Assembly: GCF_000019965.1 (NCBI RefSeq)
Contig: NC_010571.1
Location: 806,001-870,000, forward strand
Direction of reading: 5' to 3'
Length of the DNA stretch: 64,000 bases
DNA from: Opitutus terrae PB90-1
GTDB lineage: Bacteria > Verrucomicrobiota > Verrucomicrobiia > Opitutales > Opitutaceae
A program made the position numbers and the translations under genes. This document shows positions 1 to 64,000 of this stretch, one piece after another (the first letter of the stretch is position 1; each line of letters begins with the position of its first letter). The notes under the pieces were generated by a model, which did no database searches, had not been told where the DNA came from, and saw nothing but the letters and a program-made list of their open reading frames with translations.

Positions 1-1283
1 ATCCGGCGCTGTGCGAGCTTTACATCGTCGAAGGTGACTCCGCCGGCGGTTCGGCGAAACAGGGGCGCGACCGCCGCTACCAGGCGATTCTTCCGCTCCG
101 CGGCAAGGTCATCAACGTGGAGAAGGCGCGGCTCGACAAGGTCCTCGCCAACGAGGAAATTCGCACCCTGATCACCGCCTTCGGCACCGGCATCGGCGAC
201 CACGAGGGCGACGGGGCCTTCGACGGCGACAAGGCTCGTTACCACAAGGTCATCATCATGACCGACGCCGACGTTGACGGCTCCCACATCCGCACGCTGC
301 TGCTGACGTTCCTCTACCGGCAGATGCGCGGGCTGTTCGACCGGGGCTTTGTCTACATCGCCCAGCCGCCGCTCTACAAAATCAAGCGCAAGAAGCGCGA
401 GCAGTACATCGACAACGACGACCAGCTCAACCGCATCCTGCTGGAGCTCGGCTCCGAGGACGTGGTGCTCACGCGGATCGCCGATCAGCACGTGTTCGCG
501 CCCGCGCAGATCGACAAGATCGTGGAAAATCTCGCCGCGCTCGAGAAGCTCGGCGCCGGCGTTACGCGCTACGGCGCTGCGCTCAGCGAATATCTCGACC
601 AGCAGGATCACGTCACGCACGCCTTGCCGCGCTACATCGCGCGGATCCGCGAGGGCAACAAGGAGAGCCATGAGTTTCTCCGCGACGAGGCCGCCCGCTC
701 CAAGTTCGTGCAGGATCACGGGCTCGACGCCGACATGTTCGAGCAGCCCGACAACGTGGTGCCGAACGGCACGGGCACGGCCAGCGGGCTGCCGGTCAAC
801 GGGACCACGGCAGGCGTGAACGAGCCGCCCAGGAAACCCGCCGCCACGCCCAAGCGGATCACGCTGCACGAGATCTTCGAGAGCACGGAAATGGCGAAGC
901 TCCTGAAGGCGATCGCCGCCACGGGACTCGAGATCAACCGGTTCGGCGCCACCGAGGAAGCCCGCTACTTGATCACCGAAAACGCGGGGCAAAAGAGCGA
1001 GAGCAGGATCGAGCTCCACTCGCCGCTCGAGATCGTCACCGAGATCCGCGCCAACGGCCGCAAGGGCCTCTCGATCCAGCGCTACAAGGGTCTCGGCGAA
1101 ATGAACCCGAAGCAGCTTTTCGAGACGACGATGGATCCGGAGAAACGCCGGCTGCTCAAGGTTTCGATCAACGACGCCGCGAAAGCCGACGCGCTCTTCA
1201 CGCTGCTCATGGGCGACGAGGTCCCGCCCCGCCGCCAGTTCATCGAGGACAACGCCCTCAACGTCCAATACCTCGACGTCTAG
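1..1283 (+). CDS. gyrB: DNA gyrase subunit B, C-terminal part (5' end outside window)
   Basis: ATPase subunit of the type II topoisomerase that introduces negative supercoils. The reading frame is open from base 3 and begins inside the TOPRIM domain, with the [20 protein letters not shown] motif; the metal-binding aspartates follow in [18 protein letters not shown]. The C-terminal tail has the conserved [20 protein letters not shown] block. Between the TOPRIM core and this tail lies a roughly 170-residue insert like that of Gram-negative GyrB, containing a Gly/Thr/Pro/Ala-rich linker at about bases 755-850. The next gene is gyrA in the same direction after about 110 bases, so the two are probably co-transcribed. 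It is truncated only by the window edge. Confidence 0.97.
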
Positions 1284-1293
1284 TCCGATCGAC

Positions 1294-1373
1294 TCGTTCT
1301 CGTTCTCTTAATCGTTCTCGTTCTCTCGAGGCCGATCAGCGGAGAACGAGAAAGAGAACGATAACGAGAACGA
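1294..1373. repeat. CGTTCT/AGAACG simple-repeat inverted arms between gyrB and gyrA
   Basis: The gyrB-gyrA spacer is built from iterations of CGTTCT (1294-1326) followed, after a 15-base non-repetitive loop, by the complementary run of AGAACG units (1342-1373). The arms can pair imperfectly into a long hairpin. It could be a slippage-generated repeat, a transcript processing or attenuation site, or a binding array. Nothing in the sequence decides between these. Confidence 0.8.
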
Positions 1374-1392
1374 TTTTCTCCCCCTTTTCCGC

Positions 1393-3885
1393 ATGTATAC
1401 AGCGAGCGAAAAACTCTCCTCCGCCAACATCACCGACATCATGCAGACGGCCTACATCGATTATTCGATGTCGGTCATCATCTCGCGGGCGTTGCCGGAC
1501 GCCCGCGACGGCCTCAAGCCCGTCCAGCGCCGCGTGCTCTACGCGATGCTGCGCGAAGGCCTGCTGCACAACCGCGCGTTCGACAAATGCGCTGGCGTCG
1601 TCGGCGAGGTACTGAAGAACTATCACCCGCACGGCGACTCGTCCGTCTACGACACGCTCGTCCGCATGGCCCAGCCCTGGGTGATGCGCTACCCGCTGAT
1701 CGATCCGCAGGGCAACTTCGGTTCCGTCGACGGCGATCCTGCGGCCGCCTACCGCTATACGGAGTGCCGGCTCAACGCCATCGCCGAGGACCTCCTCCGC
1801 GACATCGAGGAGGACACCGTCGATTTCGCGCCGAACTACAAGGAGTCGACCACGGAGCCGACCGTCCTGCCCGCCGCCCTGCCCAATCTGTTGATGAACG
1901 GCTCCACGGGCATCGCCGTCGGCATGACGACGAACATCCCGCCGCACAATCTCGCCGAGATCATCGACGCGACCTGCGCGATCATCGACAACCCCCGCAT
2001 CTCGGTCGACGAGCTGTGCACGATCGTCCAGGGCCCCGATTTTCCCACGGGCGGCGTGATCGCCGGCCGTGAGGGCATCCTCAGCTACCTCAAAACCGGC
2101 AAGGGCATCGTCCGCACGCGCGGCAAGGCCCACACCGAGGAGATGAAGGGCGGGATGGAGCAGATCGTCGTCACGGAGATTCCGTACAACGTGAACCGCG
2201 CCACGCTGGTCACGCGGATCGCCGAACTCGTGGGCGACAAACAGATCGACGGCATCCGCGATCTCCGCGACGAGTCCGACGAGAACACGCGCATCGTCAT
2301 CGAGCTGAAGCGCGGCGAGCAGTCGAAGGTCGTCATCAACCAGCTATTCCAGAAGACCGCGCTCGAATCCTCCTTCGGCGTCACCCTGCTGGCCCTCGAC
2401 AAGAAGCGGCCGAAGCAGATGAACATCAAGGAACTCATCGAGTGCTACATCGAGCACCGCCGCGAGGTTGTCACCCGCCGCACCCGCTTCCGGTTGAAAC
2501 AGGCCGAGGACCGCGCGCACATCCTCGAGGGCTACATCATCGCCCTCGATAACCTCGACGACTTCGTCAAAATCATCCGCGCCTCGCAGAATCGCGAGGA
2601 GGCGAAGGTCCGGTTGATGGCGAAGTATCCGCTTTCCGAACGCCAGACCGACGCCATCCTCGAACTCCGGCTCTACCAGCTCACCGGGCTGGAGCGCGGC
2701 AAGATCGAGGCGGAATACCTCGAGTTGATGAAGCTGATCGAGGAACTCCGCGGCATCCTGGAGTCCGAACCCAAGCTGCTCGCCCTGATCAAAAAGGAGC
2801 TGGCCGAAATGAAGGAGAAATACACGTCTCCCCGCCGGACCGAGATCATCGCCGCCGCCGGCGAGTTCCGCATGGAGGACGTCATCCCGAACGAGGGCTG
2901 CGTGATCACGGTTTCCCATCTCGGCTTCATCAAGCGCACGCCGGTCGCCGAATACCGCTCGCAGCGCCGCGGCGGCAAAGGCGTGATCGGGGCGGAGACT
3001 TACGAGGAAGATTTCGTGGCAAACCTCTTCACCGCTTCGACCCACGACTACATTCTTTTCTTCACCAGCATCGGCCAGTGCCACGCGAAGAAAGTCTACG
3101 ACATCCCCGAAGGCACCCGCGCCTCCAAGGGAAAGTCCGTCTCATCCTTCCTCCGGCTCGCCGAAGGCGAAAAGATCGCCGCGATGCTGTGCGTGAAGGA
3201 CTTTGCCGAGGATCGCTATCTCGTCACCGCGACCAAGCGCGGGATCATCAAGAAAAGCGCCCTCTCGGACTACGCCAACGCCACCCGCGAGGGCGGACTG
3301 ATCGGCATCAACCTGCAGGAAGCCGACAGCGTAATCGGCACGGTGCTCACGACCGGCGAAAACGAACTGATCCTCGTCTCGCATCAAGGGCTGGCGGTGC
3401 GGTTCCGCGAGCGCGATCCTGAGAGCGGCGAGGAGCTCTTCCGCGCCACGGGACGAGCGACCGGCGGTGTCACGGGCATGCGCTTCAAGCTCAAGAGCGA
3501 TTACCTCGATGTCATCGAGGTGGTGGACCACGAGGCCAAGTTCCTCGTCGCGAGCGAGGCCGGGCTCGGCGTGCGCACGCGCTTCGAGGACTACCGGCTC
3601 ATCAATCGCGGCGGTAGCGGCGTCTGGGCGATCGACCTGCCGGAGGACGGCTCGATCAAGCTCGCCGGCGCGCTCAGCGTTCGCGAAGACGACGAGGTCA
3701 TGCTGCTCACGGCGAAAGGCCAGAGCATCCGTTGCCCAGTGAAGGACATTCGGGAAACCAACCGCGGTGCGAAAGGCGTCCGTCTCGTCACCCTCGAGCC
3801 GGGTGACAAGCTCCTAAGCATCGCCCGGATCGTCGAAACCGAGGAAGAATCCGGGGCCGAAGCGACGCCGCCCGTCAGCTCGTAG
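1393..3885 (+). CDS. gyrA: DNA gyrase subunit A
   Basis: Breakage-reunion subunit of DNA gyrase, 830 aa. The N-terminal winged-helix/tower domain carries [20 protein letters not shown] near residues 24-43, and the catalytic tyrosine sits in [10 protein letters not shown] (Tyr122, same number as E. coli). The quinolone-determining stretch [10 protein letters not shown] keeps Ser83 and Asp87, the usual susceptible residues. The C-terminal beta-pinwheel contains the GyrA box QRRGGKG near residue 525, which separates gyrase from ParC. The ATG at 1393 follows a C/T-rich leader with no Shine-Dalgarno sequence. The stop codon TAG is the first part of a GTAG-hairpin repeat. Confidence 0.98.
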
Positions 3886-4204
3886 CGGAACGCGTCAGCG
3901 TTCCGATCGGGGATGGTCTCTTCCCATTCACCCCACTCCTCACGGAGCGAGCCCCGCTGATTTCGATGGCCCTGCGCGTGAGCGCAGGGGATGCGCGCGG
4001 ACGAGATTCTAAAAACAGGCCTGGGGTTGAGGGGACGCAACGCCCTCGTCGCGCCGGTGTGATGTAGCCGGGTCGCCGACCCCGGCCCGGACGAATCCGG
4101 TCAATGCGCCCGCCAGCCGCCAGCATCGCCGCGGGCCGTGCTCCGGCATCGATGCTCGCGCGACCGCCGCTCCGCGCGACCACCGGCCGCGCGGAGGATC
4201 CGTC
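3886..4204. other. Intergenic region with three short hairpins, no gene seen
   Basis: No convincing coding sequence. It holds perfect 8-bp hairpins at 3886-3905 (CGGAACGC, loop GTCA) and 3970-3989 (CCCTGCGC, loop GTGA), and a GTAG-led hairpin at 4064-4085 (CCGGGTC/GACCCCGG). The first begins directly at the gyrA stop codon. They look like members or remnants of the dispersed palindromic repeats found across this window. A GGAGG ribosome-binding site for the next gene is at 4193-4197. Confidence 0.6.
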
Positions 4205-5191
4205 GTGGACAAACCGCGACACCCTGCCTATCTCCGAGCCGCCCCGCTCCTCGCCGTGTCCTCGATTGCTGCACTCCCGACCGTCGCCCTGGTTGCTGCC
4301 AACGATTCCTATTGGCTCACTGGCCGCCGCGCAGCGCTCATCACGTTGCAGCTCGTTCTGCTCCAACTCGGGTTCGGCATCGTCCTCGGCATGGGGCTCG
4401 CTTTCTGGAATCTCGCGAACGGCCTTCCCAGCAACACCGGCACGAACCATCCGCTTGCGCTCATGCTCAGCAACGGCTCCGCCTACGCGCTGGTCATCTG
4501 GCGGGAATGCCGCCGCAGCCGCTGCACGCTGGTCGTACCCGCAACGCCGCAGTTCTCGCCCGCGCTTCTCCTGGCGCCGATGAGCTTGCTGGTGGCGGGT
4601 GCGGCCATCGGTCTTTCCGACCTGGAGAACGTCACCCACGCGCTTGCGCCGCAACCCGAATGGCTGCGCCATTACTTCGGGCAGCTCACCAGCATGGCGG
4701 CGCACCCTTACTTCGCGCTGTTCTTCGTGGCCGTGTTCGCCCCTATAACCGAAGAAATTCTGTTCCGCGGGCTGTTGCTCCGTGGGTTGCTCGTCACCAG
4801 CACGCCGGTTCGCGCGATCGCGATTTCATCGCTGCTTTTTGCGGCCATGCACCTCAACCCCTGGCAGATCCCCGTCGCGCTCGTTTACGGCGGCTTGCTT
4901 GGCTGGGTTTATCTCCGCACGCGTTCGCTCACGCTCTGCATCTTCGGCCACGGGCTGAACAACCTCGGCAGCCTGCTTTCACCCGGGCTGCCGTTCACGA
5001 TTCCCGGCTTCAACGGGGAGCACGCGCCGGGCGTGGCGCTGTTTCAACCGTGGTGGTTCGACGCGCTGGGTCTGATTTTCCTCGTCGGCGGAGCCTTCCT
5101 GTTTCACCGACTCGCACCGCCGGCGGTCGCGCCCGCCCGCGCTGGCGAACCGCCGCTGCTGACCGATCAGCCTGCGGCGAACACGAACTGA
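4205..5191 (+). CDS. CPBP-family intramembrane glutamic endopeptidase (CAAX protease-like)
   Basis: Predicted multi-spanning membrane protease of the CPBP (Abi/Rce1) family, 328 aa. All three family motifs are visible: EEILFRG (Glu183, Glu184, Arg187), the second-motif histidine in FAAMHL (His216), and HGLNN (His249, Asn253). Several hydrophobic helices precede and surround them. The GTG start is supported by GGAGG seven bases upstream, one of the few clear Shine-Dalgarno sequences in the window. In bacteria these proteins have been linked to bacteriocin immunity, protein maturation or stress signalling. The substrate here is unknown, and no prenylation or bacteriocin genes are adjacent. Confidence 0.88.
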   Translation: MDKPRHPAYLRAAPLLAVSSIAALPTVALVAANDSYWLTGRRAALITLQLVLLQLGFGIVLGMGLAFWNLANGLPSNTGTNHPLALMLSNGSAYALVIWRECRRSRCTLVVPATPQFSPALLLAPMSLLVAGAAIGLSDLENVTHALAPQPEWLRHYFGQLTSMAAHPYFALFFVAVFAPITEEILFRGLLLRGLLVTSTPVRAIAISSLLFAAMHLNPWQIPVALVYGGLLGWVYLRTRSLTLCIFGHGLNNLGSLLSPGLPFTIPGFNGEHAPGVALFQPWWFDALGLIFLVGGAFLFHRLAPPAVAPARAGEPPLLTDQPAANTN

Positions 5192-5239
5192 GCGGACCGT
5201 CCTCCGACCCGCCTGCGCAGCGCCGGGCCAACTGTCCCG

Positions 5240-5546
5240 TCACTGCGCCGGTCGACGTGACCTCCGCGCTGACTCCAGACTTCCGACCACCCGTCGAACG
5301 GTCCACGCCTCGCGCTTCCTGGTCAGATCATGCTCCCAAATCAGCACGCGCCAGCCGGCTTGCATCAGCATCCGAATTCACCGCCCGATCGCGCCGCTGG
5401 TTGCCGAGAATTTTCTTCAACCAAAACTCGGCATTCTGTTTCGGCCACGTGGTGGGAACCGGACATTCATGCCAGAAGCAGCCGTCGAGGATCCGACACG
5501 ATTGCCGAAGAGGCTTCGTTGGGTTGAACGAGCAGCGGCTTGCTTC
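5240..5546 (-). pseudogene. Vsr-like very-short-patch-repair endonuclease fragment, truncated and frameshifted
   Basis: On the minus strand one frame reads DGCFWHECP (DGCFWH codons at 5469-5486), then TTWPKQNAEFWLKKILGNQ and RRDRAVN. The product then continues in another frame as LMQAGWRVLIWEHDLTRKRE to a stop at 5240-5242. Together this matches the C-terminal half of Vsr/PD-(D/E)XK mismatch endonucleases (HGCFWH, EFWL-K, GWRVL-WE). A one-base insertion (or two-base loss) near 5375 breaks the frame, and the N-terminal half expected upstream is absent, with a stop at 5547-5549. It abuts the divergent DUF2075 pseudogene. Vsr normally travels with a C5 DNA methylase, and none is seen here. Confidence 0.75.
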
Positions 5547-7577
5547 TCAATAAGGACGCTCTCACAAAGCCTACAGTGGCAATTGCAGAGCCTACACCCA
5601 CCGCATCAAGGGCTTGGTATGGCGCGTCGATCGAAGAGTTTCGGGGCACACTACCGGTAACAGTCTTTGGACTGCTCGCTCAGAATCCTGAGTTCGATCT
5701 GGCGACGACTCAAAAGGAGGCGTGGCTGGAGCAGACTGCATTTCTTCAGAAGAACCTGGAGGGGCTGTCTGGCACACTCTACTTGGAGTTCAACATCCCG
5801 CGCATGGGCAGTCGGGTAGATGCTGTGCTGCTCATCGGCCCGGTGGTGTTTGTCGTAGAATTCAAGGTGGGCGAAGCGAAGTTTGAGCGGTCTGCGTTCG
5901 ACCAGGTTTGGGACTACGCGCTCGACCTAAAGAATTTCCACGAGGCGAGCCACCGAGTGTCGCTTGTCCCAATCCTGATTCCGACCGAGGCGAAGGAATC
6001 GCCCCCGGTGAAGCTGAGTGCCGATCAAGATGGAGTCTACCGCCCGATCGCGGTGCATCCCGAAGGGTTTCGGGCGGCGATCGAGCGGGCCTTGGATCAA
6101 ATCGTCGGGCCAAGCCTCGATCAACAGCAATGGGCGCAGGCCCCTTACAGACCCACACCGACCATCGTTGAAGCCGCGCGCGCGTTGTACGCGCACCACG
6201 GCGTGCAAGCGATCAAGGCTTTTGACGCCGGCAAACAAAACCTCGGCATCACCTCTCGCCGGATCGAGGAGCTGATTAATGAGGCCAGAACGAGGGGTCG
6301 AAAGATCATCTGCTTCCTCACCGGTGTACCGGGAGCCGGGAAAACGCTGGTAGGCTCAATGTCGCCACCCAACATGCGCGAACAGACAGCCCGACGCACG
6401 CCGTGCTGTTGTCTGGCAATGGTCCACTCGTTGCGGTGCTGCGTGCAGCTCTATCTCGAGACGAGAAGGCCCGCTTGAAGAAGCGTGGCCTAGAGCAGAA
6501 GAAGCGGAGCGATCCGGTGAAGCAGTTCATCCAGAACGTTCACCATTTTCGTGACGAAGCGCTGAAGAATCAGGCGCCACCTGCTGACCACGTGGTGGTA
6601 TTCGATGAGGCTCAGCGCGCCTGGAATGCCGCGATGACGGCTGACTTCATGAAGCGGAAGAAAGGTGTCTCCGATTTCACGGATTCGGAGCCGCAATTTT
6701 TGATTCGCTACGTGGACAGGCATCAAGACTGGGCCGTGATTCTGTGTCTGGTAGGCGGAGGGCAGGAGATCAACCGCGGCGAGTCCGGAATTGGAGCTTG
6801 GTTGGATGCCGTGAAAACGTCCTTTCCGTACTGGGACATGCATATTTCTTCGCGGCTGACGGACAGCGAATATGCGGCTGCGCAGACCATCGAGGCAGTG
6901 CGAGGGACGCGAGGTGTTCATTTTGACGACAGCCTCCACTTGGCTGTGTCGATGCGCTCGTTTCGTGCTGAGCATGTCTCGGCGTTCGTTAAGGCGCTCC
7001 TCGATTGTGAACGAGGCCAAGCTCGCCAGCTGCTGACCAAGCTGAAGCGATACCCAATCGTTGTTACCCGAAACCTAGATCTCGCAAAGCAATGGGTGCG
7101 ATCGAAAGCGCGAGGAAGCGAACGCTTCGGACTGGTGGCTTCTTCGAAGGCCGAGCGGCTCAAGCCGCACGCGATTGATATTCGAGTCAAAACCGATCCA
7201 GTGCACTGGTTTCTCGATGGGAAAGAGGACACTCGTTCGAGCTACTACCTTGAAGATGCGGCTACCGAGTTTCAGGTCCAGGGATTGGAGGTCGATTGGG
7301 CGTGCGTGACGTGGGACGGTGATCTGCGATTCACTGCGACGGGATGGAGCTTCACGACTTCCGCGGAACGAAATGGCAGAACGTGCAGAATCCCGACAAC
7401 CGGAGGTACCTAAAGAACGCCTATCGGGTGCTGCTGACTCGCGCTCGGCAGGGCATGGTCATCTTTGTGCCTGATGGCGAAGCAAGCGATCCAACCAGGC
7501 CGGCAGCATACTATGACCCGACATTCGAGTATCTCGTGGATCTTGGCATACCCGTTTTGAAAATGTCGTGTCCATAG
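5540..7577 (+). pseudogene. DUF2075 nuclease/helicase-like protein, broken by two frameshifts
   Basis: Three overlapping frames join into one protein of about 680 residues. The N-terminal part resembles a restriction-nuclease-like fold (RVDAVLLIGPVVFVVEFKVG, with the D...E-x-K pattern). The middle has a Walker A FLTGVPGAGKTLVG, and the next part has VVVFDEAQRAW (Walker B) and the helicase C-terminal block NAYRVLLTRARQGMVIFVP typical of DUF2075/Schlafen-type ATPases. One base is missing near 6353, just after GKTLVG (the sequence resumes as LNVATQHARTDSPTHAVLLS), and another near 7352 (GWSF resumes as HDFRGTKWQNV). The start is TTG 5540 or GTG 5576. The gene is probably inactive; it was likely an accessory or defence-type gene. 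Confidence 0.85.
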
Positions 7578-7609
7578 CCGCGGCGGTGTTCTCCGGTACG
7601 CCCTGCTGA

Positions 7610-7842
7610 TTAGGTTTCCTCTTTGCCAAAGCGACGATCGTCTTTCGTTTGAATCGTCCCGTCAGACCAGACTTCAACAGGAGGATAAAGTCACCGGTGG
7701 TACAGGCGTCCTCAAAGTCGCGCTCGCCAACGAGGAACTGTCGCAGGTGCTCGATCAGCATTTCAGCGATTTCGATTTCGGCTTCTCGCCGCGATTCGTA
7801 GGCGATCGGAAATCCGTTTTCATCGCGCCATGTTGGGACCAC
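7610..7842 (-). pseudogene. Small conserved-looking hypothetical protein, frameshifted
   Basis: From a GTG at 7842 the frame reads VPTWRDENGFPIAYESRRE and then a helix-forming EIEIAEMLIEHLRQFLVGE. At about 7680-7685 one base appears to be missing, because the natural continuation (PVEVWSDGTIQTKDD, stop at 7610-7612) lies in the next frame. The restored product is about 78 aa, acidic, with a helical middle and a short beta-like tail. I do not recognise the family. It is convergent with the DUF2075 pseudogene only 32 bases away, so both probably arrived and decayed together. The N-terminus may also be lost, since an in-frame stop lies just upstream. Confidence 0.6.
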
Positions 7843-8283
7843 ACCGTCGCAGATCGTTTCCTAAAAAATGGCAAAGGCACTTCGGAGTTTTCGTTCAGCG
7901 AAATACACGGGAGTGGCGAATCCCGTCAGTCTACCGGAACATGAGCCAGAAGTTAATGGACGATGAGTCATACCGCAGCAGCGGCAGCCGTGAGCTCCGG
8001 CGTTCAAGGCCTCTTCCGCCCGGTCATCCGTTCCTCCTCTTCTCCGGCCCAGCCCAGCCGACGGCCGCTGCTCTGGGAAAATGCATGGCTCGAACCTCTC
8101 TTTCCTCATAGGGCCATTTGGCGATTACCTTCGTGATCTCGGTGTCGGCGCTTCGTGCCCTTTGTGACTAAGAATTCACCCGAGGCCGTTTCCCGTCGCC
8201 TGCTGTGCCGGCTCCTCCCGCCCGATTCATTGCCCTGGTTTCCTCGTGCACTCACTCTGCCTTTCTCGAACCTCGAATCCCTC
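7843..8283. other. Intergenic region, no supported gene
   Basis: No open frame here looks coding. It may contain the lost 5' part of the neighbouring minus-strand pseudogene. A plus-strand 32-codon frame beginning near 7868 is too short to support. It marks the right edge of the decayed island. Confidence 0.4.
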
Positions 8284-8703
8284 ATGAAAATTCCCGGACT
8301 TCGCAGCGACTACGAACAGATTGGCGGCCTCGTCTATTTCGGACGAATGCTGGACAAGATTCGACTTAAGGCTGCCGGGAAATTGCCCGCCGACTTCTAC
8401 ACGGGCACGGCTGACCGCACGCATTTCGACGCGCGTTGCTGCACGTTCCTTCACGTCGCCTACGACGCACTGACGGCACGCGTCCTTCAAGGCGGCAGCG
8501 ACGAGGAGATCCTGCAGTGGTGTTTCGAACATGGCCGACGCCCGAGCACCGACGAGATCGAGATCTGGAATGGATTCATGACGAAGCGCGGCTGGCGCGA
8601 CGGCGGCAGCCCCGAGCTCGCGCAGGCGAAGCGCGCCGCAGGACTGGCGAATCGCGACGACATCCAAACCTGGTTCGACCTGCACATCGCCGAAGAGGCC
8701 TGA
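8284..8703 (+). CDS. DUF5069 domain-containing protein
   Basis: Small cytoplasmic protein of 139 aa that opens with PGLRSDYEQIGGLVYFGRML and continues with DKIRLKAAGKLPADF, the signature of DUF5069 proteins. The middle has a Cys pair (ARCCTFLHV) and the end a Trp-rich helical segment (EEILQWCFEHGRRP, EIWNGFM). The function of the family is unknown. The open frame extends upstream to 8155, but similarity and the conserved N-terminus favour the ATG at 8284. There is no Shine-Dalgarno sequence; the leader is CCTCGAATCCCTC. It stands alone, convergent with the transporter gene downstream. Confidence 0.85.
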   Translation: MKIPGLRSDYEQIGGLVYFGRMLDKIRLKAAGKLPADFYTGTADRTHFDARCCTFLHVAYDALTARVLQGGSDEEILQWCFEHGRRPSTDEIEIWNGFMTKRGWRDGGSPELAQAKRAAGLANRDDIQTWFDLHIAEEA

Positions 8704-8760
8704 GCGCCGTCATCGGTGAAACCCGTGTTCGCCCGGGGCGTCGCCTGCCGGGTGGGAGGT

Positions 8761-9651
8761 TCAGCTTTTCAGGGCACCGATCACGACCCCGCCGATCGTC
8801 GCCAGCGCGCATCCGCCGAGCGTGAGTAGGGCGCCACGCGTGCGGGGCGCGGGTTCCTTCAGCCAGTAGATTCCGACGAGCGCATTCACCACCAGCGAGA
8901 GCTGGGACACGGTGTAGCCGCGACCGGCGCCCCACGCGTCGACCAGCATCAGCATCCCGAAATTGCCGACCGACCACAGCACACCCGTGCCGGTCACGCG
9001 TAGATAGTCCTGTGCAGCGGCGAGTCGCGGACCGTGGCGTGTCAACAGTAGCAGCACCGTGCTCCCCGCGAAAATTCCGATCGCCAGAGGCAACGCGCCG
9101 GCCCACGGCGACACTCCCGCCAGCTCCACCGGCACGAAGTAGAGACCCCACAACACGCCGGCGCCCAGTGCGCCGAGCAATCCGCGGGGGACACTTCTCG
9201 TGCCGCTCTGTTGCTCCGCGCCGGGTTTCGCGGCAACGATGAGCACGACGCCGGCCACGATCAGCAGCACCGCCAGCACGAGCACCGTCAGCTGCGTTCG
9301 GCTCGGATGCGCGAACTCGCCGAAAATCACGCGCCCCGCCACGAGGCTCACCACGATGTTGAGCGGCGCCCAGATCCCAAACGCCTTCGCGATGCCGAGA
9401 TTCGCGGTCGCCGTGAACGCACACAGTCCGCTCACCGCCCAGACCAGCCCGCCCGCGAATGGCCACCAGAACGCACCGGCATCCAGCTCCCACGAACCAC
9501 GCCAAAGCGCCACCGCCAGCGCGACGATGAGGTTCGCCGTCGCCACGTAGAACGTTCGGATTTCCTGCCGCCGCAGCGGCACGTTCTGCGACGGCGCCAG
9601 CCACGTGCCCCACGCGAGCACGGTGACGAGGGCGGCAAGAATTCCCATCAT
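8761..9651 (-). CDS. GRP-family sugar transporter (glucose/ribose permease-like, drug/metabolite transporter superfamily)
   Basis: Inner-membrane protein of 296 aa with about ten hydrophobic helices arranged as two homologous halves. The start GILAALVTVLAWGTWLAPSQ and the repeated GVLWGLYFVPVEL pattern are typical of the GRP/RhaT branch of the drug/metabolite transporter superfamily. The substrate is probably a sugar, but the sequence does not identify it. The start is ATG 9651 or the adjacent ATG 9648. The gene is divergent from the small exported protein at 9824 with a spacer of about 170 bases that should hold both promoters. Confidence 0.8.
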   Translation of the reverse strand: MMGILAALVTVLAWGTWLAPSQNVPLRRQEIRTFYVATANLIVALAVALWRGSWELDAGAFWWPFAGGLVWAVSGLCAFTATANLGIAKAFGIWAPLNIVVSLVAGRVIFGEFAHPSRTQLTVLVLAVLLIVAGVVLIVAAKPGAEQQSGTRSVPRGLLGALGAGVLWGLYFVPVELAGVSPWAGALPLAIGIFAGSTVLLLLTRHGPRLAAAQDYLRVTGTGVLWSVGNFGMLMLVDAWGAGRGYTVSQLSLVVNALVGIYWLKEPAPRTRGALLTLGGCALATIGGVVIGALKS

Positions 9652-9823
9652 GGCAGCATTTCACAACGCGCCCGAAAACTCGCTGGCCGCAACCGAATTC
9701 ATCCGCCGGTGCCGGGCGCACCCCCGCCGACCAGCGGACGCGCGGACCCGAAAAACCTGTAACCTCCGCCCGCCTCTGGAGTATCATCCCCGTTCGTCCA
9801 CTGCAGCTCCAACACTCCAGAAA

Positions 9824-10315
9824 ATGAAGCGTTCTTTCGTGTTAGCTTTCGGGTTGGCCATCACGACGTCCTGGCTCCACGCCGAGGTGTCTTCGGACTA
9901 CGTCGTCGAAGCGAAATCGGCCTCGGAGACTTTCACCTCGAAGGTCCTCAAGGTGTATTCGTTCTCAGCAGAAAACATCGATTACGTGGCCTACGTGGTG
10001 AACTGGCGCGGCCACGAAATCGTCGTAACACCGGGGTTCATGCCAGCCGGCAAAGCGCTCGGCGTCGGCGATCCCATTCGTTGCACGATGCACCACTTCT
10101 CGCGCCCGTCCGGCTTGGCGCGGGTCGCCTTCACGATGGCTCCGTCGGTGGGCGAAGCCCCCGGACTGTTGCCCGATCCCGCCCATGAGCAGACCCGCCT
10201 GGATGCCATCGCCGCGGAGGTCGAACGTCGTCGCGCGATCCGGCAGGAAGCGCTCAACGCCGTCCAGTCCGCCCGTCCGGGCAGAAGCGCGGCCGAGCCC
10301 AAGTCGGCGCCATAG
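9824..10315 (+). CDS. Small exported protein of unknown function
   Basis: 163 aa. The N-terminus KRSFVLAFGLAITTSWLHAE is a classic Sec signal peptide with cleavage predicted after HA. The mature part has a beta-rich core (YVAYVVNWRGHEIVVTPGF, GDPIRCTMHHF) and a C-terminal Arg/Ala-rich helix. I do not recognise a family. The ATG at 9824 was chosen because it starts the signal peptide; the open frame continues further upstream without a plausible start. There are no functional clues from its neighbours. Confidence 0.7.
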   Translation: MKRSFVLAFGLAITTSWLHAEVSSDYVVEAKSASETFTSKVLKVYSFSAENIDYVAYVVNWRGHEIVVTPGFMPAGKALGVGDPIRCTMHHFSRPSGLARVAFTMAPSVGEAPGLLPDPAHEQTRLDAIAAEVERRRAIRQEALNAVQSARPGRSAAEPKSAP

Positions 10316-10471
10316 TCATCCCGGTTCTACGCTCAAACGGACCAGGACCGCACGCACAACCACGACGTTTGTGAACGTCGCCAGCACCGTCGACGACCTG
10401 CTGCGCCGAAACATCATCGGCCTTGTCGCTGACGATGCCTTCCGCCCCGCGGTCCGGTAGTCGGCAAATGA

Positions 10472-10918
10472 TCAGCCGCGTGTCAGCCGCGTGATCAAAT
10501 TGGTGTGCTGCGGATGCGCCCGACAGAGCTCGGCTCGCCGCGCCAGCTCCAACGCGGCGTACGTGAATCCCGGCGCGCACACATTGCTGCCAAACGCATA
10601 GGTAGCGCCCGCCGGCAGCTCCGCCGCCTGCCAATATCCCGCTGGAACGACGGCTGTCGGACGCTCGCCCGCGGCCATCCCCAGTCCCAACGCCAGCACG
10701 CGATGTTTCCCAGCGGGTTCGACGATGTGCAACGTGAGCCGTCCCGCATGGATCGCCCAGATTTCATCGCACTGCTTCACCCGGTGAAACACCGAGATCG
10801 ATCCCGGCACGAACAGCCAGTGACCGACGGTGCGATGATCGTTCTTCGCGACCTCGACGAACTTCATCCCCTCGGGATGATCGAACCACGGAAACGCCGC
10901 GAGCAGGTCCTCGATCAT
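10472..10918 (-). CDS. DUF985-type cupin protein
   Basis: 148 aa cupin. The family pattern is visible: a PEG motif near the start (FDHPEGMKFVEV), then SVFHRVKQCDEIWAIHAG (metal-site-like His and Glu), the GERPTAVVPAGYWQAAEL segment, and the closing CAPGFTYAALELA. DUF985 cupins are small cytoplasmic beta-barrels whose substrates are mostly unknown. The ATG at 10918 fits the usual length; the frame could extend to a TTG at 10957. It lies downstream of, and in the same direction as, the methyltransferase gene, separated by 175 bases that contain a palindromic half-repeat. Confidence 0.82.
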   Translation of the reverse strand: MIEDLLAAFPWFDHPEGMKFVEVAKNDHRTVGHWLFVPGSISVFHRVKQCDEIWAIHAGRLTLHIVEPAGKHRVLALGLGMAAGERPTAVVPAGYWQAAELPAGATYAFGSNVCAPGFTYAALELARRAELCRAHPQHTNLITRLTRG

Positions 10919-11019
10919 GGCCGGGAAGATCAAACGCGCGACCCGCGTCGTCGGCAAGCCCAGTCAGACCGCAGTTCCGGCGGGGGATTTTTTCAACATC
11001 GGCAGAACGCCCCTGTCAC

Positions 11020-11042
11020 GTGGCACGATCGTCCCGCCCGTG
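11020..11042. repeat. Half-element of palindromic repeat family B (GTGGCACGGGCGTC type)
   Basis: The 23 bases beginning GTGGCACGATCGTCCCGCC differ at only two positions from the left arm of the full element at 50676-50739. It lies just downstream of the methyltransferase stop codon. No matching right arm is present, so this is a solo or decayed half. Confidence 0.65.
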
Positions 11043-11093
11043 GGTTTGCAGACGGTGGGAGGTGAGTCGCTCCCTTCAGCGGGCGCGATTCAC

Positions 11094-11909
11094 TCAACCG
11101 CGCCAGCGGAACAGATGCATCTGCCATTTCGTAAGCGGACTCTGCCCGGTCTGACGAAAGCGAGCGAGCGCTGCTTGCGCGGACATCGTCGGCGCATCCG
11201 TCGGATGCAGCGGATCGAGGAAAGTATACGCCAATCCTCCGCGTCGCTCCTCGGCCGCATACGCTTCGAGGCAGTGCAGCAGATCGTCGCGCTCGAGATC
11301 GAACGGCTGCCAGTCCGTGCTGCTCAGCAATCCCTCGGCGCGAAAGCCCTCAACCTCCTCGGCCAAGCGCGCGATTCGCCGTGCGCCATATTGGTAGGAG
11401 ATATTCAGCAGCACCGCACCGCCCGGTACGAGATAACGCCGGGCCCCGCGCAGCACGATGCGGCGAAACTCGAAGCCATCGTCGCCTTCGCTCGAGGGCG
11501 GATTCGCCAGGATAAACTCGGTCCGCCCCGCCAGCAGTTCCAGCTTCTCGCGATCGTCCGGCAGTCGCGGCGCATACGAGTCCGAACACAGGAAATCCGT
11601 GCGCTCGGCGACGCCGTTGCACACCGCATTGTCCCGGGCGGTGCGGACGTTGGGGCCGTAGAGTTCGAGACCGAGCACGAATTCCACGCTCGGGACCTTG
11701 GCCGCCACGATCGCCAGACAGCCCACGCCGCTGCCCCAGTCGATTCCTCGTCCATGCAAGAGGCTTTGATGATCCGTGATCGCGTGGATCGCGATCGCGC
11801 TGGCCGGCGTCAGGGCAAACGTCCCGGGCGGATGTCGGAACATCACGTCGCCCAGCCCCTTCATCTCGCGCGCCTCCAGGTGGGATGAACTGGTGTTGAG
11901 TGAAACCAT
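11094..11909 (-). CDS. Class I SAM-dependent methyltransferase
   Basis: 271 aa. Motif I is IDWGSGVGCLAIVAA, followed by an acidic loop in LGLELYGPNVRTARDN and a catalytic NPPS motif in EFILANPPSSEGDDGF, which resembles the (D/N)PPY motif of N- or O-methyltransferases acting on nucleic acid or protein. The N-terminal GDVMFRHPPGTFALTPASA probably positions substrate. The true target cannot be named. The ATG at 11909 was chosen because the upstream extension is low-complexity Arg/Ala sequence. Its 3' end is followed by a palindromic half-repeat and then the DUF985 cupin gene in the same direction. Confidence 0.75.
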   Translation of the reverse strand: MVSLNTSSSHLEAREMKGLGDVMFRHPPGTFALTPASAIAIHAITDHQSLLHGRGIDWGSGVGCLAIVAAKVPSVEFVLGLELYGPNVRTARDNAVCNGVAERTDFLCSDSYAPRLPDDREKLELLAGRTEFILANPPSSEGDDGFEFRRIVLRGARRYLVPGGAVLLNISYQYGARRIARLAEEVEGFRAEGLLSSTDWQPFDLERDDLLHCLEAYAAEERRGGLAYTFLDPLHPTDAPTMSAQAALARFRQTGQSPLTKWQMHLFRWRG

Positions 11910-12147
11910 GGCGTAGCGAAAGCAGCATATTCGAGGCCGCGCCGCCGGTGGCTCTCGAGAAATCGCGCCCGCTGACGCACTTCGTAGCGCGCTGCATGCC
12001 GCCGTGAATCGCGCCGAATGCGCCGCCTTGCCCGCTTCTCCTCGATCACAGGATCGCGCCCGAACGCGAACGAATCGCACCCTGAGCGCTGCGGCGTGGG
12101 GTCGCTGCGGCTACGCCCAAGCCTTTCCCGCGACGCTCAACCGGCGC

Positions 12148-13452
12148 TCATTTCAGGAACGCCGGGATCTTTTCGTTTGCGATGGTTTGCTCGAAGGTCT
12201 CGCGCGCGTTGACCAACTCGAAGCTGCTGCCCCGCACCACGACCTCGGCCGGCATCAACCGGGCGTTGTAGCGGTTGGCCATCGCGTAGCCGTAGGCGCC
12301 GGCACTCATGAACGCGAGCAGTTCGCCCTCGCCGACCTCCTGAAGCTGGCGGTCCTTGGCGAAACAATCCGTGCTCTCGCAAACGGGTCCGACAATGTCG
12401 GCGACCAGCGCCCGGCGCGAGCTGTCGCGGTGCAGCGGCACAATCTCGTGGTAGCTGTCATACATGGCCGGCCGCACCAGATCGTTCATCGCCGCATCGA
12501 CGATCAGGAAATTTTTGCTCGCCCCGCGCTTCAGATGCTCGACGCGGGTGAGCAGCACGCCCGCGTTGCCGACCATGAACCGGCCATGCTCGAGCAGGAT
12601 CTTGAGTCCGAGCGGCGCGAGGAGCGGCGTCAGCGCCTCCCCGTAGCTTTCCGGCGTGATCATACCCTGGCCCGCGGGTTGGTTGCTCCACCAAGCCTGC
12701 TCGCCGCTGGCGAGCGCATCGCGATAAACGATGCCCATGCCGCCGCCGATGGAGAAATAGCTGATCCCGTGATTCGCCTTCAGATCGGCGACGAACGGCA
12801 CCAACTTTTTCACCGCCTCGACGAAGGGGGCTACCGACGTGAGCTGCGAGCCGATGTGGATCTGCACGCCTTTCACCTCGATGTTTTTCAACTTGGCCGC
12901 CGCCTCATAAGCCGCGCCGGCCTGCCGCAGCGGAATGCCGAATTTGTTGTCGCTCTTGCCGGTGGTGATCTTGGCGTGCGTCTGGGCGTCGACGTCGGGA
13001 TTTACGCGAATCGCGATCGGCGCCTTCACGCCCAGCGTCCCGGCCACGTGGTTGATGCGAGCCAGCTCCGGTTCGCTTTCGACATGGAAGGCGAATACTT
13101 GGTTTTCCAGCGCGAGCTTGATCTCTGCCTCGCTCTTCCCCACCCCCGCGAAAACGCTCTTCCGCAGATTTCCGCCCGCGGCCACAACGCGGCGGATTTC
13201 GCCGCCACTGACCAGATCGAATCCCGCGCCAAGGTTGGAGAACAGCCGCAGCAGGGCGAGATTCCCATTCGCCTTCATCGCGTAACAGACCTGCAGGTCG
13301 AGCCCGGACAGGCTCCGCTGTAGCCGCTGGTAGTTCTCCGTGATCGTAGTCGCGCTGTAAACGTAAGTCGGTGTGCCGTAGAGCCTCGCCACCGCGGCCA
13401 AATCAACGGACTCACAGTGCAGATCGTGTCCTGAATAGCGGAAGTGATGCAT
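12148..13452 (-). CDS. lysA: Diaminopimelate decarboxylase
   Basis: PLP-dependent, alanine-racemase-fold decarboxylase of 434 aa catalysing the last step of lysine synthesis (meso-DAP to L-lysine). The Schiff-base lysine is in VCYAMKANGN near residue 52. The glycine-rich phosphate loop (SIGGGMGI) follows. The second-half active-site motif is seen in CESTDCFAKDRQL, and GAYGYAMANRYNARL supplies the conserved Tyr near the C-terminus. An ATG at 13452 gives the standard length; the leader CGAGTCCCC lacks a Shine-Dalgarno sequence. It is transcribed alone and divergent from the small gene at 13705, with an 11-bp inverted repeat in the spacer. Confidence 0.95.
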   Translation of the reverse strand: MHHFRYSGHDLHCESVDLAAVARLYGTPTYVYSATTITENYQRLQRSLSGLDLQVCYAMKANGNLALLRLFSNLGAGFDLVSGGEIRRVVAAGGNLRKSVFAGVGKSEAEIKLALENQVFAFHVESEPELARINHVAGTLGVKAPIAIRVNPDVDAQTHAKITTGKSDNKFGIPLRQAGAAYEAAAKLKNIEVKGVQIHIGSQLTSVAPFVEAVKKLVPFVADLKANHGISYFSIGGGMGIVYRDALASGEQAWWSNQPAGQGMITPESYGEALTPLLAPLGLKILLEHGRFMVGNAGVLLTRVEHLKRGASKNFLIVDAAMNDLVRPAMYDSYHEIVPLHRDSSRRALVADIVGPVCESTDCFAKDRQLQEVGEGELLAFMSAGAYGYAMANRYNARLMPAEVVVRGSSFELVNARETFEQTIANEKIPAFLK

Positions 13453-13644
13453 GGGGACTCGGGAAAGGAAGCGTGAAACCGGCAGGCTAGTTCGAATGGC
13501 GCCCAAAAGTCATGAACTATTCTGCGCGTCCGAAGCTTGCTCCACGCCCGCCTCCGCAGGCAGCGCCGCGGCCGAGAGCACCTTTCTTTTCCATCACACC
13601 TGCGCTGGACGCACCGCCGCAAATATTTGTGAAAAATCCGCCCC

Positions 13645-13691
13645 GACCGTTTCCGTCTTGAGAAAAACGCTCCTAAACTGCGGAAACGGTC
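13645..13691. promoter_or_regulatory. Perfect 11-bp inverted repeat in the lysA divergent spacer
   Basis: GACCGTTTCCG at 13645-13655 is exactly repeated in inverse at 13681-13691, with a 25-base A/T-richer centre. It sits between the divergent lysA and the small gene at 13705, starting 14 bases before the latter. It could be a dyad operator or a transcript hairpin; no known regulator motif was recognised. Confidence 0.45.
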
Positions 13692-13704
13692 CGATTTAAC
13701 CACT

Positions 13705-13959
13705 GTGCTGCGTTTCCTGCTCAACTCCTGTCGTCGCCCGCCCATCCGTTTTGGATTGGCGCGGGATACACGCGGAGCGCACCGCAACGCCAGTTTCGCC
13801 AGCTTCCTCGCCCAGAGTAACCGCAATCCGCTCGATTCCCATCGTCATGGGGCGATCCTGCGCAGCCGGAGATTCGCGCGGCAGGTGCTGTTCGTCGCGC
13901 TCGCCTGTGGAGCGGCCTGGGTCGTGGTGGAAAGCGCCAAGGCGCTGACCACATTTTAG
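13705..13959 (+). CDS. Small predicted membrane-anchored protein
   Basis: 84 aa from a GTG start. The first half is Arg/Asn-rich and probably disordered. The second half has a single hydrophobic helix (RQVLFVALACGAAWVVVESA), so it may be a small inner-membrane protein with an N-in tail. No family is recognised and no Shine-Dalgarno sequence is visible. Support is only moderate: the frame is open, not antisense to another gene, and ends just before a clear gap. Confidence 0.45.
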   Translation: MLRFLLNSCRRPPIRFGLARDTRGAHRNASFASFLAQSNRNPLDSHRHGAILRSRRFARQVLFVALACGAAWVVVESAKALTTF

Positions 13960-14080
13960 GTTTCGGCGGTCTAGACCTGCGACGGTCGGGATCGGTCGTG
14001 AGCGCTCAGTCGCTCGCGCGGCAAACGCCCGCCCGCAGCCTTGCACTTTGGTGCGTAACGCCCTTGCGTCGTTGCCACCC

Positions 14081-14560
14081 ATGAAGCTGTCCTGCTTTTT
14101 CTCCGCGCTGCTGGCGTCTTTGTGCCTGATGACCTTCGGCTGCTCGCACGGCGCACGGCCAGGCGGGGTGACGGTGTCGCTGGTCGACTTCCGGCCCACG
14201 GAAGCGTCGCTCTTGGAGAGCCGCGGCACGCTCACGCTGCGTTACACCAACGAGAACATCTCCGCGCTCGGTTTTTATGGCTCGCGCCACAAACTCTATT
14301 TGAATGGCAAATACGTGGGCCTCGCGGTCAGCGATCAGCCGTTCGGCATTCCCCCGCTCAACACCACGACCCAAGAGGTCACGGTGAATCTCGAGAACCT
14401 GGCGCTGGTCCGGCAACTCGTGTCGGTCAGCGAATCCCAGCAGGTGTCCTATCGGATCGAGAGCGTGCTCTTCCAGACGATCTACGAGGACAAATACGAG
14501 ATCAAGACGACCGCCGAAGGCATGCTGGACCTGCGCGGGTTGTCCGCGCCTGCGCGCTGA
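14081..14560 (+). CDS. Probable LEA14-like (WHy-fold) exported lipoprotein
   Basis: 159 aa. It has a signal peptide with a cysteine (LCLMTFGCSHG) that suggests, not perfectly, a lipoprotein signal. The mature domain is beta-rich with the pattern GTLTLRYTNENISALGFYGS and HKLYLNGKYVGLAVSD. This resembles the water-stress/hypersensitive-response (LEA type 2) fold, in which a base domain packs against lipids or other proteins. The ATG at 14081 follows GTTGCCACCC with no Shine-Dalgarno sequence. It stands alone. The family assignment is from pattern recognition only. Confidence 0.6.
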   Translation: MKLSCFFSALLASLCLMTFGCSHGARPGGVTVSLVDFRPTEASLLESRGTLTLRYTNENISALGFYGSRHKLYLNGKYVGLAVSDQPFGIPPLNTTTQEVTVNLENLALVRQLVSVSESQQVSYRIESVLFQTIYEDKYEIKTTAEGMLDLRGLSAPAR

Positions 14561-14665
14561 AGAGTCACGCGCGGCTCACCGGAAACCAGCGGCCCCCGCC
14601 AATCGGGAACCCCAACAAGGGAGTCCGCGATCAACGGGGGCCGGTTCAGTGCAAACAGGCGGTAA

Positions 14666-14887
14666 TCAAGCCGCCAGTGGGAAAGTTGAGGCGCGCCGGG
14701 AGACGAGCGCGGGCAACGGCGTGACCGCGGACGCAAGCCGGAGCCGTTTCGGTCGGGCATAGTCGGCGACCAGCAGACCGACGAGGCCGCCCACAAAAAC
14801 GAGCGCGCCGGTGAACTCGAAGCTGAAGGGCAGAACCAGGAACGCGGCGGCCGCGGCAACGATCAGAAGAGAAGTGAAGGTTTTCAT
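14666..14887 (-). CDS. Small two-helix membrane protein
   Basis: 73 aa beginning MKTFTSLLIVAAAAAFLVLP, with a second hydrophobic segment (TGALVFVGGLVGLLVADYA) and a basic tail. It looks like a small inner-membrane protein with two transmembrane helices or a signal anchor plus one helix. No family recognised. It lies downstream of the sdhCAB terminator in the same direction and so needs its own promoter. Confidence 0.55.
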   Translation of the reverse strand: MKTFTSLLIVAAAAAFLVLPFSFEFTGALVFVGGLVGLLVADYARPKRLRLASAVTPLPALVSRRASTFPLAA

Positions 14888-14987
14888 GTTAAAGGGAAGG
14901 TGCCTCGAAAACCCAGCGTCTCCGCAAAAGTTGCAGAATCGTTCGCGATCGTCGCTAGGCCGCCGCCGCCCTGGCCCGTGCCGGCAC

Positions 14988-15014
14988 AAAAAAGCGCGGG
15001 CCGAAGCCCGCGCT
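14988..15014 (-). terminator. Rho-independent terminator of sdhCAB
   Basis: Perfect 9-bp stem AGCGCGGGC/GCCCGCGCT with a TTCG tetraloop closed by C-G (in minus-strand sense), followed directly by six T residues. It lies 27 bases beyond the sdhB stop. Confidence 0.93.
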
Positions 15015-15040
15015 GGGTGAAGCTCGAAGTTGGTCCGTGT

Positions 15041-15853
15041 TCAGGCCGCGCCGCCGCCCGCGACTGCGGGCGTTGGCTTGAAGACCGCCTTGAAACTCGC
15101 CTTCAGGTAATCGCGATTCATCCGAGCGATGAAATCGTGGGAGATGAGCTTCGGGCAGGCCGCGCTGCACTCGTACTGGTTGGTGCAGCTGCCGAATCCG
15201 AGTTCGTCCATCTTTGCCACCATCGCGAGCACGCGTTGATCCCGCTCCGGCTGCCCCTGCGGCAGCAATCCGAGCTGCGAGACCTTCGCCGCGACGAAGA
15301 GCATCGCGCTGGCGTTCTTGCAGGCCGCGACGCACGCGCCGCATTGAATGCACGAAGCTGCATCCATCGCGAGATCGGCGTCGGCCTTCGGAATGGGAAT
15401 GGCGTTCGCATCCGGCGCGGCGCCGGTGCGCACGCTGATGAAGCCGCCCACCTGTTGGATTTTGTCGAACGCGCTGCGATCGACGACGAGGTCTTTGACG
15501 AGCGGAAACGCCTTCGCGCGGAAGGGCTCGACGACGACGATGTCGCCGTCCTTGAAGCTGCGCATGTAGGTCTGGCAGGTGGCAATGCCCTCGCCGGGAC
15601 CGTGCGGCTTGCCGTTGATGGTCAGCGAGCACGTACCGCAGATGCCCTCGCGGCAGTCATGCGCGAACGCGATCGGCTCCTCGCCCTTGCGCACGAGATC
15701 GTCGTTCACCACGTCGAGCATCTCCAGGAACGACATGTTCGGGTTCAGGTTCGTGGCCGGGTAGTCGACGAACTTGCCCGGAGCATTCCGGCTCGGCTGA
15801 CGCCAGGCACGTACGGTGATGCTGATGGATTGCTGGGAATTGGCTGCGACCAT
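15041..15853 (-). CDS. sdhB: Succinate dehydrogenase iron-sulfur subunit
   Basis: 270 aa electron-transfer subunit of complex II. The plant-type ferredoxin domain carries the [2Fe-2S] ligands in [11 protein letters not shown] with a later Cys (GIATCQTY). The C-terminal domain has the [4Fe-4S] motif [12 protein letters not shown] and the [3Fe-4S]-type motif in [13 protein letters not shown]. It passes electrons from the SdhA flavin to quinone at SdhC. It is the last gene of sdhCAB, 48 bases after sdhA, and is followed by a strong terminator. Sequence style matches the SdhB of Bacteroidetes, Chlamydiae and Verrucomicrobia more than the enterobacterial one. Confidence 0.96.
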
Positions 15854-15901
15854 GGTCGAATGAAATGGTGGTTGCGTTGGGATCGATCCGCGAACGGCCG
15901 G

Positions 15902-17824
15902 TTACTTGTAGTTCCGGACCGACATTTTGACGGTTTCGTAGGTGAGCGGCTCGACGTTGCGCAGCGGCGGCTTGCCGTCGCCCTGGAACTCCCAGGCCGC
16001 CACGTGGGCGAACTTCTCGTCGTCGCGTTTGCACTCGCCGTCCGGATACTGGTATTCCTCGCGGAAGTGACTGCCACAGCTCTCCTCGCGCGTGAGGCCG
16101 TCGAGGCAGAGCAACTCGCCGAGTTCGAGGAAATCGGCCACCCGGCCGGCCTGCTCGAGCGACTGGTTCAAGGTCGCGGCGGAACCGGGCACCTTCACGT
16201 TCGCCCAGAATTCCTCGCGCAGCTTCGGAATTTCCTGCAGCGCCTTCTGCAGCGTCGCAGCGGTGCGGGCCATGCCACAACCGTCCCACATGATCTTGCC
16301 CAGGCGCTTGTGGAAATGGCTGACGGGTTCCTTGCCGTTGATGCTCAGCAGCCGCTGCGTGAGCCCCACGATCGCGGCCTCGGCGGCCTTGAACTCAGCG
16401 GCGTCGACGGAGGGACGCGAGCCGGGCTTCTGGGTCGCGAGGTAGTCGCCGATGGTGTAGGGAATGACGAAGTAGCCGTCGGCCAGCCCCTGCATCAGCG
16501 CCGAGGCGCCGAGCCGGTTGGCGCCGTGATCGGAATAATTCGCCTCGCCCAGCACGAACAGGCCCGGGACGTTGGACATCAAATTATAGTCCACCCAGAG
16601 CCCGCCCATCGTGTAATGGACGGCCGGGTAGATGCGCATCGGCACCTTGTAGGCATTCTCGTTCGTGATCTCGTGATAGATGTCGAACAGATTGCCGTAG
16701 CGCTCGCGGACAGCCGCTTCGCCCAGGCGATTGATCGCGTCGGCAAAGTCGAGATAGACGCCGAGCCCGCTCTCCCCCACGCCACGACCCTCGTCACACA
16801 CGCGCTTGGCCGCGCGCGAGGAGATGTCGCGCGGGGCGAGGTTGCCGAAACTCGGATACATGCGCTCGAGATAGTAGTCGCGGTCGGCCTCCGGAATCGT
16901 GTTCGGATCCTTGCGGCGGTCCTCCGCGCGCTTCGGCACCCAGATCCGGCCGTCGTTGCGCAGCGACTCGGACATCAGCGTCAGCTTCGACTGGTAGTCG
17001 CCGGTGACGGGAATGCAGGTCGGGTGGATCTGCGTGAAGCACGGATTCGCGAAGCACGCGCCCTTCTTGTAGGCGCGCCAGATCGCGGTGGCGTTGGACT
17101 GCCGGGCGTAGGTGGAAAGATTGAAAACGTTGCCGTAGCCACCCGTCGCGAGGATCACCGCATCGGCCGCGTGGCGGGCGATTTCACCGGTGATCAGATT
17201 GCGCGTAATGATGCCCTTCGCCTGGCCATCGACGATGACGAGATCGAGCATCTCGGTGTTGGCGAAAAGCTGGACCGCGCCCTGACCGATCATCCGCGAC
17301 AAGGCCGAGTAAGCGCCGAGCAGCAACTGCTGGCCGGTCTGGCCGCGGGCGTAGAACGTACGCGACACCTGCGCACCGCCGAACGAGCGGTTCGCGAGCA
17401 GGCCGCCGTATTCGCGCGCAAACGGGACGCCCTGCGCCACGCACTGATCGATGATGTTGACGGAAACCTCAGCGAGCCGGTGGACGTTGGCTTCGCGGGA
17501 GCGATAATCGCCGCCCTTGATCGTGTCGTAGAACAGCCGGTAAACGCTGTCGCCGTCGTTCTGGTAATTCTTCGCGGCGTTGATGCCGCCCTGCGCGGCA
17601 ATCGAGTGGGCACGGCGCGGGCTGTCGTGATAGACGAAGCACTTCACCTTGTAGCCGAGCTCGGCCAGCGTGGCGGCCGCGGAGGAACCGGCGAGGCCGG
17701 CCCCGACGACGATCACCTCGTATTTCCGCTTGTTGGCGGGATTGACGAGCCGGATCTCCGCCTTGTGCTTGCGCCATTTGTCGGCGAGCGGGCCGGAGGG
17801 GATGCGAGATTCGAGTTTAGCCAT
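15902..17824 (-). CDS. sdhA: Succinate dehydrogenase/fumarate reductase flavoprotein subunit
   Basis: 640 aa. A dinucleotide-binding motif [17 protein letters not shown] occupies residues 38-54, and the covalent FAD histidine is in [16 protein letters not shown] (His73). Downstream, the active-site His/Arg region is seen in [17 protein letters not shown] and in the capping-domain segment [11 protein letters not shown], with [19 protein letters not shown] for FAD. It oxidises succinate to fumarate on the cytoplasmic face. The gene follows sdhC by 11 bases and precedes sdhB, so the three are co-transcribed. A very long open frame on the opposite strand is a GC-rich shadow. Confidence 0.97.
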
Positions 17825-17835
17825 GGCCGGAGAGA

Positions 17836-18597
17836 TTAGCGGTGAAGAGCAGCGGTGGCGGGTGTGTCGGCGTGCGCTTGCAGCCGGCCGAGCAGGACCG
17901 CGCCAGGAATGGCGAGATTGCCGAGGAAGTAGAGCGTCGCGAAGGCGAGCGCGATCTTGCGCAGCGCGGAGGACCAGCGGCCGCTCCGGAGTCCAAGCGT
18001 CTGGAACATGCTGTCCGCGCCGTGCGCGAGGTGAAAGCTGAGCAGACCCACCGCGAGAATGTAGAACAGCGAAACGATGACGTTCTGGAAGCCCCGCACG
18101 ACCATCGTGTACACGTCATGCACCGCGAGGCCCTTCGCGACGACCGGGAAACCGGCGACGTGATACTCGCTCTGCATCGTGTATTCCGGCAGGTTCGTCT
18201 TGAACGACTCGGCCTGCGCCCAACCCACGGTGAAGTGAGCCAAGTGATAGAGAATGAATGCCGCCACGATGTAGCCGGTCCAACGCATCGTGCGCGAGGT
18301 GAGCGTCGCGCGAATGGTGTGCTTGACGTTGTAGGCGACATCCCGCGCCTCGTGATTCTCCAGCGTCAGCACGGTCGCGGCCCAGATGTGCAGGCCCACC
18401 GCCACCAGCAGTCCAATCCGCGCCACCCACAGCAAGGGCCCGAGGGATTGCAGGAAATGCGCGTAGCCGTTGATCTTGTCCGGGCCGGAAAACACCTGGA
18501 GATTGCCCACAAGGTGGCCGATCACAAAGCCGATCAGGATCAAACCAGTGACGGCCATGATTATTTTCCGGCCGATGGTAGAGCGGAAGAGGTTCAT
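17836..18597 (-). CDS. sdhC: Succinate dehydrogenase cytochrome b558-type membrane anchor
   Basis: 253 aa, five predicted transmembrane helices. Conserved histidines that can bind two b hemes are in [41 protein letters not shown] and [10 protein letters not shown] single subunit with five helices, with no SdhD, is the B. subtilis/Bacteroidetes-type diheme anchor that transfers electrons to quinone. It is the first gene of sdhCAB. The ATG leader GCGATAACTGAG lacks a Shine-Dalgarno sequence. A perfect inverted repeat lies 76 bases upstream. Confidence 0.93.
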
Positions 18598-18672
18598 CTC
18601 AGTTATCGCGGGTTGATAAAGTCATTGCGCGTAAGACGCTCCAGTTCATCGCCGCGCCCGGCGAAGTAAAGG

Positions 18673-18694
18673 AGCGCGCTGCGTGCAGCGCGCT
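18673..18694. repeat. Perfect palindrome upstream of sdhC
   Basis: AGCGCGCTGC and its exact inverse are separated by only GT. It is preceded by GTAAAGG, so it may be half of a GTAG-type palindromic repeat. It could also act as an operator for sdhC, whose start is 76 bases away. Confidence 0.55.
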
Positions 18695-18870
18695 TATTAG
18701 GCCGACTAACTTTTTTGAGAAGCGAACGGGCGAATTAGCGCGACGCAAGCCCGCGCGAACGCGACGGATTCGCTAATCGTGGCAGACACGCCGGACACGG
18801 TGCCGAGGAACGCACCCCGGAGTCGTTCGCGCCCATGCTTCGCGACAACGCGGGTCGCGGCGCGGCGCGT

Positions 18871-20151
18871 CTACTTCGCCAGTGGCTTCAACAGGCTGAA
18901 CTTGCCGCTCGCGGCGGGCGCGATCACCCGCCGGCGAAACGCGCTCACGCGCACGCCTGCACCCAGCACCGCCGCCACGGCGGGTTCGAGTTCCGCCGGA
19001 GCCACCGCGTCCGCAACGTAGTGGAAGTCCCACCGGTTCTCGGACGTCTGGACGAGTGAATAATGCCAGCACGAGAAATCAGCCGGGAGCGCCGCATCGA
19101 TGTCGGTGGGCGAGACCAGTGAGCCGTCCCGCCGGAAGTGGAGATTCCCCTCCCGCCCCAACAATCGGAAGCCGGTCGGGAAGCGCTGGACGATGTCGCC
19201 CGTGTGATAGCGCAGCAACGGCATTGCCTCGCGGTCGCGCGTGGTGACGTAGATTTGAAACACATTCGACAACCGAACGTGGCTCGAGCCGTTGGTCGGC
19301 GCAGGCCACGGGACGAGTTCGATGAACGCGTTGGCATCGATCACCTGCGAGTTGTCCTTGAACGCTTCGCCGACGAACAGATAGCCCGCCTCGGTCGAGC
19401 CATAGAGGTCGACCTGCGGCGCAGGAAACACCTCGGCGATGCGGGCACCATGCTGGGCGCTCGCCTTGCCGTAGGTGAGGATCACGGCCTTCAAGCTCGG
19501 CACCGTCACCCCGCGCTTTTTCGCCGCGCGCGCAAGCAACGAGAGATAAACCGGCTCGCCTTCCAGCACCTCCGGCTTCGTGGCCTGCAGCTCGAGCACG
19601 ATCCGATCCCATTCGGCCTCGGGAAACGCGAACGGATCGCTTGAAAGATTCAGGTAAACCGTGCCGTCGAAGTATCGGTGTGGAAATGGATGATCCTCGT
19701 AAGGGCAGAGGTTGCTCGAACATCCGACCGGCGCGAGCACGCACTTCCGATACGGCCGGTCGACGAACTGCCGCAGGATGGGAGACGCGAGATAAGCACG
19801 ACGCGTCTGCGCGTTCCACCAGCCGTCCTCCATGATGACCGTCATCGGCGCCTGCGTGGTGCCACCGGTGCTTTCGTATTCGTAGCGCTTCGTCTGCAGC
19901 CCGCGTTCGACCTCGCCGTAGTCGGCGAAAAACGCCTGGTGGCCGCGCTGTACGATTTCCTTTTTCGAGAGCGTCGGAATTTCGCGGTAGCACCCCCACT
20001 GCAGCGGCTCCGCATGCAGCGGGAAACGGCTGCCATACAGCGGACTGCGGTCGTAGATGCGACGAATCTCGCGCTCCAGCGCCTCCGGCAGTTGGCCTGC
20101 GGGCGCGGAACCGAGCGTCTCGGAGGCATTGGCGAAGATCGGAGCCGTCAT
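18871..20151 (-). CDS. Phenylacetate-CoA ligase-like (PaaK/CapK) adenylate-forming enzyme
   Basis: 426 aa. The ATP-binding P-loop equivalent is YESTGGTTQAPM near residues 92-103, the second motif is DLYGSTEAGYLF, and the ATP/ribose motif is LRYHTGDIVQRF. A short C-terminal swivel domain ends in GKFSLLKPLAK with the expected catalytic lysine. Such enzymes activate a carboxylate as AMP and usually pass it to CoA or a carrier. The gene stands alone, without paa ring-degradation or capsule genes, so the substrate is open. The 3' and 5' neighbours (sdhC and a NUDIX gene) give no pathway clue. Confidence 0.8.
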   Translation of the reverse strand: MTAPIFANASETLGSAPAGQLPEALEREIRRIYDRSPLYGSRFPLHAEPLQWGCYREIPTLSKKEIVQRGHQAFFADYGEVERGLQTKRYEYESTGGTTQAPMTVIMEDGWWNAQTRRAYLASPILRQFVDRPYRKCVLAPVGCSSNLCPYEDHPFPHRYFDGTVYLNLSSDPFAFPEAEWDRIVLELQATKPEVLEGEPVYLSLLARAAKKRGVTVPSLKAVILTYGKASAQHGARIAEVFPAPQVDLYGSTEAGYLFVGEAFKDNSQVIDANAFIELVPWPAPTNGSSHVRLSNVFQIYVTTRDREAMPLLRYHTGDIVQRFPTGFRLLGREGNLHFRRDGSLVSPTDIDAALPADFSCWHYSLVQTSENRWDFHYVADAVAPAELEPAVAAVLGAGVRVSAFRRRVIAPAASGKFSLLKPLAK

Positions 20152-20268
20152 GAAAGTCAGGTGGTGTTACTAAGCTGCCGGCTCCCGTGAAGTCAAATGA
20201 CCGGGCCGCGGCTGCTGACAACCATGTGTCAGCAGAGGAATGCGCCTACCATTCGCGCGCGCCCACCG

Positions 20269-20844
20269 TCACGCCCGCGGCGAGCGCGTTCCCCGCCAGA
20301 CCGGCTCGAAGAGCAACAGTGCGTTGAGCGCAAGCGCATGGGTCACACCACCCGCGTGCGCCAGCTTCAGCACTTTCTCCACGGGCATCGTGACGACTTC
20401 GATTTCCTCGTCCTCGTCCCAATCGAGCGGATGGGTGCAGGTGGCGTCTTCGACGAGCACGAAATGACAGCGATTGGTCTGCAAGGCCGGATTCGGATGC
20501 ACGCTGCCCAGCAGCCGCGCGGGTTGGCCGGTGTAGCCCGTTTCCTCGGTCAGCTCCCGTACGCCCGCGACCAGCGGATCCTCGCCGCGCTCGATCACGC
20601 CGCCCGGGATTTCCAACGAGAAGGCTTCCGTGCCGAAGCGGAACTGACGCACGAGCACCAACTGCTGGTCGCGCGTCAGCGCGATCACATTCACCCAATC
20701 CGGCGAATCGATGATGATGAAGTCGCGCTCGGTATCGCGCCGCGGATGTCGGAACCGCGTGCTGCGCACGTCGAACACGCGTGTGGAGGTCAGCGTCTTG
20801 TCACCGAGTCGTTCCCAACGCGAAGGAGCAGCGGAAGCATTCAT
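20269..20844 (-). CDS. NUDIX hydrolase, ADP-ribose pyrophosphatase-like
   Basis: 191 aa. The NUDIX box GGVIERGEDPLVAGVREL continues TEETGY and fits GX5EX7REUXEEXGU. Features of the ADP-sugar pyrophosphatase branch are present: WVNVIALTRDQQLVLVRQFR upstream of the box and a Pro about 15 residues after it (GSVHPNPAL). It probably hydrolyses ADP-ribose or a similar nucleoside diphosphate sugar. The ATG at 20844 is preferred; the open frame reaches 20928. The LysM gene terminator lies just upstream, so transcription is independent. Confidence 0.87.
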   Translation of the reverse strand: MNASAAPSRWERLGDKTLTSTRVFDVRSTRFRHPRRDTERDFIIIDSPDWVNVIALTRDQQLVLVRQFRFGTEAFSLEIPGGVIERGEDPLVAGVRELTEETGYTGQPARLLGSVHPNPALQTNRCHFVLVEDATCTHPLDWDEDEEIEVVTMPVEKVLKLAHAGGVTHALALNALLLFEPVWRGTRSPRA

Positions 20845-20926
20845 CAAGGCGGGTGGAATTGGGTCCACGACACGCGGAGCTGCGCGAAAAGCGAACTGAA
20901 TTCGCGACGCCTCGCCGCCGTCCGCC

Positions 20927-20958
20927 AAAAAAAACTCCCAGCCGGCATGGCTGGGAGT
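20927..20958 (-). terminator. Rho-independent terminator of the LysM gene
   Basis: Perfect 10-bp stem ACTCCCAGCC/GGCTGGGAGT, five-base loop, followed in the minus-strand sense by eight T residues. It starts 26 bases after the LysM stop codon. Confidence 0.92.
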
Positions 20959-20983
20959 CGGAAATTCTCGGGATGAGTACGGA

Positions 20984-21496
20984 CTATTTCTTCGGCAGCT
21001 TGATCTTCTGACCGACCTTCAGGTGAGTCCAATCCACGCTGGGATTCACCGCGATGAGATCCGGCAAGGCGAAACCCTGCGCGCGCGCGATCTTCGCGCC
21101 CGTGTCGCCACCCTTGATGACATACTCATCCGGGCCGGCGACGACCGGACCCGAGGAGCCCTTCGCCGCGACCGCGGGCCGCTTTTGCGCTTCTTCGAGC
21201 TTCGTGATGGAAGCCTGGATATTGCCGAGGCTCGCCGCGACCGTGTTGAACGCGTCCTGCGTGCTCCGATTGAGCGAGCTGATGTCGCGGGCAGCCTTGT
21301 CGGCCGCCGCCGCCGCCGTGCTGGCCTGCGACTCGATTCCGTCGATGCGCGCGATCTTTTCCTCGTGAGCTGCCACCGTCTTTGTGAGGCTGGAGGCCTT
21401 GATCGCGGCATAGCCGCCGACCAAAAGAGAGAGCACGCCTACCACGACCCCGGCGACGGGTAGCATGCTGTTGTTTTCACGAGAAATGGTATCCAT
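20984..21496 (-). CDS. LysM-domain protein with N-terminal membrane anchor and coiled coil
   Basis: 170 aa. A single transmembrane helix lies at residues 12-30 (LPVAGVVVGVLSLLVGGYAA). It is followed by an Ala-rich coiled coil of about 80 residues, a short Lys/Gly/Pro linker, and a C-terminal LysM domain (EYVIKGGDTGAKIARAQGF, ending VGQKIKLPKK). LysM binds N-acetylglucosamine polymers, so the protein probably tethers the inner membrane to peptidoglycan from the periplasm. The gene has its own strong terminator. The leader TTCTTCACCT has no Shine-Dalgarno sequence. Confidence 0.85.
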   Translation of the reverse strand: MDTISRENNSMLPVAGVVVGVLSLLVGGYAAIKASSLTKTVAAHEEKIARIDGIESQASTAAAAADKAARDISSLNRSTQDAFNTVAASLGNIQASITKLEEAQKRPAVAAKGSSGPVVAGPDEYVIKGGDTGAKIARAQGFALPDLIAVNPSVDWTHLKVGQKIKLPKK

Positions 21497-21747
21497 AGGT
21501 GAAGAAGTCAGTTGCGGAGGACTAGCTGAACCATAGGGCGAGGCAAGCAGAGATTATTCACCTGCATCGGCACAATACGGCCGGGCATTAGGGCCTGCGA
21601 GAGCGTAATGCCAGCTGGGCAAGCACCATAGGCATAAGCACAACTCGCTACAGTCGGACCCTGGCGCATGTTTTACTCCACCTTTGCGAACGCCATGTAC
21701 CGCCGGTCTGCGCCCGGCGGCGCAACTCCGAAGACTGTCGCGAACGC
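21497..21747. other. Upstream region of the LysM gene, no gene seen
   Basis: No coding frame or RNA gene is recognised. It lies between the LysM gene start and the MITE-like repeat and should carry the LysM promoter, but no convincing -35/-10 pair stands out. Confidence 0.35.
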
Positions 21748-21890
21748 TAGCCCGGATATTTCACGAAAATCGTGAAACGTGCGCCCTCCGGGCCGACTCT
21801 GTCGGGGCTAACCGGGACAAAGTCGCTCCGCCGCAGGCGGACGGAAATTTCGGACGGAGCTTCACTCCTGTTCATGAAATTTCCGGGCCA
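21748..21890. repeat. MITE-like element with imperfect 20-bp terminal inverted repeats
   Basis: 143 bp. The left end TAGCCCGGATATTTCACGAA matches the inverse of the right end at 17 of 20 positions. Inside are further palindromes, including TTTCACGA/TCGTGAAA at 21759-21777. It encodes nothing and begins 12 bases beyond the SDR stop codon. No clear target-site duplication is visible. It could be a non-autonomous mobile element or a long bacterial interspersed repeat. Confidence 0.6.
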
Positions 21891-21902
21891 GTCCGTGGTT
21901 CG

Positions 21903-22808
21903 TCAGCCCGTGGTTTCGCCTCCGAGCACCGGCAGCACAATGCCCGTGATATAGGAAGAGTCGGCATCGGACGCGAGGAATACATACGCCGGCGACAGCT
22001 CTTCGGGCTGGGCCGGTCGACCGACCGGCGCATGGCTCCCGAACTTGGATACCTGCTCGGGGGAGGCGCCCGCATCAGAGGGGTTCAATGGCGTCCACAC
22101 GGGGCCGGGCGCGATCGCGTTCACGCGGATGCCGCGTTCGAGCAGGTTGCTCGCGAGCGTCTTCGTCAGCGCGTTGATCGCGCCTTTCGTCGCCGAGTAG
22201 TCCGGCAGTTTCTCTGAGCCGAAAATGCTCGTCTCCGAACTCGTCGCGATGATGGCGGATCCGGGCTTGAGGTGCGGCAAAGCCGCACGCACGAGCTGGA
22301 AATAGGGATAGACGTTCGTGCGGAACGTGCGATCGAACTCGTCGTCGCTGACCTCCTCGGGCGATGATTTTCGTGCCTGATGCGCAGCGTTGGAGACCAG
22401 GACGTCGAGGTGACCCAGCTCGCGCACGGTTTGCTCCACGAGTTCCCGCGCGGTTCTCGGCTCGGTGAGGTCACCGGGCAGCAGCAGGCATTTGCGCCCC
22501 ACCGACTGCACCGCGCGCTGCGTTTCTTCCGCGTCCGCCTGCTCCACGGGCAGATAGTTAATCGCGACGTCGGCACCTTCCCGGGCGTAGAGATACGCCA
22601 CCGCGCGACCGATGCCGGAGTCGCCGCCGGTGATCAAGGCGACCTTGCCCTTCAACTTGCCGGCTTCGCGATAGAGGGGAGCTCGCCAGCGCGGTTGCGG
22701 ATCGAGTTCGGCCTCGATGCCAGGGGCTTCTTGATGCTGTTTCGGGAAAGGGGGCTTGGGCTCAGACGTGAGCTGCGGTGCGGAGGTGCGGGATTCGGAG
22801 TGGGCCAT
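21903..22808 (-). CDS. Short-chain dehydrogenase/reductase, YghA/GsiB-neighbour stress type
   Basis: 301 aa SDR oxidoreductase. The Rossmann motif TGGDSGIGRAVAYLYAREGA binds NAD(P), NAA is in LVSNAAHQA, the catalytic Ser is in ATSSETS and the YxxxK pair in DYSATKGAIN. An N-terminal extension of about 50 residues with PPFPKQHQEAPGIEAELDP is typical of the YghA/YdaD (general stress protein 39) group, whose substrates are poorly known. It is a single gene. Upstream, on the same strand, is tRNA-Pro. Confidence 0.88.
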   Translation of the reverse strand: MAHSESRTSAPQLTSEPKPPFPKQHQEAPGIEAELDPQPRWRAPLYREAGKLKGKVALITGGDSGIGRAVAYLYAREGADVAINYLPVEQADAEETQRAVQSVGRKCLLLPGDLTEPRTARELVEQTVRELGHLDVLVSNAAHQARKSSPEEVSDDEFDRTFRTNVYPYFQLVRAALPHLKPGSAIIATSSETSIFGSEKLPDYSATKGAINALTKTLASNLLERGIRVNAIAPGPVWTPLNPSDAGASPEQVSKFGSHAPVGRPAQPEELSPAYVFLASDADSSYITGIVLPVLGGETTG

Positions 22809-23036
22809 GGCGTCGAGGGATTGGTGTTCTGGGGCACGCAGGCGCTGGCTGGATCGACGTCACTGCTGCGGGCGCACGACATGCGGCCGCAAGCGCATGG
22901 TAGCGGGTGTGCGGCTGCGGTTCCCCTGCGCGGTCGCCCGGAACGTCGGATCCTCCCCACGCAATCATCCGGCAATTTCCGGGGCTCGCGCGCACGTCGC
23001 CTGAAATAACCGCGGCGGTCGACGGCGACTCACAGA

Positions 23037-23113
<77 letters not shown>

Positions 23114-23235
23114 ATCTGGGCGTATGGGACGCTGCCCACCGCACACTGTCAATGTCCGCCTGCCCCAGACCCGCCCCCGGGGCTTCGCGGCGCGCCTACA
23201 TAGTACTTGCATCAGCAGAAATTTTGCACGAAGTA

Positions 23236-24030
23236 ATGTGGAGTTTTTGCAATCCCGTGAATACGCCGGTCCAAACGCGGGTGACGTCCAGCCGTCACTC
23301 GTCGATTAAGCGTCTCGGAGCCGCCGGCACTCCGCATGTTCTCGGCCTGCGCCGCGTCGTGCGACCGTGGCTCCTGCTCGTTTCGCTCTGCGTTGTTGAT
23401 GCGCAGCTCCTCCGTGCCCAGCCCACGGTACTCTTCCATGAAAACATGGGCAGCCCTGCCGGGAACACCGCGGTCAGCACGCACCTGTTCGAGAATTCGA
23501 GCGAGTTGAGCTTCGCCGGCAACGCAGATGTCCGCACAACATCGGCAAGCACCGGCTATGCAAGCGCCAGCGGAGCTGGGAACGTTTATCTCACGAGCTC
23601 GGGCGACAAGTGGTTTGAAATCTCGGGGATCTCCACGATCGGTTACGCGCCTGAGTCGTTCACGCTCAGCTTCGGTGCACACAAATCCAAGCAGGAGTCT
23701 AATCTCACCGAGCTGACGCTCGCCTATCGCGCGAGTGCCTCGGACTATGTTTGGGTTTCACTCCCCGCGCAGCCCACCGGGAGCGGCACGGCAGTTTGGC
23801 GGTTGATCACATTGGATACGCTGGACCTGCCAGCGACAAACGATCTTTCACTGCGCTGGTCCTCCGTTTCGACGAGCACCGCTTTCCGCATCGACGACGT
23901 GACGCTGAGCGCTACGGCGGTGCCGGAACCGAGCGCTTATGCCGCGTGGTGCGCCGGGGCGATGCTGGTCTTCGCTCTGTTCAGTCGACGGGCGATGCGG
24001 CCGAAACGCAGTGGCGAGTCCACCGAGTGA
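23236..24030 (+). CDS. PEP-CTERM sorting-domain exported protein
   Basis: About 264 aa. A hydrophobic export segment follows an Arg-rich start (RRVVRPWLLLVSLCVVDAQ). The mature domain is a Ser/Thr-rich beta-sandwich (SFTLSFGAHKS, TELTLAYRASASDYVWVSL). The C-terminus is a textbook PEP-CTERM signal: VPEPSAYAAWCAGAM then a short hydrophobic run and RRAMRPKR. Such proteins are processed by an exosortase and often become extracellular matrix or surface proteins. Exosortase itself is not in the window. The start is uncertain: ATG 23236 is used, but a start nearer the signal peptide is possible. It is divergent from tRNA-Pro. Confidence 0.78.
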   Translation: MWSFCNPVNTPVQTRVTSSRHSSIKRLGAAGTPHVLGLRRVVRPWLLLVSLCVVDAQLLRAQPTVLFHENMGSPAGNTAVSTHLFENSSELSFAGNADVRTTSASTGYASASGAGNVYLTSSGDKWFEISGISTIGYAPESFTLSFGAHKSKQESNLTELTLAYRASASDYVWVSLPAQPTGSGTAVWRLITLDTLDLPATNDLSLRWSSVSTSTAFRIDDVTLSATAVPEPSAYAAWCAGAMLVFALFSRRAMRPKRSGESTE

Positions 24031-24069
24031 CCCGGTCCACGGCAGTGTCACCGCTACCGCGGTCGCCGA

Positions 24070-24798
24070 CTATTTCTTCCCGCCCGGCACCGTAATGCTT
24101 GGCCCTTCCGACGCGGGCGTTGCGACGGTTGGCGCGTTCGCCCGCAACATCATCGCGCGTTGCGTCCACGGACTCGTCGGATCCAGCTGCATCAACTGCT
24201 CGGAATAAGACTTCACGTCCTCCGGTTTGCCGTTCGTCAGGGCACTCACCGCGAGATGGTAAAGGGCTTCGACGCGGAACGCTTTCACCTCCTTGGCCTC
24301 GTTGGCGAACGCCTTCAGCGCCGTCTCGCCCTCCGCCGCGCGCCCGCCCTGCAGTTTCGCAATCGCAATGCCGAGCCGCGCCCGGCTTTCCAGCACCGGC
24401 GCGTCCAGCGCTTGGATCGCCTGTTCGTAGAGCCCGACCGCATCGGTAAACTTGCGGTCCGCGTAAGCGTCGTCCGCCATCCGCAGATAAGCGGCCCCGG
24501 CCAGCGGATGCTCCGGATGGGCCGCGGTAAACGTTTTCAACTGCGCCGGCGTAGTCGCGGCCGCATAGGCGCGACGGACCTCGCGATCCTTTTCCGCCTG
24601 CAAATACTCCCAGCCGCCTTTGCCCAGAATCGCCAGCAACACGACCACGAGCGCGCCGGTGACCAGCTTGCTGTTTTGCTGCCAAAACACCCGCAGGCGT
24701 TCCTCGAAGCTCGGCCCGACCGGGCTCTGGTCGGCGCGCGCGGCGGCGCGATTGTCGCCCGCAGGCGTCGGGGCGGAAGGGTTGACAGGGTTCGGCAT
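24070..24798 (-). CDS. Membrane-anchored tetratricopeptide-like protein (YfgM-like)
   Basis: 242 aa. A proline-rich cytoplasmic N-terminus leads to one transmembrane helix (KLVTGALVVVLLAILGKGGW, about residues 43-62). A periplasmic region of tandem TPR-like helices follows (AAYLRMADDAYADRKFTDA, ALYHLAVSALTNGKPEDV). The layout matches YfgM-type ancillary SecYEG/periplasmic chaperone subunits and other TPR_21 proteins. The partner is not known. The ATG at 24798 was chosen because the upstream extension is not conserved-looking. Confidence 0.72.
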   Translation of the reverse strand: MPNPVNPSAPTPAGDNRAAARADQSPVGPSFEERLRVFWQQNSKLVTGALVVVLLAILGKGGWEYLQAEKDREVRRAYAAATTPAQLKTFTAAHPEHPLAGAAYLRMADDAYADRKFTDAVGLYEQAIQALDAPVLESRARLGIAIAKLQGGRAAEGETALKAFANEAKEVKAFRVEALYHLAVSALTNGKPEDVKSYSEQLMQLDPTSPWTQRAMMLRANAPTVATPASEGPSITVPGGKK

Positions 24799-24927
24799 GG
24801 CGAAAGTTCTCGGGTTCGTGAACCGGCGACCGAAACAGATCGGGCCAGCGGCGTAAAGACGGGAGTTCGGACCCCGTTCAGTCGGGGCGCATCTCACGTT
24901 CCTGATCTGGTCGGGCCCAGGCTACGC

Positions 24928-24970
24928 GGCACGGGCGTCTCACCGGTAGGTTTGCCGGCAAGTGAGATGC
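24928..24970. repeat. Degenerate element of palindromic repeat family B
   Basis: It starts GGCACGGGCGTCTCACCGG and has a decayed right arm (CCGGCAAGTGAGATGC). It lies just 3' of the purU stop codon, the usual position of these elements. Confidence 0.55.
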
Positions 24971-24976
24971 GCTCGT

Positions 24977-25834
24977 TCAGTCGAAAACCACCGTCTTGTT
25001 GCCGTAGGCCAGCACGCGGTTGTCGAGATGCCAGCGCACCGCCTGGGCGAGCACGCGTTTTTCCAGGTCGCGACCAAGCCGGATCAGGTCGTCGACGCCA
25101 TACCGGTGGGTGACGCGCGTGACGTCCTGATGGATGATCGGTCCCTCATCGAGATCCCGCGTCGCATAATGCGCGGTGGCGCCGATGATCTTCACGCCGC
25201 GCGCATGCGCCTGGTGATAGGGCCGGCCCCCGGCAAATGCCGGCAGGAAGGAGTGGTGAATGTTGATCACCGGCCGGCCGAGTTGCTGGAGAAATTCCCC
25301 CGACAGCACCTGCATGTAGCGGGCCAGCACCACCAGATCGGCATCGAGCTCGCGTAACTTTGCGAGCTGCTGCGCCTCCGCGGCGGCTTTCGTGTCGGCC
25401 GTCACCGGAAGGTGAAAGAAAGGCAGCCCGTAGCCGCGCGCAGCCGGCTCGAGATCGCGGTGATTCGAAATGACCGCTGCCAGCTCACCCGAAAATTCGC
25501 CCGCCCGCCAGCGCAGGGCCAGATCGTGGAAGCAGTGATCCGCCTTCGAGACGAACACCACGACGCGTGCGCGGTGGTCCGAGGAGGTCAGCCGAGCTTC
25601 CATGCCCAACGACGCTGCAAAGACCTGGAACGCCTCCGCGCTCGCGGACAGACCGGATCCGCTCGCGGCCAACGGTTCCCATTCCACTCGCTGAAAGAAA
25701 ATGCCCGCTTCGCGGTCGCGGTGCTGGTCCGCGTGCAGAATGTTGCCGCCTCGCTCGTAGATCCAACCCGCGACGCGCGCGACCAATCCCGGTTGATCGG
25801 GACCATGCAGTAGGGCAACGAGGGTCGAGGACAT
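24977..25834 (-). CDS. purU: Formyltetrahydrofolate deformylase
   Basis: 285 aa. It hydrolyses 10-formyl-THF to THF and formate, supplying formate for purine synthesis and balancing one-carbon pools. An N-terminal ACT domain (LLHGPDQPGLVARVAGWIYE) is followed by a formyl-transferase domain with RVVVFVSKADHCFHDL and the catalytic region VINIHHSFLPAF, then GATAHYATRDLDEGPIIHQD containing the catalytic Asp. Length is normal for PurU. An ATG at 25834 follows CACCTCCT, which is the complement of a Shine-Dalgarno sequence, not one itself. It is separated from carB by 105 bases and could be read from the carB promoter. Confidence 0.95.
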   Translation of the reverse strand: MSSTLVALLHGPDQPGLVARVAGWIYERGGNILHADQHRDREAGIFFQRVEWEPLAASGSGLSASAEAFQVFAASLGMEARLTSSDHRARVVVFVSKADHCFHDLALRWRAGEFSGELAAVISNHRDLEPAARGYGLPFFHLPVTADTKAAAEAQQLAKLRELDADLVVLARYMQVLSGEFLQQLGRPVINIHHSFLPAFAGGRPYHQAHARGVKIIGATAHYATRDLDEGPIIHQDVTRVTHRYGVDDLIRLGRDLEKRVLAQAVRWHLDNRVLAYGNKTVVFD

Positions 25835-25939
25835 AGGAGGTGCAATGTGACAGATTTGGGGCGGCGAGCGAGGCGAAGAATCAGCCGGGCTGGGCTCACG
25901 AGCGCAAGCCGCCATCTGCGACTAACGACGGCCTCCGAC

Positions 25940-29227
<3,288 letters not shown>

Positions 29228-29392
29228 GAACGTAGATTTTGCCGAGAGTTGAGACCGGCGAAACGCGCCGCAAGCGGGAAACGTGACAGCTCCGGATCGA
29301 CGCGCTCGATCCTTGTGTCCGAGCAGCTTAGCGGATGATGCGACGCCAGAGTCCAGCCTCGGCCCCGCCCGTTCCAACGATGGTTGGAATGC

Positions 29393-30649
29393 CTACACGA
29401 AGGACGCGACGTCGATGCCGAGGACTTTCGCCGCGGCGGCTTTGTCCCCCCGACAGGCGTGCAGGACCATCTCCCGATACTGCTTTTCCTGACCGCCCAG
29501 ATACTCCTCGAGTGAGGGCCAGCTCTTGAGTTCGCGCAATCGCAACGGTAACTGCTGCGAGGTCACGATGCGGGTCTCCGTCGTCGCCGCGATTTTCGAG
29601 ACGACTTGGTAGAGCTCCGTCAAATTGCCGGGCCAGTGGTAAGCGTAGAGCACCGCCATCGCATCGTCGGTAAATTCGACCAAGCTCGCGTCGAAGTGCG
29701 GGTTCGCGGCCTTCGCGACGTAGCTCTTCACCAGCAGCGGCAGGTCTTCGACGCGGTCGCGCAGCGCCGGCAGATGCACGGGGAGCGACGCGACCCGATA
29801 AAACAGCTCGTCGTTGAACTTGCCCTCGTCCGTCAACGCCTCGAGGTCCTCGGTCGTCGTGCAGATCAGCCGGAAGCCGTGCGCGGTGTTGCGCAACACG
29901 CTCACCAATTCCTTCTGCACCGCCGGCGCCAGACACTGCAGATGCTGCAGCAGCAACGTGCCGCCTTTGGCCTGCTGCACCCACGTGCCGCCTTCGCCGT
30001 TCTGGCCGAGCAGACCGTCGCGGAAGCTCGCTTCCGAACTGAGCGAACAATCGATCCGCAACAGTTGGTTTTCCGGAGCCCCGGTGGCGGCGTGCAATAT
30101 CTCTGCGACCGCGCTCTTGCCCGAGCCATTCTCGCCGATCAACAGCACCGGCGTGCGCACCGCCGCGAGCTTTTTGACCTGCTGAACCAGCTTGCGCATG
30201 CTCGCACTCTGGCCGATAAGCCGCGCCTCGATGTCGCCGGCCTTCACGCCCGACGCGGCGCCAGCCAGCGCGCGCTCCGACTGGAACTGCTTGAACTCGA
30301 TCCCGCGACGCAGCGTCGCGATCAGCTCGTCAACGCGGAACGGTTTTTGCAGGTAGTCGAAGGCGCCAAATTTCAACGCCTGCACCGCGCTTTCGGTGCT
30401 GGCGTAGGCGGTCATGATGATGACGATCGCCGTCGGCTCGTAGAGCTTCAGCTGCTTCAGCAGCGTGATGCCGTCCATCGGCTTCATGTCGATGTCGGCC
30501 AGCACCAGGTCGAACTTCTCCGCCTTGTAGCGTGCGAGCGCTTTTTCTCCATCGGTCGCGAACGCGGTGCTGAAGCCCGTGGGCTGGATAACCGCCTCCA
30601 GCATCTCGTGAATCGAGAGGAGGTCGTCGACGATGAGGACAGAAGGCAT
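29393..30649 (-). CDS. NtrC-like response regulator with a degenerate AAA+ domain
   Basis: 418 aa. The receiver domain has the acidic pair VDD, phospho-acceptor Asp52 (VLADIDMKPMDG), and Lys102 in LQKPF. The central domain resembles a sigma-54 activator: Walker A GENGSGKS (residues 172-179) and NDELFYRVASLPVHLPALRD are intact. However, Walker B, normally GGTLFLDE, reads GGTLLLQH, and the GAFTGA sigma-54 contact loop is missing. The C-terminus has a Fis-like helix (VLHACRGDKAAAAKVLGID). It can probably bind ATP but not hydrolyse it or remodel sigma-54. It follows pilC by 64 bases and may be co-transcribed with it. Confidence 0.82.
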   Translation of the reverse strand: MPSVLIVDDLLSIHEMLEAVIQPTGFSTAFATDGEKALARYKAEKFDLVLADIDMKPMDGITLLKQLKLYEPTAIVIIMTAYASTESAVQALKFGAFDYLQKPFRVDELIATLRRGIEFKQFQSERALAGAASGVKAGDIEARLIGQSASMRKLVQQVKKLAAVRTPVLLIGENGSGKSAVAEILHAATGAPENQLLRIDCSLSSEASFRDGLLGQNGEGGTWVQQAKGGTLLLQHLQCLAPAVQKELVSVLRNTAHGFRLICTTTEDLEALTDEGKFNDELFYRVASLPVHLPALRDRVEDLPLLVKSYVAKAANPHFDASLVEFTDDAMAVLYAYHWPGNLTELYQVVSKIAATTETRIVTSQQLPLRLRELKSWPSLEEYLGGQEKQYREMVLHACRGDKAAAAKVLGIDVASFV

Positions 30650-30713
30650 GAAAAAGAGGAGGAAAAGCCGGGCGAAAACGTGCTACGTTCAATCGGCCCG
30701 CTCGAGAAAAAGA

Positions 30714-31895
30714 TTACTGCAGTCCGCCGGCAACCGCGCCCAGTTGGAAGATCGGCAGGAACATCGCCATGACGATGCCGCCGACCACGACGCCAAGGAA
30801 GACAATGAGTAAGGGTTCAATCAGCGAGGTCAGGGCGGCCACGGTCGCCTCGCACTCGACGTCGTAAAAATCCGATATTTTTGTCATCATCCCGTCGACG
30901 TTGCCGGTCGACTCGCCGGCCTTCACCATATGTTTCATCATCGGGGGGAAGAAGGGATTGGCGGCGAGCACCTCGGACACCTGACCGCCTTGGCTCACAT
31001 GCCGCGTGATTTCGACGCAAGCCTCCTCAATCTGCACCTTGCCGCTCGCGGCGGAAACGATTTCGAGCGTGCGCAGAATCGGCACGCCGGAGCGAATCAG
31101 CGTGGCATAGGTGCGGCAGAAACGGGACAGCGCGATCTTGTGAATGAGGTTCCCAAAAATCGGCGCCTTCACCAGGAACTGGTCCTTCTGTCGGCGGCCC
31201 GTCGGGGTCGAAACGTACTTCTTGATAAACCAATAAAGCCCATAGCAGCCGAGTCCGATGGCCCACCAATACGCCTTCATGAACTCCGAGAGATCGATCA
31301 GTGCCTGCGTGGGCGCCGGCAACTTGGCGCCGAAGTCCGCGAACATCGACGCAAACACGGGAATCACGAAGATCAGCAGCACGTTGACCAACGCGACCGC
31401 CAAGCCGATCACCGCGATCGGATAGGTCATCGCCGACTTCACCTTTTTCGTCAGCCGCACGGTGGACTCGAAGTAGCTGGCCACCTTGCCCAGAATCTCG
31501 GCCAGCCCACCGCTCGCCTCGCCGGCTTCGACCATCGAGACGAAGAGGCTGTTGAAGGCGTTGGGGAATTTTTTCACCGACGACGAAAACGAGTTGCCGG
31601 ACGAGATGTCCGCACGCACATCGCGGATGATGATCCGGAAACACGGGTCCTCGGTCTGGTCCTGCAGCGCTTCCAGACACTGCACCAACGGCAGGCCCGC
31701 GATGAGCAACGAGGCGAGTTGCTGCGTGAAGATCGCCAGTTCACCCAGCGGCAGCTTGTATTTCTTGGCCTTCTTCTCGAGCGCCTTCTGCTTCGCCAAT
31801 GCTTGCGCCGCCCGGACATTGCCCGTGCTTTTCCTGGATGCATCCGTACGGGTCGCGGCACCTGGACCCGATGCAGCCGACGAGATGAGAGCCAT
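30714..31895 (-). CDS. pilC: Type IV pilus/type II secretion inner-membrane platform protein (PilC/GspF)
   Basis: 393 aa. It has two homologous GspF domains, each with the characteristic FTQQLASLLIAGLPLVQCLE and FCRTYATLIRSGVPILRTLE starts. Hydrophobic segments (YPIAVIGLAVALVNVLLIFV and LIEPLLIVFLGVVVGGIVMA) anchor it in the membrane. It is the platform that couples the PilB/PilT ATPases to pilin polymerisation. The N-terminal 40 residues differ from the usual PilC start. ATG 31895 is used, and ATG 31937 is an alternative. No other pilus genes are in the window; the downstream gene is the NtrC-like regulator. Confidence 0.88.
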   Translation of the reverse strand: MALISSAASGPGAATRTDASRKSTGNVRAAQALAKQKALEKKAKKYKLPLGELAIFTQQLASLLIAGLPLVQCLEALQDQTEDPCFRIIIRDVRADISSGNSFSSSVKKFPNAFNSLFVSMVEAGEASGGLAEILGKVASYFESTVRLTKKVKSAMTYPIAVIGLAVALVNVLLIFVIPVFASMFADFGAKLPAPTQALIDLSEFMKAYWWAIGLGCYGLYWFIKKYVSTPTGRRQKDQFLVKAPIFGNLIHKIALSRFCRTYATLIRSGVPILRTLEIVSAASGKVQIEEACVEITRHVSQGGQVSEVLAANPFFPPMMKHMVKAGESTGNVDGMMTKISDFYDVECEATVAALTSLIEPLLIVFLGVVVGGIVMAMFLPIFQLGAVAGGLQ

Positions 31896-32031
31896 GGTCA
31901 CGACGCAAACGCTAGCAATGCACGCTCGCAACCCCATTTGCGTTCACAATCGGTAAAAAGCCCGACGGTGACTTGCGGCACGAACGGAAGCTTGACCGCA
32001 TTTTGACACGGGCAACACTGCCCCGGCGCTC

Positions 32032-32105
32032 GCGGGTGTAGTTTAGTGGCAAAACTCCGCTCTTCCAAAGCGGTATCGTCGGTTCGATTCCGTCCACCCG
32101 CACCA
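32032..32105 (+). tRNA. tRNA-Gly (anticodon TCC)
   Basis: 74-nt cloverleaf: acceptor GCGGGTG/CACCCGC, short D-loop (TTTAGTGGCAAAA), anticodon stem CCGCT/AGCGG with loop CTTCCAA, and T-arm with GGTTCGATTCC. The 3' CCA is encoded at 32103-32105. Confidence 0.96.
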
Positions 32106-32306
32106 AGTTTCGCGCCCATCCGCAGCGGGCGCGCGCGGGCGCGGCGACGGTCCCGCCACCCGACCAATGCAGCGAACGATCGACCACCGAGCGAAAGCGG
32201 TCCACCGCCGACGCGGCGGAAGTGCTCCGGCCTCCGCCAGCAGACTGGGCTGGGACGGGAGTCTCGGCATCAGCGCTGCGTGCTCCGCAGCGGGAGCGGA
32301 TCCCCT

Positions 32307-33023
32307 GTGAATCTGATTCTTTTCGAACCGGCAGAAATCAACCGACCGCTCGCGGCAGGTGATCCGCGGGTGCGCCACGTTCTCGCGGTACTGCATCGTG
32401 CTGCAGGCGACGCTTTCGACGCCGGCATCATCAACGGTCCGCGCGGGAAGGCCCGGCTGCGGCCGCGGGCCGACGGTGACTATGATTGCGAATTCACGCC
32501 CACCGCGGAGCCACCACCCGCCGCTCCGATCGCTCTCGTGATCGGGCTGCCGCGACCCCAGACCGCTCGCGACATCCTCCGGGACGCGACCACCCTTGGC
32601 GTGCAGGCGCTCCATTTTGTCGCCACGGAGAAGGGCGATCCGAACTACGCGAGCAGTGCTCTCTGGCGCTCGGGCGAGTGGCGACGGCACGTGGTCATCG
32701 GCGCCGAGCAGGCGTTCTGCACGCGGCTGCCGGAAGTCACCCATGGCCGATCTCTCGCCGAGGTCGTCGCCGCGCTCATGCCCGGCGAGGCGCGGTTCGC
32801 GCTCGACAATTACGAAGCGGCACAACCGCTCGCGCGGAGCGAGATTGACGCACCGCGGGTGACGCTGGCGATCGGCGCCGAGCGCGGTTGGTCAACGCCG
32901 GAACGCGCGTTGCTTCGCCACCATGGATTCACTTTCGCGCACCTCGGCGAACGTGTACTGCGAACCGAAACGGCCTGCATCGCAGCCATCACGCTGGTGC
33001 GAGCCGCGCTCGGCGTCGCATAG
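32307..33023 (+). CDS. rsmE: 16S rRNA (uracil1498-N3)-methyltransferase
   Basis: 238 aa SPOUT-class enzyme that methylates U1498 of 16S rRNA. An N-terminal PUA-like domain (RVRHVLAVLHRAAGDAFDAG) precedes the knotted SPOUT domain. That domain has ALVIGLPRPQTARDILRDAT, LGVQALHFVATEK, and the SAM-binding knot TLAIGAERGWSTPER followed by LGERVLRTETA. The GTG start follows CGGGAGCGG, a reasonable ribosome-binding site. It lies 200 bases after tRNA-Gly and is convergent with rsmD. Confidence 0.93.
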   Translation: MNLILFEPAEINRPLAAGDPRVRHVLAVLHRAAGDAFDAGIINGPRGKARLRPRADGDYDCEFTPTAEPPPAAPIALVIGLPRPQTARDILRDATTLGVQALHFVATEKGDPNYASSALWRSGEWRRHVVIGAEQAFCTRLPEVTHGRSLAEVVAALMPGEARFALDNYEAAQPLARSEIDAPRVTLAIGAERGWSTPERALLRHHGFTFAHLGERVLRTETACIAAITLVRAALGVA

Positions 33024-33076
33024 CGACGACGTAAGCCGCGCAAGACGCGTCTGAGCATCTTCGTTACCTGCAAAAC

Positions 33077-33099
33077 CACGGGGGAGACTCCCGTGCCAC
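33077..33099. repeat. Half-element of palindromic repeat family B between rsmE and rsmD
   Basis: CACGGGGGAGACTCCCGTGC plus CAC differs at two positions from the right arm of the element at 50717-50739. It forms a compact hairpin between two convergent genes, where it could stall or end transcription in either direction. Confidence 0.65.
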
Positions 33100-33156
33100 G
33101 TGGGCGCAGCCCCGTCCCAAGTCAGAAAAGTGACATGCGCCGAAGAAGCGCCAGCC

Positions 33157-33735
33157 TCACTTCGCGCTGGGGGCGGACCGGCGAAAAAACGCCACCGTGG
33201 GCTGGCGCGCACCCTTGCCGAGCCGCTTGAGACAGGTCCAGCCCGTCGGCGCGAGTTCGACTTCACCCGGCATCTCCATCACCACGAGCGCGTCGGGTTC
33301 ACCCGCAAGCACGTCCGTGAGCCGGGCAAACAGCGGCGCCGAAATTTCGGAAATCACCTCGTAGGGCGGATCGATGAAGACGAGACTCGGCACGCGACCT
33401 CCACCGATCGGCGCAGCCAACGCGTCCATCTGGAGCACGGTCAATCCGGTCGGCGCACGGCCCACGCTCTTGCACACCGCCGCGATGTTTTGGCGGATGG
33501 AGGCGACCGCCTTCGCATTTCTCTCCACGAACACACCACCAGCCGCGCCCCGGCTGACCGCCTCGAGCCCATACGCACCGCTGCCGGCAAACAGATCGAG
33601 GAACTGGGCTCCCACGACGCGTTCGCCCAGGCTCGAAAACACGGCCTGCCGCATGCCATCCGTCGCCGGGCGGACTGCGTCACCTTTAGGCACCGCCAGC
33701 GTGATGCCTCGCGCAACTCCGCCGGTTATGCGCAT
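33157..33735 (-). CDS. rsmD: 16S rRNA (guanine966-N2)-methyltransferase
   Basis: 192 aa class I methyltransferase for G966 of 16S rRNA. It begins MRITGGVARGITLAVPKGD, as RsmD does, then VRPATDGMRQAVFSSL, SAM motif I in FLDLFAGSGAYGLEAVSRGA, and the catalytic DPPY in VFIDPPYEVI. ATG 33735 is chosen because the conserved start MRITGG begins there. It is convergent with rsmE, which modifies the same rRNA. Confidence 0.94.
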   Translation of the reverse strand: MRITGGVARGITLAVPKGDAVRPATDGMRQAVFSSLGERVVGAQFLDLFAGSGAYGLEAVSRGAAGGVFVERNAKAVASIRQNIAAVCKSVGRAPTGLTVLQMDALAAPIGGGRVPSLVFIDPPYEVISEISAPLFARLTDVLAGEPDALVVMEMPGEVELAPTGWTCLKRLGKGARQPTVAFFRRSAPSAK

Positions 33736-34158
33736 GACGCGGGTAGTTTTGGCCCCCCAAGCTCCAAACACTTAGGGATGGCGGGTAAAAACGCGTTGTT
33801 TGTCATCATCGAATACCGGGCGAGGCGCCGAGCACGTCCGGCGTCATGTGATTCCGGCAGCGGTCGTTCTTCAATTCCGAAACCCGCGGCAAGTCCGGCG
33901 GCGGCGAGTCCGCATCCGGAAAGGCGCGCCAGGGGTCCGCGCGAGGGGTTTTCACCCCATCCCGTCGCGTCGAACTCTGGCATGCTGCACGTCACCAGTT
34001 AATTGGAACACTCCGCTTCGATTCCGGTTCAACATAGCATTTGCACCGGCGGCCGATTTTCCTACCACTTGATCCTTAACACATCGAACGAGCCGTGGTC
34101 GCCGACTCCTCCACGGACCCGATGCGCAACGGCGCGCACGTTCGCTAGACTACAACCC
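33736..34158. other. Intergenic region of about 420 bases, no gene recognised
   Basis: No frame here is convincing. It has only a small GGGGT/ACCCC hairpin at 33945-33958. It must carry the rsmD promoter and that of the WP-repeat/mla operon. I saw no clear -35/-10 pair. Confidence 0.4.
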
Positions 34159-35643
34159 ATGAGCTTCCTCCGCTTCATCGCGACTCTCGGCTTTGCCGGG
34201 GTGTGCGCTGCCGCGCATGCGGAGGAAAACACGTGGCCGGTGCGGGTGGACCAAACCGACGACGAAGGGGTGGTGCTTTCATCGCAGTGGATCGGCCCGC
34301 TCGTGTTCGAAAAACCGTCTGCGGAGCCCGGCCGGGTCGCCGGAGTTCGGCCGCTTTTCGCCCGCTGGACCACGCCGGCCGGCGACCTGCGCGAGACCAA
34401 CGTCCTCTATCCGGTCTTCACGTATCGCACGGATGGCACGAACTTTCGCTGGAGCGTCTTCCAGTTGATGAACCGCTCGAGCTCGCACGATCTCGCATCA
34501 AGCGAGCCGGCGACGACGCGCCACGATACGTTCGATGTGTGGCCGTTCTGGTTCTCGCGAGACACCGGATCTCCGGAAACATCCTATCGGGCGCTGTTCC
34601 CGATCGCAGGCACTCTCAAATCCCGCCTCGGCTACGACGAGCTGTCGTGGACCTTGTTTCCGCTCTATGGCCGCGCCGAGAAATCCGGCGCCGTGAGCAC
34701 GAGCACGCCGTGGCCGTTCATCAAGGTGACGCGCGGCACCGAGCAGGGGTTTGCGCTCTGGCCACTGTTCGGCCGGCGGGAGCGGCCGGGCGAATTCGAG
34801 CGCCAGTATTTCCTGTGGCCGCTGATCTGGAACAACACCCTCAGGCCGGCGGGCGACGCCGTGCACCCCGCCGCTCCACGGCGCGAGGTCGGTTTCCTGC
34901 CGTTTTACACCAGCGAAACCGACACCGGGTTCGTGAACCGCAGCTATGTGTGGCCGTTTTTTGGCTACACCGATCGGACGCAACCCATCCGCTATCACGA
35001 GACCCGCTACTTCTGGCCGTTTCTCGTTCAGGGGCACGGCGATGAACGAAAGGTGAACCGCTGGGGCCCGGTCTATACGCACTCGATCGTGAAGGGCACG
35101 GAAAAGACGTGGATCGCGTGGCCGATCTACCGCGAGAAGACCTGGTCCGATCCCGCGCTGCAGCACACGCAACGGCAGGTTCTCTATTTTCTTTACCGCT
35201 CGACCCAGCAGCGGAGCGCGACGAATCCGCAGGCGCCGATGGCCGAGAAGGCGCACCTCTGGCCGCTGATCAGCTCTTGGGACAACGGCGCCGGCCGGAA
35301 GCAGGTGCAGATCCCGAGCCCGCTAGAGGTGTTCTTCCCCGACAACGAGCGCGTGCGCGTGTCCTGGTCGCCGCTGTTCGCGCTCTACCGCTTCGATCAA
35401 ACCGCGCCCGACACCCAGCGACACGAGTTCCTCTGGGGGTTGTTGACGTGGCGGCGGGCGCCGCAACAGCGCGAGTTTCACCTCGGCCCGCTGTTCAGCG
35501 TCCGCGAACGCGCGGGCGAAAAACGCATCGCCTTCGGCAACGGGCTGCTCGCGTGGCAGCGCAGCGCGGCCACCGGCCGCTGGCGGTTCTTCTGGTTCGA
35601 TTTCCCGGCGAAAGAAAACAAGCTTCGGGCCGCGGCCCGGTGA
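34159..35643 (+). CDS. Exported WP-repeat protein of unknown function, upstream of mlaEFD
   Basis: 494 aa. A signal peptide opens it (SFLRFIATLGFAGVCAAAHA). The mature protein is a chain of short beta-like segments, each built around an aromatic-Pro core and spaced about 20-35 residues: VWPFWF, LFPIAG, LFPLYG, PWPFIK, LWPLFG, LWPLIW, FLPFYT, VWPFFG, FWPFLV, AWPIYR, LWPLIS and LGPLFS. Charged turns separate them. This suggests a beta-barrel or beta-solenoid in the periplasm or outer membrane. The stop codon is one base before the mlaE start, so it is almost certainly translated with the Mla-type lipid transporter. I do not know a named function. Confidence 0.75.
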   Translation: MSFLRFIATLGFAGVCAAAHAEENTWPVRVDQTDDEGVVLSSQWIGPLVFEKPSAEPGRVAGVRPLFARWTTPAGDLRETNVLYPVFTYRTDGTNFRWSVFQLMNRSSSHDLASSEPATTRHDTFDVWPFWFSRDTGSPETSYRALFPIAGTLKSRLGYDELSWTLFPLYGRAEKSGAVSTSTPWPFIKVTRGTEQGFALWPLFGRRERPGEFERQYFLWPLIWNNTLRPAGDAVHPAAPRREVGFLPFYTSETDTGFVNRSYVWPFFGYTDRTQPIRYHETRYFWPFLVQGHGDERKVNRWGPVYTHSIVKGTEKTWIAWPIYREKTWSDPALQHTQRQVLYFLYRSTQQRSATNPQAPMAEKAHLWPLISSWDNGAGRKQVQIPSPLEVFFPDNERVRVSWSPLFALYRFDQTAPDTQRHEFLWGLLTWRRAPQQREFHLGPLFSVRERAGEKRIAFGNGLLAWQRSAATGRWRFFWFDFPAKENKLRAAAR

Positions 35644-35644
35644 C

Positions 35645-36397
35645 ATGAAACAATTCCACGCCATCTTCGAGGGTATCGGCAGCACCGTGCTGCTGCTGGT
35701 GCGCAGCCTCTCGTTCATCGGCACGCTGCCACGTCAGCGCGCCCGGCTCATCGAGCAGTGCTTCACCATCGGCTACACCACCCTGCCGATCGTCGCGATC
35801 CTCAGCTTCTTCATCGGCAGCGTGCTCGCACTCCAGGCGGGCTACGCCATGCAGAACGTCGGCGCCAAGCAATACATCGGTTCGCTGGTCGGACTCTCCA
35901 TGGCTCGGGAACTCGGTCCCGTCATGGTCGCCATCCTGCTCGCCGGTCGCGTGGGCTCATCCATCGCTGCCGAACTCGCCTCGATGAAGGTCTACCAGGA
36001 AGTCGACGCGCTCGTCACGATGAACATTCCGCCCGAGCGAATGCTCGTGCTGCCGCGATTGATCGCGGTGCTGTTCATGATGCCGGTGTTGGTCATGATC
36101 GCCAACCTCGTCGGCTGGTTCGGCGGCGCGATCGTCGCGAAATACACCACCTTCATCTCGATCGATCCGCCCGCCTACTTCGCCGTGTTGCGCCGCTACA
36201 CGGAGTTCAAGGACGTGCTCAACGGGCTCATCAAGGCCGAGGTCTTCGGCTTCGGCGTCGTTCTGGTCTGCTGCAACATCGGGCTCAACACGCGTGGTGG
36301 CCCGCGCGAAATCGGCGCCGCCGTCACGCAGGCCGTGGTGACCTCGCTCATCCTCATCCTCGTGCTGAACTACTTCGTCACGAAAGCGCTCCTCTGA
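35645..36397 (+). CDS. mlaE: MlaE-type ABC transporter permease
   Basis: 250 aa inner-membrane permease of the MCE/Mla phospholipid transport system. It has an interfacial N-terminal helix and about five transmembrane helices, with the family hallmark ARELGPVMVAILLAGRVGSS and AELASMKVYQEVDAL (coupling helix toward MlaF), and the closing RGGPREIGAAVTQAVVTSLI. It starts one base after the WP-repeat gene and ends two bases before mlaF. The ATG follows CGGTGAC without a Shine-Dalgarno sequence, so translational coupling is likely. Confidence 0.94.
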   Translation: MKQFHAIFEGIGSTVLLLVRSLSFIGTLPRQRARLIEQCFTIGYTTLPIVAILSFFIGSVLALQAGYAMQNVGAKQYIGSLVGLSMARELGPVMVAILLAGRVGSSIAAELASMKVYQEVDALVTMNIPPERMLVLPRLIAVLFMMPVLVMIANLVGWFGGAIVAKYTTFISIDPPAYFAVLRRYTEFKDVLNGLIKAEVFGFGVVLVCCNIGLNTRGGPREIGAAVTQAVVTSLILILVLNYFVTKALL

Positions 36398-36399
36398 CC

Positions 36400-37212
36400 A
36401 TGGCTGACCGTTCTCCCAGTCTGACCCGGAACCCGTTCACGGCGGAGGAAAAGCCCGCCGTGAGCGTCGCCGTCGAACACCTGTCGAAAAGCTTCGGCGC
36501 GCTGCAGGTCCTCAAGGATGTCAGCTTCGCCGTCGAGCCGGGCGAGATCTTCGTGCTGATGGGCCCCAGCGGCTCGGGCAAGAGCGTGTTGCTGAAACAC
36601 ATCGTCGGACTCGAACTGCCCACCGCCGGCCGCGTGATGGTCGACAGCCACGACGCGAGTTCGGAACGTACGCGCGAGCAGATCCGGATGGCGCTGGTGT
36701 TCCAGGCTGGCGCGCTCTTCAACTCGCTCAGCGTTTACGACAACCTCGCGCTCTACCTGCGCGAGCACCAGGTGGCGAACGAGGGTGGCATCCGCGAGAA
36801 AGTGATGCGCGCGCTGCAGATTCTCTCGCTCGAAAACGCCGCTTCGAAGCTGCCCGCCGAACTCTCCGGCGGCATGAAGAAGCGCGTCGCCATCGCCCGC
36901 GCGCTCGTCATGGAGCCGCAGCTCATGCTCTACGACGAACCGACGAGCGAGCTCGATCCCGTGATGGGCGCGACCATCAGCGAAATCATCGCCACGCTGA
37001 AGGACGAGTTTCACGTTACCACGATCGTCGTATCGCACGACCGGGATCTCGCGCTGAGCATCGCCGATCGCGTCGGCATCCTGATGAACGGCCAGCTCAT
37101 TCACGTCAGCCCGCCTGCGGCGCTGCGTGATCCTCACGACCCGCGGATCGACGATTTCCTGAACCCCCAGGTCGATCTGAAGAACCCCCGCTTCAAGAAG
37201 CTCGAGATCTGA
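36400..37212 (+). CDS. mlaF: MlaF-type ABC transporter ATP-binding protein
   Basis: 270 aa cytoplasmic ATPase. Walker A is MGPSGSGKSVLLKHIVGLE, the Q-loop is in ALVFQAGALFNSLSVYDN, the ABC signature LSGGMKKRVAIARALVMEP, Walker B LMLYDEPTSELDP and the switch histidine in VVSHDR. The GALFNSLSVYDN and SGGMKKR variants are typical of the MCE/Mla branch. It powers lipid extraction or insertion via MlaE and MlaD. It follows mlaE after two bases. Confidence 0.95.
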   Translation: MADRSPSLTRNPFTAEEKPAVSVAVEHLSKSFGALQVLKDVSFAVEPGEIFVLMGPSGSGKSVLLKHIVGLELPTAGRVMVDSHDASSERTREQIRMALVFQAGALFNSLSVYDNLALYLREHQVANEGGIREKVMRALQILSLENAASKLPAELSGGMKKRVAIARALVMEPQLMLYDEPTSELDPVMGATISEIIATLKDEFHVTTIVVSHDRDLALSIADRVGILMNGQLIHVSPPAALRDPHDPRIDDFLNPQVDLKNPRFKKLEI

Positions 37213-37254
37213 ACACGCTTTCGCACCGCACCTTTCGATTCGGAGACCTGCCCT

Positions 37255-38253
37255 ATGAACACCGCACAACAAACCGCCCGCGTCGGGCTCTTTTTCGTCC
37301 TCGGCCTCGCTTTGACCTGGGTTACTTTCGAGACCCTCAGCGGCGGCAAGATCTTTCGGGAAGACGGCTACACGCTCATTGCTCCGTTCGGCTCGTTGAA
37401 AGAGCTGAAGAATGGCGACGAGGTCCGGATGGCCGGCGTGAAGATCGGCGTCGTCGAGCGCACCCGTTTGAACCCCGAGAAACGACGCGCCGAGGCGATC
37501 CTGCGGATCAACACTGACTCGACGATCCCGAGCGACGCCGTCGCCTCCATCTCGATGTCCGGGCTGATCGGCACGAACTACATCGCCGTCGATCTCGGCA
37601 CCCCGAGTGCGCCGGTGCTGCGGCCGGGTGATGAAATCCGCACGCGCAACACCGCCGATTTCAACTCGATCATGAGCGACCTCGGCAATCTCGGCCAGAA
37701 ACTCGAGGGCGCGCTGGGCGCGTTCGGCAAGGCCATGAGCGGCGAGGAAGGCCAGCCCGGTTTGTTCCAGAAGCTCGACCGGCTCGTGACCGAAAACCAG
37801 GAGAAGGTCACCGCGACGATGAGCAATCTCCAGGACATCACCGCCAAGGTGAACCAGGGGCAGGGCACGCTCGGCAAGCTCGTCAACGATCCCGCGCTCC
37901 ATGACGAGCTGCTTGCGGCGGTGCAGGACATCAAGGGTGCCGCTGCTGGCGCCAAGGATTTCATGGCCAACGCGCAGGCCATCGTCGACCAGGTGAAATC
38001 CGGCAAGGGCACGATCGGCGCGCTCGTCTACGACGAAAACGCCGCGAGCGACCTCAAGGCCACGATGGCGAACTTCCGCTCGGTGTCCGACAAGATCGCC
38101 AAGGGCGAAGGCACGCTCGGCAAGCTAATCCGTGACGACCAGCTCTACCAGAGCGCACAGTCGACGCTAAAGAAGGCCGACCGCGCGCTCGACGGCATGA
38201 GCGACTCCGGCCCGATCACCGCCGTCGGCGTCGTCGCGAATTCGCTGTTCTGA
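37255..38253 (+). CDS. mlaD: MlaD-type MCE-domain lipid-binding protein
   Basis: 332 aa. One N-terminal transmembrane helix (ARVGLFFVLGLALTWVTFE) is followed by an MCE domain (YTLIAPFGSLKELKNGDEVR, AGVKIGVVERTRL, ISMSGLIGTNYIAVDLG). A long helical tail has three degenerate repeats of about 50 residues led by GQGTLGKLVND, GKGTIGALVYDE and GEGTLGKLIRDD. MCE hexamers form the lipid channel across the periplasm; the extended helical tail may span towards the outer membrane. It is the last gene of the operon and is followed by a hairpin with a T-rich tail. Confidence 0.93.
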   Translation: MNTAQQTARVGLFFVLGLALTWVTFETLSGGKIFREDGYTLIAPFGSLKELKNGDEVRMAGVKIGVVERTRLNPEKRRAEAILRINTDSTIPSDAVASISMSGLIGTNYIAVDLGTPSAPVLRPGDEIRTRNTADFNSIMSDLGNLGQKLEGALGAFGKAMSGEEGQPGLFQKLDRLVTENQEKVTATMSNLQDITAKVNQGQGTLGKLVNDPALHDELLAAVQDIKGAAAGAKDFMANAQAIVDQVKSGKGTIGALVYDENAASDLKATMANFRSVSDKIAKGEGTLGKLIRDDQLYQSAQSTLKKADRALDGMSDSGPITAVGVVANSLF

Positions 38254-38256
38254 GCG

Positions 38257-38461
38257 CGCGGCGGCATAGCCGCCGCGAGCGCCGAGCCAGCCCACGACCC
38301 TGAAATCTCATCCGATGGAGCCCGCCGTCCTGGCGGGCTCTTTCGTTGAAGATTTCCGCAAAACGGCCCACTTCGAGTGGGCACGGCAGCGCCGGTAGGG
38401 CGTGCTCTCCGAGCGCGCCGTGTAGCACCAGCGTGTTTCCGGCGGCCACGGTGTGGCCGCC
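38257..38461. repeat. Cluster of palindromic half-elements between mlaD and argG
   Basis: Four perfect or near-perfect hairpins lie between the convergent genes: CGCGGCGGC/GCCGCCGCG at 38257-38277 (loop ATA), GAGCCCGCC/GGCGGGCTC at 38318-38340, a GGTAGGG-led half-element at 38394-38419, and GGCGGCCAC/GTGGCCGCC at 38441-38461 (loop GGT). They belong to or resemble families C and D of the window's repeats. Confidence 0.7.
38318..38347 (+). terminator. Probable terminator of the WP-repeat/mlaEFD operon
   Basis: A 9-bp stem GAGCCCGCC/GGCGGGCTC with a five-base loop is followed by TTTCGTT on the plus strand. The T-run is short. The hairpin is also a family D half-element, so the repeat may double as terminator. 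Confidence 0.6.
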
Positions 38462-38468
38462 CTGCCAA

Positions 38469-39695
38469 CTACACCTTCGGACCGCCCTGCGCGTAATAGC
38501 GCGCGCGCAGCCGCAGCCCGTTGAGCCGGATGAACCCGGTGGCGTCGCTCTGGTTGTACCAGCTCCTCACGCCTTCCATCGAGGCGACCTTCATGTCGTA
38601 GAGCGAATACTTCGACTTCCGGCCGCAGGTGATGATGTTGCCCTTGTAGAGCTTCAGCCGGACCGTGCCGGTGACGTTCTCCTGGCTCTTGTCGACCAGC
38701 GCCTGAAGCGCCTCGCGTTCCGGGGCGAACCAGAATCCGTAGTAAACCAGCTCGGCATACTTCGGGATCAGCGAGTCGCGCAGGTGCATGACCTCGCGAT
38801 CCATCGTCAGCGATTCGATCTGCCGGTGGCCCTGCATCAGGATCGTGCCACCCGGCGTCTCGTAGACGCCACGGGACTTCATGCCGACGAAACGGTTCTC
38901 CACCAAGTCGACCCGGCCGATGCCGTGCTTGCCGCCGAGCTTGTTGAGCGCCTTCAACACGCCCGCGGGCGAGAGCTTTTTGCCGTTCACCGCGACGCAG
39001 TTGCCCTTCACGAATTCGAGTTCGACGTATTCCGCCTTGTTGGGCGCGTCCTCGGGCGAGACCGAGAGTTTGAACATGCCCTTGTTCTCGGGCGTGGTCG
39101 GGTCGAACCACGGGTCCTCGAGGATGCCCGCCTCGTAGGAGATATGCAGGAGATTGCGATCCATCGAATACGGCTTCTTGAGCGACGCCTCGACCGGAAT
39201 CTTGTGCTCCTGGCAGTAGGCGATCATCTCCGCGCGGCCCGGGAACTGCTCGCGGAATTTCTCGATCTTCCACGGCGCCACAATCTGCAGCTTCGGATCG
39301 AGCGCCATGTACGTCAGCTCGAACCGGCACTGGTCGTTGCCCTTGCCGGTGGCGCCGTGCGCGACCGTGTCAGCTTTCTCACGCTTCGCGATCTCGACCT
39401 GCGCCTTCGCGATCAACGGACGCGCGATGGACGTGCCGAGGTAATACTGACCCTCGTAGATCGCGTTCGCACGGATCATCGGGTAAATGAAGTCGCGCGC
39501 GAATTCCTCCACCAGATCCAGCGTGTAGTGTTTCGACGCGCCGGTCTTGCGGGCCTTCTGCGGCAGGCCTTTTAGCTCCTCCTCCTGCCCGATGTCCGCC
39601 GCGAAGGTGACGATCTCCGCGTCGTAGGTTTCCCGGAGCCACTTGACGATGACCGACGTGTCGAGACCGCCGGAGTATGCGAGGACGATTTTCAT
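38469..39695 (-). CDS. argG: Argininosuccinate synthase
   Basis: 408 aa. It joins citrulline and aspartate using ATP in arginine synthesis. The PP-loop is [19 protein letters not shown] at the N-terminus, followed by the substrate-binding [18 protein letters not shown] and [18 protein letters not shown] segments. ATG at 39695 gives normal length. It is read after argF, 72 bases apart, and both belong to the run argB-argD-argF-argG on the minus strand. argH is not in the window. Confidence 0.97.
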
Positions 39696-39767
39696 GGAAA
39701 TGAATTCAGATTAGCCGCCAAGACGCGCATCAGGCGCAAAGAGAAAAATTCCGAGACACGACGGGCA

Positions 39768-40721
39768 TCAAAGCTTTTTCGCACCTGCCAGCGTGGCCAT
39801 AATGGCCTTCTGCATGTGCAGCCGGTTTTCCGCCTGATCGAAAATGATCGAGCGCGGCAGAGCGAGCACGTCCTCGGTGACCTCCTGGCCCACGTGTGCC
39901 GGCAGGCAGTGCATGAAGAGCGCGTCGGGCTTGGCGGCCGCGAAGAGTTTCGCGTCGACCGCGAACGGCGACATCACGCGAATCCGCTCCGCCGTTTCCT
40001 CTTCCTTGCCCATGCTGACCCACACGTCGGTGTAAACCACGTCCGCGTCCTTAACTGCCTCATACGGGTCGGTCGTAAACTGGTAGCCGTTCTTGAGCCC
40101 CTCGCGGTCGAGCAATTGGTTGAACTCGGGCGCGGCGTCAAAGCCTTGCGGGCCGGCGAGCGAGATCTTCATCCCGAACACGTTCGCCCCGAGAATCCAC
40201 GAGTTCGCCACGTTGCAGCCGCGGTCGCCGACGAACGCGATCTTGCGGCCCCGCAGTGACGCGAGCAGATCGTCGCCGTTCGTCCCCGTCGCCCACCGCT
40301 CGGCGAGGGTGAACGCGTCCGCGAAGATCTGGCACGGGTGGAGCAGATCGGTCAGGGCATTGATCACGGGGATCGTCCCGTGCTGCGCCAGCTGTTCGAC
40401 CTCGGCGTGCTCGAAGGTGCGCACCACCAGACCGTGCACGAACCGAGACAGCACCCGTGCGGTATCCTCAATCGTCTCGCCACGGCCGAGTTGGATGTCG
40501 TTTCGATTCAGGAAGAGCGGATTGCCGCCGAGCTCATGAATACCGACCTCGAAGGAAACGCGGGTGCGGGTGCTGGACTTGGAGAAGATCATCGCCCAAG
40601 TCTGCCCCGCGAGCGGGCGCGGGCCCGCGGCGCCGCGGTTCCGCTTCAGGCTCTGCGCGAGCCCGAACAGCGCGGGCAATTCTGCTGCCGCAAAGTCGGT
40701 CTCCTTGAGGAAGTGCTTCAT
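39768..40721 (-). CDS. argF: Ornithine carbamoyltransferase
   Basis: 317 aa. It makes citrulline from ornithine and carbamoyl phosphate. Carbamoyl-phosphate motif SSTRTRVSFEVG (STRTR), ornithine-side HPCQIFADAFTL, and the catalytic MHCLPAHVG are all present. FLNRNDIQLGRGE marks the usual 80s loop. ATG 40721 was chosen at the conserved KHFLKETDF start. It lies between argD (119 bases upstream) and argG. Confidence 0.97.
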   Translation of the reverse strand: MKHFLKETDFAAAELPALFGLAQSLKRNRGAAGPRPLAGQTWAMIFSKSSTRTRVSFEVGIHELGGNPLFLNRNDIQLGRGETIEDTARVLSRFVHGLVVRTFEHAEVEQLAQHGTIPVINALTDLLHPCQIFADAFTLAERWATGTNGDDLLASLRGRKIAFVGDRGCNVANSWILGANVFGMKISLAGPQGFDAAPEFNQLLDREGLKNGYQFTTDPYEAVKDADVVYTDVWVSMGKEEETAERIRVMSPFAVDAKLFAAAKPDALFMHCLPAHVGQEVTEDVLALPRSIIFDQAENRLHMQKAIMATLAGAKKL

Positions 40722-40840
40722 GGAAACGGAAACTTTTAGAGCGCGAAACCTCGGCTCACGAGTGAAAAATTGGGAGCAAAGGGCCTTTCTACCTTTGTTG
40801 GCGCCTTGCCGGCGCAGCCGCACCGACGCTGCCGACGCGG

Positions 40841-42058
40841 TCAGCCCTTCGTCTTTAGGACGCTCCGCAGGATCTCGACTGAACGCGCCAGCTCTTCGGC
40901 CGGCGCATTCAAAGGCGGCAGCAGCCGAATCACGTTGTTGCCGGCGGTCGGCACGAGCAGCCCGGCTTCACGCAACGCCGCCACATACGGCGCCGGATCG
41001 GAAGCGAGCTGCACGCCGACCAGATAGCCCTGCCCGCGGACCGCTTTCACCTGCGCCGGAAACTCGGTGACCAGCTGCTGCAGCGCCTGCAGCCACGGCC
41101 CGCTTTGCTGACGGACCTTCTCCAGCAGTCCGTCGCGTTCGATCACGTCGAGCACGGCCAGCGCCGCCGCGCACGCGAGCGGCGTTCCGCCGAACGTCGT
41201 GCCGTGATTGCCCGGGTGAAACAAGTCCGCGTACCGATCGCGCACCCACATCGCGCCGATCGGGAATCCGCCACCGAGGCCCTTCGCCATGCCCACGGCA
41301 TCCGGCGTAATCCCGGCATGCTCGAAGGCGTAGAACCGCCCCGTCCGGCCGATCCCGCACTGCACCTCGTCCAGCATCAGCAGCAGGTTGCGCTGCGAGC
41401 ACAGCTCGCGCAGCCCGCGCAGAAACTCAACCGTGCACGGGTTGATGCCGCTTTCGCCCTGGATCGTCTCGATGAAAATCGCGGCCGTCTGGTCGTCGAC
41501 GAGATCGACGAAGCTTTGGAGATGGTTGAGCTCGGCGAAGGCGAAGCCCGGCACCAGCGGCCGGAAGCCCTTTTGAATTTTCTCCTGCGGCGTCGCGCTC
41601 ATCCCGCCGTAGGTCCGGCCGTGAAACGCATGCTTCGCGCAAATGATCTTGATGCACTTCCCTTCCTCGCCGCTCTTCTGCATGCCATGCAGTCGCGCGA
41701 GCTTGATCAGGCCCTCGTTGGCTTCGGCGCCGCTGTTGCAGAAGAACACCCGGCCTGGTCCCGCCGCCTTGACGACCCGCCGCGCGAGCTCGCCCTGGTT
41801 CGGGTTGCGGAAAAGATTGCTGACGTGAATGAGCTCGCCCGCCTGCCGCTGCACGGCGGCCACCCAGTGCGGGTGGCAGTGACCCAGCGCACTCACGGCG
41901 ATGCCGGAGGTGAAATCCAGATAGGCCTTGCCGGTGTCGTCCCACACCTGCGTGCCGCGGCCGCGCACGAGCGTGAGAGAAGCACGCGCATAGTTCTTGA
42001 GAACATACGCGTCGTAGAGCTCGGCCGTGCTGGTGCGAACGATCGTGGGAGAGTTCAT
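40841..42058 (-). CDS. argD: Acetylornithine aminotransferase
   Basis: 405 aa class III PLP aminotransferase. It converts N-acetylglutamate semialdehyde to N-acetylornithine; homologues can also serve lysine synthesis (succinyl-DAP). The cofactor lysine is in GMAKGLGGGFPIGAM. Other marks are FFCNSGAEANEGLIKLAR, HAFHGRTYG, and LLMLDEVQCGIGRTG. The stop codon is 119 bases before argF. The leader CACTTCCCCG has no Shine-Dalgarno sequence. Confidence 0.94.
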   Translation of the reverse strand: MNSPTIVRTSTAELYDAYVLKNYARASLTLVRGRGTQVWDDTGKAYLDFTSGIAVSALGHCHPHWVAAVQRQAGELIHVSNLFRNPNQGELARRVVKAAGPGRVFFCNSGAEANEGLIKLARLHGMQKSGEEGKCIKIICAKHAFHGRTYGGMSATPQEKIQKGFRPLVPGFAFAELNHLQSFVDLVDDQTAAIFIETIQGESGINPCTVEFLRGLRELCSQRNLLLMLDEVQCGIGRTGRFYAFEHAGITPDAVGMAKGLGGGFPIGAMWVRDRYADLFHPGNHGTTFGGTPLACAAALAVLDVIERDGLLEKVRQQSGPWLQALQQLVTEFPAQVKAVRGQGYLVGVQLASDPAPYVAALREAGLLVPTAGNNVIRLLPPLNAPAEELARSVEILRSVLKTKG

Positions 42059-42188
42059 CGGGGAAGTGACAGTTCACACGATCGGCCGGCAAACGAAAGA
42101 TCGATTTGCGTCGCGGCCAACACAGTCCCGCGCGTGATCGACGGCGGGAGTGTGACGGATGCGGGCGGGATGGAGAAACAACTGCAGA

Positions 42189-42264
42189 GGTAGAGCCCGC
42201 CGTCCCGGCGGGCGGCTCACTCGTGCGATCAACCAGCGCACCCGCCGGTACGGCGGGTTCCACC
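42189..42264. repeat. Palindromic repeat, family D (GGTAGAGCCCGCC type), full element
   Basis: Left hairpin GCCCGCC/GGCGGGC (42195-42213) and right hairpin ACCCGCC/GGCGGGT (42240-42258) are flanked by GGTAGAGC and the imperfect inverse GTTCCACC. It sits 20 bases 3' of the argB stop codon. Confidence 0.75.
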
Positions 42265-42284
42265 CGATCTCCGGCGTGGCCGCG

Positions 42285-43163
42285 CTACTGCACGAATTCC
42301 GTGCCGATGCCCTTGTCGGTGAAAATCTCCAGCAACAGGGAATGCGCCAGCCGACCGTCGATGAAATGGACGCGCTGCACGCCTTCCTGCAGCGCGCGCA
42401 TCGCACTCTGCACCTTTGGCCGCATGCCTTTGTCGATGATTCCCTTCTTCTTCAGGTCGTCGATCTGACCGACCTTCACGGTCGAGATCAATGACTCGGG
42501 ATCGGCGGGATTCGCCAGCAGTCCGGGCACATCGCTCATGTAAACCAGCCGGCGCGCCCGCAGCGCACTCGCGACGCGGCCCGCCACGAGATCGGCATTC
42601 ACGTTGTAGGGCTTGCCGTCGTAACCCTCCGCGACCGGCGAGATAACGGGAATGAAACCATCCGCGATCTCCTTTTTGATCAACTTCACCTTCACCTCGG
42701 TGACGTCGCCCACATAGCCAAGGTCGACCGGATTGCCGTTGTCGTCGGTCGTGAGCTTTTGGCAGACGAGCACGCTGTCGCCGGGCATGCCCTTCGGCTT
42801 GCCGCCGGCGCCGCCGATTGCGTCGCACACGTCGCGATTCACGACTTCATCGAGCGTCTTTTTCACGACGGCGATCGTCGCCTCGTCGGTCTGGCGCATG
42901 CCGTTGACGAAATTCGCCTTCAAGCCGGAGCTCTCCATCGCGCGTGTGATCGCCTTGCCGCCACCGTGCACGACGACAACGTTGATGCCGACAGCGGCGA
43001 GGAACGCGAGGTCGCGCGCGACGCGCGTCCGGCCGGCCGGATCCGGATCGTCCATGAAGCTGCCGCCGTATTTCACGACGAAGATCGAACCACGAAAATC
43101 CTGAACGTAGGGCAGCGCTTCCAACAGCACTTCCGCCTTGGCGGTGATTTCGGCGACGTTCAT
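42285..43163 (-). CDS. argB: Acetylglutamate kinase
   Basis: 292 aa amino-acid kinase that phosphorylates N-acetylglutamate. The glycine-rich loops are [10 protein letters not shown] and [14 protein letters not shown], with a substrate-binding [13 protein letters not shown] and an ATP-side [15 protein letters not shown]. The [12 protein letters not shown] segment is typical. ATG 43163 is used; the open frame runs on to 43916 antisense to argJ without meaning. It heads the minus-strand argB-argD-argF-argG series and is divergent from argJ. Confidence 0.96.
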
Positions 43164-43407
43164 CGCGGTCAGAACGCGCGGCGCGCGGCCGCAGGCAAGG
43201 AGGAGAGACGAAGCGAGGTGCTCACGTGATTTGAAGTGACTGGTTGAATAAGCGACCCGACCGCTGCATTTCCACAAAAATATCAGCAGGGATTTCTCTG
43301 ATGTCCGGCCACGAGCGTCTCTTAGTCGCCCGCCCCGCTCCGGCGAGCGGCATGGCCGGCGGCGAAAATCTTCTTCACTCCACGCGCGCGCGTGCCACTT
43401 GTTGCGC

Positions 43408-44724
43408 GTGCCTAGCACCAATCTCACGTTCACGAGCCAGGCCGAGCATCGCGCCTGGCTCGCCTCCCAAGCGGCGCTGCCGGCCGGTTTCCGCGTTGGC
43501 ACGACGCGCTTCGATTTCACTCCGAGCGAAGCGCCGAAGCCGGCGAAGATGACGCTCACGCTGATCGCGCTCGAGCAGCCGACGCCGGATTTCGCGGCCG
43601 TGTTCACGCGCAACGCGTTTCCCGGCGCACCGGTGATCGTCGGCCGCCGCCGCCTGCAGGAGCCGGCGGTCGGCGCCGTGATCGTGAACAACAAGATCTC
43701 TAACGTATGCGCGCCCGGCGGCGTCGAGACGGCGGAGCGGATCTGCGCGGAAACGGCGCGGCAACTCGGCTTCCGCGCGACCGAAGTCCTGCCCAGCTCG
43801 ACCGGCGTAATCGGTTGGAAGCTGCCGGCAGACGCGATCGTCTCGCATCTTCCACAGGTGGCGAGCGCGCTGGCCGGCGGATCGGTGATGCCGGCCGCCG
43901 AGGGCATCGTCACCACCGATCTTTACCCGAAAGTCCGCCGCGCCACGGTCGGCGCGGGCAGCATCGTGGGCATCGCCAAAGGTGCGGGCATGATCGAGCC
44001 GAACCTGGCGACGATGCTGGTCTACGTCCTCACGGACGTGGCGGTGCCCCGCGCGGAGCTGCGCGCGATGCTCACGCGGGCCGTCGCGGCCAGCTTCAAC
44101 ACGATCAGCATCGACAGCGACACGAGCACCTCGGACACGGTGCTGGTGCTTTCCTCCGGCCGCGTGCCCTGCCCTGATCCCGCCGCATTCGAGCGCGCGC
44201 TCACCGTCGTGTGTCGCGATCTCGCCGAGGACGTCGTGCGCAATGGCGAAGGCGTGCGGCACGTTGTTCGCGTATCCGTTTCTCAAGCGGCGAGCGCCGA
44301 GCTCGCGCGCGCCCTCGGCAAGGCGATCGTCAACGCGCCGCTGTTCAAGTGCGCCGTCGCCGGCAACGACCCGAACGTCGGTCGGCTGGTGCAGGCGATC
44401 GGCAAGCACGTCGGCGCGCATGCGCCCGACACGGACGTCTCGAAACTCCGGGTTACGATGGGCGGACTGGAGATTTTCGCCAATGGCGTGTTCCAGCTGA
44501 ATCCCGAAAAGGAGAATGCGCTCGTCGCGCATTTGCGCAGCGCCGAGCTCTACGCCAGCGCTGCGCCGCAGAACGGCGTGTTCACGCCGCCGATCCATTT
44601 TCCGCCGCACGAGCGCTGCGTCGAGATCGCCATTTCCCTCGGCAGCGGTGCCGCGAGCGCCGTCATTCTTGGCGGCGATCTCACGCACGAATACGTGAGC
44701 GAGAACGCAGATTATCGGAGCTGA
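43408..44724 (+). CDS. argJ: Bifunctional glutamate N-acetyltransferase/ornithine acetyltransferase
   Basis: 438 aa from GTG 43408 (a TTG at 43399 is also possible). It recycles acetyl from N-acetylornithine to glutamate and releases ornithine. Self-cleavage occurs before the nucleophilic Thr in [14 protein letters not shown], and this site is intact. Other marks are [38 protein letters not shown], and [17 protein letters not shown]. Divergent from argB across a 245-base spacer. Its presence means the cyclic acetyl pathway is used. Ornithine is then available to argF and to the neighbouring ornithine decarboxylase. Confidence 0.94.
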
Positions 44725-44726
44725 AG

Positions 44727-44805
44727 GCTGGGCGCGCTATCCCGACGCGCCGCCCAGCGCCTGATCGCCGATGGCATCGGCGCTTCGAGGACAAAGCGCC
44801 CTACC
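44727..44805. repeat. Palindromic repeat, family C (GGTAGGGCG type), left arm decayed
   Basis: Left hairpin GGCGCG/CGCGCC and right hairpin GGCGCTT/AAGCGCC, ending in CTACC. The final CTA region touches the reverse-strand stop codon of the decarboxylase gene (44805-44807), and the left end begins 2 bases after the argJ stop. It fills the gap between two convergent genes. Confidence 0.65.
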
Positions 44806-45944
44806 TACTGGTTCACGTGCACAACCTTCGCCGGCGGGAAGCCGTTGAAGTAGGTCGCAGAGGCGTGGCTGTAGGCGCCGATGTTGACGCTGTAGACGAA
44901 ATCGCCGCGCTGCAGGTCCGGCAGATTCTCCGCCATGGAAACGACATCGAGCGCGTCGCAGGTCGGGCCGAACACCGAGCAGAGTGACGTCGGTCCCTTC
45001 TTGAACGCCTTCACCGGATATTTGCAGTGGTCGAAGATCACGCCCGAGTAGGTGTGATAGACGCCGTCGTTGATGTAGTAGCAGGTCTTGCCGTCGCGCA
45101 CGGCCTTGCCGATGACCTTCGCCACCGACGTGCCCGACACGGCGGCGAGGAACCGGCCCGGCTCGGCGAGAATCTGGATCTCCTTCGGAAAGAGCCGGTC
45201 GAGTTCGGTGTTGATGACCTTCGCCAGCATCTCGAACGGCTTCACCGTGTCGTCATACGGCGCCGGGAAACCGCCGCCGATATCGAGCAGATTCATCTTC
45301 GTGTAACCGCGCTCGCGCGCTTCCTGGAAGATGTTCGCCGAGAGATTCAGCGCCTGGACGTAGTTCTCGAAGTTCGTCGTCTGGCTACCGACATGGAAGC
45401 TGATCCCCTCCACGCCGAGCCCGGCCTTGTCCGCTTCGAGGATGAGGTCCACGGCCTCGCCAGGCGAGGCTCCGAACTTCGAGGAGAGTTCGACCATCGC
45501 GCCGGTGTTCGGCACCTTTAGCCGCAGCACGAGGCCCGCGTTCGGCGCGTGCTGCTTGATCTTCTGAATCTCCTCGAGGTTGTCGAAGGTGACGAGCGGT
45601 TTGTATTGGTTCAGTTCTTCGAGCGTCTCCGTCGGCTTGGTCGGATTGGCGTAGATGATCTTGTCCCAGATCCACTCCTGCCGCTCCTTGGCCGGCAGGC
45701 GTTTGATGTTCTCGTGGACGATCATGAACTCCGGCATCGAGGCGACGTCGAAGCTCGCGCCTTCCTGGAAGAGCGTGCGGACAATGGCGGGGTCGGGGTT
45801 CGCCTTCACCGCGTAGTAGACCTGGATCCGCGGCAGGTGCTTGCGGAAGGTGCGGTAGGCTTTGCGCAAGGCATCGTGATCGACGATGAACAGGGGGGTG
45901 CCGTGTTCCTTCGCGAGTTTCTGCAGCCGCGTGGGAGAGATCAT
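44805..45944 (-). CDS. Ornithine decarboxylase-like type III PLP decarboxylase
   Basis: 379 aa alanine-racemase-fold decarboxylase. The Schiff-base lysine is in QVYYAVKANPDPA, the phosphate loop in LLDIGGGFPAPY, and the catalytic-Cys/substrate motif in SVFGPTCDALDVVSM, the hallmark of ornithine/lysine decarboxylases rather than diaminopimelate decarboxylase. It probably makes putrescine from ornithine. Next gene upstream on the same strand is homospermidine synthase, which uses putrescine. The ATG at 45944 follows TTCTATCCC, no Shine-Dalgarno sequence. Lysine or carboxynorspermidine as substrate cannot be excluded from sequence alone. Confidence 0.88.
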   Translation of the reverse strand: MISPTRLQKLAKEHGTPLFIVDHDALRKAYRTFRKHLPRIQVYYAVKANPDPAIVRTLFQEGASFDVASMPEFMIVHENIKRLPAKERQEWIWDKIIYANPTKPTETLEELNQYKPLVTFDNLEEIQKIKQHAPNAGLVLRLKVPNTGAMVELSSKFGASPGEAVDLILEADKAGLGVEGISFHVGSQTTNFENYVQALNLSANIFQEARERGYTKMNLLDIGGGFPAPYDDTVKPFEMLAKVINTELDRLFPKEIQILAEPGRFLAAVSGTSVAKVIGKAVRDGKTCYYINDGVYHTYSGVIFDHCKYPVKAFKKGPTSLCSVFGPTCDALDVVSMAENLPDLQRGDFVYSVNIGAYSHASATYFNGFPPAKVVHVNQ

Positions 45945-46026
45945 GGGATAGAAGAAAGCAATCGTTCCAAGGAGTCGCAGTCGCCGGCGCAAGCTTTAAG
46001 CCGCGAGCGAACGAGCCAAAGGGTCG

Positions 46027-46102
46027 AGGTAGGGACGGCTCTCCGAGCCGCCCGCGAAAGACGGGAGTTGATCACGGACGCGTCGGAGACGCGTCCCTAC
46101 CT
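46027..46102. repeat. Palindromic repeat, family C (GGTAGGGA type), full element
   Basis: Perfect 9-bp outer inverted repeats AGGTAGGGA/TCCCTACCT enclose a left hairpin CGGCT/AGCCG and a right hairpin GGACGCGT/ACGCGTCC (loop CGGAG). It is 76 bp long and lies between the decarboxylase and homospermidine synthase genes. Confidence 0.82.
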
Positions 46103-46122
46103 GCCGAACGACTCCCGCCGGC

Positions 46123-47583
46123 TCAGCCCGCGTGATCGGTGACCAGGAAGTTCTTGAACTGCCAGGGATCCTTCAGATCGAGGTCCGGCTTGTTGTAGCC
46201 TTTGAACGGATTGAAGCGGTCCCTCAGCGGCGTCCAATCCTGCGGCTTCGAGATGAACTTGCCGAGATACGGCTTGGCGATCTTCAGCACGTAGTCATGC
46301 GGGAGATCGTCCGGCACGCACACGCCTTCGAGCGGATTTTCGATCATCCAGCACGAGGCGGCGGTGACTGAAATCGCCACCTGCATCGTGGTCGCATTCT
46401 GATGTGGCACCAGCTTCCGCGACTGCTCGATCGAAAGGTCGCTGCCGGTCCACCACGCGTTGTAGGGATGGCCCATCAACAGCGCGCCCAGGATGTCGGA
46501 GCCGCTGGTGATCTCGTCATTCATGATCCGCTGGTTCTCGACGAGCTTGTAGTTGTAGCCGCGCATCTCGTTCAGCGAGGAGATCGCCTCATCGCACGGG
46601 CAATACGCGTAATGCACCGTCGGCCGGTAGACCGCCTTCTTGCCTTCCCACACCGTCAGCTTGTCGGTGATGGTGAACGCTTCGCCGTGGCGGATCACCA
46701 TGCCCTGAATCGTGTAGTCGGGCACCCAGGTGCGGACCCACGTGTTCATCCCCATCCGGGCGAGACAAATCTGGTTCCGCGGCCCCTCTTTGTGCTCGTA
46801 TGCGAGCGCCGGCAGTTGCTTCTCGTGCGTGCCCCAACCCATCTCCGCGGTGGTCTGGCCCTCTTCACGGAAGCCTTCGATACTCCACGTGTTCACGAAC
46901 TCGTCCACCTGCTTCGGCTTGTCCGTGATCTGCGTGTCGCGTTCGCTGACGTGAATCACCTTCACGCCGAGCGCCTGTGCCAGCAGGTTGAACTGCCGCT
47001 CCGCCATGAACTGCTGGATCCGTTCGGCGGCGCGCGGCTTGAACTTCTTGTCCGCGAGCGCGGCCGCACCGATGTCGAGCAGACCCTGCTTGGTGAAATG
47101 CGAGATCAGACCGGGATTCGCGCCGTGTTCGATCACCGCGGTCGCGCCTTTCCCGTCCCACTTCGCGATCATGCGGCGGAGAGTCATGTGCCGCCAATAA
47201 AGCGTTTTCGTCGTCGGGTGCGCATTGAGCCCGGTCGAATACGGGTCCCACAGCTCGGTCGACGTGTTCACATACTTCACGCCGTGATCGCGGCACCACT
47301 GCAGAATCTCGCAGGCGTCGATATTCCAGGCGAGGTCGATCAGGAGATCGCCTTCGCCGAGGAATTTGCTGAGCAACCGATCGAGGTTTTCCTTCGTGAT
47401 CCGATCGCGGACGAACCGCACGCCCTTCGCCGTCCACGGCTTCAGCTTGGCGGCCTTGTTTTCAAAATCCATCACCGTGACGTTTTTTGCCGGCACCTTG
47501 AGGTGCTTGAAAAGAATCGGCAGCGTGCACTCGGCTACGGCTCCGTAGCCGACGAACAGGATCTTGTTGGCGAATTCGATCAT
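46123..47583 (-). CDS. Homospermidine synthase
   Basis: 486 aa, saccharopine-dehydrogenase-like. It condenses two putrescines, NAD-dependent, to homospermidine. The Rossmann start is ILFVGYGAVAECTLPILF, with NTSTELWDPYSTG and AVIEHGANPGLISHFTKQGL near the catalytic centre, and QNATTMQVAISVTAASCWMI near the C-terminus. The conserved residue pattern matches bacterial homospermidine synthases. ATG 47583 fits the family start. With the adjacent decarboxylase it forms a two-gene ornithine-to-homospermidine route. Confidence 0.92.
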   Translation of the reverse strand: MIEFANKILFVGYGAVAECTLPILFKHLKVPAKNVTVMDFENKAAKLKPWTAKGVRFVRDRITKENLDRLLSKFLGEGDLLIDLAWNIDACEILQWCRDHGVKYVNTSTELWDPYSTGLNAHPTTKTLYWRHMTLRRMIAKWDGKGATAVIEHGANPGLISHFTKQGLLDIGAAALADKKFKPRAAERIQQFMAERQFNLLAQALGVKVIHVSERDTQITDKPKQVDEFVNTWSIEGFREEGQTTAEMGWGTHEKQLPALAYEHKEGPRNQICLARMGMNTWVRTWVPDYTIQGMVIRHGEAFTITDKLTVWEGKKAVYRPTVHYAYCPCDEAISSLNEMRGYNYKLVENQRIMNDEITSGSDILGALLMGHPYNAWWTGSDLSIEQSRKLVPHQNATTMQVAISVTAASCWMIENPLEGVCVPDDLPHDYVLKIAKPYLGKFISKPQDWTPLRDRFNPFKGYNKPDLDLKDPWQFKNFLVTDHAG

Positions 47584-47799
47584 GATGGATTCCGGGGCGA
47601 CGACATGCGCGCGTTCAGGAACGTTCGTCCTGAGAAATACGATTGGGCGCGCGCAACGTCGATGCGTCCGCACTTTGCGCAACGCGCGCGCGGACTGACA
47701 AGGGTTTTCGCACCGCGGGCGAAGCTGCGCGCGGAAAACCGCCCCCTCTATAGCCTCACGGTTTCGCCGTGCGGCGCGTGATGAACGCCGCGGCTACGC

Positions 47800-47865
47800 T
47801 GGGAGCGCGGGCGTCTCGCCCACACCGCTGCATTTTCGATTGCGGGCAGGATGCCCGTGCTCCCA
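47800..47865. repeat. Palindromic repeat, family A (TGGGAGCGCGGGCGTC type), full element
   Basis: 66 bp. The left arm TGGGAGCGCGGGCGTCTCGC pairs with the inverse of the right arm (TGGGAGCACGGGCATCCTGC) with few mismatches; the ends are TGGGAGC and GCTCCCA. It lies five bases 3' of the argC stop codon. Confidence 0.82.
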
Positions 47866-47870
47866 CGCAC

Positions 47871-48896
47871 TCACACCAGCCCCGCCGTCTCCTCGAATCC
47901 GCACCACAGGTTCATGATCTGCACCGCCTGTCCGCTGGCGCCCTTCACGAGATTGTCCTCGGCCGAGGTGATCACGAAATTGTTCGTGCGTGGATCGTGC
48001 ACCGCAGACATGTCGATCCGGTTCGTGCCAATCGTGTAGGCGGTGTCCGGCGTCTCGCCGCTCGGCAGAATCTGGACAAACGGTGCCTTGGCGTAGGTCT
48101 CACGCCACGCCGCGTAGAGCTTGTCGATGTTCGCACCGGCTGCAGCGGGCACCGTCGTCGTCGTGGCGATGCCGCGACGCATCGGCGCGAGGTGCGGGTT
48201 GAACTGGATCACGGTCTTGGCGCCGCTGTAGAGCTCGAGCTGCTCCTCGACCTCGGCGAGATGCCGGTGCTTGACCAGCCCATAGGCTTTCGAACTCTCC
48301 GCCCGCTCGGCGTAGAGATAGGCCTCATCGACCTTTTTGCCAGCGCCGCTCACGCCGCTGTAAGCGTTCACCACGATGTGCTCGCGCGTGACGAGGCCCG
48401 CCTTCAGCAACGGAATCAGCGGGAGCAGAATGCTTGTCGGATAGCAGCCCGGCGCGGCGATCAGCTTCGCCTCTTTCTTCCAACTCGGGGGCGTGAGCTC
48501 CGGCAGCACGAACCGGGCGCCGGGCAACAGCTCGGGGGCGTGATGTTCGCCGTAGTATTTCTGATAGGTGGCGAGGTTCGCGATCCGGAAGTCGGCGCTG
48601 AGATCGATCACGCGCTTGCCGGCCGGCACGAGCGCCTTCGCGTAGGTCGCGGCCGCGCCGTGCGGCAGCGCGAGAAAGAAGAGGTCGATGTCGCTGGCGG
48701 CTAGGGCCGCGGCGTCCGAGTCGGTGAACTTCAGCCCGCGATCGATGCCCCGCACCGCGGGAATCACCGCGGCGAGCGGCTTGCCCGCGTTCGAGCGCGA
48801 CGTGACTGCCGCCAGCGTGACGTTCGGATGGCCGAGCAGGATCTTGACGAGGACTTCACCGGAATAACCGGACGCACCAACGATGCCGACTTTCAT
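47871..48896 (-). CDS. argC: N-acetyl-gamma-glutamyl-phosphate reductase
   Basis: 341 aa NADPH-dependent reductase of the third arginine step. NADP motif KVGIVGASGYSGEVLVKIL at the N-terminus, catalytic Cys in LIAAPGCYPTSILLPL, catalytic His in KHRHLAEVEEQL, with NAYSGVSGAGKKVDEA between. The upstream bases are TCATCCTCCT, the complement of a Shine-Dalgarno sequence. It is separated from the other arg genes by the polyamine genes but is on the same strand as argB/D/F/G. Confidence 0.96.
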   Translation of the reverse strand: MKVGIVGASGYSGEVLVKILLGHPNVTLAAVTSRSNAGKPLAAVIPAVRGIDRGLKFTDSDAAALAASDIDLFFLALPHGAAATYAKALVPAGKRVIDLSADFRIANLATYQKYYGEHHAPELLPGARFVLPELTPPSWKKEAKLIAAPGCYPTSILLPLIPLLKAGLVTREHIVVNAYSGVSGAGKKVDEAYLYAERAESSKAYGLVKHRHLAEVEEQLELYSGAKTVIQFNPHLAPMRRGIATTTTVPAAAGANIDKLYAAWRETYAKAPFVQILPSGETPDTAYTIGTNRIDMSAVHDPRTNNFVITSAEDNLVKGASGQAVQIMNLWCGFEETAGLV

Positions 48897-48984
48897 AGGA
48901 GGATGAGCATTGATGAAACTGCCGCGTAATCGAGGCGGTTTTCGGCCGGAGGCGAATCAGCCGGAGAGGTTTTCGCGGGCCAGC

Positions 48985-49104
48985 TGGGAGCGTGGGCGTC
49001 TCGTACGCATCTGCGCGGGTGTGCATGCCACGACGCACGCCGTCTGGGTGGGAGCGCGGCCGCCCTCGGCCGCAGTCCGGAGCGGGCGGACGCCCGCGCT
49101 CCCA
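48985..49104. repeat. Two family A palindromic elements between argC and rpsI
   Basis: A left half-element TGGGAGCGTGGGCGTCTCG is at 48985-49003. A full 56-bp element is at 49049-49104, with perfect arms TGGGAGCGCGG/CCGCGCTCCCA and an inner hairpin GCGGCCG/CGGCCGC. The 313-base spacer 48897-49209 holds no gene; besides these it contains the rpsI terminator. Confidence 0.75.
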
Positions 49105-49142
49105 CGCACGCGTTGCCCGTGGCCCAACCGCAGGGCGCGCCA

Positions 49143-49180
49143 ACAAAACAAAACCGCCCGGGCGCGAGCCACGGGCGGTT
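49143..49180 (-). terminator. Rho-independent terminator of rplM-rpsI
   Basis: 9-bp stem AACCGCCCG/CGGGCGGTT with an 11-base loop, followed in the minus-strand sense by a T-rich run (TTTTGTTTTG). It starts 29 bases after the rpsI stop. Confidence 0.88.
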
Positions 49181-49209
49181 GAAAAATCGATCGAATGTCG
49201 CGCGAGCGC

Positions 49210-49611
49210 TTAGCGCTTCGAGAACTGGAAGCGCTTGCGGGCGCCGGGCTGGCCGGCCTTCTTGCGCTCTTTCTCGCGCGGATCGCGCTTGATGTGCCCC
49301 GCCTTCTTCAACGCGGGCCGCAGCTCGCCGTTCATCTTCTGCAGGGCCCGGGCGATGCCGTGCGCCACGGCGCCAGCCTGACCGGCCACGCCGCCGCCGG
49401 CGACGTTCACCGTCACGTCAATCTTGTCGCGCAGATCAACCGTGAGCAGCGGCGCGTAGGCCTGCTTCGCGAAGTTTTCGTGCGAAAAGTAGTTTTCGAA
49501 ATCGCGACCGTTGCAGGTCAGCTTGCCGGTGCCTTCGGTGATCCGAACGCGGGCGGTGGAGGTCTTGCGGCGGCCGGTGCCGAGGAAAACGTTCGTGGCG
49601 ACAGTGCTCAT
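49210..49611 (-). CDS. rpsI: 30S ribosomal protein S9
   Basis: 133 aa. Starts with the S9 core [20 protein letters not shown], and [20 protein letters not shown] follows. The C-terminus ends in the conserved basic RKRFQFSKR tail that reaches the P-site tRNA anticodon. It follows rplM after eight bases. Confidence 0.98.
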
Positions 49612-49619
49612 GGACTAGA

Positions 49620-50048
49620 TCAGACGGTGACTTTGACGGGATTGTTGGCCTCGTGCGTGTGAGTCTCGCCGCCGAACACGCGCAGCTTCGTCAGCATCTT
49701 CGCCGCGATCCGGTTCTTCGGCAGCATGCCCTTGACGGCGTGCTCGATGATGAACTCCGGGTGCCGTTCGCGCATGAGGGAAACCTTGCGGCGGCTCTCG
49801 CCTCCGACGAAGCCGGAGAAGAACATGTACTCGTTCTGCTCTTCCTTCTTGCCGGTCAGCGCCACCTTGGCGGCATTGATCACGATGACGTAGTCGCCGG
49901 TATCGACCGTAGGCGTGTAGGTTGCCTTGTGGCGGCCGCGGATGATGTTGGCGGCTTTCACAGCGAGACGGCCCAGCGGAACGCCGGCGGCATCGATCAG
50001 ATACCACTTCGGCTGCACTGTCTCCTTTTTGGCGAGGAAGGTCTTCAT
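49620..50048 (-). CDS. rplM: 50S ribosomal protein L13
   Basis: 142 aa, the exact usual length. It begins MKTFLAKKETVQPKWYLIDA and contains PLGRLAVKAANIIRGRHKA, GDYVIVINAAKVALTGKK, and HAVKGMLPKNRIAAKML. ATG 50048 is the family start; an upstream GTG or ATG would add five residues. It is the first gene of rplM-rpsI, with a recognisable promoter upstream. Confidence 0.98.
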   Translation of the reverse strand: MKTFLAKKETVQPKWYLIDAAGVPLGRLAVKAANIIRGRHKATYTPTVDTGDYVIVINAAKVALTGKKEEQNEYMFFSGFVGGESRRKVSLMRERHPEFIIEHAVKGMLPKNRIAAKMLTKLRVFGGETHTHEANNPVKVTV

Positions 50049-50063
50049 GAGAAAAGAGGCCAA

Positions 50064-50091
50064 GAGCTAGGGTTTCGCCGAAGCCTGTCAA
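50064..50091 (-). promoter_or_regulatory. Candidate sigma-70 promoter of rplM-rpsI
   Basis: In minus-strand sense a perfect -35 TTGACA (50086-50091) is followed after 16 bases by TAGCTC (50064-50069), a moderate -10. The start codon is 16 bases beyond the -10, leaving a very short leader. Confidence 0.5.
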
Positions 50092-50290
50092 CCCCTGTTT
50101 TCGAGGGGAAACCAATCGAAGCGGCGATTTCAGCATCCCGCCGCCTGCTTCCGGCAAAGCCAACCCGAAAATGGCGTGCGCCGACGATAACTCCTCGTGG
50201 GTGCGTGATGAGGTTCGCCGACGCTCAGACGCGGCCGAGGGCACCAATGCGGCGGCTTGTTTTGCTGTCAGGTTGTGCAACCCTATCGCT

Positions 50291-50707
50291 ATGAACCACC
50301 GGATTACGATGATCGCCGCCGCCTTGCTGGGGGCCAGTGGCGTTGGGCTGGGTGCAGCAGGCGCGCACGGATTGCGGGAAACGCTGCTGGCGCGCGGAAT
50401 GACCCTCCCTTGGGAGACGGCAGCCCGCTATCACCTGCTGCACGCGATCGCGCTGCTCGCGCTGGCGGTCTGGTTGCGCGTTCTCGCGGACCACAACAAG
50501 CCCGTAGCCTGGGCGGCGCTCAGCTGGGTCGTCGGTCTGGTGCTCTTTTCCGGTTCGCTTTACTGGCTGGCGCTGGGCGGGCCGCGGTGGTTGGGACCGG
50601 TCACGCCACTGGGCGGGATCGCCCTGCTCATCGGCTGGCTGCTGCTGATCCCGGCCGCCATGAGCAAACGCGAAAGTGGCACGGGCGTCCCGCCCGTGAA
50701 GGAATAG
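50291..50707 (+). CDS. DUF423 small integral membrane protein
   Basis: 138 aa with four hydrophobic helices. The family start is ITMIAAALLGASGVGLGAAG followed by AHGLRETL, with TAARYHLLHAIALLAL and LFSGSLYWLALGGPRW downstream. Function is unknown in the family. The last ten residues (SGTGVPPVKE) and the TAG stop come from a palindromic repeat inserted at the 3' end. The original terminus was probably near AAMSKRE. The leader CAACCCTATCGCT has no Shine-Dalgarno sequence. Confidence 0.87.
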   Translation: MNHRITMIAAALLGASGVGLGAAGAHGLRETLLARGMTLPWETAARYHLLHAIALLALAVWLRVLADHNKPVAWAALSWVVGLVLFSGSLYWLALGGPRWLGPVTPLGGIALLIGWLLLIPAAMSKRESGTGVPPVKE

Positions 50708-50739
50708 TCAGACTGACACGGGCGAGACGCCCGTGCCAC
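50676..50739. repeat. Palindromic repeat, family B (GTGGCACGGGCGTC type), full element
   Basis: 64 bp. The 23-bp arms at 50676-50698 and 50717-50739 are inverse copies with one mismatch. It provides the C-terminal tail and stop codon of the DUF423 gene and ends nine bases before the CCA-adding enzyme start. Confidence 0.9.
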
Positions 50740-50747
50740 CCTAGTTC

Positions 50748-52175
50748 ATGCCGCCGCTCCCACTGCCCCCCGATCTACGCGCAATGCTCGAAGCCGTGCG
50801 CCGGATCGGCCGTCCGCGGCTGGTGGGCGGCGGCGTGCGGGACTGGCTGCTCGGACTCGAGGCGAAGGACTTCGACGTCGAGGTGGCCGGCGCGGACTTT
50901 GAAACCCTGCAGCGCGCGCTGGCGCCGTTTGGCGCGACCGACGTCGTGGGCCGCAGTTTCGGCGTGATCAAGGTTCGCAGCGCCGCGAGTGGCGCGGAAT
51001 ACGATTTTAGTCTGCCGCGACGTGAGTCGAAAACCGGCGCAGGCCATCGCGGGTTTGCCGTCGCGCCCGATCCGCAGCTCAGCGATGCCGATGCGGCGGC
51101 GCGACGCGATTTCACCATCAACGCGATCGCTTGCGATCCGTTCACCGGTGAGCTGATCGATCCGCACCACGGGCAGCGCGATCTCGGCGCGCGGGTGTTG
51201 CGACATACCAGCGCGGCGTTCGTCGAGGATCCGTTGCGCGTGCTGCGCGCGTTTCAGCTGGCGGCAAGATTCGATCTGCAGCTTGCGCCGGAAACCGCCG
51301 CGTTGTGCCGCACGATCGCCGACACCTATGGAGAACTTCCGGTCGAACGCGTGTGGGCCGAATGGGAAAAGTGGGCAACGAAAGCGGCCAAGCCTTCACG
51401 CGGATTGGACGTGCTCGAACAAACCGACTGGCTGCGACATTTTCCCGAGGTCGCGCGGCTACGCGGCACGCCGCAGGAACCCGCGTGGCATCCGGAAGGC
51501 GATGTGTTCACCCACACGCAGCACTGCGTCGACGCGCTCGCGGCGAATGCGGAATGGCAGTCGAGCGATCCTGCGCGCCGTCGACTGCTGATGCTCGCCG
51601 TGCTCGCGCACGATTTCGGCAAGCCTTCGACGACGGTGCGCGGCGAGAAACGCGGTGCGATCCGCTGGATCAGCCCCGGTCATGAGCCCGCGGGCGGTCC
51701 GATCGCGAAGGAATTTCTGCGGCGGATCGGCGCCCCGCTCGAACTCGACCCGCCCGTCTGCGCGTTGGTGGTTCACCATCTCGTGCACCACCACGGCGCC
51801 GGCGGCGAGGACAACTACTCCGATTCGCAGGTGCGCCGGCTCGCCCGCAAACTCGCCCCCGCGACCATCGACGATCTCGCGCTCGTGATGATCGCCGATT
51901 CGAACGGCCGACCTCCGCTCGAGTCGCCGGAAACGATCGCGCTCATCGGCGAACTGCGCGCGAAAGCTCAGGCGCTCGCGCTCGAACGCGCTGCGCCAAA
52001 ACCGCTCGTCGGCGGCCGGCATCTGATCGCGCTGGGTTATGCCCCGAGCCCGGCGTTCAAGCCGGTGCTCGATGCCGCGTTCGAGGCCCAGCTCGATGGG
52101 GCATTCGCCGATGAGGCGGGCGGACTCGATTGGTTGCGCCGCCGTTTGCAGGAAACCGGCGGCGAGCTACAGTAA
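50748..52175 (+). CDS. cca: CCA tRNA nucleotidyltransferase with HD domain
   Basis: 475 aa. The class II nucleotidyltransferase head has [20 protein letters not shown] and the metal-binding DFDVEV, then [20 protein letters not shown] and [16 protein letters not shown]. The C-terminal part has an HD phosphohydrolase ([29 protein letters not shown]), as in multifunctional CCA proteins. It adds or repairs the 3' CCA of tRNA; both tRNAs in this window encode CCA, so repair may be its main role here. The start is nine bases after a palindromic repeat. Confidence 0.88.
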
Positions 52176-52184
52176 GGCAGAACC

Positions 52185-52242
52185 GTAGAAGCGGCTTTAT
52201 GCCGCGACCGGAAATGCGCCGGGGCATAACGCCCTGCGTACA
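52185..52242. repeat. Palindromic repeat, GTAGAAGCGGC type, between cca and tal
   Basis: It starts GTAGAAGCGGCTTTATGCCGC (21 bases counted as GTAGAA plus the hairpin GCGGC/GCCGC), with a right hairpin GGGC/GCCC around ATAAC. The outer ends are poorly conserved. It begins nine bases after the cca stop. Confidence 0.55.
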
Positions 52243-52258
52243 GCCACACACCACTCCC

Positions 52259-53206
52259 ATGCCCACCAACCAACTCGAGCAGCTGAAGCAATTCACCACG
52301 GTCGTCGCGGATTCGAGCGATTTCGACAGCATGAAATCCTACCAGCCGCGCGATGCGACGACCAATCCCAGTTTGATCCTCAAGGCTGCGGGGATGCCGG
52401 ACTACGGGCACTTGGTGGAGAAGGCGATCACGGACGCCGGCAGTGGCGCATCGCCCGCCGCGGTCATCGACCTGCTGCTCGTCCTGTTTGGCGCCGAGAT
52501 TCTCAAGATCGTGCCCGGGCGGGTCTCGACGGAGGTCGACGCCCGGCTCTCGTTCGACCGCGTCGGCAGCATGGAGAAGGCGCGGACGCTCATCGCGCTT
52601 TACGAAAAGCAGGGTGTCCCGCGCGAGCGGATCCTCATCAAGCTCGCGTCGACTTGGGAAGGCATTCGCGCCGCGGAAAAGCTCCAGCAGGAGGGGATCA
52701 ACTGCAACATGACGCTGTTGTTCTCGTTTCCCCAGGCGGTGGCCGCCGCCAAGGCCAAGGTGAAGCTGATCTCGCCGTTCGTCGGTCGGATCCTCGACTG
52801 GTACAAAAAAAGCACCGGCCAGGACTACGCGCCGGCGGACGATCCCGGCGTAAACTCGGTTCGCGAAATCTACACCTACTACAAACGCTTCGGCTACGAA
52901 ACCGAGGTGATGGGCGCGAGCTTCCGCAACAAGGACGAGATTCTGGAACTCGCCGGATGCGATCTGCTGACGATTGCGCCGAAGTTGCTCGGAGAGCTCG
53001 CGGCGTCGACCGATCCGGTGGAACGCAAGCTGGAGCCGGAGGCCGCGCGAAAGGCGAAGGTAAAGCGCGTGAGCTTCGACGAAAAATCTTTCCGCTGGGC
53101 GTTGAACGAAGACCAGATGGCGACGGAAAAATTGTCCGATGGGATCCGTTCGTTCGCGGCCGATGTGCGCAAGCTCGAGCAGCTGATCCAGCAGCAGCGC
53201 GGGTAG
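52259..53206 (+). CDS. tal: Transaldolase
   Basis: 315 aa pentose-phosphate enzyme of the TalB class. It begins [19 protein letters not shown] and has the substrate motif [13 protein letters not shown]. The Schiff-base lysine is in [17 protein letters not shown], and [18 protein letters not shown] and [11 protein letters not shown] complete the barrel. It transfers a dihydroxyacetone unit between sugar phosphates. The leader CACACCACTCCC lacks a Shine-Dalgarno sequence. Confidence 0.96.
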
Positions 53207-53351
53207 TTGCCATACATAATTTGCCGGGACGCCTTTGCTGCAGCCCTGGCAGATTTCCTAGCGAACGCGGACGCGGCAAGCCGCACCGCCACTGCTCCGC
53301 GGTGCGGCCGCTGTTGCGCGCAGGCTTCCACTCCGCCATGACTCGACGGCG

Positions 53352-55310
53352 ATGATCCGCGCGTTTCAATGGGACCTCGCCCGGCAGGTCGAGCGACTCG
53401 ACTGGCTGCTCGCACAGCTGCCGCGTTACGCGGATTGGGGTTACCAGGAACTCTATCTGCACCTGGAGGACGCGATCGAGTATCCGAGCCTACGCCGCGT
53501 CGCGCGGCGCGACGCCTACAGCCGGCGGCAGGTCGGGCAGTTGGTCGACGCGGCGTCTCGTGCGGGGATCCAGGTCGTGCCGATCGTCAATCTGCTCGGC
53601 CACACGCAATATCTCATCAAGGTACCCGAGCTGCGCGACCTGAACGAACTCCGCGCCGCGGACGGGTCGCCACTCGAGCGTGGGCAGATTTGCCCGCTGC
53701 ATCCACGCACGCTGGAGATTGCTGAATTACTGCTGAGGGACGTCGCGCCGTTCTGCACCGCGGGCAAGGTGCACGTCGGGCTCGACGAGTCATTTCATCT
53801 CGGCCGGCACCCGCTGAGCCGAAAAGAAATCGCGCGGATCGGGCGCGCCGCCCACTTCGCCCGCTACGTGAACCGGCTCCACGGGCTCACGCAGGCGCTC
53901 GGACTGGAGATGGGGATGTGGGCCGACATGCTCTACTTCCTGCCGGAGGCGATTCCGCTGCTGCCGACCGGCATCACGGCTTACGAATGGTACTATCACG
54001 CGTTCCGCCGCTGGCCGCGCGTCGAATTGTTCAACTTTGCGGAAGTCGATATTGCCACCCCACTCCGCCGCCGCGGGATCCAGCTTTACGGCTGTCCGAT
54101 GAATGGTGCCTTTCGCCACGAGCCGTTGCCGCACTTCGGTGATCGGCTCGGCAACATCGTCGCCTGGTGGCAGCACGCGCAGCGGATCGGCGCAGCGGGT
54201 TTCCTGATGACCGGCTGGGAACCGAACCGGCTCGCGCTTGAGCTCACCACCGCGATCGATGCCGCTGCGGCTTGCCTATGGCTCGACCCCGGCGTGACGG
54301 AACCTCGCGAGATGCTAGCGCGCGGTTTCGCGCGAGCGTTTTCCAGGGTAGGGCGCGTTATCCCTAACGCGCCGCTCAGTTCTCCGGGCGCACGGCGAAC
54401 CCGGCGGATTAAGGATAATCCGCCCTACCACCAATGGGCCGATGTCGCCTTCGCGTGCGATCGGTTTCCGTTTGCCGGCTATCCGCGTTGGCAGATCAAC
54501 GAGCGCTGGGACACGCTCTCGCGGCGCGAACCACTCGCTGGCTACCGCGCGGAAGAACGACATTTCGCGCGAATGGTTCAACAGGCCCGACGCGCGGAAG
54601 CGCCTGGGCCAATGCAGGCGAGCGTGGAGTTCCGACATTATCTCGCAGTGCGTGATTATGCTCTGCGCAAGCTAGCCGCCCTGGGAGCGCGGGCGTCCCG
54701 CCCGCTCCGGAACGCTGACGCGGGCGGGGCGCCCGCGCTCCCCCTTCGTGCTCTTCAGTCCTCGATTCCCCCTGCGCTGCATGCTGCCCGCGTCATGTGG
54801 GGACGAACCCGCGATCCACGCGTCGCGAGCCCGAATGAGCAGATCGTGCACGCCGATGCCGCGCGACTACGCGCGTTGCGTCAAGGCAAGCGCCTGTTTG
54901 GAGGTGAATGGCAGATCTGCTACCGGGTGTGGAATTTTGCGCCGGCGGTTCAGCTGGTCGGGATCGAGCAGCAGCAGCCGGACGGCTCCTGGCAAACACT
55001 CCAGTCGTGCTACACGATCGAGTTTCAGAGCGCGGCCGCCCGGCCGCGCGGTCCGTTCGTGCGCGAACACGCCGCGCCGGTCGACTGGGACGGCGCTCGC
55101 GAGCGGCTGCCGATCCTGCGGCTGTTCGTCCGCGGGGTCGGCGAGGTCAAAGTCGGCGCCATCGCGCTGACCAACGGATCGGCGGTCCTGCCGGCTCGCG
55201 GACTACGCGGGCAGTGGCGCAGGCTCGGCAATCCTGCGGCGCGACGCGGTTGGCCTGTCTTTGATTGGACGCGCAACACCGCGGCGTTGCCGCTGCGGTT
55301 TTCGCCGTAA
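53352..55310 (+). CDS. GH20-like beta-N-acetylhexosaminidase, interrupted in frame by two palindromic repeats
   Basis: 652 aa, no obvious signal peptide. A TIM-barrel with RYADWGYQELYLHLEDAIEY near residue 30 and the GH20 catalytic Asp-Glu in KVHVGLDESFHLG (Asp145, Glu146) is like the hexosaminidase D branch. It probably removes terminal N-acetylhexosamine. The C-terminal part after residue 470 is a beta-sandwich-like domain. At residues 332-360 the sequence VGRVIPNAPLSSPG to RRIKDNPPY, and at residues 444-464 LGARASRPLRNADAGGAPAL, are translated palindromic repeats. Activity is therefore uncertain, although both insertions keep the frame and fall after the catalytic core. Confidence 0.72.
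   Translation: MIRAFQWDLARQVERLDWLLAQLPRYADWGYQELYLHLEDAIEYPSLRRVARRDAYSRRQVGQLVDAASRAGIQVVPIVNLLGHTQYLIKVPELRDLNELRAADGSPLERGQICPLHPRTLEIAELLLRDVAPFCTAGKVHVGLDESFHLGRHPLSRKEIARIGRAAHFARYVNRLHGLTQALGLEMGMWADMLYFLPEAIPLLPTGITAYEWYYHAFRRWPRVELFNFAEVDIATPLRRRGIQLYGCPMNGAFRHEPLPHFGDRLGNIVAWWQHAQRIGAAGFLMTGWEPNRLALELTTAIDAAAACLWLDPGVTEPREMLARGFARAFSRVGRVIPNAPLSSPGARRTRRIKDNPPYHQWADVAFACDRFPFAGYPRWQINERWDTLSRREPLAGYRAEERHFARMVQQARRAEAPGPMQASVEFRHYLAVRDYALRKLAALGARASRPLRNADAGGAPALPLRALQSSIPPALHAARVMWGRTRDPRVASPNEQIVHADAARLRALRQGKRLFGGEWQICYRVWNFAPAVQLVGIEQQQPDGSWQTLQSCYTIEFQSAAARPRGPFVREHAAPVDWDGARERLPILRLFVRGVGEVKVGAIALTNGSAVLPARGLRGQWRRLGNPAARRGWPVFDWTRNTAALPLRFSP
54347..54429. repeat. Palindromic repeat, family C, inserted inside the GH20-like gene
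   Basis: 83 bp. Outer ends GGTAGGG/CCCTACC enclose two perfect 9-bp hairpins with four-base loops: GGCGCGTTA/TAACGCGCC and GGCGGATTA/TAATCCGCC. The reading frame stays open through it. Confidence 0.88.
54683..54742. repeat. Palindromic repeat, family A, inserted inside the GH20-like gene
   Basis: 60 bp, a multiple of three, so it adds 20 codons. The arms of 23 bases (GGGAGCGCGGGCGTCCCGCC on the left) are inverse copies with one mismatch. Confidence 0.9.
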
Positions 55311-55316
55311 CCGGCA

Positions 55317-57314
55317 CTACTCTTTCGCAGGCATCTCGATCGCCTTGAGCTCGCCCAGCGTGACCTTCCCTTCCGCGAGCATGTTCAGGTCGAGGAAACG
55401 TTCGAGTGCCGCGTAAAATTTGATCCGGCTCTGCTCGTTTTCGAACCCATGACCTTCGTCGCGTTCGCGGAGGTAAACGTAGGGCTTATCGTATTTTTTC
55501 AGCTCTGACTCGAGCTGGGTCCAGTGACCGATGTCGACCCGGGGATCGTTTTCACCGTAGGCGTGCATGCTCGGAACGCGGATGTTCTCCACATGCGCAA
55601 GCGGCGAGCGTTCCCAGAGATCGTTGCCATCGCTGCCGATCCACTCACGCGTGAACAGATCGAAAAACCGCCCTTTCTGTTCGTTGGGTCGCACCAGAAT
55701 CCGCAGATCGGAGACACCGACATAGTTGATGCCGCACCGGTAGAGCTCCGGCGTGAACACCAGTCCGGCGAGCGCCGCGTAGCCGCCATAGCTGGCTCCG
55801 TAGATCGCCACGCGGTCCTTGACGGTAATCCCCTCCTCAATGGCCCACGCCACCGCATCCGTGAGGTCGTCCTGCATTTTGCGCCCCCATTGATGCTTGC
55901 CCGATTCTTGGAAGCGGGCGCCGTAGCCGCCGGAGCCGCGGTAGTTGACCTGGAGCACGGCATACCCACGGTTCGCGAGGAACTGGGCCTCGGGATCGAA
56001 ATCCCAAGAATCGCGAATGCCAAACGGACCGCCGTGGGGCAGGAGCACCAATGGGTGCTTGCGGTCCTTTTGTCCCGCCGGGCGGGTCAGGTATCCGTGA
56101 ATTTCCAATCCGTCGCGCGCCTGATATTTGATCGGTTCGCGATCGGCCATTTTTTCCGGATCGATCATCGGATTCACCCGGCCCAGCGGCGTGATCACCG
56201 GCGTCGCGGCATCGAAAAGATAGTAGGTGCCCGGCTCGCGGTCGCTATAGACAAAGACCGCGTGGATCTTCAGGTCCTCCGTCGAGTCGACGATCACGAT
56301 CTGCTTGCCTGGAAACGTCTGCTTCAGGCTGCCGTAGATCCGCGCCCACGCGGGATCGAACCAGTCGGTGACCGGCTTCTCCGCCTCGTAGGTAATGCCG
56401 ACAATCCGGCCGTCGGGCCGCCGCTTGGTCGCCACCATCTCGCCGACGGGCGGTTCGTAGAGCAGCTTTTCACGCTGCATCGTCGCCCGGTTGAAGGCAT
56501 ACAGCGCGCCGCGATCGTGATCGTTGGGGCTGCGCACCTCCATGATCGCCATCTTTTCGCCGGGCAGCAGGCCGGTGAAGCTGATGGGCGCGCTGGAGCC
56601 GGGATAGCGGCCCACCTGACGATAGTTGCCGTTGAGGTCCTTGATTTCGTGAATCTCCTCCGTGCCCGCCTGGATCGTGCGCCCGAACACCGTGCCGGAC
56701 TGATCGTCGACAAAGTAGCCGGTCGCGCGATCATTCAGCACCTCCACACGATCGCGCCGACGGGTGTGAATGTTCAGCCGATAGAACCCGGGCTCGCCCG
56801 CGGCCTCCAATTCCCCCGCACTGTTGCGGCGCACGCCGTATCCGGTAATCAGGATATGATTGTCGTCCTGTGGCAACCGCGAGAACACCGAGCCTCCGAT
56901 GCCTCCGACCAGGGGGTTCGTCGCCCGCTGATACTTCTGCCATGACTCGCTGAGGTCCTTGATGTCGGAGCCATCGGCCTTGATCGAGCGCAGCGCGTAG
57001 GACTCGTTGCCGCCAACATCGCCGCCGAACACGATGCGGTCGCCCTTCCAGAACGCGAAGTCGACGTTGTAGTCATTCGGCACGAAAACGATTCCCCCTT
57101 TCCCCGTCTTCACGTCGTAAACCGCGATCGACTGCCGCTTGGGGTCGTTGCGGACGAGGAAGACGACCTTGGAACCGTCGCGCGCCAGCCGCGGCTGCGT
57201 CAGCTCCCGCGTCCGGAAAAACGCTTCGATCGGTAGTTTCGGCGGCGGCTCGGCCGCGAACGCGGCGGCAGTGATGAAGGCCAGCGCAGGTAGACAACGG
57301 AACAGGCGAGTCAT
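55317..57314 (-). CDS. Secreted S9-family prolyl oligopeptidase-like serine peptidase
   Basis: 665 aa with a Sec signal peptide (TRLFRCLPALAFITAAAFAA). An N-terminal beta-propeller gates a C-terminal alpha/beta-hydrolase. The nucleophile is in GASYGGYAALAG (Ser), the Asp in YGENDPRVDIG, and the His in RDEGHGFEN. It probably cleaves proline- or alanine-containing oligopeptides in the periplasm or outside. ATG 57314 starts the signal peptide. It follows the TonB receptor gene with a terminator between and is paralogous to the S9 gene at 62730 (tails KVTLGELKAIEMPA and KVKLGDLKTIEMPA). Confidence 0.93.
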   Translation of the reverse strand: MTRLFRCLPALAFITAAAFAAEPPPKLPIEAFFRTRELTQPRLARDGSKVVFLVRNDPKRQSIAVYDVKTGKGGIVFVPNDYNVDFAFWKGDRIVFGGDVGGNESYALRSIKADGSDIKDLSESWQKYQRATNPLVGGIGGSVFSRLPQDDNHILITGYGVRRNSAGELEAAGEPGFYRLNIHTRRRDRVEVLNDRATGYFVDDQSGTVFGRTIQAGTEEIHEIKDLNGNYRQVGRYPGSSAPISFTGLLPGEKMAIMEVRSPNDHDRGALYAFNRATMQREKLLYEPPVGEMVATKRRPDGRIVGITYEAEKPVTDWFDPAWARIYGSLKQTFPGKQIVIVDSTEDLKIHAVFVYSDREPGTYYLFDAATPVITPLGRVNPMIDPEKMADREPIKYQARDGLEIHGYLTRPAGQKDRKHPLVLLPHGGPFGIRDSWDFDPEAQFLANRGYAVLQVNYRGSGGYGARFQESGKHQWGRKMQDDLTDAVAWAIEEGITVKDRVAIYGASYGGYAALAGLVFTPELYRCGINYVGVSDLRILVRPNEQKGRFFDLFTREWIGSDGNDLWERSPLAHVENIRVPSMHAYGENDPRVDIGHWTQLESELKKYDKPYVYLRERDEGHGFENEQSRIKFYAALERFLDLNMLAEGKVTLGELKAIEMPAKE

Positions 57315-57336
57315 GGTGGAAGGGAGCCGAGGCTCC

Positions 57337-57374
57337 AAAAAGGAGAAGGCCGGGAGTGAAATGCTCCCGGCCTT
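57337..57374 (-). terminator. Terminator of the TonB-receptor gene
   Basis: 11-bp perfect stem AAGGCCGGGAG/CTCCCGGCCTT with a seven-base loop, followed in minus-strand sense by CTCCTTTTT. It lies 28 bases after the receptor stop codon and just before the S9 gene start. Confidence 0.85.
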
Positions 57375-57402
57375 CGATTTGCAAATCAGCCCTGCGCGCG
57401 AC

Positions 57403-60267
57403 TTAGAACTTGTAGCTCGCGTTCACGAAGAAAGCGCGGCCCAACGCGCCATAAGTGGCGGTGTCGGCATTGGCATCGGTCCACGAGGCCATCGACATCG
57501 GCACGTGCTCGTTGAAGGCGTTGATCGCGCCCACGCGGACCGAAAGTCCGTCGAGATAACGCGTCCAGCCCGCACGGCCCTTGAAGTTGTAGCCGACGTA
57601 GAGGTCGACGCTCGTGTAGGACTCCACGTGACGATCCGCCGCGACATCGGTGGCCGTCTCCGAGGCGCCGGTGTCGGTCACGCTCGGGATGTAGTCGATC
57701 GTCGCGCCGAGCAGTAGATTGCCGCGCGTCATTTCCGTGCGGAAATTGCCCCGCCACTCCGGAATCGTGCCGCCGTTGAGGACGGAACGGCCGTTGGTGG
57801 TGCCCACGTAGTCCTCATCCTCGACCGAGAAGCGATTGAACCAGAGGCCGTTCAACACCATGTTGAACTTGCCGACGTTCGGCACGTCGAAGACGTAGTC
57901 GACCGTGAAGTCGACGCCGTCCTGCTTCGCCGAGACGAAGTTCTCCGAGAAGTTCGTGATGAACACCCGGGTCATCGAACCGCCGGCCTCGTCGAACGCC
58001 GCGCTGATCTGGCCCGGCCCGGTGATGGCCGAACCGTTGAACGAATTGATGCGAACGCGGTTCGCATACTGCGAGGAGGCGCCGTTCGTCTCGACGTCCT
58101 GCAGGATCGTGAGGTCGTTGACGGAGCCGCTGATGTCATCCTGTTTGATCAGGAAGTAGTTCAACTCGATGTTCAGGCCCTTGACGGCCTTTGGCGAGAA
58201 GATCACGCCGAAGTTGTAGTTCTTTGCCGTCTCCGGCTTGAGCTGCGGATTCGACAGCACGCGGAGAAAGGCCTGGTCGACGTTGTCGTCCATGACGCGA
58301 CCATCGACGAACTCGAGGCCGATCGGCTGCTCGCTGAAGCCGACGCCCGTCGGCCCGAACAGCGAGTAGAGACTGGCCGCCGAGAATGACTCGGAGTAGG
58401 CGGCGCGAACCGCGAACTGGTCGTTCACCGGGAACCAGCGGAGCATGATCTTCGGGACGAGCGGATCGTCCGTGTCGCTGTAGAAGTCCTTCCGCAGCGC
58501 GGCATCGACGTCGAGCGTGTAGAAGCCCGGGACCGTCTGCGTCGGCGCCACGACCGGGATGCGGAGCTCGGCGAAGAACGAATCCACGGAGCGGTCGACA
58601 TTGAAGTTGTCACTCGTGGTGGCGCCGTCCCACAGCGAGGGCGAACCGAAGAGCGGGCTGGCGGGATCCGAGACGGTGAAGCTGCCAGAGTCCGGCTTGC
58701 CCGAGAGGGTTTCGCGCCGCGTCTCCGCGCCGACGGCGAACTTGATGGCGCCGGCGGGCAGCGCGTTGGCGAACTCGCCGGTGACGCGGCCGTCGAAGCT
58801 GATCAGCGAGCTCTTGTTCTTCGAGTACGCGGTGCCGAAGATGTTCGCCTGCTGCAGCAGCGTGGGATCCTGCGTCCGGGCGAAGAGATTCACCTGGTTG
58901 TTGTCGATCGCGTTTGCGAGGTTCACGCGATTGATGACGTTCTCGTTGCGGTAGAGCTGGTCGACGTCATTGAAGTTCGCGCCGACTTCCCAGTTGTAGG
59001 CGCCGAATTCGCCGCGCGCGCCGAGCACGCCACGGAGGGTGTCGGTGTCGCTGAAATACTTGCGCGGATTGCTGACGAAGCGGTTGCGGACGAGCACATA
59101 GTCGTCGAACGGATTCTGGGCCTGCTGCGGCATCGTGTAGGCGAAGGGCAGCACGCCGAAGTTGTCGACGTCCTTGGCGAAGATCGGCATGCCGACGATC
59201 GGCTGGGCGGCCAGCTGGTAGAATGTCGAGGTCTTCGAGTAGAGCAGGTCGCCGAACAGCTCGATGTTGTCGGTGAGCTTGTGGCTGACGGCGGCGACGA
59301 CCGCATTGCGCTCGTTGCCCAGCGCCAGCGTGACGTAAGGCGAGAGGTTGAACAGCGACGAGATCGGCACGTCCGGCTTGGTGTAGATGCCGGCGGCGAC
59401 GAGTTCCGCGCCCGTCATGTCGGTGTTGAGCGGGGGCGTGGCGCCCGGTGCGAGCAGGAAGTTGCCGCTCTCCGCGCCGTAGTAATTCACGACGCCGGCG
59501 AAGCTGCTGGTCTTGCCCGTCTGGTCGAACGAGAACGCGCGCTCGTTCTGGAACAGCGGATCACTGCGGGTCCACTCGGCCGAGATGGTGACGGACGTTT
59601 TGCCGTCGCCGGTCCGCGCGCCGACCGTGGTGCGCCCGGAGCGCTCTTCCCACACGGAGCCGAACTGCTTCGCGAACGCATAGTGGCCGCCGACCTCGGC
59701 GCCCTCGTAGTCTTTTTTCAGAATGATGTTCACGACGCCGGAAACGGCATCGGAACCGTAGAGCGCGGACGCGCCGTCCTTCAGGACCTCGATGCGTTCG
59801 ACGGCCGAGACGGGAATGGAGTTGACGTCGACGAAGTCGAAGCCGCCCACCGCCGACACCGGCGAGAACGCCGCGCGGCGACCGTTGACGAGCACCAGCG
59901 TTTGCACGTTGCGCAACTGGACGCGCGAGCCGCCGTTGGTGGAACCGCCACCGATGTTCGAGTTTGAGGAGCCGATGTTGCCGTTGCCGACGAACTGCGG
60001 CACGGACTTGCGGATGACCTCGAGCAAATCAGTTACCTGGCCCGTGGCTTCGATGTCGGCCGTGTTGACGATGCGCACTGGGACCGCCGGTGCTTCCGCG
60101 GAATACGGAATGTAGGAGCCGGTCACCTCGTATTTTTCCAGCCGGACCAAGTCTTGGGATTCTTCCGCCGGTGCACTCTCTTCGGCGAAGCCCAGGGTGG
60201 GAAGCAAGCCGACGGCCAAAATCAAAAAAGGCGCCGCCAGAAACTTCCGCGAACGGAGTTTGTTCAT
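57403..60267 (-). CDS. TonB-dependent outer-membrane receptor
   Basis: 954 aa. Signal peptide KFLAAPFLILAVGLLPTLGF, then a TonB-box-like LVRLEKYEVTGSYIP and a plug domain (VRIVNTADIEATGQVTDLLE, VLVNGRRAAFSP, VERIEVLKDGASALYGSDAV). A 22-strand barrel follows and ends YGALGRAFFVNASYKF with the terminal aromatic. The Asn/Gly/Ser-rich loop in the plug (VGNGNIGSSNSNIGGGS) is typical of this large-receptor class. The ligand is unknown; the S9 peptidases on both sides suggest oligopeptides. No SusD-like lipoprotein is present. Confidence 0.94.
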   Translation of the reverse strand: MNKLRSRKFLAAPFLILAVGLLPTLGFAEESAPAEESQDLVRLEKYEVTGSYIPYSAEAPAVPVRIVNTADIEATGQVTDLLEVIRKSVPQFVGNGNIGSSNSNIGGGSTNGGSRVQLRNVQTLVLVNGRRAAFSPVSAVGGFDFVDVNSIPVSAVERIEVLKDGASALYGSDAVSGVVNIILKKDYEGAEVGGHYAFAKQFGSVWEERSGRTTVGARTGDGKTSVTISAEWTRSDPLFQNERAFSFDQTGKTSSFAGVVNYYGAESGNFLLAPGATPPLNTDMTGAELVAAGIYTKPDVPISSLFNLSPYVTLALGNERNAVVAAVSHKLTDNIELFGDLLYSKTSTFYQLAAQPIVGMPIFAKDVDNFGVLPFAYTMPQQAQNPFDDYVLVRNRFVSNPRKYFSDTDTLRGVLGARGEFGAYNWEVGANFNDVDQLYRNENVINRVNLANAIDNNQVNLFARTQDPTLLQQANIFGTAYSKNKSSLISFDGRVTGEFANALPAGAIKFAVGAETRRETLSGKPDSGSFTVSDPASPLFGSPSLWDGATTSDNFNVDRSVDSFFAELRIPVVAPTQTVPGFYTLDVDAALRKDFYSDTDDPLVPKIMLRWFPVNDQFAVRAAYSESFSAASLYSLFGPTGVGFSEQPIGLEFVDGRVMDDNVDQAFLRVLSNPQLKPETAKNYNFGVIFSPKAVKGLNIELNYFLIKQDDISGSVNDLTILQDVETNGASSQYANRVRINSFNGSAITGPGQISAAFDEAGGSMTRVFITNFSENFVSAKQDGVDFTVDYVFDVPNVGKFNMVLNGLWFNRFSVEDEDYVGTTNGRSVLNGGTIPEWRGNFRTEMTRGNLLLGATIDYIPSVTDTGASETATDVAADRHVESYTSVDLYVGYNFKGRAGWTRYLDGLSVRVGAINAFNEHVPMSMASWTDANADTATYGALGRAFFVNASYKF

Positions 60268-60565
60268 AGTCGTGGTAGTTGTGGTGTGTGTGCGCGGCCG
60301 GTCGGGCGCCGCCACGTTTGTGTTCAACACGATATCGCGTGTTTGCCTGCTAGGTATCCGCAAATCACCTCGTCACAACGTCATATCGACGAGATGCTAG
60401 ATACGGGAAACAGAACGCTTAAAAAGTACGTCGAAACGCTCGAGGTGTCGCCACCCGCCCCAGCCTCGCAAGACGAGCCCAAGTTTGGCATTTCTCGTCC
60501 AGTCTCGTTCGCCAGTGCAAGGGCAAGTCCGCCCGGAGGCCGGCTGAATCTGGCTGCGGCCGGAC

Positions 60566-61396
60566 TTACTTCGATCCCGCAGGACGAAGGAGTGTCTTTA
60601 GTTTCCCGCGATAGTTCCGGCTCAATCGCAGTTTCGTACCGTCGGCCATGAACACCGAATAGTCCCCATAAAGCGCCGTCTCCACCCGCCGCACGTGGTC
60701 CAGATTGACCACGAACGATCGGTGAATCCGCAGGAACTTGGCGGGGTCGAGTTTACGTTCGAATGATTGGAGGGTCTCGCGTACCAGCTGTGTCTTGGTC
60801 GCCGTCTGGACCTTCACAAAGTCGCCTTGGGCTTCGATCCAGAGCACATCCTGCTTCTTGATGAAGTGGAGAGCGCCGTCCGCTTTCACCACAATGCGGT
60901 TGGCCGGCTCCGGCGCCGTGGGCTGGATCTCGGCCACCCGCGCCGCCTGGGGCGACGCGCCTGATTCAAGATTCCGCACGTACTCGAGCAACTGCTCGAG
61001 CCGGGCGCTCAGCTGGCCAAGATGTCGTTGCCGTATCCCTTCCTTGGCCCGGAGCAGTGCGCTCGCGAAGCGGGCATCGCTGCACGGCTTGAGCAGGTAA
61101 TCGACCGCACAGACCTCGAAGGCTTGGATCGCATGCTGTTCGAATGCCGTCACAAAAATGACCGCCGGCCGCTCGGCGGGGGGCAACGCCGCCAACACTT
61201 CAAAACCGTCGAGTCCGGGCATCTGCACATCGAGGAAGAGCAGATCCGGCCGCAGCTCTCGAATCTGCGTAACCGCCGTCAGACCGTCCGCGCACTGTCC
61301 AATCACCGCCACGGCTGGATCGGCGCCCGCCATCAAAGCCAAACCTTCGCGAGCCAGTGGCTCATCGTCGACAATCAGCACGCGGATGGTTTTCAC
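60566..61396 (-). CDS. LytTR-type response regulator
   Basis: 276 aa from a GTG start. The receiver domain has VDDEP, phospho-acceptor Asp56 (LLFLDVQMPGLDGF) and Lys103 in YLLKP. After a helical linker, the LytTR DNA-binding domain begins RIVVKADGALHFIKKQDVLW and contains FLRIHRSFVVNLDHVRRVE and LRLSRNYRGKLKTLL. It pairs with the histidine kinase whose stop is one base upstream. The likely targets are the divergently or co-oriented receptor and peptidase genes next door; that link is inferred from position only. Confidence 0.93.
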   Translation of the reverse strand: MKTIRVLIVDDEPLAREGLALMAGADPAVAVIGQCADGLTAVTQIRELRPDLLFLDVQMPGLDGFEVLAALPPAERPAVIFVTAFEQHAIQAFEVCAVDYLLKPCSDARFASALLRAKEGIRQRHLGQLSARLEQLLEYVRNLESGASPQAARVAEIQPTAPEPANRIVVKADGALHFIKKQDVLWIEAQGDFVKVQTATKTQLVRETLQSFERKLDPAKFLRIHRSFVVNLDHVRRVETALYGDYSVFMADGTKLRLSRNYRGKLKTLLRPAGSK

Positions 61397-61397
61397 A

Positions 61398-62579
61398 TCA
61401 AAGCAGGGGTGATGCCCGCCAGGGCAAGTTGATCTGGATCCGCATTCCGCCGTCCGTCTGGGGAATCATCTCCAGATCGTAATCGGAGCCGTAGATTTTT
61501 TCCAATCGCGCCCGCGTATTCGCGAGACCCACGCCGCCCGCTCGAGTCTCTGCGCCGGCCCCCGGCGACGCCTGCGGAGCCCCGTCGTTCTCGATCACGA
61601 GCATCAAGCGATCCGCGGCGCGTACGGCGGCGATGTGCACCCGGCCCGGTACCGTCCGCCGGGAGATGCCATGCTTGATCGCGTTTTCCGCCAGCGGTTG
61701 AAACAAAAAGTTCGGCACCAGCGCCCGGTTCGCTTCCGGCTCAACCGAGATTTCCACCTGTAGTTTTTCGCCAAACCGAATCCTCTCGATCTCGAGATAA
61801 CGCCGGACGAAATCGATCTCGGTTTCGAGCGGCAACTCCTGCTGCCCCGTGCGCTCCATCGCCAGTCGGAGCAACATGCTCAATTGGGCAATCGTCTCGA
61901 TGGCCGCCTCGTGCCGCCCCTGCCGCACGAGCGTGCTGACCGCGTTGAAACTGTTAAACAGGAAATGGGGGTGCAACTGCCCGCGCAGCGCGGTGAGTTC
62001 CGCGCGCGCCAGATCGGACTCGAGCTGGGCCGTACGCAGCCGTAGCGCCAGTGTTTCCTCCGCGTGCTCACAGTGCCTCCGGTAGTAGTCGATGGCGATC
62101 GCCGCCGCCAGGAAGCCGCCAAACGTGAGAAAGTCCATCGGCAGCGCGGCGAGGTTGAATGCCCAGAAGGTCGGCCAGTCGAACGCCAGCTTGTCAGCGG
62201 AATCCGTCCAGGGTTGCAGCAGCATCCGCAACGCGAAGCGAGCCCCGACCACCGCCGCATAGAGCGTGGCCGCAGCCACGACAGATCCTGGGAGGTTGCG
62301 AGCGAGGTCGCCGCGGGTGAGCGGGAATCGCAGCACCAGCACCAGAACGGCCGGCGCAGCCATCAGCCAGACGAACCAAGCGATCGAATCCCAGCCGCGT
62401 GAACTCGCCCCCCAGGGAGCCTCAACCAAAGCCCGGGCGAAGTAGTGTTCCAGCACGTAGCCGATTCCCAACAAAGCCGCCGCCACCGCCCCAAAGCCAA
62501 TCTGGAGCCGAAGGGGAAACGGAGCGGCGGTCTGGGGCAGGTGCCGACGTAACCAAGCTGGGGTTGGAAACGAGGTCAT
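61398..62579 (-). CDS. LytS/YehU-type sensor histidine kinase
   Basis: 393 aa. About four transmembrane helices in the first 190 residues serve as the sensing part; there is no obvious periplasmic domain. A coiled segment leads to the His_kinase motif LRGQLHPHFLFNSFNAVSTL with the phospho-His, then the ATP-binding N-box FLFQPLAENAIKHGIS and G-box GVGLANTRARLEKIYG. ATG 62579 was chosen because the upstream extension is not membrane-like. It is translated one base apart from the LytTR regulator, forming a two-component pair. Confidence 0.93.
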   Translation of the reverse strand: MTSFPTPAWLRRHLPQTAAPFPLRLQIGFGAVAAALLGIGYVLEHYFARALVEAPWGASSRGWDSIAWFVWLMAAPAVLVLVLRFPLTRGDLARNLPGSVVAAATLYAAVVGARFALRMLLQPWTDSADKLAFDWPTFWAFNLAALPMDFLTFGGFLAAAIAIDYYRRHCEHAEETLALRLRTAQLESDLARAELTALRGQLHPHFLFNSFNAVSTLVRQGRHEAAIETIAQLSMLLRLAMERTGQQELPLETEIDFVRRYLEIERIRFGEKLQVEISVEPEANRALVPNFLFQPLAENAIKHGISRRTVPGRVHIAAVRAADRLMLVIENDGAPQASPGAGAETRAGGVGLANTRARLEKIYGSDYDLEMIPQTDGGMRIQINLPWRASPLL

Positions 62580-62729
62580 GAAACCACGGGCGGATATCCG
62601 ACGCGCATGGCCCGTCAAGCTGCGCAGGAAAATCTCCAGCACAACTCCCCAGTGCGGTCGCTGCCCCACGCCCCAGCCGACTTGGCGTAGCACAGGGCAG
62701 CCACCCAACTGCTCTACACCTTCCGCCGG

Positions 62730-64000
62730 CTACTTCTCAAGCGCCGGCATCTCGATGGTCTTGAGATCGCCGAGCTTCACCTTGCCGGCCGGGATCAGAT
62801 ACGTCGCAAGGAACTTTTCCATTTCTGTATAGAACGCGATTTGGTTCTCGTTTTTGCGGTAACCGTGGCCTTCATCCTCGCGCTCCATCCAGACCACCGG
62901 GATCCCCTTGCGCCGAAGCTTCGCGGCCATCTCGGTGCCGTGATCGATATCCACCCGCTCGTCGAGCCGGCCATAAGCGAAGAAGACCGGCACCCGGATG
63001 TTGTCGACGTGCCGCATCGGCGAAGCCGCTTCCATGCGCTCCAAGTCCTTCTTGGGGTCGCCCGTCATCGCATTGAGCTCCGCACGGCTATCCTCCCAGC
63101 CGTCGGGAATCGTATCGAGCAGCAGCTTCATGTCGGTCACGCCGACGTAGTTGATTCCGCAGCAATACAGGTCCGGGGTGAAGGCGAGTCCCGCCATCGT
63201 GGCGAATCCGCCGTAGCTCGCGCCGTAGATGGCGACGCGCTTGGGGTCGGCGATGCCCTCGGCAATGGCCCATTTGACGGCGTTGGTGATGTCGTCCTGC
63301 ATCGCGCGGCCCCACTCGCCGAACCCAGCTTGTTCAAATTTGCGTCCGTAGCCGATCGATCCGCGGAAGTTGATTCGCAGCACCGCGTAGCCGCGGCTCG
63401 CGAGGAACTGAACCTCCGGCCAGAAACGCCACTCGTCGCGCGCTTGCGGTCCACCGTGCGGATTGATGATCAGGGGGAGGTTCTTGCCGGACGAATTTGG
63501 CGGCAGTGTAAGGTAGCCGTGAATCGTCAAGCCGTCCGGGGTGACAAATTGGACCGGCTTCATCGCCGCCATCTGCTCCGGTTTGATCCAGTCCGCTCGG
63601 CTGACGAGCTTCTCGAGCGTCAGCTCGCGCGTATCCAGCATGTAGAATGTGCCCGGGTCGCGATCGCTGAAAGCCTCCACCACGATCCACCGGTTGTCGT
63701 CGCTGTAGCTGTAGAAGAGGTTGAGCGTGTCGGGCAGCGCCTCATCCGTGAGCGCCTGCAGCTTCTTCATCCCGTCGATCGCCCAGACACGGCCGGGTTT
63801 CTCGCGCTCGATGGCGAAGCCCAGCAGATCGCCCGTGCTTCGGTGTCGGACGACGTCTTCGGCGTCGTAAACATCGTCATGGAAGAGTTCTTTCACGATC
63901 TCGCCGGTTTCCGGATCCAGCAGCGCGATGGCGGCGGTGTCGCGGCCCAGCGTGCTGCGCACGTAGACCAACCGGTTTTCCTGATCGAACGCGAGCGGCT
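62730..64000 (-). CDS. S9-family prolyl oligopeptidase-like peptidase, 5' end outside window
   Basis: The frame is open to the window edge; 422 C-terminal residues are visible. A partial beta-propeller is followed by an alpha/beta-hydrolase: GYLTLPPNSSGKNLPLIINP and HGGPQARDEW, nucleophile Ser in GASYGGFATMAG, Asp in YGRLDERVDID, His in EDEGHGYRK. It is a paralogue of the gene at 55317-57314. Together the two flank the receptor and two-component system. Its signal peptide, if any, lies beyond the edge. Confidence 0.92.
   Translation of the reverse strand, partial: PLAFDQENRLVYVRSTLGRDTAAIALLDPETGEIVKELFHDDVYDAEDVVRHRSTGDLLGFAIEREKPGRVWAIDGMKKLQALTDEALPDTLNLFYSYSDDNRWIVVEAFSDRDPGTFYMLDTRELTLEKLVSRADWIKPEQMAAMKPVQFVTPDGLTIHGYLTLPPNSSGKNLPLIINPHGGPQARDEWRFWPEVQFLASRGYAVLRINFRGSIGYGRKFEQAGFGEWGRAMQDDITNAVKWAIAEGIADPKRVAIYGASYGGFATMAGLAFTPDLYCCGINYVGVTDMKLLLDTIPDGWEDSRAELNAMTGDPKKDLERMEAASPMRHVDNIRVPVFFAYGRLDERVDIDHGTEMAAKLRRKGIPVVWMEREDEGHGYRKNENQIAFYTEMEKFLATYLIPAGKVKLGDLKTIEMPALEK

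Follow-up and report, generated by a model that had tools for sequence, protein, structure and literature searches.

The locus analysed here raises the question of how an MlaEFD lipid transporter of Opitutus terrae is connected to the outer membrane, and whether the exported protein encoded directly upstream of it is its envelope partner. The route to the outer membrane of MlaEFD systems that lack MlaA and MlaC is not settled, and in Verrucomicrobiota the family of this exported protein, termed WP here, which is conserved and unannotated, is the natural partner candidate.

The WP-mlaEFD operon and its genome

In the window, i.e. the whole stretch of 64,000 nucleotides that was analysed, four genes follow one another on the plus strand. 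The WP gene is the first (34159..35643, from the ATG start to the stop codon) and encodes an exported protein of 494 aa. It is followed by mlaE, encoding the permease (35645..36397; Pfam MlaE, E 3.2e-73; TIGR00056 above cut-off), mlaF, encoding the ATPase (36400..37212; Pfam ABC_tran, E 3.9e-34; NCBIfam MlaF model below its cut-off), and a long form of mlaD, encoding 332 aa (37255..38253; Pfam MlaD, E 2.8e-17). The NCBIfam models of the E. coli-type MlaE, MlaF and MlaD match the operon proteins below cut-off. The gaps between the four genes are 1, 2 and 42 bases, and the coordinates thus confirmed the gene arrangement given in a preliminary description of this DNA. The divergent upstream neighbour is a PF03602 gene on the minus strand (33157..33771), which we take to be rsmD-like and which served as a landmark common to both operon types treated below; a second landmark is a PF04452 gene on the plus strand (32046..33023), presumably rsmE-like. 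Downstream, argG is convergent (38469..39695, minus strand). A scan for sigma-70 promoters returned 0 sites, a result that is uninformative.

The preliminary description had also stated that MlaA, MlaC and MlaB are lacking. This held genome-wide for MlaA (PF04333) and MlaC (PF05494), each of which had 0 matches in the 5.96-Mb genome at E 1e-3, while the E. coli and Caulobacter controls were positive. For MlaB the statement holds only locally: the operon contains no STAS gene, whereas other parts of the genome encode STAS_2 domains (four matches, two of them over cut-off, not tied to mla). The genome's copy of the extended MlaE gave no STAS match at E 0.01. A second MlaE operon was found outside the window, at C1:5.94 Mb, and has its own ABC_trans_aux (PqiC-type) lipoprotein gene. 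The placing of a partner gene next to the transporter is therefore the pattern in this genome.

The N-terminus of WP (about residues 1-21; 34159..34221, plus strand) reads, by eye, as a putative Sec signal peptide without a lipobox; in the structural model, residues 2-13 form a helix and residues 13-17 have a low pLDDT. Certain distant homologues start with lipoprotein-like signals. At least 12 aromatic-Pro segments had been claimed for WP, and 14 aromatic-Pro dipeptides were indeed counted in the mature protein. The mean of shuffled sequences was 6.1, and the count is not beyond every shuffle, because the maximum of 5000 shuffles was 15. Trp-Pro occurs nine times (shuffled mean 2.0, maximum 8), and hydrophobicity has a period of 18-21 residues with an autocorrelation of 0.199 (maximum of 2000 shuffles 0.185). 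WP matched no Pfam or NCBIfam family, ABC_trans_aux (PF03886) included, and no PDB sequence. When 31 WP members were compared with Pfam and NCBIfam, again no family was found, the only matches being stray ones at E 0.07-0.17 in one member each, and at E 1 none of the 31 had a Pfam match to TCP10 or MORN. The family had no match in plasmids. In the open-licence literature, judged mostly from listings, we found no published account of the protein.

Linkage of WP to MlaE and exclusion of MlaA and MlaC

Among 200 genomes of the host family, WP is present in 138 and an MlaE of the WP type, counted at E 1e-55, in 134. One further genome had been removed from the WP count (139 to 138), as it had a 19-bit match and none with the profile. 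The WP type of MlaE occurs without WP in 0 of the 200 genomes, and in 133 of the 134 pairs the two genes are adjacent, with mlaE downstream on the same strand. One genome of the set has WP and no close MlaE at E 1e-55. In named genome contigs, mlaE lies directly downstream of WP in all 80 loci kept from 170 relatives; their titles name Verrucomicrobia, Opitutia/Opitutae or genera of Opitutaceae. The two counts are not independent, because some genomes are in both sets. The proposed coupling of WP to the transporter was thus borne out, and rare adjacency to mla genes is clearly not the case.

Forty loci, mostly from distant families of the phylum, were chosen, and one consisting of a 100-base placeholder was dropped. 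In 32 of the remaining 39, mlaE stands beside WP, with an MFS gene in between at one locus, and in seven no mlaE is linked; five of the six genomes with unlinked WP encode, at another site, an MlaE that belongs to the WP-associated clade. In the MlaE tree, the WP-linked proteins form two groups on long branches with the extended-MlaE clade between them. This tree is compatible with a single origin of WP-linked MlaE but does not demonstrate it.

The distribution of WP was then set against that of MlaA. In the host family, 128 of 200 genomes have WP only, 51 MlaA only, 10 both and 11 neither; across 387 genomes of the phylum the respective numbers are 153, 135, 17 and 82, and the Fisher values for this co-occurrence ignore shared ancestry. 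The exclusion is not strict, since some genomes carry both, and since others have neither, not every genome depends on having one or the other. For the absence of WP, the threshold in the family was E 1e-3, with a single query sequence; in the phylum it was E 1e-5, with a profile applied to the best few candidates of a first look. Because absence rests on these thresholds, distant copies may be missed. MlaC tracks MlaA (61 genomes each, 60 of them shared).

The host family represents a natural experiment, in which related genomes have either operon, often near the same rsmD gene. RsmD is encoded divergently, at most 1.5 kb upstream, in 68 of the 80 named WP loci. Fifteen MlaA-type loci, each spanning 8-15 kb, were compared with these; seven contain RsmD somewhere and eight show none. 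In one genome of the genus to which the window belongs, mlaEFDCA lies by rsmE-rsmD, with one gene between.

MlaD differs between the two operon types. Its median length is 330 aa with WP (n=117) versus 147-175 aa in 16 of 17 MlaA/MlaC-type loci; a locus whose MlaE had not been typed (MlaD of 332 aa) was left out of this comparison. The hydrophobic C-terminal tip (residues 318-332; 38206..38250, plus strand) is conserved in the presence of the WP gene. P320, A323, G325, L331 and F332 are invariant in 68 sequences, and the last residue is Phe in 41 and Leu in four of 45 WP-linked proteins, compared with 0 of 17 having either residue without WP. MlaD proteins without WP have a hydrophobic stretch near, not at, the C-terminal end.

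Comparison of the sequences thus establishes a four-gene unit, near-obligate co-inheritance, exclusion of MlaA and MlaC in most genomes, and a long MlaD with a hydrophobic tip. We consider it probable that WP is an exported accessory subunit dedicated to a distinct, trans-envelope MlaEFD transporter with a long MlaD and that, together with MlaD, it fills the envelope-side place of MlaC and MlaA. The MlaA/MlaC exclusion, the frequent position of both operon types near rsmD and the long versus short MlaD support the earlier suggestion that WP replaces a missing partner. WP might instead assist in the assembly or regulation of MlaEFD, or serve the envelope in some other way and be inherited along with the transporter. 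The shared operon and the shared inheritance are compatible with a regulator or an assembly factor as well; operon position alone cannot separate these readings, and WP is away from mlaE in the seven loci mentioned above. However, a partner role is favoured by the exclusion, by the neighbourhood that both operon types often share and by the change in length of MlaD, and most genomes with unlinked WP carry a WP-clade MlaE. We therefore regard a purely regulatory, assembly or unrelated envelope role as quite unlikely.

Predicted structures of WP and MlaD

The AlphaFold2 model of WP (pLDDT 91 (90.8), pTM 0.80) contains 45 short strands between residues 22 and 480 (34222..35598, plus strand), with Pro turns mostly 16-21 residues apart and some gaps of 27-47. 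According to DSSP, the strands are 4-8 residues long, with a mean of 5.8. They are most simply read as one open antiparallel meander, i.e. a very long ribbon; in the DSSP assignment, on which this reading is based, they would fit a freestanding meander of this kind. From the sequence and the DSSP strands, the Pro-turn edge is predicted to be hydrophobic and aromatic and the opposite edge charged. The closest folds are meanders (TCP10, OspA). Foldseek gave three matches at E 0.001 or better (IFT-A, Wnt-complex and teneurin chains), with TM-scores of at most 0.14 on query length. For bridge-like lipid transfer proteins of the AsmA/TamB/YhdP type, with their repeating beta-groove fold, WP had no Pfam match and the fold searches contained no such row, which excludes nothing.

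A beta-barrel or a solenoid had been envisaged for WP. A transmembrane outer-membrane barrel would be a separate version of the barrel that is fused to MlaD in Veillonella, and WP is exported and all-beta in the prediction, with weak matches (Z about 5-7) to the walls of porins, ushers and LptD. In addition, the Veillonella study describes an MlaD that ends in a barrel and reports this barrel to be absent from PVC and FCB MlaD in a set of 1083 genomes (PMC10665443). However, the 45 strands are too short for membrane crossing, hydrophobicity is concentrated at the turns along one edge rather than in a central belt, and some distant homologues have the lipoprotein-like signals at their start; we rejected the barrel, and it now appears highly improbable. 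A solenoid is unlikely as well, as the predicted strands are mostly joined by short turns and their order, like the nearest folds, points to an open antiparallel meander.

For MlaD, AlphaFold2 placed a TM helix at residues 4-28, the MCE domain at about 38-113 and a helical tail at 136-331. The model is weak (pLDDT 67, pTM 0.36), with good confidence largely restricted to the TM helix and the MCE domain. It has no C-terminal beta-barrel, being helical from residue 136 on, with a tail of low confidence.

Known MCE proteins form hexameric tubes. If WP is the accessory subunit proposed above, MlaD would form such a tube, its helical tail would extend towards the outer membrane, and the WP ribbon, at or near that membrane, would grip the MlaD tip and offer its greasy edge to lipid for hand-over. 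MlaEF would drive transport with ATP, in a direction that may be retrograde by analogy with E. coli. The handling of lipid by WP is what we infer. WP could also be the lipid conduit itself, an open beta-ribbon of about 45 strands along whose continuous aromatic-Pro edge acyl chains would pass from MlaD to the outer membrane or in the opposite direction. Beta-strands are spaced at 4.7-4.8 Å per strand, and the ribbon would measure about 20 nm if extended. Lipid would then cross the envelope by a path different in kind from MlaC shuttles, MCE tubes and AsmA/TamB grooves, but we hold this reading to be rather unlikely. Similarly doubtful is a role as a protein-protein scaffold or tether that would anchor or stabilise the MlaD needle, a TCP10-like peptide-binding ribbon that never touches lipid. 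It is suggested by the best VIA fold match (Z 10.8, rmsd 8.6 over 178 residues, partial coverage, 5% identity), to the TCP10 domain of CPAP, which is reported to be a freestanding meander with a proline-rich peptide bound along one edge (PMC3776556). A match at this identity shows no function, however, and TCP10 is described there as having no hydrophobic core and two hydrated faces (PMC3776556), whereas the turn edge of WP is strongly hydrophobic.

Comparison with known systems

The canonical Mla system (MlaFEDB, MlaC, MlaA) has the MlaE permease, the ATPase and the MCE-domain MlaD in common with the WP operon and, in the host family, often the same chromosomal neighbourhood. It differs in that the O. 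terrae genome lacks MlaA and MlaC and the operon MlaB, MlaD is about twice as long, and WP is present instead. The minimal MlaEFD of Veillonella parvula, with its trans-envelope MlaD, also lacks MlaA and MlaC and has a long MlaD with a helical tail, but the O. terrae MlaD model is devoid of the terminal barrel and WP is a separate gene; the Veillonella authors allowed for as yet unidentified proteins for barrel folding (PMC10665443). In the Pqi system, the MCE tube has an envelope partner of its own, the outer-membrane lipoprotein PqiC (PMC10897342), as proposed here for MlaD and WP. In contrast to it, WP is without ABC_trans_aux, MlaD has one MCE stretch, and no PqiA-like gene is present in the WP operon.

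A point against the proposed lipid role of WP comes from MORN proteins, which also consist of beta-strand repeats and for which lipid binding had been assumed but is reported not to occur in the case tested (PMC7725318). Structurally, engineered OspA sheets and the TCP10 domain of CPAP are single-layer antiparallel meanders of hairpins, as WP would be if its model is read in this way. They have no sequence relation to WP, which is predicted to have about twice as many strands and a hydrophobic edge. In 2013, the TCP10 authors regarded their 20-strand case as being, as far as they were aware, without parallel in natural proteins (PMC3776556), and if WP is indeed a freestanding meander, with its roughly 45 strands, it too would have a rare fold.

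Operon layout and linkage of the WP gene to mlaE

The genome carrying the window comprises 5,957,605 bases in one contig. The gene coordinates confirmed the layout given in the preliminary description, i.e., the gene of the exported WP protein (34159-35643) is followed by mlaE (35645-36397), mlaF (36400-37212), and mlaD (37255-38253). Because the upstream rsmD gene is divergent and the downstream argG gene is convergent, the four appear to form a single isolated unit. A second MCE operon of the same genome encodes an extended MlaE together with an ATPase, an MCE protein, and a lipoprotein of the ABC_trans_aux type (L261:1145-5065, C1 about 5.94 Mb); this MlaE has about 160 additional N-terminal residues without a Pfam match. 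The genome thus contains two transporters of the MCE type, and each is accompanied by a separate envelope gene that is not an MCE gene.

Searches with the WP protein singly, with 31 members, and with a profile revealed no sequence relatives in Pfam, NCBIfam, or the PDB. Judged from its sequence, the protein is conserved widely although no database family matches. It was matched in 139 of 200 family genomes (138 after omission of the weak G012 row), and the profile built from 31 members matched 170 of 387 phylum genomes. In the 31-member alignment, 37 columns were invariant, and Trp, Pro, or Gly occupied 29 of these.

The synteny survey proposed in the preliminary description found near-absolute linkage. 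MlaE was detected at E 1e-55 in 134 of the 200 family genomes, all of which contained WP, and the two genes were adjacent on the same strand, WP first, in 133; the sole exception, G141, had partial matches on two contigs. Four further WP-bearing genomes had no MlaE match at this threshold: G185 carries the gene split into two pieces (L021), the copies of G172 and G199 carry stops, and the fourth is G194. In-frame stops were present in the WP copies of G172 and G199 and, for G172, in MlaA as well as the WP-type MlaE; these are either decayed operons or poor sequence. Among named genomes, whose contigs partly represent the same genomes so that counts overlap, the order WP-mlaE was found in all 80 loci kept of 170 relatives found, with a spacing of at most 300 bases in 79 and of 355 in L105, where the WP start resembles that of L021.

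From the phylum matches listed, 39 loci were picked for score and family spread, 35 of them outside the window's class. WP lay beside mlaE in 32, including L208/L263, where an oppositely oriented MFS transporter gene separates the two (L263:1091-2410, G505). The seven loci without neighboring mlaE (L198, L199, L202, L210, L212, L216, and L223) came from six genomes, five of which carry an MlaE of the WP-associated clade elsewhere (L235, L238, L246, L249, and L256). At L034:2633-5227, WP without its last strands continues in frame directly into MlaE, which reflects either a fusion that exists in nature or an artefact of a deletion.

A lipobox pattern ended the signal peptide in 4 of 39 distant homologues (L198, L199, L202, and L222), the first three not linked to mlaE. 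Four mla-linked distant homologues (L196, L218, L219, and L227) were lipobox-like by eye, and L192 matched solely through a Cys within the hydrophobic stretch. Among closer loci, 12 of 130 had a match somewhere near the start (pattern only).

Distribution of WP, MlaA, and MlaC

MlaA and MlaC (over the cut-off) were each found in 61 family genomes, 60 being common to both. WP and MlaA co-occurred in 10 family genomes, 128 had WP only, 51 MlaA only, and 11 neither (Fisher p 1.6e-26); the respective phylum numbers were 17, 153, 135, and 82 (p 1.9e-27), both p-values taking no account of ancestry. Genus g1 contains both states, the window genome with WP and G003 with MlaA and MlaC. This exclusion of MlaA is the strongest hint to WP function. 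Neither the coupling nor the replacement looks strict, given the genomes that hold both systems, those that lack both, and the seven loci without a linked mlaE. One of the ten family genomes with both is G172, in which WP and MlaA are each interrupted by stops. The 11 with neither lacked a close MlaE; nine had a distant MlaE only, and two had no match at E 1e-10.

Distant Verrucomicrobiota MlaA matches, L264:2325-4748 and many others, often lay within open frames of 600-880 aa. In the one scanned frame with an MlaA hit, a weak match to an alpha/beta-hydrolase (Hydrolase_4, below cut-off) follows MlaA, so this frame is possibly an MlaA-lipase fusion.

WP-type and MlaA-type operons frequently occupy a common neighborhood. 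G003 has rsmE followed by rsmD (reverse), then a gene of the metallo-beta-lactamase fold, and after it mlaE, mlaF, mlaD, mlaC, and mlaA. RsmD was found, always divergent, in 71 of the 80 named WP loci (68 within 1.5 kb upstream); five of the other nine had upstream room and four were too short. It was also present in 13 of 20 family loci that are more divergent. In MlaA-type loci (8-15 kb), RsmD occurred in either orientation in 7 of 15 and was missing from 8, and WP lay beside RsmD in only 2 of the 39 chosen phylum loci. This pattern resembles displacement of one operon by its counterpart at about the same site, at least for some of the family. In G024, which has both systems, the MlaA-type operon sits between argG and rsmD/rsmE matches (L286).

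Predicted structure of WP and the length of MlaD

The strands of WP are predicted with confidence. The AlphaFold2 model (80 sequences; mean pLDDT 90.8, pTM 0.80) contains 45 strands with a mean length of 5.8, mostly joined by short turns, across residues 22-479. Around the conserved Pro (26 columns), 87% of residues at +1 and 74% at -2 were hydrophobic, and about half of those 6-7 positions away were charged or amide; the ribbon therefore looks greasy on one edge and polar on the opposite one. The best VIA fold match, with a Z of 10.8 and an rmsd of 8.6 over 178 residues, was CPAP's TCP10 domain, followed by engineered OspA sheets (Z about 8) and by porins, ushers, and LptD (about 5-7). These matches support a predicted single-layer meander and imply no relationship.

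Counted from the start of the profile match, WP-linked MlaD had a median length of 330 residues (n=117, 252-361), and MlaD without WP had 147-175 residues in 16 of 17 loci (313 in L080). WP-linked MlaD ended in a hydrophobic segment, the last residue being Phe in 41 of 45 cases and Leu in four. None of the 17 MlaD proteins without WP ended in this way; 16 had a hydrophobic stretch (FAFG) some residues ahead of a polar end. For the window MlaD, a TM helix, an MCE domain, and a helical tail (at low confidence) were predicted, and no barrel.

Most likely, WP serves an MlaEFD transporter that works without MlaA and MlaC, as its accessory subunit on the outer-membrane side. The comparative evidence argues for its coupling to the transporter and for the replacement of MlaA and MlaC, and WP would contact MlaD, the membrane, and lipid. 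Short MlaD is reported as confined to Proteobacteria (PMC10665443); in the window genome's family, by contrast, a short MlaD commonly accompanies MlaA and MlaC.
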